Positions 1 through 32,353 of a DNA stretch of 32,353 nucleotides are shown here, piece by piece. Within the stretch, counting starts at the first letter, position 1; each line of letters starts with the position of its first letter. The translations under genes and the position numbers were made by a program. The notes under the pieces are model-generated. The model did not search any database, was not told where the DNA came from, and was given only the letters and a program-made list of their open reading frames with translations. This stretch comes from Alphaproteobacteria bacterium. GTDB lineage: Bacteria > Pseudomonadota > Alphaproteobacteria > JAEULF01. The DNA lies in the NCBI GenBank assembly GCA_016793965.1, contig JAEULF010000083.1, forward strand, positions 1 through 32,353, read 5' to 3'.

Positions 1-12
1 CGGCGCTGGTGA
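1..12 (+). CDS. Possible last codons of pstA (phosphate permease)
   Basis: The first four codons in frame 1 read Arg-Arg-Trp-stop, directly upstream of pstB. Many PstA permeases end in a basic stretch followed by Trp, and pstA normally precedes pstB. This is only a plausible tail: too little sequence is present to prove it. Confidence 0.3.
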
Positions 13-46
13 GCGGTCGATGCCCCCATCCCAGACAGAGGTCTCC

Positions 47-838
47 ATGGACGCCCCGCGGAACGGCAGCAACGGAAGCCACAAGACGAAGATCACCGCC
101 AAGGACGTGAACGTCTTCTACGGCGAGAAGCACGCCCTGAAGGGCGTCAATATCGACATCCCGGAATGCGCGGTCACCGCGTTCATCGGGCCCTCTGGCT
201 GCGGCAAGTCGACGTTCCTGCGCTGCATCAACCGGATGAACGACGTGATCGAGGGCTGCCGGGTGGACGGCAAGCTCGCCATCGAGGGCGAGGACATCTA
301 CGCGCCCGATCTCGACGTCGTGCTGCTGCGCGCGCGCGTCGGCATGGTGTTCCAGAAGCCGAACCCGTTCCCGAAGTCGATCTACGAGAACATCGCCTAC
401 GGACCGCGCATCCACGGGCTCGCGCCGTCGCGCGCCGAGCTCGACTACATCGTCGAGGTCAGCCTGCGCCGCGCCGGCCTGTTCGACGAGGTCAAGGATC
501 GGCTGCTCGAGTCCGGGACCGGCCTGTCCGGCGGCCAGCAGCAGCGGCTCTGCATCGCGCGCGCGATCGCCGTGAGCCCGGAGGTGATCCTGATGGACGA
601 GCCCTGCTCGGCGCTCGACCCGATCGCCACGGCGCGCATCGAGGAGCTGATCGACGAGCTCCGCGCGTCCTTCACGATCATCATCGTGACGCATTCCATG
701 CAGCAGGCAGCGCGCGTGTCGCAGCGCACCGCGTTCTTCCACTTGGGCGAGCTGGTCGAGCTGGGAGACACCGAACAGGTCTTCACCAGCCCGATCGACA
801 AGCGGACCCAGGACTACATCACCGGCCGCTTCGGCTGA
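47..838 (+). CDS. pstB: Phosphate ABC transporter ATP-binding protein PstB
   Basis: This is the ATPase of the high-affinity phosphate importer PstSCAB, working on the cytoplasmic face of the inner membrane. From the start at 47 (263 residues, close to the roughly 257 of E. coli PstB) the Walker A motif GPSGCGKST lies at residues 48-56. The PstB-type Q-loop [12 protein letters not shown] follows, then the signature [14 protein letters not shown], Walker B VILMDEP and the switch His in IVTHSM. The start at 47 is preferred because AGAGG sits five bases upstream. An in-frame ATG at 20 is possible but has a poor ribosome binding site and adds nine residues that do not look conserved. phoU follows after 27 bases, so the two are almost certainly co-transcribed in the pst-pho operon. 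PhoB-dependent control is expected from the family; the operon promoter lies outside the window. Confidence 0.96.
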
Positions 839-865
839 TCCGCAGCGCCCGCCGAGGAGAGTGAC

Positions 866-1588
866 ATGCCGAACGCGCACATCGTTAAATCATACGACGA
901 CGAGCTGAGGCTGCTGCGCGACCAGATCGCCCAGATGGGCGGCCTCGCCGAAGCGCAGCTCAAGGACGCGGTCGATGCTGTCGTCCGTCGCGACCCGGAG
1001 CTGGCGGAGCGCGTGGTCCGCGCCGACGCCAGGATCGACGCTCTCGAGCACGACGTGATGCAGCGGACGATCCGCATGCTAGCGCTGCGCCAGCCGATGG
1101 CGGCCGATCTGCGCGAGGTCGTGTCCGCGCTGCGCATCGCCGGCGACATCGAGCGCATCGGCGACTATGCGAAGAACATCGCCAAGCGCGTCAAGATCTT
1201 GGCGCAGCAGATGCCGGTGCGCTCGGCGTCCGCGATCAAGCGCATGGGCGACCTCGTGCAGGAGATCATCAAGCAGGTGCTCGACGCCTACGTGAACCTC
1301 GACACGGATAGCGCGCTGGAGGCTTGGCGCCGCGACGAGCAGGTGGACGCTCTCTACAACAGCCTGTTCCGCGAGCTCCTGACCTACATGATGGAGGATC
1401 CGCGGACCATCACCCCCTGCACCCATCTCCTGTTCATCGCCAAGAACATCGAGCGCATCGGCGACCATGCCACCAACGTCGCCGAGATCCTCTTCTTCCA
1501 GGTCCGCGGCACGCTGCTCGACGAGGAGCGCCCGAAGGTCGACAGCGTCGAGCTCGCGGCCGCCGGGACGACGGGCGGACGCGCATGA
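866..1588 (+). CDS. phoU: Phosphate signalling regulator PhoU
   Basis: PhoU is the negative regulator linking the PstSCAB transporter to the PhoR/PhoB system and restraining phosphate uptake. The 240-residue length is typical. The two-domain helical fold shows as two copies of the metal-binding type motif, DIERIGDYAKNIAKR at about residue 95 and NIERIGDHATNVAEI at about residue 195. GGAGAG just upstream of the ATG gives a good ribosome binding site. Its stop codon overlaps the first proposed start of phoB in an ATGA junction at 1585-1588, indicating translational coupling. Identification is secure from motifs, length and neighbours. Confidence 0.96.
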   Translation: MPNAHIVKSYDDELRLLRDQIAQMGGLAEAQLKDAVDAVVRRDPELAERVVRADARIDALEHDVMQRTIRMLALRQPMAADLREVVSALRIAGDIERIGDYAKNIAKRVKILAQQMPVRSASAIKRMGDLVQEIIKQVLDAYVNLDTDSALEAWRRDEQVDALYNSLFRELLTYMMEDPRTITPCTHLLFIAKNIERIGDHATNVAEILFFQVRGTLLDEERPKVDSVELAAAGTTGGRA

Positions 1589-2349
1589 GCGGGGCCGCCG
1601 CCGAAGCCCTGCGCCCGAGGTCCGAAGACATGACGCGCGACGGCGAGACCGGACGGCACGGGCTCCCGCTCGTGCTGGTCGTGGAGGACGAGGAGGCCCT
1701 CGTGCAGCTCCTGCGCTACAATCTCGAGAAGGCAGGGTTCGCCGTCTGCGAGGCGCGCGACGGCGACGAGGCCCTCGTTCTCGCCACGGAGCGAAAGCCC
1801 GATCTCGTGCTTCTCGACTGGATGCTGCCGGGAACGTCGGGGATCGAGGTCTGCCGCCAGCTCCGCCGGTTGGCGGACCAGCGGACAGTGCCGATCGTGA
1901 TGCTGACGGCGCGCGGCGAGGAGGCCGACAGGATCCGCGGCCTCGACATGGGCGTCGACGATTACGTCGCCAAGCCGTTCTCGATGTCAGAGCTGGTCGC
2001 TCGGGTACGCGCCGTCCTCCGGCGCGCGCGGCCGCAGCTGGTGGCGGAGCTGCTGCAGCATGGCGGCCTGGTGATGGACCTGGCGACCCATCGCGTCAGC
2101 CGCGACGGCCGCGATGTCCATTTGGGGCCGACGGAGTACCGCCTGCTCCGCCACCTCATGCAGAACCCCGGGCGCATCTATTCTCGCGAGCAACTGCTCG
2201 ACGCGGTCTGGGGCCATGACGTGACGGTCGAGCTGCGCACGGTGGACGTGCATGTGCGGCGGCTGCGCAAAGCGATCAACGGTCCAGGCGAGCGCGACCT
2301 CGTGCGCACCGTCCGCTCGGCCGGATACGGGTTGGACGAGCGCAGCTAG
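1585..2349 (+). CDS. phoB: Phosphate regulon response regulator PhoB
   Basis: This OmpR-family two-component response regulator activates phosphate-starvation genes. The receiver domain has the acidic pocket VVEDEEA, the phospho-acceptor Asp78 in LLDWMLPG and the conserved Lys130 in DYVAKPF (numbered from 1585). The C-terminal winged helix contains the PhoB-like [24 protein letters not shown] and ends in [10 protein letters not shown]. Two starts are possible. ATG 1585 overlaps the phoU stop (ATGA). ATG 1630 has GAGG nine bases upstream and gives 239 residues, nearer the usual 229. The partner kinase PhoR is not in the window and is probably upstream of the pst genes. The neighbourhood makes PhoB much more likely than another OmpR-type regulator. 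Confidence 0.93.
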
Positions 2350-2509
2350 CCTCCCGTTCCGGCTCTTCGGGGTCCTTAGCCGTCGGGCCCCGCCGGAGCC
2401 CGATCCGCAGCCGGACCACCGCCCAGCGGCGGCAGTATCGCCGCACGCCCCGCGGTTCCCCTCCCGCGTTGCGCCACGAAACGCCTTCTGGCATGGTGCG
2501 CCGCCATTG

Positions 2510-2529
2510 CAGGGCGGCTGTCCGCCCTG
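2510..2529 (+). other. Perfect 8-bp hairpin in the phoB-hppA spacer
   Basis: CAGGGCGG at 2510-2517 and CCGCCCTG at 2522-2529 pair perfectly around the four-base loop CTGT. The hairpin lies about 160 bases past the phoB stop and 87 bases before the hppA start. No T-run follows, so it is not a classic intrinsic terminator. It could be a weak terminator, an mRNA stability element or a leader structure of hppA. The rest of the 266-base spacer shows no convincing promoter or Pho box. Confidence 0.4.
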
Positions 2530-2615
2530 GCCGCTTCTCCGTTTCCCGCGTCTCGCACCGGGGCTCGGAGGGCGGCGCTTTTGCTTTCTCCATGGACCGA
2601 TCGAGGACAACAACC

Positions 2616-4709
<2,094 letters not shown>

Positions 4710-4732
4710 CGACGTCCTGATCGACGCGGGCA

Positions 4733-4772
4733 GAAGCGCCCCGGGGAGCGATCCCCGGGGCGCTTCGCTTTT
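4733..4772 (+). terminator. Strong intrinsic terminator of hppA
   Basis: A perfect 15-bp stem (arms 4733-4747 and 4752-4766) closes on a GCGA loop of the stable GNRA type. It is followed by GC and then TTTT at 4769-4772. It lies 23 bases past the hppA stop and in the spacer before the convergent permease gene. The T-tract fits termination of plus-strand transcription. Confidence 0.92.
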
Positions 4773-4784
4773 CAGGGCGGCAGT

Positions 4785-6143
4785 TCAGGATGCGTGGCCG
4801 GCGCGCGGCCCGCCGGCAGCCGCAGGCTGGGGCAGGCCGGGTTCGGGCAGGCGGGACTCGGGCAGGCGGCGCAGCAGAGCCAACCCGAGCAGCAGGGAGG
4901 GGATGCCGAGGGCCGCGGTGCCGAGGAAGAACGCTTCGTAGCCGACCTTGTCGACCGCCCAGCCGGACAGCATGCCGAGCGCGCGCCCGGATTCGACGAC
5001 GGCCGCGCTGAGAAGCGCATACTGCGTCGCCGTGTAAGCGGTGCTCGTCAGGCCGGACAGGAAGGCGATCGATGCCACCGATGCCAGGCCGCCGGCCAGG
5101 TTGTCGGCGCTGATTACCACCGCGAGGACGCCGATGTCCGGGCCGGTGCCGGCCAGCCAGACGAACAGCAGGTTGGTCGCAGCCGACAGCAGCGTGCCGA
5201 GCAGCAGCGTCCGCAGGGCGCCCCACCGAGCGACCAGCGCGCCGCCGAGGAAGCCGCCGGCGATCGTCATGGCAAAGCCGTAGAGCTTGGACACGCTGGC
5301 GATCTGCGTGTTGGTGAACTGCAGGTCCTTGTAGAAGGCGATCGCCATGACGCCGAGCACCATGTCGGCCAGACGATAAGTGGCCGCGAACAGCAGCGCG
5401 AGGATGGCGAGCCGCCAGCCGTGCCGCCGGAAGAAGTCGGCGAAGGGCTGCACGACCGACTCGTCGATGATGCGGCCGAAGTCCGGCCGCTCCGCCGGCG
5501 GCGCCGGCGGCGCCTCGGGCGCCAGCAGCACCACGACGGCACCGACCCCCATCGTCGCCGCCATGGCGCAGTAGGCCACCGTCCAGGACGCGAGGTCGGC
5601 CAGGTAGAGAGGGACCGCCCCCGCGACGAGCATCCCCAGCCGGTAGCCGAGCGAATAGGTCGCCGCCGTGGCGCCCTGCATCTCGTCCGGTGCCGATTCG
5701 ATCCGGTAGGCGTCGAGCGCGATGTCCTGGGTCGCCGACGCGAAAGCGACGAAAGCGGCGAACACGGCCATCGAGGCCAGGTCGACCCTGGGGTCCGTCA
5801 GGCCCATGAACACCAGGCCGAGCGCGACAAGGATCTGCGCCAGCAGCATCCAGGAGCGGCGGCGGCCGAGCCAGCGCGTCAGGCTCGGAACCGGCGCCCG
5901 GTCGACGGCGGGCGACCACAGGAACTTCAGCCCGTAAGCGAACGTCACCGCGCTGAAGAATCCGATCGTGGTGCGCGAGACGCCGGCCTCGCGCAGCCAG
6001 GCCGACAGCGTCCCGAAGACCATGAGCAAGGGCAGGCCCGCGGCGAAACCCAGCAACAGCATGCGCAGCACGCGGCGGTCGCAATAGACGACCAGGGCAT
6101 CCTGCCAGCTCTGCCGCACGGCAGGAACCCGCCCAACGCTCAC
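4785..6143 (-). CDS. AmpG-like muropeptide permease (MFS)
   Basis: This 452-residue major facilitator resembles AmpG, the inner-membrane importer of anhydromuropeptides released during peptidoglycan turnover. The N-terminal helix LRMLLLGFAAGLPLLMVFGTL, the loop KFLWSPAVDR and the motif SATQDIALDAYRIES near residue 140 are hallmarks of the AmpG group. At least eleven hydrophobic segments can be counted. The GTG start at 6143 is chosen because it overlaps the stop codon of the upstream kinase gene (GTGA, 6140-6143). An in-frame start at 6239 would run 96 bases into that gene and adds a non-hydrophobic, Arg-rich stretch. No beta-lactamase or ampR gene is nearby, so recycling rather than resistance control is the likely role. 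A related exporter or importer of the PAT family cannot be ruled out. Confidence 0.82.
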   Translation of the reverse strand: MSVGRVPAVRQSWQDALVVYCDRRVLRMLLLGFAAGLPLLMVFGTLSAWLREAGVSRTTIGFFSAVTFAYGLKFLWSPAVDRAPVPSLTRWLGRRRSWMLLAQILVALGLVFMGLTDPRVDLASMAVFAAFVAFASATQDIALDAYRIESAPDEMQGATAATYSLGYRLGMLVAGAVPLYLADLASWTVAYCAMAATMGVGAVVVLLAPEAPPAPPAERPDFGRIIDESVVQPFADFFRRHGWRLAILALLFAATYRLADMVLGVMAIAFYKDLQFTNTQIASVSKLYGFAMTIAGGFLGGALVARWGALRTLLLGTLLSAATNLLFVWLAGTGPDIGVLAVVISADNLAGGLASVASIAFLSGLTSTAYTATQYALLSAAVVESGRALGMLSGWAVDKVGYEAFFLGTAALGIPSLLLGLALLRRLPESRLPEPGLPQPAAAGGPRAGHAS

Positions 6144-7123
6144 GGGACGCCGCGCGCCAACTCGGCCAGGCGCCGCTCGGGCCTGGCACCGAAATGGCCG
6201 ATCACCTCGGCCGCAGCGAGGCTTCCCAGGCGCGCGCATGTCGCCAGGCCCTTGCCCTGCGTGAAACCGTAGAGGAAGCCGGCGGCATAGAGGTCGCCGG
6301 CGCCCGTGGTGTCGACGACGTTGGCGGGCGCCGCGTCGATCACATGCACCTCCTCGCCGGACACCACGACCGAGCCCTTCTCGCTGCGCGTCAGCGCGGC
6401 GGTCGGGCAGTGGCGGCGCACGTGCTGCAGCGCGGCGTCGAAATCCGCCGTCTCGTAAAGCGACGTGATCTCGGCCTCGTTGGCGAACAGCACGTCGACA
6501 TAGCGCTCGACAAGGTCAAGGAACGCGGAACGGTGGCGCGCGACGCAAAAGGGGTCGGACAGAGTCAGCGCCACCTTCCGGCCCGACATCTGCGCGATCT
6601 CCGACGCCTCGCGGAAGGCCTGCTGCGCCTGGGGCGGGTCGAACAGGTAGCCCTCAAGATAGAGGATCTCCGCGCTCTCGATGGCCGCCCGATCGACGTC
6701 GGCGGGGGACAGGCGCACGCAAGCGCCGAGATAGGTCTGCATCGTGCGCTGCGCGTCCGGCGTCACGAAGATCAGGCAGCGCGCGGTCGAGGGCCCGTCG
6801 CTCGCGGCCGGCGTGTCGAAGGTGACCCCGGCGGCGCGGATGTCGTGGCGGAAGATGCGGCCGAGGTCGTCGTCGCGCACCTTGCCGACGAAGCCCGCGC
6901 GGCCGCCGAACGAGGCGACGCCCGCCGCCGTGTTCGCGGCAGAGCCGCCGGAGACCTCGCGGCCCGGGCCCATCGCCGCATACAGGAAGTCCGCCGTGCG
7001 CTCGTCGACCAGGGTCATCGTGCCCTTGGCCAGGTTGTAGCGGTTGAGGAACGCCTCGTCGGCCGTGGAGACCACGTCGACGATCGCGTTGCCGACCGCC
7101 AGAACGTCGAGCGCTGATGACAT
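6140..7123 (-). CDS. PfkB-family kinase, adenosine-kinase-like
   Basis: This 327-residue ribokinase-fold sugar or nucleoside kinase carries the N-terminal PfkB signature GGSAANTAAG at about residue 57. It also has the C-terminal signature DTTGAGD at 271-277, whose last Asp is the expected catalytic base. Overall features such as VDVVSTADEAFL and LYLEGYLFDPP resemble the group annotated as adenosine kinases in alphaproteobacteria, which phosphorylate adenosine to AMP. The precise substrate is not proved by motifs. The ATG at 7123 is preceded by GGGAG and AAGG and begins just before the first beta-strand (LDVLAVGNAIVD). The frame is open much further upstream, but that part is rich in charged low-complexity sequence and is antisense to the next gene. 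It is coupled to the AmpG-like gene by a four-base overlap. Confidence 0.88.
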   Translation of the reverse strand: MSSALDVLAVGNAIVDVVSTADEAFLNRYNLAKGTMTLVDERTADFLYAAMGPGREVSGGSAANTAAGVASFGGRAGFVGKVRDDDLGRIFRHDIRAAGVTFDTPAASDGPSTARCLIFVTPDAQRTMQTYLGACVRLSPADVDRAAIESAEILYLEGYLFDPPQAQQAFREASEIAQMSGRKVALTLSDPFCVARHRSAFLDLVERYVDVLFANEAEITSLYETADFDAALQHVRRHCPTAALTRSEKGSVVVSGEEVHVIDAAPANVVDTTGAGDLYAAGFLYGFTQGKGLATCARLGSLAAAEVIGHFGARPERRLAELARGVP

Positions 7124-7208
7124 ACGCCTTGCTCCCAGATTCTGCCCCGCCGCAGCGAGCCATGCCGGCGGCGGCGCAGTATATCCAAGCCCGAGGGAGC
7201 GTCCATCT

Positions 7209-7228
7209 GCCGCCGCTGCAGCGGCGGC
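7209..7228. repeat. 20-bp perfect palindrome in a divergent spacer
   Basis: GCCGCCGCTGCAGCGGCGGC is a perfect palindrome centred between the kinase gene (start 7123, minus) and the EI24 gene (start 7298, plus). It lies in the only region that can hold promoters for both. It could be an operator or simply a GC-rich cruciform sequence. Confidence 0.5.
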
Positions 7229-7297
7229 GCCGAGCCTTGCGCGCGCGGCGCACCGCGCGTACATGCAGGTCGACGACGGCAATCCCGGCGGTGAAAC

Positions 7298-8002
7298 GTG
7301 CTCGCGGCCTTCCTGAAGTCGATCTCCCAGCTCGGCGACCCGCGCATCCTGCGCGTGCTCGGCTGGACGGTCCTCATTTGCATCGGCCTCCTGATCGGCG
7401 TGTGGGCAGGCGCATGGGCCGGCATCGCTTCCGTGCCGGTCGAGAGCGTGAGCTGGCTGCCGTCGTGGATCGCCGGGGTGTTCCGCGGCGTTGCCTGGCT
7501 CACCTCGTTCCTGCTGAGCTGGCTGCTGTTCCCCGTGCTGTCGGGGGCCGTCATGGGCTTGTTCCTCGACGCCGTCATGGACGCCGTGGAGCGGCGGCAC
7601 TATCCCGGGCTGTCGGCGCCGCGCCCCCAGCCGATGGCCGAGATCCTGTCCAGCGCCCTCAAGTTCCTGGCGCTGGGCCTCATCGTGAACCTCCTGCTCT
7701 TCCCTTTCTACCTGTTCCTCGGTCCCTTCGGGCTCTTGCTGGCCATCCTGGTCAACGGCTACCTGATCGGCCGCGAGTACTTCGAGATGGTCGCGCTTCG
7801 GCGCCTCGAACCCGCCGCCGCAGCCGCGTTGTACGACGGGAACCGGGGGCGGGTGATCCGCTGGGGGATGGCGGCCGCGGCCTTGGCGCTGGTGCCCGGC
7901 GTGAATCTTGTTGCGCCGATCATCGCTACCGCGATGATGGTGCATCTATTCCAGCCGCTGTCGTCAGCGGCGCGCGGCAGCCCGGCAGGGACGCAACGCT
8001 GA
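7298..8002 (+). CDS. EI24/CysZ-like integral membrane protein
   Basis: This 234-residue protein has four or more strongly hydrophobic segments, at roughly residues 18-45, 65-90, 118-155 and 185-215. It contains the motif LVNGYLIGREYFEMVALRR typical of the EI24 family, which includes the sulfate transporter CysZ. LVPGVNLVAPIIATAMMVHLF near the C terminus also matches this family. Whether it transports sulfate is unknown, and no cysteine or sulfate genes are nearby. The start is a GTG at 7298, the only start that keeps the whole N-terminal region; its ribosome binding site is weak. It lies 85 bases upstream of the bactofilin gene on the same strand. Confidence 0.78.
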   Translation: MLAAFLKSISQLGDPRILRVLGWTVLICIGLLIGVWAGAWAGIASVPVESVSWLPSWIAGVFRGVAWLTSFLLSWLLFPVLSGAVMGLFLDAVMDAVERRHYPGLSAPRPQPMAEILSSALKFLALGLIVNLLLFPFYLFLGPFGLLLAILVNGYLIGREYFEMVALRRLEPAAAAALYDGNRGRVIRWGMAAAALALVPGVNLVAPIIATAMMVHLFQPLSSAARGSPAGTQR

Positions 8003-8087
8003 CGTGCGGCGAGGCGCCGCCGCGGGACATGGGCTCGACGAACCGGCCGGCGCGTGACGAACAGGCGCTCGACGAAAAGGAATCGCA

Positions 8088-8630
8088 ATGGTCGACATCT
8101 TCGGGAAGCGGAAGAAGGAAGGCGCAGAGGGCGCAGCAGCCGCTGCCGAAGCCACGGAGGGCAGCGAGGCCCGCCCGGCGGCGCCGCGACGCCCGCTCGT
8201 GGCGCTGTCACCCAAGAAGCCAGCCACGCCGCTGCGCCCCGATTTCGGGCGGCGCCTCGGCGGCGCCGACGCGCGGTCGAACCTTCCGGCGACGGTGCCG
8301 GCCCCGGTCGGGCGCACCCTGGTGGTCGGGCGCGATATCTCCCTCTCCGGCGAGATCCGCGACTGCGAGCGGCTGCTGGTCGAAGGCAGCGTCGAGGCGG
8401 CGCTGATCGGATCGGAAAGCCTGATCGTCGCCGAGGGCGGCAGCTTCCGCGGCCCCGCGGATGTCCAGGAGGCCGAGATCTCCGGCACCTTCGAGGGCGA
8501 CCTGACGGCTCACCAGCGCCTTGTGATCGCGGCGACCGGTAAGGTGAGCGGGCGGATCCGCTATCGCGAGATCGAGATCATCGCCGGCGGCTGCCTTGCG
8601 GGCCAAGTGGAATGCTTGCCGCGCAGCTGA
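8088..8630 (+). CDS. Bactofilin (polymer-forming cytoskeletal protein)
   Basis: Bactofilins form non-nucleotide filaments, usually attached to the inner membrane, that organise cell-wall enzymes or stalk and shape determinants. This 180-residue protein has a basic N terminus (MVDIFGKRKKE), a disordered Ala/Pro-rich stretch to about residue 75, and then the beta-helix core. The core carries the recurring pattern of Gly, Ile/Val and small residues: ISLSGEIRDCERLLVEGSVEAAL, VAEGGSFRGPADVQEAEISGTFEGDLTAHQRLVI, GKVSGRIRYREIEIIAGGCLAGQVE. AAGGAA lies six bases before the ATG. Its 3' end overlaps the start of a lipoprotein gene by 19 bases, which suggests a shared envelope role. Confidence 0.92.
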   Translation: MVDIFGKRKKEGAEGAAAAAEATEGSEARPAAPRRPLVALSPKKPATPLRPDFGRRLGGADARSNLPATVPAPVGRTLVVGRDISLSGEIRDCERLLVEGSVEAALIGSESLIVAEGGSFRGPADVQEAEISGTFEGDLTAHQRLVIAATGKVSGRIRYREIEIIAGGCLAGQVECLPRS

Positions 8631-9196
8631 TTCGGCCGCTGACGCGCGGCTTGCGCGCAAGCTTGCCCTCCGCGCTCCGGATCGTCGCCGTCCTGTCCGT
8701 CGCCGGCGCCGTCGCTGCCTGCGGCAGCAGCGCGACGGCCACGCGCGACGGGCCGCCGCCGGGAACGTCGGTGGCGGCGTCGATGGGACTGCCCGGCTCT
8801 CGCGCCGATCAGGAACGAGGCGAGACCGCGCCGGAGACGGCTCCTGCCGCAGTTCCGCAAGGCCAGGCCTCGGCCTCCGGCGCGCCGGCGGGCCCCCAAG
8901 GACCGCCGCCGCAGGTGGCGGCGCGACCGCCAGCCCTGACGCGCCATCAACTGCAGGACCTGGCCCCGGAAAATGTGACCCAGGCCCTGGGCGAGCCCGA
9001 GCTCGTCCGGCGCGAGCCGCCGGCCGAGGTCTGGCAGTACGCGGTCGAGAATTGCGTCGTGGACATCTTCTTCTACAATCGCGGCGCCGGCCTCAAGGTC
9101 GCCCATGTCGAAGGCCGGGACCGGCGCGGGCGCGAGAGCAGCGCCGACCGTTGCCTTGAATCGCTGCAGCAGCGCCCGGGCACGCCGACGTCCTAG
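8612..9196 (+). CDS. Putative lipoprotein with a small BamE/SmpA-like C-terminal region
   Basis: This 194-residue protein has a lipoprotein signal: a basic n-region, the hydrophobic stretch IVAVLSVAGAVA and the lipobox VAAC with Cys37 as lipidation site. Residues 38-110 are Pro/Ala/Gly-rich and probably disordered. The last 80 residues (LAPENVTQALGEPELVRREPPAEVWQY, then NCVVDIFFYN and ADRCLESL) resemble small SmpA/BamE-like domains, with two Cys that could form a disulfide. I do not recognise a named family. The start lies inside the bactofilin gene (19-base overlap), pointing to translational coupling. The stop TAG at 9194-9196 overlaps the stop of the convergent nth gene in a CTAG tetranucleotide. 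Confidence 0.75.
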   Translation: MLAAQLIRPLTRGLRASLPSALRIVAVLSVAGAVAACGSSATATRDGPPPGTSVAASMGLPGSRADQERGETAPETAPAAVPQGQASASGAPAGPQGPPPQVAARPPALTRHQLQDLAPENVTQALGEPELVRREPPAEVWQYAVENCVVDIFFYNRGAGLKVAHVEGRDRRGRESSADRCLESLQQRPGTPTS

Positions 9197-9942
9197 CGTC
9201 GGCGACGCGGCGCAGCCGTTGCAGCACCGGGAGCATCGACCTTTCGCGCTGCCGCGGGCGGGCCTTTCGCGCCGACATCGCCAGTCTTTCCGTCGAACGT
9301 GCAGAGATCGCTGATCGCGCAGCGATCGCAGGCGGGCTTGCGCGCCGTGCAGACGTAGCGTCCGTGCAGGATGAGCCAGTGATGCGCGCCGAGCCTGAAC
9401 TGCGGCGGCACGATCCGCTCAAGTCCCTCTTCGACGGCGAGCGGCGTCGGTCCCGGGGCCAGGCCGGTGCGGTTCCCGACTCGGAAAATGTGGGTGTCGA
9501 CCGCGATCGTCGGCACGCCGAAGGCGACGTTGAGCACGACGTTCGCCGTCTTGCGGCCGACGCCCGGCAGCGCTTCCAGCGCCGCACGATCCCGCGGCAC
9601 GACGCCGCCGTGCTCCTCCACCAGGATGCGCGAGAGCGCGATCACGTTGCGCGCCTTGGTGTTGAAAAGCCCGATCGTCTTGATGTGGTCCTTCAGCCGC
9701 GCCTCGCCGAGCGCCAGCATCTTCTGCGGAGTGTCCGCAGCTCGGAACAAGGTTCGGGTCGCCTTGTTGACGCTGACGTCGGTCGCCTGCGCCGAGAGCA
9801 CGACGGCGACCAGGAGGGTGAAAGGATCGGCGTAGTTCAGCTCGGACCGCGGATCCGGTCGCTCCGCCGCGAGACGGCGGAAGATCTCCGCCGCTGCGGC
9901 CTCATCCAGCCGGGAAGGCCTGCGCTTGCCTTTGGTCGCCAT
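9193..9942 (-). CDS. nth: Endonuclease III (DNA glycosylase/AP lyase)
   Basis: Endonuclease III removes oxidised pyrimidines and nicks abasic sites in base excision repair. The 249-residue protein has the helix-hairpin-helix LPGVGRKTANVV near residue 122 with the catalytic Lys, and the catalytic Asp in VDTHIFRVGNR near 146. The iron-sulfur ligands lie in the exact spacing C-x6-C-x2-C-x5-C at about 197-213. After the last Cys there is an extra tail of about 35 residues, rich in Ala, Pro and Arg. The ATG at 9942 is chosen because homology begins soon after it; a start at 9993 would add a low-complexity stretch. It converges on the lipoprotein gene with a four-base overlap. Confidence 0.96.
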   Translation of the reverse strand: MATKGKRRPSRLDEAAAAEIFRRLAAERPDPRSELNYADPFTLLVAVVLSAQATDVSVNKATRTLFRAADTPQKMLALGEARLKDHIKTIGLFNTKARNVIALSRILVEEHGGVVPRDRAALEALPGVGRKTANVVLNVAFGVPTIAVDTHIFRVGNRTGLAPGPTPLAVEEGLERIVPPQFRLGAHHWLILHGRYVCTARKPACDRCAISDLCTFDGKTGDVGAKGPPAAARKVDAPGAATAAPRRRR

Positions 9943-10051
9943 CCTGCCGCCGCCCTCCGAGAGCGCAGAGGCCGCGCCCTTCCCGCGCGGCATGCTAGCT
10001 CCCGGCCCTCCCTTTGCCTATTCTTGCGCCGACAACCACGCGACGCATGCC

Positions 10052-10582
10052 ATGCCGACTGCAAAGGACGACGCCAGCGCCACATCGGCCGAGCCGGTTG
10101 TCTTCGACGCGACCCTGACGCCTTATCGCAGCCTGACTCCTGCCGGCTTCGCCGTGCTCATGACGGTCCTCGGCGGCTTCAGCGCCGCTTTGGGCGTCCT
10201 GTTCGTCGCTCTCGGCGCTTGGCCTGTGGTGGGCTTTCTCGGACTGGACGTGCTGCTCGTCTACCTGGCCTTCCGTTGGAGCTATCGGACCGCACGTGGA
10301 TTCGAAGCGATACGCCTGACTCCCCAAAGACTGGTCGTGCGCTCCGTCGATCACTGGGGAGACGAGCGGAGGTCCGAGTTCGCGCCCCCGCATTGGTTGC
10401 GTGTCGACGTCGTCGAATCGACAAGACAGGCAGGTGCGTTGATGCTGAGCTCGCACGGGCGCCGCCTTGCGATCGGCCGGTTCCTCACGACTGCGGAGCG
10501 GGGCGACCTGGCCCGGACTCTGCGCGCGGCGCTCGCAAGCCTCGCCGGGCCTGACGACAAGCGCGCGGGCTCGGCGACCTAG
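10052..10582 (+). CDS. DUF2244 membrane protein
   Basis: This 176-residue protein matches the DUF2244 family by architecture. It has a short N-terminal stretch with FDATLTPYRSLTPAGF, two close transmembrane helices at about residues 28-75, and a cytoplasmic domain starting RTARGFEAIRLTPQRLVV and including PPHWLRVDV. Its function is unknown. The family is common in alphaproteobacteria and is often found by nth and dapB, as here. The ATG at 10052 is preferred. The frame is open to 9926, but that would overlap the divergent nth start and adds no family-like sequence. Its stop TAG at 10580-10582 shares the CTAG tetranucleotide 10579-10582 with the stop of convergent dapB. Confidence 0.82.
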   Translation: MPTAKDDASATSAEPVVFDATLTPYRSLTPAGFAVLMTVLGGFSAALGVLFVALGAWPVVGFLGLDVLLVYLAFRWSYRTARGFEAIRLTPQRLVVRSVDHWGDERRSEFAPPHWLRVDVVESTRQAGALMLSSHGRRLAIGRFLTTAERGDLARTLRAALASLAGPDDKRAGSAT

Positions 10583-11409
10583 ACCCCGAGCACGTCCCGC
10601 ATGCCGTAGAGGCCCGGCTTCTGCCCCTGTGCCCACAAGGCCGCGCGGACCGCGCCGCGGGCAAAGACCGTCCGGCTCGACGCCTTGTGGGCGAGCTCGA
10701 CCCGCTCGCCGTCGGCAGCGAAGACCACGGAATGGTCGCCGACCACGTCGCCGCCGCGCAGGGACGCGAAGCCGATGTCGCCGCGCCGGCGCGGCCCCGT
10801 ATGGCCGTCGCGGACCCGCTGGGAGACGCCCTGCAGCGCGACCTGCCGCCCCCTGGCCGCGGCCTCGCCGAGCAGCAGCGCCGTGCCCGATGGCGCATCA
10901 ACCTTGTGGCGATGGTGCATCTCGACGATTTCGATGTCGTAATCGGCGTCCAGCCGCCGCGCCGCTTCCTCGACGAGGACGGCGAGCAGCGTCACGCCCA
11001 GGCTCATGTTGCCAGACTGCACGATCGGTACGTGCTTGGCCGCGCGCTCGACTGCGGCCCGGTGGTCGGGCCCGAGCCCTGTCGTGCCGATGACCAAGGC
11101 CACGCGCGCCTGCGCGGCCAAGCCGGCATGGGCGGCGGAAGCCGCAGGCGTGGTGAAGTCGATGACCGTGTCGCACTGCGTGAACAGCGACACCGGGTCG
11201 TCCTGGACGGTCACCTGCAGCGCCTCGATGCCAGCGAGCGTCCCGAGATCCTTGCCGATCGAGGCGCTGCCGGGAGCGTCGGTCCCGCCCGCCACGCGCG
11301 CGCCCGGGGTCGCCCTCACCTGCGCGATGAGCATCCGGCCCATGCGCCCGCCGCACCCCAGGATGCCGACCCGTGCCTCTACCGCTTTCGAGCCGCCCTG
11401 CGTTGCCAT
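10579..11409 (-). CDS. dapB: 4-Hydroxy-tetrahydrodipicolinate reductase DapB
   Basis: DapB catalyses the NAD(P)H-dependent reduction step of diaminopimelate and lysine synthesis. The 276-residue protein has the nucleotide-binding loop GILGCGGRMGRM at about 15-26, VIDFTTPAA and VIGTTGL. The active-site signature HHRHKVDAPSGT lies at about 165-176, containing the catalytic His and Lys. The C-terminal HKASSRTVFARGAVRAALW is also typical. ATG 11409 is the likely start; ATG 11427 would add six residues. The frame is open much further upstream, but that region is antisense to the 11614-12417 gene and has no DapB features. It supplies the precursor for peptidoglycan cross-links; the DapC-like gene at 22855 may act later in the same pathway. 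Confidence 0.96.
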   Translation of the reverse strand: MATQGGSKAVEARVGILGCGGRMGRMLIAQVRATPGARVAGGTDAPGSASIGKDLGTLAGIEALQVTVQDDPVSLFTQCDTVIDFTTPAASAAHAGLAAQARVALVIGTTGLGPDHRAAVERAAKHVPIVQSGNMSLGVTLLAVLVEEAARRLDADYDIEIVEMHHRHKVDAPSGTALLLGEAAARGRQVALQGVSQRVRDGHTGPRRRGDIGFASLRGGDVVGDHSVVFAADGERVELAHKASSRTVFARGAVRAALWAQGQKPGLYGMRDVLGV

Positions 11410-11526
11410 CGCCGTCCTCGTTCCCATTGATCGAACGGCCCGGACATTAGCGCAGCGGTCGCGGTCCTGGTAGGCCAGCCGCCCGCGGCGACCCTGCGAA
11501 AGCGCTTTGCGGGCGCTGCTCAAGGG

Positions 11527-11542
11527 TGGCATATAGCCGGCG
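11527..11542 (+). promoter_or_regulatory. Candidate sigma-54 promoter upstream of the four-cysteine exported protein
   Basis: TGGCATATAGCCGGCG has a complete -24 element (TGGCATA) and the required GC at the -12 position, with exactly ten bases between GG and GC. The other -12 bases do not match TTGC. Transcription would start near 11553, about 60 bases before the ATG. A weak sigma-70 alternative overlaps it: TTGCGG at 11507-11512 and CATATA at 11530-11535, with a 17-base spacer. Both are pattern matches only. Confidence 0.35.
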
Positions 11543-11613
11543 CGTGGTGATCGGCCGCACAAGCGCCCGTCCGCGCGAATCCCGTCCTTCGTTCTTGCCT
11601 TGGAGATCCGCGC

Positions 11614-12417
11614 ATGACGCGAAAGACCTCCGTCTCTGCCGCCGTTGCCATGGCACTCGCGGCTATCCTCCTCAGCGACCCGGCCGCCGCGCAGTTCCAG
11701 CCGCAGGGTCCCGCACAGGGACAGCCGCAGGGCCAGAAGTCGCCGCAGGGCCAGGCGCCGGCGCCCAAGGCGCAGCAGCCTGCCCAGCCCCCAGCGCAGT
11801 CGCCCCAGCAGAACGAGTTCTTCATGCAGTACCTCAAGAGCCAGGGTCACAAGGACCTGCTCCAGAAGGTACTGCGCGAGGCTGAGGCGACGCGCCGCGG
11901 CACCTGCAACGCGATCACCGTCAAGCAAGGCGGCCCGGTGGACTCGATCGGCTTGCACGTGCCGACGCCAGGCTTGCCGCCGACCGCAGGGCGCTGGCGC
12001 GAGCGTTGGACGATCGATCGCTGCGGCAAGGAGGTCACCCACAACATCTGGTTCGAGTCCCGCCCGGACCAGAGCCCGCCGATGTTCATTTCGTTGCTGC
12101 CTGGATCGACGCGCACCTCCGGGGTGCCGGTTCAGCTGCAGGAAGGCTTCGCGCGCATGGCCATGCACAAGGCTGTGGTCAGCGTGCCGAACTGCAAGGA
12201 AGGCGTGCTGTTGAACACCGAGATGGGCCGCGAGCTGCGCCAATCGGCCGTGAAAGGCGCGCCGGCTGAGCAGTGGGACGAGACGTGGGAGGTCCGCGCC
12301 TGCAGCGCCATCAAGAAGGTGCGGATGATCTTCGAGATTGTCCCGCCGAAGCCCGGAGCCACGGGCCCGGATGCAACCCAGGCGCGATTCGTGGCAAAGG
12401 CCGACACCGTGAAGTGA
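11614..12417 (+). CDS. Exported four-cysteine protein of unknown function
   Basis: I do not recognise a family. The 267-residue protein has a clear signal peptide (basic start, hydrophobic core AAVAMALAAILL) with probable cleavage after Ala26. A Gln/Pro-rich linker with repeated QGQ/PQG units spans about 27-67. The folded domain from about 68 to 267 holds four cysteines, at 98, 137, 194 and 230, and the motifs RWRERWTIDRCGKEVTHNIWF and EQWDETWEVRACSAIKKVRM. Two disulfide bonds in the periplasm are likely. The spacing of W-x-V/I-x-x-C in the second and fourth segments suggests an internal repeat. TTGGAGATC lies upstream of the ATG. It is followed after only four bases by the ProXp-ala-like gene, so the two may form an operon despite unrelated roles. 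Confidence 0.8.
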   Translation: MTRKTSVSAAVAMALAAILLSDPAAAQFQPQGPAQGQPQGQKSPQGQAPAPKAQQPAQPPAQSPQQNEFFMQYLKSQGHKDLLQKVLREAEATRRGTCNAITVKQGGPVDSIGLHVPTPGLPPTAGRWRERWTIDRCGKEVTHNIWFESRPDQSPPMFISLLPGSTRTSGVPVQLQEGFARMAMHKAVVSVPNCKEGVLLNTEMGRELRQSAVKGAPAEQWDETWEVRACSAIKKVRMIFEIVPPKPGATGPDATQARFVAKADTVK

Positions 12418-12421
12418 TGCG

Positions 12422-12910
12422 ATGCCGTTGACGCCTGACGAGCTTCTCGCTCGACTCGATTCGCTGGGGATCGCGCACAGCACGGTCAGCCATCCGCCCG
12501 TCTTCACGGTCGAGGAGGCCAAGCGACTGCGCGGCACGCTGCCAGGATCGCACGTCAAGAACCTCTTCTTGCGCGACAAGAAGAAGGCGATGTGGCTCCT
12601 GACCGCGCTCGAGGACGCCCAAATCGACCTGCGCAGCCTGGAAGCCAAGCTCGGGTCGTCGCGCCTGTCCTTCGGCAGCGCGGACCGGCTGATGGAGTTC
12701 CTCGGCGTGATCCCTGGCGCGGTAACGCCCTTCGCTGCAGTCAACGACGCCGGCGGGCAGGTCACGGTAGTCCTGCAGCGGACGCTGCTCGACATCGCGC
12801 CGATCAATTGCCACCCGCTGACCAACGACCGGACGACGGCGTTGGCCCCCGGGGACTTGGTTGCGTTCTTGCGGTCCACGGGGCACGATCCGCGCCTGAT
12901 CGACCTCTAG
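12422..12910 (+). CDS. ProXp-ala-like aminoacyl-tRNA deacylase (YbaK fold)
   Basis: This 162-residue single-domain protein belongs to the prolyl-tRNA synthetase associated (YbaK/ProX) family. Members act in trans to hydrolyse Ala wrongly attached to tRNA-Pro. Typical features are HPPVFTVEEA at about residues 23-32, the Lys-containing segment GSHVKNLFLRDKKKAMWLL, LSFGSADRLMEFLGVIPGAVTPFA and the C-terminal INCHPLTNDRTTAL. The combination GVIPGAVTPFA with CHPLTND matches the ProXp-ala subgroup better than YbaK, which edits Cys-tRNA-Pro. It begins four bases after the preceding stop and precedes cnoX by 131 bases in which I see no feature. Confidence 0.87.
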   Translation: MPLTPDELLARLDSLGIAHSTVSHPPVFTVEEAKRLRGTLPGSHVKNLFLRDKKKAMWLLTALEDAQIDLRSLEAKLGSSRLSFGSADRLMEFLGVIPGAVTPFAAVNDAGGQVTVVLQRTLLDIAPINCHPLTNDRTTALAPGDLVAFLRSTGHDPRLIDL

Positions 12911-13041
12911 CGGGCAGGGAGCAGCCTTGCCGCGGGGGGTCGGTTGGCCCATGTCACTGCAGCGCTTGGCCTGCCCGCTGGCTGCGTCATGCAGGGAACC
13001 TGCGCCACGCGGGCGTTCAACACGGCTGGATGGACTGAACG

Positions 13042-13962
13042 ATGCTCGGGATGTTCGGAGCGGGGACCACGCGCCCCGGCGCCGCTGACGTGGTGAAGGA
13101 CACCACGACGGCGGCCTTCATGCAGGACGTCGTCGAGGCGTCCAAGACCGTGCCGGTGCTGGTCGATTTCTGGGCGACTTGGTGCGGACCGTGCAAGCAG
13201 CTCGGTCCGGTCATCGAGAAAGTGGTCAAGAGCTACGCCGGGCGCGTGAAGCTCGTGAAGCTCGATACGGACAAGAATCCCGAGATCGCGCAACAGATGC
13301 GGATCCAGTCGATCCCGGCGGTGTTCGCGTTCTTCGGCGGCAGGCCGGTCGACGGATTCGTCGGCGCCCTGCCCGAGAGCCAGATCAAGGCATTTATCGA
13401 CCGGCTGCTCGAGAAGTCGCGCGGCGCCACGGATTCGCCCATCGACGAAGCGCTGGATGCTGCGCGCGAGGCGTTGGCGGGCGGGGACTCGAACACGGCC
13501 GGCGCGCTCTACAGGAGGATCCTCCAGGCCGAGCCGGAGAACCTGGAGGCGATCTCTGGTCTGGTGCGCTGCCTCCTAGCGCTCGGCAAGAAGACCGAAG
13601 CGGCGCAGATGCTGGACCAAGTGCCGGCCGACCGCCGCAACGACAAGCATGTCCAGGCGGCGCGCGCGGCGCTCGATCTTGCGAATGCAGGCGGCGATGC
13701 GGGCCGGATCCCCGAGCTGTCCGAGCGGCTGGCCAAGGATGCCAACGACCACCAGTCCCGCTTCGACCTGGCGCTGGCGCTGATCGCAGCCAACCGGCGC
13801 GAGGAGGCGATCGACGCGCTGCTCGAGCTGTTCCGGCGCAATCGGGAATGGAACGAGCAGGCGGCGCGCAAGCAGCTCGTCAAGGTCTTCGAGGCCCTCG
13901 GCCCGACCGACCCGTTGACGCTCTCCGGGCGCCGCCGCCTGTCCTCCCTCATGTTCGCCTAG
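13042..13962 (+). CDS. cnoX: CnoX/YbbN thioredoxin-TPR co-chaperone
   Basis: This 306-residue protein has an N-terminal thioredoxin domain followed by a C-terminal TPR-like region. CnoX proteins protect client proteins from over-oxidation and hand them to GroEL or DnaK. The thioredoxin motif WCGPC is complete, with Cys48 and Cys51. E. coli YbbN has lost this redox pair, so this protein should be able to form and break disulfides, as reported for Caulobacter CnoX. The cis-Pro loop is in IQSIPAVFAFFGGRPVDGF. Helical repeats include DEALDAAREALAGGDSNTAG and DRRNDKHVQAARAALDLA. The gene starts a compact plus-strand cluster with the LON-domain, Trm112-like and DUF971 genes. Confidence 0.9.
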   Translation: MLGMFGAGTTRPGAADVVKDTTTAAFMQDVVEASKTVPVLVDFWATWCGPCKQLGPVIEKVVKSYAGRVKLVKLDTDKNPEIAQQMRIQSIPAVFAFFGGRPVDGFVGALPESQIKAFIDRLLEKSRGATDSPIDEALDAAREALAGGDSNTAGALYRRILQAEPENLEAISGLVRCLLALGKKTEAAQMLDQVPADRRNDKHVQAARAALDLANAGGDAGRIPELSERLAKDANDHQSRFDLALALIAANRREEAIDALLELFRRNREWNEQAARKQLVKVFEALGPTDPLTLSGRRRLSSLMFA

Positions 13963-14009
13963 AGATCGGGCGCAACGTCTCCGCCACGCGGGGAACAGGC
14001 AACAAAGCG

Positions 14010-14705
14010 ATGCAGCGCAACGCATTCGATCCTTCCTTCGAGGAGCTGCCGCGGTCGCTGCCGCTGTTCCCGCTGTCGGGCGTGCTGCTGCTGCCGCGCG
14101 GAAGGCTGCCGCTCAACGTGTTCGAGCCGCGCTATCTCGCGATGACGCGGGAGGCGCTGGCGACGCCGACGCGGCTCGTCGGCATGATACAGCCCGCTGC
14201 GCCGGACCCCGTGGCGACGAATCCCGACCTCTACCCGTCCGGCTGCGCCGGGCGGATCACGTCGTTCTCCGAGACGGACGACGGACGGTTCCTCATCACG
14301 CTGACCGGGGTGATCCGGTTCGCGATCGCGGAAGAGCTGCCGCTGCGACACGGGTTCCGGTCGGTGGTTCCTGACTACAGCGCTTTCAAGGACGACTTGG
14401 TCGAGGACGTCCGGGCGCCAGGTGCCGCTCCTGGCGTGGAGCGCGACCGGCTGCTTGCCGCGGTGCGCGGCTACTTCGCCTGCCAGGGCATGACGGCGAA
14501 CTGGGACGTCATCCAGTCGACGCCGGACGAGAGGCTGGTGACGTCCCTCTCGATGGTCTGCCCGTTCGCGCCCCAGGAGAAGCAGGCCCTGCTCGAGGCG
14601 CCAACCCTGAGCGAGCGCGCCAAGCTGATCGTCGCGCTCATGGAAATGGCCCTGCACGAAGGCGCAAGCGCAACTGGGGCCGCCTCGGGGCGCCCCTGCC
14701 ACTAG
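14010..14705 (+). CDS. LON substrate-binding domain protein without protease
   Basis: This 231-residue protein consists of the N-terminal substrate-recognition domain of Lon proteases, lacking the ATPase and peptidase parts. Typical features are LPLFPLSGVLLLPRGRLPLNVFEPRY near the N terminus, GCAGRITSFSETDDGRFLITLTGVIRF in the middle, and the helical end VTSLSMVCPFAPQEKQALLEAP. The exact role of these stand-alone proteins is not established. The ATG at 14010 is selected because the family homology starts a few residues later. The frame is open upstream but only as a shadow of cnoX. It lies 47 bases after cnoX and 51 bases before the Trm112-like gene. Confidence 0.9.
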   Translation: MQRNAFDPSFEELPRSLPLFPLSGVLLLPRGRLPLNVFEPRYLAMTREALATPTRLVGMIQPAAPDPVATNPDLYPSGCAGRITSFSETDDGRFLITLTGVIRFAIAEELPLRHGFRSVVPDYSAFKDDLVEDVRAPGAAPGVERDRLLAAVRGYFACQGMTANWDVIQSTPDERLVTSLSMVCPFAPQEKQALLEAPTLSERAKLIVALMEMALHEGASATGAASGRPCH

Positions 14706-14756
14706 GGAGAACCCGCCGCGCGCAGGCGATCCCGAACGACTGTGAGAGAGCGAGCC

Positions 14757-14969
14757 ATGGCCGCGGCCGTCGATCCGAAGCTGTTGGAGATCCTGGTGTG
14801 CCCGCTGACTAAGCGACCGCTCCGCTACGATCCCGAGCGTCAAGAGCTGGTGAGCGACGCGGCCCGCCTGGCCTACCCGATCCGCGATGGCATCCCGATC
14901 ATGCTGCCGGACTCCGCGCGCTCTCTCGACGACGAGCCCGGGACCGGCACCGCCGGCGCCGGACCATGA
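14757..14969 (+). CDS. Trm112-family small protein
   Basis: This 70-residue protein fits the bacterial Trm112/YcaR family: [20 protein letters not shown] at the N terminus and [19 protein letters not shown] at the C terminus. Only one Cys of the zinc-ribbon type knuckle remains, which is common in bacterial members that do not bind zinc. In other organisms Trm112 activates methyltransferases; the bacterial role is uncertain. The ATG at 14757 has GAGAGAGCGAG upstream; a GTG at 14742 is a weaker alternative. Its stop overlaps the start of the DUF971 gene (ATGA, 14966-14969). Confidence 0.9.
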
Positions 14970-15358
14970 GCGACGCCTTCTCCACGCGCGCGTGGCCGCT
15001 GGAGATCCGCCTCAAGAAGGAGGAGCGCGTCCTCGAGATCGACTTCGACGACGGCCAGCGGTTCCGCCTGCCCGCCGAGCTGCTGCGCGTCGAGAGCCCG
15101 TCGGCCGAGGTGCAAGGCCATGGCCCGGGCCAGAAGCAGATCGTCGCCGGCCGCCGCCATGTCGGCATCATCGGGTTGGAGCCGGTCGGAAACTATGCGG
15201 TGCGCATCCGCTTCGACGACCTGCACGACACCGGCATCTTCTCCTGGCAGTACCTGCACGATCTGGGAACGCGCCAGGACGAGGCGTGGACGACCTACCT
15301 TAAGGCGTTGGACGCCAAGGGGCTGTCGCGCGACCCGCCGAAGCGCCAGACGGGCTAG
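14966..15358 (+). CDS. DUF971 protein (gamma-butyrobetaine hydroxylase N-domain-like)
   Basis: This 130-residue protein matches the DUF971 domain, also found at the N terminus of gamma-butyrobetaine hydroxylase. Characteristic sequences are [68 protein letters not shown] and YLHDLG. Stand-alone copies lack the oxygenase domain, and some have been linked to iron-sulfur protein assembly, so the function here is uncertain. Translation is probably coupled to the Trm112-like gene through the ATGA overlap. It converges on the OmpA-like lipoprotein gene with a 19-base gap. Confidence 0.88.
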
Positions 15359-15377
15359 GCAGGCGGCACATTGGTCG

Positions 15378-16142
15378 TCAGATCGGGTTCACCGACATCA
15401 CGACGCGGCGATTGAGCGCCTGCGCCGCAGCGTCCTTGCCCAGGGCGAAGGGGTGGCGGTTGCCGAAGCTCACCGTGACGACGCGACGCGGGTTGATCCC
15501 GAGCGAGGTCAAGAATGCCCGCGCGGCGTCGGCGCGCTTCTGCCCCAGGAGCAGCAGCTGATCAGGCGTGCCCTTGTCGTCGGCATGACCGGCCAGCGTC
15601 ACCGACACCATGGGATTGCGGCGCAGCCAATCCGCCTGCCAGACGAGCACCTCCTGCGCGCGCGGCGTCAGCTGCGCGCTGCCCGGCTCGAAAAAGAGCC
15701 TGTCGCCGGCCGCCTGCGTCAGCTGGTCCTGCAGCACTGCCCAGCTTGCCGAACCGGACGGCTGGGGGGCGGCCGGACCCGCGCCCGGCGGACCCATGGG
15801 GGTCGGGCCCGTCGCCGCCGGGCCCACCGACGCGATCTGCTGGGACTGGACCCGGGTCGGCGCGGCCGTCGACCAGGCACCAGTGACCTGCGCGCGTCCG
15901 TCCGGCTCTTGCGGCTGGCGCACCACCTCGCCTTGAACCGGCGCACCGGCCTGAGGCGGCTGCGCGGGTTGGGTCGCCTGGGTCGGCTTCTGCGGATCGA
16001 AGCTGAACCAGGAGCCGATCTTGTCCACGGCGGAGCCGATGCTCGGGATCGATTCGCACCCGGAAAGGACGAGCGCGACCGCGGCGACGCTGGACAGCCT
16101 GACCAGGGTCAGGGCACGGGGTCGGCGAATTGGGGCCACCAT
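15378..16142 (-). CDS. OmpA-like peptidoglycan-binding lipoprotein
   Basis: This 254-residue protein has a lipoprotein signal with the lipobox LSGC (Cys29), a Pro/Gln/Gly-rich linker at about 45-135, and a C-terminal OmpA-like domain. The domain shows FFEPGSAQLTPRAQEVL, VTLAGHADDKGTPDQLLLLGQKRADAARAFL and VSFGNRHPF. The Asp and Arg residues that grip diaminopimelate in OmpA/Pal domains appear present. It therefore probably anchors the outer or inner membrane to the wall. It is not Pal itself: there are no tol genes nearby and the linker is long. ATG 16142 is selected; ATG 16181 would add residues before the signal peptide. It follows the UbiH-family gene after 75 bases on the same strand. Confidence 0.85.
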   Translation of the reverse strand: MVAPIRRPRALTLVRLSSVAAVALVLSGCESIPSIGSAVDKIGSWFSFDPQKPTQATQPAQPPQAGAPVQGEVVRQPQEPDGRAQVTGAWSTAAPTRVQSQQIASVGPAATGPTPMGPPGAGPAAPQPSGSASWAVLQDQLTQAAGDRLFFEPGSAQLTPRAQEVLVWQADWLRRNPMVSVTLAGHADDKGTPDQLLLLGQKRADAARAFLTSLGINPRRVVTVSFGNRHPFALGKDAAAQALNRRVVMSVNPI

Positions 16143-16217
16143 GGCGATCTCCGCGGGCGCGACGCATCGGTTGGGGGACATCCCCAGGCCCGGATCAGGA
16201 TCGCGCCGCGACGACCG

Positions 16218-17513
16218 TCAAAGGGCTGCGCCGCGAATGAGCCGCGGCAGCTGCCCGACCGTCCCCATCGCGTGCCGCATGAACAGGCGCTTCAAAGGGC
16301 CCATGCGGTCGACCGCGGCAATGCCCAGATCCCGGGCCAAGCGCAGCGGTAGCACGTCATTGGAAAACAAACGGTTGAGACCGTGCATGGCGCCTGCCAT
16401 CAGGAGGGTGTCGAAACGGCGCCACCGCGCATAGCGGTCGAGCACGGGCTGGCTGCCCAAGTCGAGACCGATTCTCCGTGCATCGACAATGGCTTCCGCC
16501 AGGGCGGCGAGATCGCGGATGCCGAGATTGAGGCCCTGGCCGGCGAGCGGATGGATGCGGTGCGCGGCGTCGCCGACGAGCGCCAAGCGCGGCGCGGTCA
16601 GCCGCTCGGCAAGGACCATGACCAGCGGGTAGGTCCAGCGGCCGCCTTCCGGACGCAGTTTCCCGAGAAACGGCCCGAATCTGCGCTCCATCTCCATCCC
16701 GAACGCCGAGTCGTCGAGTGCCATGAGCGCCGGCACCGCACCGCGGCGCTCCGTCCAGACGAGCGACGACCGGTGCGGATGGTCCGGCCCAGGCGTCATG
16801 GGCAGCAAGGCGAATGGGCCGGCGGGAAGGAAGCGCTCATGCGCGACGTTCTCGTGCGGCCGCTCATGCGTCACCGTGCACACGATGGCCGATTGGCCGT
16901 AATCGTGCTGCACGGTGCCGATTCCTGCATCCGCGCGGACGGCCGACTCGGCTCCGTCGGCGCCGATCAACAGCGTCGACTCGACAATGCGCCCGTTCGC
17001 CAAGGCGAGACGAACGCCGCCGGCGCTGCGTTCGATGGCGCCAGGCAGCGGCCCTAGGCGCATCGGCGCCAACCAGCGCAGCGACCCCAGCTTTGCCGCC
17101 CGCGCATGAAGCGCCTCGCGGATGACGCGGTTCTCGACGATGTGACCGAACGGCTCCGCACCCTCCGCGGTCGCGACATCGCGATGGTCGTAGTGCAGGA
17201 AGAGGCGCGAGGGGCCGTCGGAGACACGAATATCGTCGATCGGCTGCGCCTGCGAGGCGATCGAGGCCCAAACGCCGGTCGTCTCGAGCACGCGTCGGGT
17301 GCCCAGCGCGATCGCGGTGCTGCGTCCGTCATAGGGCATCTGGCGCTGCGCCGCAGGATCTTCCTGGTCGACGACGGCGACCTCGATGCCCTGCTCCGCG
17401 AGGGCGATCGCCAAAGTGAGCCCGACCAAGCCGCCCCCGACGATCGCGACCTCGACGGTCTCAACCTCGGCCGACGCCACACCGTCCCGCGCCGCTTCGA
17501 ATGGATCGTTCAT
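16218..17513 (-). CDS. UbiH/UbiF-family FAD monooxygenase
   Basis: This 431-residue flavoprotein belongs to the aromatic-ring hydroxylases of ubiquinone synthesis. The FAD-binding motif VAIVGGGLVGLTLAIALAEQG starts near residue 22. The DGR-containing segment PYDGRSTAIALGTRRVLE follows, then the second FAD motif LLIGADGAESAVR, and GDAAHRIHPLAGQGLNLGIRDLAAL lies near 305-325. Which ring carbon it hydroxylates (UbiH, UbiF, UbiL or UbiM type) cannot be told from motifs. The ATG at 17513 has GGAAGGGA six bases upstream, so it is preferred to a start at 17540. Confidence 0.9.
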   Translation of the reverse strand: MNDPFEAARDGVASAEVETVEVAIVGGGLVGLTLAIALAEQGIEVAVVDQEDPAAQRQMPYDGRSTAIALGTRRVLETTGVWASIASQAQPIDDIRVSDGPSRLFLHYDHRDVATAEGAEPFGHIVENRVIREALHARAAKLGSLRWLAPMRLGPLPGAIERSAGGVRLALANGRIVESTLLIGADGAESAVRADAGIGTVQHDYGQSAIVCTVTHERPHENVAHERFLPAGPFALLPMTPGPDHPHRSSLVWTERRGAVPALMALDDSAFGMEMERRFGPFLGKLRPEGGRWTYPLVMVLAERLTAPRLALVGDAAHRIHPLAGQGLNLGIRDLAALAEAIVDARRIGLDLGSQPVLDRYARWRRFDTLLMAGAMHGLNRLFSNDVLPLRLARDLGIAAVDRMGPLKRLFMRHAMGTVGQLPRLIRGAAL

Positions 17514-17681
17514 GACGAGTCCCTTCCACAAGCACTGCACTGGCGCATAGGACGCCCATGAGCCGCTGTCAAAGCGCCGGTCGTCGCATTCCAGCGGCGA
17601 TGCCTAAGTGATCGCCGCTGCCTGATTTTTGGGCATAAGCGGCTGCTCCCCCCGCGTCTTCGGCCTCTGGTTAACCATCGA

Positions 17682-17704
17682 GATCTGCTTTTGCCGCGCA
17701 GATC
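17682..17704. repeat. Inverted repeat upstream of glnK
   Basis: GATCTGC (17682-17688) and GCAGATC (17698-17704) form perfect 7-bp arms around nine bases. It sits 15 bases upstream of the sigma-54-like element. It contains TGC-N9-GCA, two bases short of the TGC-N11-GCA of the usual NtrC site, so assignment to NtrC is doubtful. Confidence 0.4.
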
Positions 17705-17719
17705 CGAGGCCGAACGCGT

Positions 17720-17735
17720 TGGCATAGGCCTTGAA
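17720..17735 (+). promoter_or_regulatory. Sigma-54-like promoter for glnK-amtB, with an altered -12 element
   Basis: TGGCATAGGCCTTGAA matches the consensus TGGCAYR-N4-TTGCW at every fixed base except the usually invariant GC of the -12 element, which reads GA. Transcription would begin near 17746, about 70 bases before the glnK ATG. NtrC/sigma-54 control of glnK-amtB is usual in proteobacteria, which raises the prior; the mismatch lowers confidence. Confidence 0.4.
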
Positions 17736-17742
17736 GTACTGA

Positions 17743-18156
<414 letters not shown>

Positions 18157-18219
18157 CGCTCGCCCGTCGAGCCCCCCCCAAGAGCCACATCGCACACACG
18201 AATAGGAGCTGCACGCGCC

Positions 18220-19548
18220 ATGCGCCTGAAGAAGACACTGTGCGCCTTCCTCACCCTCGCGATCGGCATGATCGCGGCCCATCCGGCGCTCGCCGCCGAC
18301 CCGCCCAAGCTGGACACCGGCGACACCGCCTGGATGCTCACCGCGACCGCCCTGGTCTTGATGATGGCGATCCCCGGCCTCGCCTTGTTCTACGGCGGCA
18401 TGGTCCGCAAGCTGAACCTGCTGACGATCGCGATGCAGTGCTTCGCGATCACCTGCGTCGTCACCATCACGTGGGTCGTCGCCGGATACAGCCTGGCGTT
18501 CAAGGGCGACGGCATGCTGATCGGCAGCCTCGAGCGGTTCTTCCTGTCCGGGGTCACGCTGACGACGGTGCACTCGCTCGCCGCGACGATCCCGGAGTCG
18601 GTGTTCATCGTCTTCCAGATGACCTTCGCGATCGTCACGACGATCCTGATCGTCGGCGCCTTCGCCGACCGCATGAAGTTCGGGGCGATGCTCCTGTTCG
18701 CCGTGCTGTGGTCGCTGCTGGTCTACGTGCCGGTGGCGCACTGGGTCTGGGGCGGCGGCTTCATCGGCGGCTGGGGCGCCTTCGACTTCGCCGGCGGCAC
18801 GGTCGTGCACATCAACTCCGGCGTCGCCGGCCTGGTGGCGGCGATCGTGATCGGCAAGCGCATGGGCGTCGGCAAGGTCGACATGGCGCCGCACAACCTG
18901 ATGTACACGCTGATCGGCGCCTCGCTGCTCTGGGTCGGCTGGTTCGGCTTCAACGCCGGCTCGGCGGTCGCCGCCAGCGGCAAGGCGGGCTGGGCCATGC
19001 TGGTGACGCAGTTCGCGACCGCCGCGGCGGCTCTCGCCTGGCTCGCAGCCGAGTGGCTGGTCAAGGGCAAGCCGTCAGTGCTCGGCATCCTGTCCGGCGC
19101 CATCGCCGGCCTGGTGGCGATCACGCCGGCGGCCGGCTTCGTCGGCATCGGCGGCTCGCTGGTCATCGGCCTGGCGTCCGGTGTCGCCTGCTTCTTCGCC
19201 TGCGCCTCGCTCAAGAAGATGCTGGGCTACGACGACGCGCTCGACGTGTTCGGCGTGCACGGCGTCGGCGGCATCCTCGGCGCCGTCCTGACCGGCGTGT
19301 TCGCGCTGACCTCCGTCGTCGACATGACCGACGCGACGACCAAGCAGGCGATTCCCGGCGGCTTGATCGACGGCAACGCGGCTCAGGTGTGGACGCAGAT
19401 CAAGGCTGTCGCCGTCGTCTGCGTCTTCAGCGCCGTGGCGACGTTCGTCATCCTCAAGGTGATCGACCTGATCATCGGCCTGCGCGTGTCGGAGGAGATC
19501 GAGCGCGACGGCCTCGACCTCAACCTGCACGGGGAGACCGTGCACTGA
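18220..19548 (+). CDS. amtB: Ammonium transporter AmtB
   Basis: AmtB conducts ammonium across the inner membrane. The 442-residue protein begins with a signal peptide (FLTLAIGMIAAHPALA) with cleavage near residue 25, as in enterobacterial AmtB, followed by eleven hydrophobic segments. Family signatures are LALFYGGMVRKLN, DFAGGTVVHINSGVAGLV and the twin pore histidines His174 (PVAHWVW) and His347 (FGVHGVGGILG). The end of the protein, SEEIERDGLDLNLHGE, is the C-terminal region that contacts GlnK. AATAGGAG lies upstream of the ATG. The transcript ends at a double hairpin with a T-run. Confidence 0.97.
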   Translation: MRLKKTLCAFLTLAIGMIAAHPALAADPPKLDTGDTAWMLTATALVLMMAIPGLALFYGGMVRKLNLLTIAMQCFAITCVVTITWVVAGYSLAFKGDGMLIGSLERFFLSGVTLTTVHSLAATIPESVFIVFQMTFAIVTTILIVGAFADRMKFGAMLLFAVLWSLLVYVPVAHWVWGGGFIGGWGAFDFAGGTVVHINSGVAGLVAAIVIGKRMGVGKVDMAPHNLMYTLIGASLLWVGWFGFNAGSAVAASGKAGWAMLVTQFATAAAALAWLAAEWLVKGKPSVLGILSGAIAGLVAITPAAGFVGIGGSLVIGLASGVACFFACASLKKMLGYDDALDVFGVHGVGGILGAVLTGVFALTSVVDMTDATTKQAIPGGLIDGNAAQVWTQIKAVAVVCVFSAVATFVILKVIDLIIGLRVSEEIERDGLDLNLHGETVH

Positions 19549-19570
19549 GCTGACCGGCGAGCATGCTGAC

Positions 19571-19596
19571 CCGCCGGGCTGCGCTCAGCCCGGCGG
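19571..19596 (+). other. First hairpin after amtB
   Basis: CCGCCGGGCT (19571-19580) and AGCCCGGCGG (19587-19596) form a perfect 10-bp stem with a six-base loop. No T-run follows directly. It sits just before the terminator hairpin at 19603 and may help stop transcription or protect the mRNA 3' end. Confidence 0.6.
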
Positions 19597-19602
19597 CCCT
19601 CG

Positions 19603-19638
19603 GAAGGCCGGCGCCCGTCGCCGGCCTTCTCGCTTTTT
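19603..19638 (+). terminator. Intrinsic terminator of glnK-amtB
   Basis: A perfect 11-bp stem (arms 19603-19613 and 19619-19629) with loop CCCGT is followed after four bases by TTTTT at 19634-19638. The orientation fits the plus-strand amtB transcript. Confidence 0.88.
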
Positions 19639-19688
19639 CGGGATGGCGACTGGGGGTCCGCGCGGTCCTCCGTGTCCGGACCGCCGGA

Positions 19689-22600
19689 TCAGTCCGCCGC
19701 ATAGGTGTCGCCGGGGCCGCCCATGCTCGCGCCGAGGACCTCGCGCTTGCCGGCATGGTTGGCTTTGCTGACGATGCCATGCTGCTCCATCAGCTCGATC
19801 ATCCGCGCGGCGCGATTGTAGCCGATCTGCAAATGCCGCTGGATGAAGCTCGTCGAAGCCTTGCGCTCGCGCATGACGAGGGCCACGGCCTGGTTGTAGA
19901 GCTCGTCCTCGCCGCCGCCGCCGGGCTCGTCCGCCGGCATCGCCGACTCGGGCTCGTCGGTCAGGCCCTCGATGTAGTCAGGCGTCGCCTGCGCCTTCAG
20001 GTGCGCAACCACGCGATCGACCTCCTGGTCGCTGACGAAGGGGCCGTGCACGCGCGTGATGCGCCCGCCGCCGACCATGTAGAGCATGTCGCCCTGGCCG
20101 AGCAGCTGCTCGGCACCTTGCTCGCCGAGGATCGTCCGGCTGTCGATCTTAGAGGTCACCTGGAAGCTGATGCGCGTCGGGAAGTTCGCCTTGATCGTGC
20201 CCGTGATGACGTCGACCGACGGGCGCTGGGTGGCCATGATCAGGTGGATGCCGGCCGCGCGCGCCATCTGGGCCAGCCGCTGGATGGCCGCCTCGATATC
20301 CTTGCCTGCCACCAACATGAGGTCCGCCATCTCGTCCACGACGATGACGATGAACGGCAGCGGGTCGAGCGGCAGCGGTTGCTCCTCCATGACCGGGCGG
20401 CCGGTCTCCGGATCGAAACCCGTCTGCACGCGGCGCGTCAGGAGCTCGCCGGCGGCTCGTGCCTCTGCGATCCGCGCGTTGTAGCTGTCGATGTTGCGGA
20501 CGCCGAGGACCGACATCAGCCGGTAGCGATCCTCCATCTCCCGCACGGCCCATTTCAGCGCCACGATGGCCTTGCCAGGCTCGGTGACGACGGGCGAGAG
20601 CAGATGGGGGATGTCGTTGTAGACCGACAGCTCCAGCATCTTCGGATCGATCATGATGAAGCGGCAGCGCTCCGGCGGCAGGCGCTGCAGCAGCGACAGG
20701 ATCATGGCGTTGACCGCGACCGATTTGCCTGAGCCCGTGGTTCCGGCGACGAGCAGGTGGGGCATCCGCGCGAGGTCGGCGAACACCGGCGCTCCGCCGA
20801 TGTCCTTGCCGAGCGCCAGCGGCAGCCTGATTCCCGGATCGGCATAGTCTCGGTGCGAGAGAAGAGCGCGCAGGCTCACGGTCTCGCGCTTCGGGTTCGG
20901 CAGCTCGATGCCGATGACGTTGCGGCCGGGCACGACGGCGATGCGGACAGAGACGGCGCTCATGCTACGCGCGATATCGTCTGCCAGCGAGATGACGCGC
21001 GACGACTTCGTGCCCGGCGCGGGCTCCAGCTCGTAGAGGGTCACGACGGGGCCGGGCCGCACCTTCACGATCTCCCCGCGCACGCCGAAATCCTGGAGCA
21101 CGGCGACCAAGGCGCGCGAGCGCTCGGCCAGCGACTCGACGGACTGCTGGGGCACCTGCGCGTTGACCGTCGGTTCAGAGAGCATCGACAGGGGCGGTAG
21201 CACGAAGCGGCCACGATTGGCCGGCCGCGCGGCAGACATAGCATCTGAGTAGCGGGTCTCTGTCAGCGTCGTCCCCCCCGCGCGCGTTGGCGCCGGCGCG
21301 CTACCAGGCCCCGGCTTGACGGGCTCGGCTGCCTTGCTCGGCCGCTCTGTAGCAGGCAGCGGCGCGGCCGCCATCGCAAGCGTGCCGGCGATCATCGCGT
21401 CCAGTGCGCTATGGTCGGGAGATGCCGATACCGGCAGCGGAGTCTCAACCTTCTCGGGGACCCTCTCTGAAGCTCTCTCCCGTGCCGCTACAAGATGAGC
21501 CCCAGGGCTTGGGATCGTGATATCGTCGCTGCTCGGGTCCGCGTCGGCCGCATCGTACAGGGGCTCGCTCGTATCACGCGCGGCGGTAGCGTGGCGGTGC
21601 GGGATGCCGCCATCCAGGTCAAACTCTGCAGGGTCATGCGGCCGAGCGGGGCCGATGGCATCGCCCGAGCGCGCAGGCGAGTCCGCCGGCGCTGTATCGC
21701 GCACGTCACGCTCGGCGGAGCCCCGGAAAATGGGCTCCTGGCGGTCAACGGGGTCAGCCAGGTCTGCGCCGGAGTCAAAGGGCTGCGGCTCCGTGCCAAG
21801 CCAGGCGCTCAAGCGGGCGACGATGCGGGGCGAACCAGACGGACCATCGACGCCGCTCGCGTCCGGCGCCGCGGCGGGTTCGGCGCGCGGCTCGGCGGCC
21901 GCACGCGCGGCTGGGGCGGGATCGAAGGGCTGGAGCGGAAGCGACCGGTCGAACGTGGCCCAGTCGACGGCCGGGCGTTCGGGTTCAGCAAGGCCGGGAC
22001 CGAGATCCCGGATGTCGAGCGGTTGCTGTTCGCCGGCCTCGACCGGCGCCGCTGGACGCTCCCGCGCCCAGCCGAGATCGCTGGCGAGACGGCTCGCGCC
22101 GTCCATGGCGCTGGCCGCAGCGATTCTCGCCGCGCTGCTCCCGACGCCAAGTCCGCGCGCGCCGGCGACTTTGGCGCCTGCGGCAGCCCACCCGAGCGCT
22201 CGAGCGACGGCCCTGGCGGCGGCGGCGACTTCGGCTCGCGATACCTCGAGCGTGTAGAGCGCCAGAGCGGCAGCTCCGATCCCCGCGATGGCTCCGGTGG
22301 CCGGCGGGCCGAAAGGCCCGAAGAGAGCGCTCGTCAACCCGCTGAAATGGCCGACCATCAGGAGCCCCACTGCACCGCCGAGTCCGCTCTGGAGCGGCCA
22401 GCTGGGAGGTGCGCCGAGGGGCGCGAGCATTGCCGACGAAAGGAGGACCGCTGCCAGGAAGGCCGCCAGGCGAAGCGACCAACTGGAGAGCCTGCCGCGG
22501 CTCATCATGCGCCAGCCCCATGCAACGAGCCCCAGCCCGAGCGCGACGGCAGCGATTCCCAGGCTTTGGAGCAGCAAGTCGCTCGCGAATGCACCGGTCC

Positions 22601-22826
22601 GGCCGAGCAGGTTCGTCGCTGGAGCATCGGCCGCCCGATTGAAGGACGGATCGGCTGGGTTGTAGGTCATCAGCGCGAGGACGATGGCGCCGCCCGCGAG
22701 GGCGCAGCCGAGGCCGATGGCCTCGATCACGCGCCGGCGCAGGAACGCTCCGAGACCGCTCGGGAACAGCGACGACACGAGCGAGCCGTCGCGGGAAGCG
22801 GAAGCGGGCGAGGTCTGTCGTCTCAT
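19689..22826 (-). CDS. ftsK: DNA translocase FtsK
   Basis: FtsK sits at the division septum and pumps chromosome termini so that dimers can be resolved and daughter chromosomes cleared. The 1045-residue protein has about five N-terminal membrane segments (residues about 25-175). A long Ala/Pro/acidic linker reaches about residue 560, and the motor domain follows. Walker A is GTTGSGKS with Lys near 701. Walker B is [13 protein letters not shown] near 825. The C-terminal gamma winged helix ([38 protein letters not shown], about 975-1040) would read the KOPS orientation signals. ATG 22826 gives an N terminus like other alphaproteobacterial FtsKs. The frame is open upstream only as a shadow of the aminotransferase gene, which ends 28 bases before it. 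Confidence 0.96.
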
Positions 22827-22854
22827 GGGCACGGTCCCGGTTGGCGAGCTGGCG

Positions 22855-24054
22855 TCAGAGAAGAGCGGCGACGCGCGCGAGGGCGTCGGCCGTGACTTGG
22901 GGCGGATGGACGAGCGCGGCGCGGATGTAGCGATGGCCGGGATTGGCGGCTCCGGTGCCCCGCGCCATGTACGCGCCCGGCATGACGCGAATGCCGCCGT
23001 CGCGCCACAGGCGCTGGGCGACCGCCTCGCCATCGCCGACGTCCAGCCATAGGTAGAATCCGCCGCCCGGCGCGCGCCAGCCGCGACTGCCGAAGTGCCG
23101 CTCGGCAGCACGGAAGTTTTCCCGGTAAGCGGCGCGATAGGTTTCGACATGCTCTTCGTCGGACCACAACGCGGTCGCCGCCGCGAGGAGCGGCAGAGGC
23201 GTGGGGACGCCCGCGCTGCCGACGAGTCGCGCGAAGGCGCTCACGAGCTCCGGATCGCCGGCCATGAAGCCAGACCGCAAGCCCGGCGCGCTCGAGCGCT
23301 TTGACAGGCTGTGGAAGACCACCACGTTGTCGAGCCAGCCGCCGCGCGGTCCCGGTCCGACTGCCAGGGCGGCTCCGAGTCCGCCTGGCGGCGGGGCACC
23401 GGTATAGACCTCTGAGTAGCATTCGTCGAAGGCGACGACGAAATCGTGCTTCCGCGCCAATCGGATCAGCTCAGAGAGGTAGTCGGTCGGTGCAATCGTG
23501 CCCTGCGGATTGGCCGGAGAGCACAAGAAGAACACCGCGATGCGATCAAGTAGGTCGGGCTTGATCGCGTCGAGAGCGGGGAGGAATCCACCGGTGGCTT
23601 CGGCCGAGAGGAACACGGCTTCGGCGCCGGCGATGTTCGCGGCCGTCTCATAGACATGGTAAAAGGGGTTCGGCATCGCGATCACGGGCCGCTTTCCAGC
23701 TTTGGCCTCGGGGCATGCGGCGAGGCCAAGCATGAAGAGTCCTTCGCGAGTGCCGCTGCACGGGACGACGCTCCGCTCGGGGTCGAGCGCATCGATTGGC
23801 AAACTGAATCTCTTGCTCAGCCACGAGGCCGCGGCCGCGCGGAATTCCGGGGTGCCGGTGTTCGGCGGATACTTGTTCCAGAGATGCGCATGGGCTGAGA
23901 CGACCGACGCGATCGCCGGCGGCGGCGCAAACTGCGGCTCGCCGATGGTGAGGTTCACCCTGTCCGCGCGCACAGGCTCGATGCCGGCGAGCAAGTCCGC
24001 TAGGCGCTTGAACGGATAGGCGCTGAGGCTGTCGATCCGGGGATTGAGATGCAT
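22855..24054 (-). CDS. PLP-dependent aminotransferase, DapC-like
   Basis: This 399-residue class I/II aminotransferase has the N-terminal segment [12 protein letters not shown], the substrate loop [13 protein letters not shown], the phosphate-binding [10 protein letters not shown], and [12 protein letters not shown]. It also has the cofactor Asp in FDECYSEVY and the Schiff-base Lys252 in [15 protein letters not shown]. The combination resembles proteins annotated as succinyldiaminopimelate transaminase (DapC), which would place it in the same pathway as dapB. Substrate is not proved, and a general aspartate- or methionine-type transaminase is possible. ATG 24054 is preferred because the conserved region starts with [12 protein letters not shown]. 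It is followed by ftsK on the same strand, so the two may be co-transcribed from the palindrome-containing spacer at 24055-24331. Confidence 0.82.
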
Positions 24055-24149
24055 GTCTGTGCCGCTCTCCGCCGCTAGGAATGTCAGCTTGCCGCGACGC
24101 CGGATGCCGATCCCTGGCACCGCAGCTTGGCCCGGTGAGGTAAAGTTAA

Positions 24150-24167
24150 GGTTAAGCTAGATTAACC
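24150..24167. promoter_or_regulatory. Operator-like palindrome GGTTAA-N6-TTAACC
   Basis: GGTTAAGCTAGATTAACC has perfect 6-bp arms, and the core CTAG is also symmetric, so 16 of 18 positions fit. A further TTAA lies just upstream at 24146. The element sits in an A/T-rich patch of the 277-base spacer between the aminotransferase-ftsK and lolA-xthA transcription units. It resembles a CtrA box (TTAA-N7-TTAA) but with one base less between the half sites. The rest of the spacer shows no other clear element. Confidence 0.5.
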
Positions 24168-24331
24168 AAACACTTGTCAGCGGCGACCGCAACCCATCTG
24201 AGGACGGCCGTATCCGGCATGCCCGCGACACTGGAAACGGGGCATGGATCAGCGTATGAGGGACGCCGGCAGCTCACCTCGTGGTCATTGATGACCGGAA
24301 CGAACGGCAGCCATCCCGCTCAGGAGGTCCC

Positions 24332-25024
24332 GTGCGATCATTCAGCCGACTCGCTTTGCCCATGGCGCTGTCCGTCGTTCTCGGCGCCGGCGCAACAGAC
24401 GCCATCGCCGGGGCCAAGCTGGCCAATCCGCCGGCGCGCACCCAGATCGCCGCGGTCGCCGCAGTCGCGCTGACTGAGGATGACCGGGCGGAGATCCGTC
24501 GGATCGAGCGGTACTTCAACGCGCTGCGCTCGATCCGCGCGCGCTTCGTGCAGATCTCCGACACCGGCCGCTATGCGGAGGGCAAGCTGTTCTTCGTACG
24601 GCCGGACAAGCTGCGCTTCGAGTACGAGCCGCCGGTGAAGCTGCTCGTCGTCGCCAATGGCGGCTGGATCACGCAGTACGACGGCGACATGAAGCAGGCG
24701 AACCGCTTCCCGATCATCAACACGCCGCTGCAGTTCCTGACCAAGCAGCAGATCTCGTTCACCTCCGAAGTCACCATCACCGCGCTCGAGCGCTCAGCGG
24801 GGGTCATCCGGATCGAAGTGGTCGAGACCAAGGATCCGTCCACGGGACGCCTGACCCTGACCTTCTCGCGCGAGCCCATGGAATTGCGCAAATGGACGGT
24901 GGTCGACCAGCAGGGCACGACTGTCAACGTAGCGCTCTTCAACGCCGAGATGAATGCTGAGATCAACCCCGAGCTGTTCATATACCGCGATCCTTCGGGC
25001 GGCGATCCGGGCAAGGGCAATTGA
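24332..25024 (+). CDS. lolA: Outer-membrane lipoprotein carrier LolA-like protein
   Basis: LolA is the periplasmic shuttle that carries lipoproteins from the inner to the outer membrane. The 230-residue product has a signal peptide (SFSRLALPMALSVVLGAGATDA). It is followed by LolA-type features: IERYFNALRSIRARFVQIS, AEGKLFFVRPDKLRFEYEPP, LLVVANGGWITQYD and LTLTFSREPMELRKWTVVDQQG. The start is a GTG at 24332 with a perfect AGGAGG four bases upstream, giving a classic signal peptide. A GTG at 24281 would add a hydrophilic stretch in front of the signal. Its place beside ftsK and xthA is a common alphaproteobacterial order. Confidence 0.9.
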   Translation: MRSFSRLALPMALSVVLGAGATDAIAGAKLANPPARTQIAAVAAVALTEDDRAEIRRIERYFNALRSIRARFVQISDTGRYAEGKLFFVRPDKLRFEYEPPVKLLVVANGGWITQYDGDMKQANRFPIINTPLQFLTKQQISFTSEVTITALERSAGVIRIEVVETKDPSTGRLTLTFSREPMELRKWTVVDQQGTTVNVALFNAEMNAEINPELFIYRDPSGGDPGKGN

Positions 25025-25247
25025 TACGGCTGCCCCAATGATCGCGTGAGATCAAAGAGATATCACGGTTCTCGCGCCTCTCCGCGACGGCCGGCCCGTT
25101 GATCAAGCGGCGTAGCAGATGGCTCTCCTGGTGATCGCATCATGTGGCGAGCGGCATGCCGCGTCCATCGTCATTGATCGCGCGGCTGGCTGCCGCTATC
25201 GCTGAGTGGGGTCCGCGTCGCGGCGACAGTCAAGAAGGCCACGTCCC

Positions 25248-26084
25248 ATGCGCTTTGTGACATGGAACATTAACTCCCTGCGGCTCCGTCTCGCGTTGCT
25301 GCTGCAAGTCATTGATAAGTTGAATCCCGACGTCGTCTGCCTGCAGGAGATCAAGTGCCCCACGGAGGCAGCTCCGGTCGAGGCGCTGGTCGCGGGAGGC
25401 TTTCCCCATGTTCTTGTCGAGGGCATGAAGGGCTACAATGGAGTAGCGATTCTGTCACGCTATCCAATGACGCGGATCGCCGGTCCGAACTGGTGCGGTC
25501 GTGACGACGCTCGGCACATCTGTGCGCGCATATCTGTCGGAGGTAGCGATATCACCGTGGACAACCTCTATGTCCCGGCAGGCGGAGACGTGCCAGACCC
25601 TCAGGCCAACGAAAAGTTTGCCCACAAGCTGCAGTTTCTTGACGAGGGTGTCCGCTACCTTTCCGCTACGAGCAGTAGCGAGCGCCGGCTCCTCGCTGGC
25701 GATCTGAACATCGCTCCCCTGGAGACCGATGTCTGGTCGCACCGCCAGTTGCTGGATGTGGTCTCCCACACGCCGGTGGAAGTGGCGGCGTTGGCGCGGT
25801 GGCAGGCGACGCGGGGTTGGGTGGACACGACGCGGCAAGTCCTGGGGTCGACCGACAAGCTCTACAGCTGGTGGAGCTATCGCGCCAAGGATTGGGACAC
25901 CAGCGATCGCGGCCGGCGGCTCGACCACGTCTGGGCTTCGCCGGCGCTGGCGCCGGCTGTGACCGGTGCAGGCATCCTGCGCGAGGCGCGGGGCTGGACC
26001 GGGCCGAGCGATCACGTCCCTGTCTGGACGGACATCGCGTTCGACGCGCCAGCGCCCAAGGCGTCACGCCGCCGTACCGCGTGA
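25248..26084 (+). CDS. xthA: Exodeoxyribonuclease III / AP endonuclease
   Basis: This exonuclease III-type enzyme cuts DNA at abasic sites in base excision repair. The 278-residue protein has the metal-binding Asn and Glu in WNINSLR (residues 6-12) and LQEIK (Glu34). The catalytic region LLAGDLNIAP is near 150, RRLDHVWAS near 222, and the catalytic pair lies in GPSDHVPVW near 253. ATG 25248 begins directly at the conserved MRFVTWNINS; a start at 25206 would add a basic stretch. A 223-base spacer after lolA holds no clear terminator or gene. A short TGATC-N6-GATCA repeat at 25039-25054 is the only structure seen there. Confidence 0.94.
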   Translation: MRFVTWNINSLRLRLALLLQVIDKLNPDVVCLQEIKCPTEAAPVEALVAGGFPHVLVEGMKGYNGVAILSRYPMTRIAGPNWCGRDDARHICARISVGGSDITVDNLYVPAGGDVPDPQANEKFAHKLQFLDEGVRYLSATSSSERRLLAGDLNIAPLETDVWSHRQLLDVVSHTPVEVAALARWQATRGWVDTTRQVLGSTDKLYSWWSYRAKDWDTSDRGRRLDHVWASPALAPAVTGAGILREARGWTGPSDHVPVWTDIAFDAPAPKASRRRTA

Positions 26085-26233
26085 CCGCCTCGTTACCTAG
26101 GTCTCTAGAATCGCTGGTTCTTTGCCCGTGGTTGCGCGTCGTCACGCGTTGCGGCAGGCGGTCGACGTGGCAGCGGCATCTCGCGCCGCTAGGCCGGTGC
26201 CGTTCGGGACACGTGACGCGTTACGCGCCGGGA

Positions 26234-27073
26234 TCACGCGAGCTTGATGATCATGCCTTCTTTGGCGACGACGGAGCCCGCCCGCGCCTTCTCCGCGTCG
26301 GCGGCGACCTTGTCCATGAACGCGTCGTTGTGCGACGGGTCGTGGTGGAAAATGACATAGGTCTTCACGCCCGCCGCCTCGGCCAGGCGCGCGCCTTCCT
26401 GCCAGGTGGAGTGGCCCCAGGTCTTGAAGCGCGGGTACTCTTCGTCGGTGTAGGTGGCGTCATAGATGAAGACGTCCGAGCCACGGATGAGCTCGACGAT
26501 CTTCTCGTCGCGCTTGCCCTCCGTATGCTCGGTATCAGTGATGTAGCAAAGCGAATGGCCCTTGAACTCGATCCGATACCCGGTCGCGTTGTTCGGATGG
26601 TTCAGCGGCCGCGTCTTGACCACCACGCCGGCACGCGGCTCCAACGTCTCGCCCGCCGGAAAATCCTTGAAGGTCAGCTCCGCCTGGACGATGTCCAGCG
26701 GCACCGGGAAAAGCGGCGGCGTGAGCATCATCTCGAGCACGCCGCGCAGCGTGTAGTCCGGCATGAGGTGCCCCGCCCAGAGGCGGAACTTGTTCTTCGG
26801 GTTGAAGAAGGGGATGAAGAACGGGAAGCCGACGACATGGTCCAGATGCGTGTGGGTATAGAAGATGTCGGCGTTGAGCGTCCCCTTCGACATCAGGTGC
26901 ACGCCGAGCGGGCGCATGCCGGAGCCGCCGTCCAAGATCACGGTGTGGTCGCCGCAATGCACCTCCAGGCAGGAGGTGTTGCCGCCATAGGCCTTCGTTT
27001 CCGGCCCGGGGCAAGGAATGCTGCCGCGGACACCCCAGAAGCGCACCCAGAAATCGCCGTTCTGGTCGGTCAC
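26234..27073 (-). CDS. Metallo-beta-lactamase-fold hydrolase, PhnP/RNase Z-like group
   Basis: This 279-residue protein has the start VRFWGVRGSIPCPGPETKAY, then GGNTSCLEV, typical of a COG1235-type subgroup. The metal-binding signature THTHLDH lies at about residue 71-77. Later ligands are visible in ITDTEHTEG, DATYTDEEY, HSTWQEG and FHHDPSHND. All ligands expected for a two-metal site seem present. Members act on cyclic phosphodiesters or RNA, and the real substrate here is unknown. The start is GTG at 27073, immediately before the family sequence. The response regulator gene lies 197 bases upstream on the same strand. A 149-base spacer to convergent xthA holds no convincing terminator. Confidence 0.85.
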   Translation of the reverse strand: MTDQNGDFWVRFWGVRGSIPCPGPETKAYGGNTSCLEVHCGDHTVILDGGSGMRPLGVHLMSKGTLNADIFYTHTHLDHVVGFPFFIPFFNPKNKFRLWAGHLMPDYTLRGVLEMMLTPPLFPVPLDIVQAELTFKDFPAGETLEPRAGVVVKTRPLNHPNNATGYRIEFKGHSLCYITDTEHTEGKRDEKIVELIRGSDVFIYDATYTDEEYPRFKTWGHSTWQEGARLAEAAGVKTYVIFHHDPSHNDAFMDKVAADAEKARAGSVVAKEGMIIKLA

Positions 27074-27270
27074 GGTTGCGTCTCCTGTGTCCCTAGCCGG
27101 CGCCTCGCCGAGCTTCCGGTGGGGGGAACGTCGTCGACGATCAAGACGGCTCGCGCATGTCCTGGCCCCGTGCCCCGCGCGACGGCGCCGAGCACATGAT
27201 CCGGGTCGTAGGAGCCTCGCACCCCCGCGCTAACGAAACGTGAAGCGGGGCGCCTGCGCATCGCCTGCGG

Positions 27271-27987
27271 TCACACCACCAGCCGGTAGCCGCCGGCCTC
27301 GGTCACCAGGATCTCGGCCCGGGCGGGATCCGACTCGATCTTCTGCCTGAGCCGGTAGACGTGGGTCTCCAGCGTGTGCGTGGTCACGGCCGGGTTGTAG
27401 CCCCAGACCTCGTTCAGCAGCACGTCGCGCCCGACCGGCTTCTCGCCGGCGCGGTAGAGGTACTTGAGGATCGACGTCTCCTTCTCGGTCAGGCGAACCT
27501 TCTTCTGCGAGCGCCGGTCGAGCAGCAGCTTGCCGCTCGGGCGGAAGAGATAGGGACCGATCGCGAAGGTCGCGTCCTCGCTCTGCTCGTGCTGGCGGAG
27601 CTGGGCGCGCAAGCGCGCGAGCAGCACGTTCAGCCGGAACGGCTTGGCGACGTAGTCGTTGGCGCCGGCGTCCAGCCCGAGGATCTGGTCGGCGTCGGTG
27701 TCCGCGGCGGTCAGCATGATGATCGGGCACTTGGCGCCGCTGCGCCGCATCAATCGGCAGAGCTCGCGACCGTCCATGTCGGGCAGGCCGACATCGAGGA
27801 GGATGACGTCGAAGAGGTCGGACTTCACCGCGTCCAGCGCGCGCGGGGCGGAGGGGGCCTCGGCAACGGCGAATTCCTGGTGCAGCTCGAGCTGCTCGGC
27901 CAAGGTCTGGCGCAGCGAGTCGTCGTCATCGACGATGAGGACACGCTTGCGCTGGCTGCGCCCCTCGCTTGCCGTCGCTTCGCTCAC
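27271..27987 (-). CDS. OmpR-family response regulator, possibly CenR-like
   Basis: This 238-residue two-component regulator has a receiver domain with the acidic pair in VLIVDDDDSL, phospho-acceptor Asp65 in LLDVGLPD and Lys115 in DYVAKPF. The OmpR-type winged helix includes KVRLTEKETSILKYLYRAGEKPV, LNEVWGYN and TTHTLETHVYRLRQKIE. The DNA-binding part strongly resembles a well-conserved alphaproteobacterial group that includes CenR, a cell-envelope regulator in Caulobacter; this is recollection, not a search result. No kinase gene is next to it. GTG 27987 is chosen because it lies just before the conserved start; an ATG at 28188 would add 67 residues unlike a receiver domain. Confidence 0.88.
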   Translation of the reverse strand: MSEATASEGRSQRKRVLIVDDDDSLRQTLAEQLELHQEFAVAEAPSAPRALDAVKSDLFDVILLDVGLPDMDGRELCRLMRRSGAKCPIIMLTAADTDADQILGLDAGANDYVAKPFRLNVLLARLRAQLRQHEQSEDATFAIGPYLFRPSGKLLLDRRSQKKVRLTEKETSILKYLYRAGEKPVGRDVLLNEVWGYNPAVTTHTLETHVYRLRQKIESDPARAEILVTEAGGYRLVV

Positions 27988-28436
27988 GCATGGCCCCGCT
28001 TCTGAGGTGCCGCGGCACGGGAATCCGCAGGGGGCGAGGATGGCACCGTGTCCCGGGCCGATCAACCGCGATGGGGGCCGGGACAAGAGCCCTGGCTGGG
28101 GAAGAGAGGCCGGAGCGCTCCCGTGGTTCGAGGCCAGGTCACGACGACGGGATCGAGCGCGGCATGGCAGCGTCGCCCGGCCTGACATGACGCGGACGGG
28201 CGGCGGATGCGATCGCGGCAGGTCTCCCTCGGCAAATTTTTACCATGGCGGTGGTAACCTACATGCATGAGTCGGGGAGCCGTCTGGCACTCCTCGGAGA
28301 ATCAAGATGTTGCCAGGCATGCTCAAGGACGGCGACAAGGCACGATTCCTGCATCGCCGACCATCTCGTCGTCGCGCATCGTCTGCCTCTTGCTCGCGAG
28401 CGGGAGGACGGTGCTGGGCAGCAAGGGTCCCGCCGC
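27988..28436. promoter_or_regulatory. Divergent spacer between response regulator and unknown gene
   Basis: These 449 bases separate two divergent genes. A plus-strand frame stays open from 28245, but its third codon positions are only about two-thirds G/C, well below the genes around it, so it is treated as non-coding leader. An A/T-rich patch near 28234-28260 contains the palindrome at 28240-28257. I see no RNA gene. Confidence 0.55.
28240..28257. repeat. Operator-like palindrome TTACCA-N6-TGGTAA
   Basis: TTACCATGGCGGTGGTAA has perfect 6-bp arms and lies in an A/T-rich patch of the divergent spacer. It is about 250 bases from the regulator start and 180 bases from the unknown gene. The symmetry and location suggest a binding site for a dimeric regulator. 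Confidence 0.4.
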
Positions 28437-29744
28437 ATGGCCGATACGAGCGCCAGCTTCCCGCCGACGCCCTTGATCCCGAAGGCCGCCATGACGGCGC
28501 CCGGCAAGCCTGCGGCGGCGCTCCGCGCGCCGCTATCGGCCGAGACTTCATGCGCCGGTGCGAAAAGCGAGTGCATCGTCAGTCCCGAACCGGACGCATC
28601 GACGTTCTTCAGTCATGGCGGTCCGTCTTTCGGCGACATTCTCGACCTGATCAATCCGCTGCAGCACTTGCCGATCGTCTCCTCGATCTACCGTTCGATC
28701 ACGGGCGACAAGATCGGCGACGGACCGCGGGTGATCGGCGGGTTTCTCTGGGGTGGGCCGCTTGGGCTGTTCTCGGCCACGGCTGATCTCGCGGTCGAGA
28801 AGGACTCCGGCCGGGACATGATGGGCACGCTGGTGGCGGCCGTGTCCGGCGAGCCGATTGGACGGAAAGGGTCACCGGTGGAGAGCGGCTCTGCGACACG
28901 AGCGGTCGCGCAGTCCAGCGATCCCATGCTGGCACGGGCGGCGACCAGCAGCAACGCGCAGATCGCTCAAGCGGGCAGCCAAGCGCCGTGGATCGATGAG
29001 TCGCGCCTCGCGGCGGCGATCGAGCAGGCGCGGTTGAACCAGACAGACCTCGATGCGGCCATGCTGGATGCGCGCAGCTTCGGGCCTCCGGTGTGGCGCG
29101 AGCCGGCCCAACCTCGATCGGTTGGCGTCGAGAGGAGCGTCGGAGGCCGAGCTGCGACGACCCCGGAACCATCGGTCAAGCCGATCAAGGATGCGGAGGA
29201 ATCACGCGCTCCGCAGCAGCCAGTCGCTCGCGGGGCTGCGGTGGACGCTGCCTCGGCCTCGACCCTGCCTCCCGGCGCTATTGCGCGCCGGGCGCCGAAT
29301 CCCTCCGGCTCGAACTACGTCTCGGCTCCCTTCCACTTCGATTCGCGCCTCAATGGATCATCGCCTAGCGCACGGCGCGCGGCGTCGCCCTATGCCACGC
29401 CAAGCGCCGGTCCGGCGACGCCGCCGCCGGCGGCCGCGCGCGCCGGCGGCGGACTCCTCGCGCCGGACACCGCGCGCGCGATGATGGCGGCGCCAGCAGC
29501 AGCCGCAAGGCCGACCGCTGGGTCATCGGCTGGGCCGACCGCCGGGTCACAAGGCGCCGCGCCGAGGGTTCTGCCTGGCCTGCCCGCCGGAGCCCCGCCA
29601 ACGGGCACCCCAGGAGCTTCCGTGTCCGGAACCGGGGCGTCCGGGGGACCTGCGCCGGCGTTCCTCGACGCCATGCGCGCCGGCCTCGACAAGTACGGCC
29701 GAGCCGCCAAGGCATCCAGGGGCGCTGCGCCGGCACCGGAATGA
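28437..29744 (+). CDS. Protein of unknown function with a conserved FGDILDLINPLQHLP segment
   Basis: I cannot assign a function. The 435-residue protein has one compact region, residues about 65-125, starting FGDILDLINPLQHLPIVSSI and continuing YRSITGDKIGDGPRVIGGFLWGGPLGLFSA. This looks like a conserved alphaproteobacterial domain of unknown role, with Gly-rich, weakly hydrophobic character that might insert in or lie on a membrane. The rest is Ala/Pro/Ser/Gly-rich and probably disordered. A short segment near the end (PAFLDAMRAGLDKYGRAAKA) could be an amphipathic helix. There is no signal peptide. ATG 28437 is preferred on codon grounds. The stop overlaps the start of the L,D-transpeptidase gene (ATGA, 29741-29744), suggesting coupled synthesis and perhaps a role in wall remodelling. 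Confidence 0.75.
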   Translation: MADTSASFPPTPLIPKAAMTAPGKPAAALRAPLSAETSCAGAKSECIVSPEPDASTFFSHGGPSFGDILDLINPLQHLPIVSSIYRSITGDKIGDGPRVIGGFLWGGPLGLFSATADLAVEKDSGRDMMGTLVAAVSGEPIGRKGSPVESGSATRAVAQSSDPMLARAATSSNAQIAQAGSQAPWIDESRLAAAIEQARLNQTDLDAAMLDARSFGPPVWREPAQPRSVGVERSVGGRAATTPEPSVKPIKDAEESRAPQQPVARGAAVDAASASTLPPGAIARRAPNPSGSNYVSAPFHFDSRLNGSSPSARRAASPYATPSAGPATPPPAAARAGGGLLAPDTARAMMAAPAAAARPTAGSSAGPTAGSQGAAPRVLPGLPAGAPPTGTPGASVSGTGASGGPAPAFLDAMRAGLDKYGRAAKASRGAAPAPE

Positions 29745-30337
29745 CGGGGCAGCCGGACCGTGCGGCGCAGCTCGCTGCTCGCGCCGGCGCGGCGGGCACA
29801 GAGCTCGGCCCGCTCGGCCGATCGGGTTCCGCAGTCGATCTCCTCGTGGACGCGCGATCGGGCTTTGCGACCTGGCCAGGGCATCGATGCCGGTGCGCCA
29901 TCGGGCGCAGCGGCGCTGCCGCGGGGAAGTCGGAAGGTGACGGCGCGTCGCCGGTCGGTCGTTGGCCGGTGCGCCGCGTGCTCTTCCGTCCTGACCGCGT
30001 CGCGATGCCGAGGACGGGCCTTCCGGTCTCGGCGATTCGCCCGACCGATGGCTGGTGCGACGCGCCGGAGCACGCGCTCTACAACCGCCAGGTCACGCTG
30101 CCATTCGCGGCGAGCCACGAACGGCTCTGGCGCGAGGACCGGGTCTATGACGTGCTCGCGGTCCTCGGCCACAACGACGATCCGACGATCAAGGGTGCCG
30201 GCAGCGCGATCTTCCTGCACGTCGCGACGGCGGATTGGAGCGGAACCGCGGGCTGCGTCGCTCTCTCCCTCGACGATCTCCTGGCGGTTCTCGCCGCGAT
30301 GGACCCCGGCAGCGGCGTGACGATCGCGCCACGCTGA
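29741..30337 (+). CDS. L,D-transpeptidase (YkuD-type) family protein
   Basis: This 198-residue protein has the YkuD catalytic region with His160 in AIFLHVATADW and the nucleophile Cys172 in GTAGCVALS. It also has VYDVLAVLGHNDDP and the N-terminal KSEGDGASPVGRWPVRRVLF. It belongs to the COG3786-like short group. L,D-transpeptidases make 3-3 peptidoglycan cross-links or attach proteins to the wall. No signal peptide or membrane segment is visible, so either it is exported in an unrecognised way or it works in the cytoplasm. Its ATG overlaps the stop of the upstream unknown gene. It converges on the yggS gene with a 20-base gap. Confidence 0.88.
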   Translation: MTGQPDRAAQLAARAGAAGTELGPLGRSGSAVDLLVDARSGFATWPGHRCRCAIGRSGAAAGKSEGDGASPVGRWPVRRVLFRPDRVAMPRTGLPVSAIRPTDGWCDAPEHALYNRQVTLPFAASHERLWREDRVYDVLAVLGHNDDPTIKGAGSAIFLHVATADWSGTAGCVALSLDDLLAVLAAMDPGSGVTIAPR

Positions 30338-30357
30338 CCTGCCCGAAGGACCTGGCG

Positions 30358-31068
30358 TCACTGCGCCGGCGGGACAGGTCCTGCCTCTTGCGCCCCGGCA
30401 CGACCGCCGAAGATCGCGCTGCCCACCCGCACCTCCGTCGCTCCCAGGCGGACAGCCGCCTCGAAATCGTCGCTCATGCCCATGCTCAGCCGGCCGAGGC
30501 CCGATTCGCGCCCGAGCTCGCGCAGCAGCGCGAAATGGGGGATCGGGTCGACATCGACGGGCGGTATGCACATCAACCCGACGACCGGCAAGCCGAGCGC
30601 ATCGACGCAGTGACGCACGAAGGCGACCGCGTCCGCCGGAGCGATGCCGCTCTTCTGCGGCTCCAGCCCGGTGTTCACCTGCACATAGAGCGCGGGAAGC
30701 GAGGGCGATGACGACCGCAGCCCGGCCAGCGCTGCGGCGAGCTTGGGCCGATCGAGCGTGTGGATCACGTCGAAGAGCTCCAAGGCCAGTTTGACCTTGT
30801 TCGACTGGAGAGGCCCGATGAGATGAAGACGGAGGTCCGGGTGCCGCTGCCGCAGCGATGGGTACTTGGCCTGCGCTTCCTGGACGCGGTTCTCGCCGAA
30901 GACGAGCTGTCCGGCGCCGAGTGCCGCCTCGACGGCAGCGGCGCCGTGGGTCTTGGCGACGGCGACGATCGCGACGTCCGCGGGCGACCTCCCGGCGTCA
31001 CGCGCTGCTGCCGCGACGCGTGCGCGCACGGTCCGAATCCGATCGGCGATGCCCGAGTCCTCTCCCAT
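30358..31068 (-). CDS. yggS: YggS/PLPBP-family pyridoxal phosphate homeostasis protein
   Basis: This 236-residue alanine-racemase-fold protein binds pyridoxal 5'-phosphate without catalysing a known reaction and helps balance vitamin B6 and amino-acid pools. The cofactor Lys39 lies in VAIVAVAKTH. Further signatures are FGENRVQEAQAKY, HLIGPLQSNKVKLAL, YVQVNTGLEPQKSGI and the phosphate-binding end RLSMGMSDDFEAAVRLGATEVRVGSAIFG. The ATG at 31068 gives the normal length. The promoter should lie between it and the porin terminator at 31137. Confidence 0.95.
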   Translation of the reverse strand: MGEDSGIADRIRTVRARVAAAARDAGRSPADVAIVAVAKTHGAAAVEAALGAGQLVFGENRVQEAQAKYPSLRQRHPDLRLHLIGPLQSNKVKLALELFDVIHTLDRPKLAAALAGLRSSSPSLPALYVQVNTGLEPQKSGIAPADAVAFVRHCVDALGLPVVGLMCIPPVDVDPIPHFALLRELGRESGLGRLSMGMSDDFEAAVRLGATEVRVGSAIFGGRAGAQEAGPVPPAQ

Positions 31069-31136
31069 CGGCTCTCTCGCGTGCTCCTGAGCGCCCGCGC
31101 GACCTTACGACTCCGAGAGCCGGGAATGGCGCGGGC

Positions 31137-31168
31137 AAAAAAAATCGCCCGCGGCTTTCGCCGGGGCG
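31137..31168 (-). terminator. Intrinsic terminator of the porin gene
   Basis: Read on the minus strand, CGCCCCGGC and GCCGCGGGCG form a nine-pair stem with one bulged C around a GAAA loop, followed by A and then eight Ts (31144-31137). It lies about 95 bases past the porin stop and shields yggS from porin transcription. Confidence 0.82.
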
Positions 31169-31198
31169 CTGTCGGTTCTCTATCTCGCCTCAGCGGCC

Positions 31199-31228
31199 GG
31201 CCGGCACCGCTTCGTAACGGTGCCGGCC
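31199..31228. repeat. 11-bp hairpin in the porin 3' untranslated region
   Basis: GGCCGGCACCG (31199-31209) and CGGTGCCGGCC (31218-31228) pair perfectly around an eight-base loop. No T-run follows on either strand. It lies between the porin stop and its terminator and may stabilise the abundant porin mRNA. Confidence 0.55.
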
Positions 31229-31238
31229 AAGCCTCTTG

Positions 31239-31254
31239 AGGATCAGCTGATCCT
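31239..31254. repeat. 16-bp perfect palindrome just after the porin stop
   Basis: AGGATCAGCTGATCCT begins 9 bases downstream of the porin stop codon (minus strand). With no loop it would form a short hairpin at best; together with the 31199 hairpin and the terminator it makes an unusually structured 3' end. Confidence 0.5.
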
Positions 31255-31263
31255 AGATGCGGA

Positions 31264-32353
31264 TCAGAACGCCACGCGGATGCCGGTCGCGAGGGCCAGC
31301 GAGTCGTAGTCGTTGCGGGTCAGATCGTTCTGGTAGGTGTAAATCAGACCGCCCTGCAGGTTGATGCCCGGCCCGAGCGCGTAGGCCGCGTCGAGGACGA
31401 GGCGCCACGTGTCGAAGGTCTGGGTCGTCGTGTTGTTCAGCGTGTTGGACACGGCCGAGGCCGCCGGGGCCGCCGCCGTACCGCCCGTGAACGGAACGTT
31501 CGAGTTGCCGACGATGCCCGACAGGCCGATGGTGACCGGCGCCAGGTTGTAGGTGGCACCGAGCGACCAGATCGACGCGCGGATGTCGGCCGCACCGAAC
31601 TTGTTCAGGTTGGCATACGAGCCGCCAACCGTGACCGGGCCGAACCCGACGTTCGCGCCGATGTTCCAGAGGAACGGGTCCTTGTTGCTGCGCACGCAGC
31701 CGGTCCCAGCGACCGTCGTGGCGCAGGCCGGGACCGCCGCGTTGGCTTCGTCAGCCGTCGCGAAGGCGCCCATGGCGTTGACGCGGATGCCGCCGAACGT
31801 GGCGGAGTAGTTCACACCCACCGAGATCTCGTCCGAGATGCCAGCCTTGTTCTGGAACGACGAGCCGTCGGCGTGATGCTCGTTGTTTCCATCCGGCGCG
31901 TACGACACGCCGAGCTGGAAGCCCGCGATGCGCGGCGTCAGGTAGATGACCTTCGTGCGGTCATTGGCCAGCGCCTGAGCCGTGGTGACCGTGCCGCCCG
32001 GAGCATACAGTGTGTCCTGGTAGCGGGCACCGCCAGCGTTCTGGCCGCCGTTCGAGAAGCCGAACGAGCCGTCATCCGCGTTGAACGAGGAGGCGGACGG
32101 GGCGCGCAGGCCCATGCGACGGGTCATCGGGTCGCGGTCGCCGACCTCGACCGTGCCGAAGCCGCCCGACAGGTAGACCATCATCTCGTCCTTACGAGCC
32201 TGGGTCGTGCCGGTGGTCGGGTTCTCCAGCTGGTAGAGCACGCCGACGGTGATGCCGTTGTCGAGCGTGGTCTTGCCCTGGAAGTAGACCTCGAAATCAT
32301 TCTCGAGGGCGGCGCGGTTGCGGCCGGTGCCCTGGCCGTTCTCGTTCTCCATG
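31264..32353 (-). CDS. Gram-negative porin (3' part; 5' end outside window)
   Basis: The frame is open to the right edge, so the signal peptide and N-terminal strands are missing; at least 362 residues remain. Alternating hydrophobic residues and frequent Gly, Asn, Thr and Tyr show an outer-membrane beta barrel: FEVYFQGKTTLDNGITVGVLYQLEN, MMVYLSGGFGTVEVGD and GINLQGGLIYTYQNDL. The C-terminal Phe (IRVAF) is the usual BAM recognition end. GDRDPMTRRMGLRAPS resembles loop 3 of alphaproteobacterial porins. One loop has two Cys (ACATTVAGTGC) that could form a disulfide. The Met encoded at 32352-32350 is internal, not the start. Confidence 0.9.
   Translation of the reverse strand, partial: MENENGQGTGRNRAALENDFEVYFQGKTTLDNGITVGVLYQLENPTTGTTQARKDEMMVYLSGGFGTVEVGDRDPMTRRMGLRAPSASSFNADDGSFGFSNGGQNAGGARYQDTLYAPGGTVTTAQALANDRTKVIYLTPRIAGFQLGVSYAPDGNNEHHADGSSFQNKAGISDEISVGVNYSATFGGIRVNAMGAFATADEANAAVPACATTVAGTGCVRSNKDPFLWNIGANVGFGPVTVGGSYANLNKFGAADIRASIWSLGATYNLAPVTIGLSGIVGNSNVPFTGGTAAAPAASAVSNTLNNTTTQTFDTWRLVLDAAYALGPGINLQGGLIYTYQNDLTRNDYDSLALATGIRVAF

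Follow-up and report, generated by a model that had tools for sequence, protein, structure and literature searches.

The locus

The window analysed here, a stretch of 32,353 nucleotides (C143:1-32353) from an alphaproteobacterial assembly of 4.28 Mb that is 75% complete, carries two genes that share four nucleotides. The first (28437-29744, forward strand) is an open reading frame for a protein of 435 residues, P0001, without a match in Pfam or NCBIfam. The second (29741-30337, forward strand) encodes P0002, a YkuD-domain protein of 198 residues that has no evident signal peptide and looks L,D-carboxypeptidase-like by fold and motif. As the original prediction had read from this DNA, the stop codon of the former overlaps the start codon of the latter in an ATGA (29741-29744, forward strand).

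The pair is flanked by two members of a conserved block. A divergent gene for an OmpR/PhoB-type response regulator (27271-28188, reverse strand), whose annotated start is probably too far upstream, lies on one side, and a convergent yggS (Ala_racemase_N; 30358-31068, reverse strand) on the other. The latter, which is functionally unrelated and not known to play a part in the wall, served as synteny control. The CenR box, TGA-N8-TGA (PMC9275681), is absent from both strands between 28006 and 28437.

An undescribed alphaproteobacterial protein family

The conserved stretch of P0001 spans about residues 58-140 (28608-28856, forward strand), an approximately 80-residue core in which the alignment of homologues reads F.D.LD.INPLQH.P.VS.YR..TGD.I, followed by a glycine-zipper helix. 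The compact segment that had been proposed as conserved, FGDILDLINPLQHLP, is present at residues 65-79 and its conservation in the class is far above chance. Among 56 aligned homologues, D70, N73, P74, L75, Q76, H77, P79, Y85, G101, G107, G110 and G125 are invariant, which makes the family easy to test. The zipper itself, G102-xxx-G106-xxx-G110 (28737-28766, forward strand), falls within a helix predicted at residues 95-124.

In the AF2 model of P0001 (mean pLDDT 60.1, pTM 0.30), helices are predicted at residues 65-71, 80-89, 95-124, 128-137, 188-212 and 406-428, with disorder between them. The remainder of the protein had been described as disordered, which holds for most of it (pLDDT about 42-60) but misses both the predicted helix 188-212 and a conserved C-terminal helix, residues 406-428 (29652-29720, forward strand; alignment and AF2 model), whose pLDDT reaches about 88-91 at mid-helix and which houses the second of the conserved motifs, here MRAGLDKY. 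Some lineages have a different C-terminus: at loci L027, L078 and L086 the core is joined to a LEINRLLRAHA-type C-terminal helix and precedes a DUF3576 gene and leuS, not ykuD, and the same type of helix is found in the core copies of L030 and L040. The idea that the glycine-zipper helix spans the membrane is unsupported, its median KD being 1.41, below that of a usual span, with only 13 of 81 copies over 1.6; the delta-G parameters of this check did not come from a tool.

Searches of Pfam, NCBIfam, PHROGs, PDB sequences and PDB folds yielded no match of meaningful E-value for the core protein, the single Foldseek match of its model against the PDB (E 8.7) being meaningless; the phages searched gave none either. 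The literature searches gave no text match for INPLQHIP, and none of the papers listed was seen to describe the family. The core is present in 25 of 58 class genomes, that of the window counted, and profile A1 detects it in 153 of 385, i.e., in about 40% of the sampled class genomes, where it has no name. In named genomes, at least 587 pattern matches were obtained, of which at least 557 were confirmed; the best 80 of the latter constitute the named loci L026-L105, the majority of which bear a Rhodospirillales or Alphaproteobacteria label. Altogether, the core family is real, widespread in the Alphaproteobacteria and, within the reach of these searches, undescribed.

Some members stand apart. 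Locus L028 bears a Mesoflavibacter label and is probably a misnamed assembly, and L060 (5851-6270) holds a short form of 139 residues directly after apparent ATP synthase genes. Eleven Azospirillum plasmid records match the core; Azospirillum plasmids (L136:4899-5504 and L137:4896-5504) carry a second core-family gene, annotated as hypothetical, which overlaps fliI by 4 bp in a lateral flagellar cluster.

A YkuD protein with no evident signal peptide

P0002 matches YkuD (PF03734) with E=3.1e-12 and 47.7 bits against a cut-off of 23.4, and this is its sole domain over the Pfam cut-off. Its catalytic stretch, HVATADWSGTAGC, runs from H160 to C172 (30218-30256, forward strand), both residues being invariant among homologues. 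The active site reads GC[VI]A in all 46 sequences (P0002 and 45 homologues), so that the second position after the cysteine is always alanine, where canonical transpeptidases have arginine or asparagine. In 39 of these 46 proteins, 35 residues or fewer precede the first conserved motif, too little space for a signal peptide; the N-terminus of P0002 is not hydrophobic and no signal peptide is evident in it. Furthermore, the spacing H160-V-X10-C172 is shorter than that of the L,D-transpeptidase motif, H(S/G/D)X14-19C (PMC4599014), which P0002 does not contain.

The AF2 model of P0002 has a pLDDT of 90.2. By fold alignment its best matches are the L,D-carboxypeptidases Csd6 (Z 12.9, rmsd 2.6, 122 aligned) and Pgp2 (12.8/12.6), followed by the carboxypeptidase Bd1075 (11.8) and YkuD (11.6); transpeptidases score 11.6 at most, about 1 Z below the carboxypeptidases. 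Foldseek places transpeptidases first, with E about 2e-3. When the P0002-family profile was compared with PDB sequences, only Pgp2 entries were retrieved, weakly (E 0.004) and over two short stretches. Pgp2 shares EGDxxTPxG and TxGCxAL with P0002. Nevertheless, P0002 ends at the YkuD domain, without the C-terminal NTF2-like domain that Csd6 and Pgp2 possess together with a longer His-Cys spacing, and Pgp2 acts in the periplasm (PMC4599014, PMC8038945), unlike what is proposed here for P0002.

A further likeness, drawn from its description, is with ElsL, the cytoplasmic L,D-carboxypeptidase of Acinetobacter baumannii (PMC8649774), which is also a signal-less YkuD-domain protein of less than 200 residues with a catalytic cysteine, and whose host genomes mostly lack LdcA. 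P0002, with 198 residues, lies within the 105-200 range of this class and is likewise without a signal peptide or a PG-binding domain. Reported ElsL orthologues, in contrast, belong mainly to gamma- and betaproteobacteria (PMC8649774). LDT_Go, a 1,3-transpeptidase of Alpha- and Betaproteobacteria (PMC10864386), is also a YkuD-type enzyme of the class, but it is a lipoprotein that needs export and forms a separate group, and identity of P0002 with it was rejected on that account.

Canonical 3-3 transpeptidases were not detected in the source genome at its 75% completeness. The only other YkuD gene found there (C20:5078-5485) has DpaA (8ikr) as its sole PDB match.

Distribution of P0002 and LdcA

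LdcA (Peptidase S66, PF02016) is an unrelated serine peptidase that carries out the same reaction as that proposed for P0002, and was found in 80 of 385 class genomes. Its distribution and that of the P0002-type YkuD mutually avoid each other: 16 genomes have both, 197 only the YkuD, 64 only S66 and 108 neither (p=6e-13). With one genome per family, a step beyond which phylogeny was left uncorrected, the figures are 5, 66, 25 and 42 (p=2e-5), a distribution in keeping with the absence of LdcA that accompanies ElsL; by size class, p is 0.012 below 2.5 Mb and 0.056 above. S66 was not found in the window's own genome (75% complete assembly).

The same contig carries a gene for the muropeptide permease AmpG (4785-6239, reverse strand; TIGR00901, E=1.7e-149 at 4884-6086), and this would supply the import needed by a cytosolic L,D-carboxypeptidase. 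As a companion of the P0002-type YkuD, AmpG is non-discriminating, being present in 37 of 51 genomes with the enzyme and 10 of 13 without it. Mpl, which usually consumes the tripeptide product, was rejected as a companion too: it is over the cut-off in none of the 385 class genomes, a difference from the ElsL case. Further envelope genes on the contig are dapB, ftsK and lolA (10579-12879, 19689-23150, 24281-25024).

Taken together, the lack of a signal peptide, the unmatched transpeptidase motif, the alanine two positions after the cysteine, the fold and the avoidance of LdcA suggest that P0002 is probably no cross-linker, contrary to the L,D-transpeptidase that had been read into this gene. 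That it is a cytosolic L,D-carboxypeptidase is a reading to which we give about even weight, on the basis of signal-peptide lack, motif, fold and LdcA distribution.

Conservation of the core-ykuD pair

The neighbour tabulation that the original prediction had suggested does reveal a recurrent link. In 45 of the 80 named loci (best 80 of at least 557 matches), the core is followed on its own strand by a P0002 homologue. In 35 of these 45 the gap is between -4 and 60 bp, and exactly -4 in five, which is compatible with a single transcript. Of the 35 loci without a downstream YkuD, 26 extend for 900 bp or more beyond the core, so that the gene is truly absent there.

Across the 385 genomes, 121 have core and YkuD, 32 the core alone, 92 YkuD alone and 140 neither; the two genes are adjacent in 75 of the 105 genomes in which both have coordinates, a count that leaves out 16 further genomes with both where one coordinate was unlisted. 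With one genome per family (138), the corresponding numbers are 40, 13, 31 and 54 (Fisher p=1e-5), a test that treats genomes as independent and a subset that lowers, without removing, shared ancestry. In the 29 genomes of at least 2.5 Mb, 16 have both, three the core alone, four YkuD alone and six neither (p=0.03), and in the 29 smaller ones the figures are three, three, eight and 15 (p=0.65).

When the core is present without an adjacent YkuD (27 genomes), a YkuD gene is found elsewhere in nine and nowhere in 18; the latter include several Magnetospirillum and Telmatospirillum, and several of them keep the C-terminal motif. This motif occurs in 34 of 45 YkuD-adjacent loci versus one of those nine and five of those 18, a pattern composed after the sequences had been inspected. 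Both the co-occurrence and the bias of the motif are open to explanation by shared ancestry. At locus L083, core and YkuD stand together at a different genomic place.

The yggS and ribA2 controls

In 34 families that have core, YkuD and YggS, the pair YkuD-YggS is near in 28, core-YkuD in 25 and core-YggS in 25. YkuD and YggS are together without the core in five of these families, core and YkuD without YggS in two, core and YggS without YkuD in two, and all three are apart in two. In turn, YkuD is near YggS in eight of 15 genomes that have YkuD only, and the core is near YggS in six of 11 that have the core only.

Upstream of the core, a GTP cyclohydrolase II gene, which we call ribA2 (PF00925, E about 1e-57), was found in 47 of the 80 loci (best 80 of at least 557). 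RibA2 was separated from RibBA at a break in the E-values, with 8.8e-56 still included and 1.7e-52 excluded; many genomes also have a second PF00925 match of RibBA strength. The RibA2 paralogue is a member of the block at L074 (4375-5691) and at 52 other named loci, and its zinc cysteines are intact in all 53. Of 20 core loci that have no YkuD next to them, 17 show ribA2 before the core, 15 of them closely and two at about 2 kb. In 22 families with the three genes, the order RibA2-core is found in 20 and core-YkuD in 16, and where the core is absent RibA2 directly precedes YkuD in seven of eight families. YkuD is therefore as tightly linked to yggS as to the core, and the core has a closer link with ribA2 than with YkuD. 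Both controls illustrate that an overlapping start codon and a conserved neighbourhood can overstate functional partnership.

These orders (20/22, 16/22 and, without the core, 7/8) suggest that the ancestral operon read ribA2-core-ykuD and that its pieces were lost independently. ribA2 has been lost from the window: the single PF00925 match of its genome, at C224, is of RibBA-like strength (E=1.4e-37). Our literature searches found nothing joining a GTP cyclohydrolase II and a transpeptidase in a gene cluster of Alphaproteobacteria.

Possible functions of the locus

The explanation that we prefer, though tentatively and at somewhat less than even confidence, is that an old operon of the Alphaproteobacteria, ribA2-core-ykuD, survives here in shortened form, minus ribA2, between the divergent response regulator and the convergent yggS. 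P0002 would stay in the cytoplasm and, in the role of LdcA, remove the terminal D-Ala of tetrapeptides from muropeptides imported by AmpG. The core protein would travel independently on the shared transcript as an adaptor that associates with itself: its glycine-zipper helix may pack on other copies or on a membrane surface, and its long disordered linker would carry a C-terminal helix that docks on a target. That the core protein has no obligate partnership with the YkuD enzyme seems probable; that it self-associates and docks, which is suggested by its predicted anatomy, is rather doubtful. Against this explanation stand the narrow fold margin over transpeptidases and their first rank in Foldseek, the lack of Mpl in the class sample, an AmpG distribution that does not follow the enzyme, the tetrapeptide accumulation published for Caulobacter and Agrobacterium, a zipper helix that makes no clear membrane span and, for an independent core, its co-occurrence with YkuD beyond chance.

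The original prediction of a partner, scaffold or regulator of wall cross-linking retains the recurrent YkuD link and loses ground elsewhere: yggS is near YkuD in 28 of 34 families versus 25 of 34 for the core, ribA2 is the tighter neighbour, the two genes occur separately, and the enzyme is probably no cross-linker. A core protein that binds the YkuD enzyme and regulates or positions it would explain the shared transcript with its short gaps, the adjacency in 75 of 105 genomes, the family-level co-occurrence (p=1e-5), the C-terminal motif in 34 of 45 YkuD-adjacent loci versus six of 27 others, and a pair that stays joined at L083. Nevertheless, we consider it unlikely: the yggS control is equal or stronger, Magnetospirillum-type genomes keep both conserved pieces of the core without such a YkuD, YkuD stands alone in 92 of 385 genomes, and the motif pattern was written post hoc, the sequences having been seen. 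That the core works instead with the second, GTP cyclohydrolase II-like enzyme RibA2, YkuD being no more than a follower, is improbable as well. It would fit the place of RibA2 before the core (20 of 22 three-gene families; 17 of the 20 core loci that lack a neighbouring YkuD) and its zinc cysteines kept in 53 of 53, but 12 of 34 core and YkuD families, that of the window included, are without RibA2 by the cut used, only one of four core-only families having RibA2 shows adjacency, and intergenic distances of about 100-200 bp point to a separate promoter.

The chances are slim that P0002 is an ordinary L,D-transpeptidase that reaches the periplasm through an unrecognised export route. Its YkuD domain is over the Pfam cut-off, its histidine and cysteine are conserved and transpeptidases are close in fold score; against this stand N-termini that leave no space for a signal peptide (39 of 46 proteins), with none evident in P0002, the His-Cys spacing below H(S/G/D)X14-19C (PMC4599014) and the alanine found in 46 of 46. 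Very unlikely, finally, is a core family that serves an export apparatus or membrane ATPase, the window copy being a relative of a flagellar accessory protein. fliJ usually follows fliI, and the Azospirillum plasmid gene (201-202 residues) that overlaps fliI sits where fliJ often does; the L060 copy, in addition, follows apparent ATP synthase genes. Nevertheless, no flagellar genes lie near the core in the 20 G loci scanned, and FliI-type matches, probably F-ATPase relatives, came from just two of the best 80 named loci, L060 and L090, so that a general flagellar role is unsupported by the neighbourhood scan of both sets.

A broader reading, which we regard as quite improbable, would make of ribA2-core-ykuD an unrecognised module, in which a cytosolic YkuD L,D-carboxypeptidase replaced LdcA in most of the class and the glycine-zipper adaptor would gather the enzyme, with or without RibA2, at the site of muropeptide entry.

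Many Alphaproteobacteria are devoid of LdcA, and a signal-less YkuD group that mirrors this absence constitutes a direct candidate for assay. Tetrapeptides accumulate in Caulobacter and Agrobacterium, neither of which has LdcA, and recent papers argue against an LdcA substitute there (PMC13046382, PMC9790009). Some members of the class would thus be without such an L,D-carboxypeptidase activity, and the candidate concerns the class elsewhere. In Agrobacterium, two YkuD proteins without a signal peptide have been described (PMC11527210).
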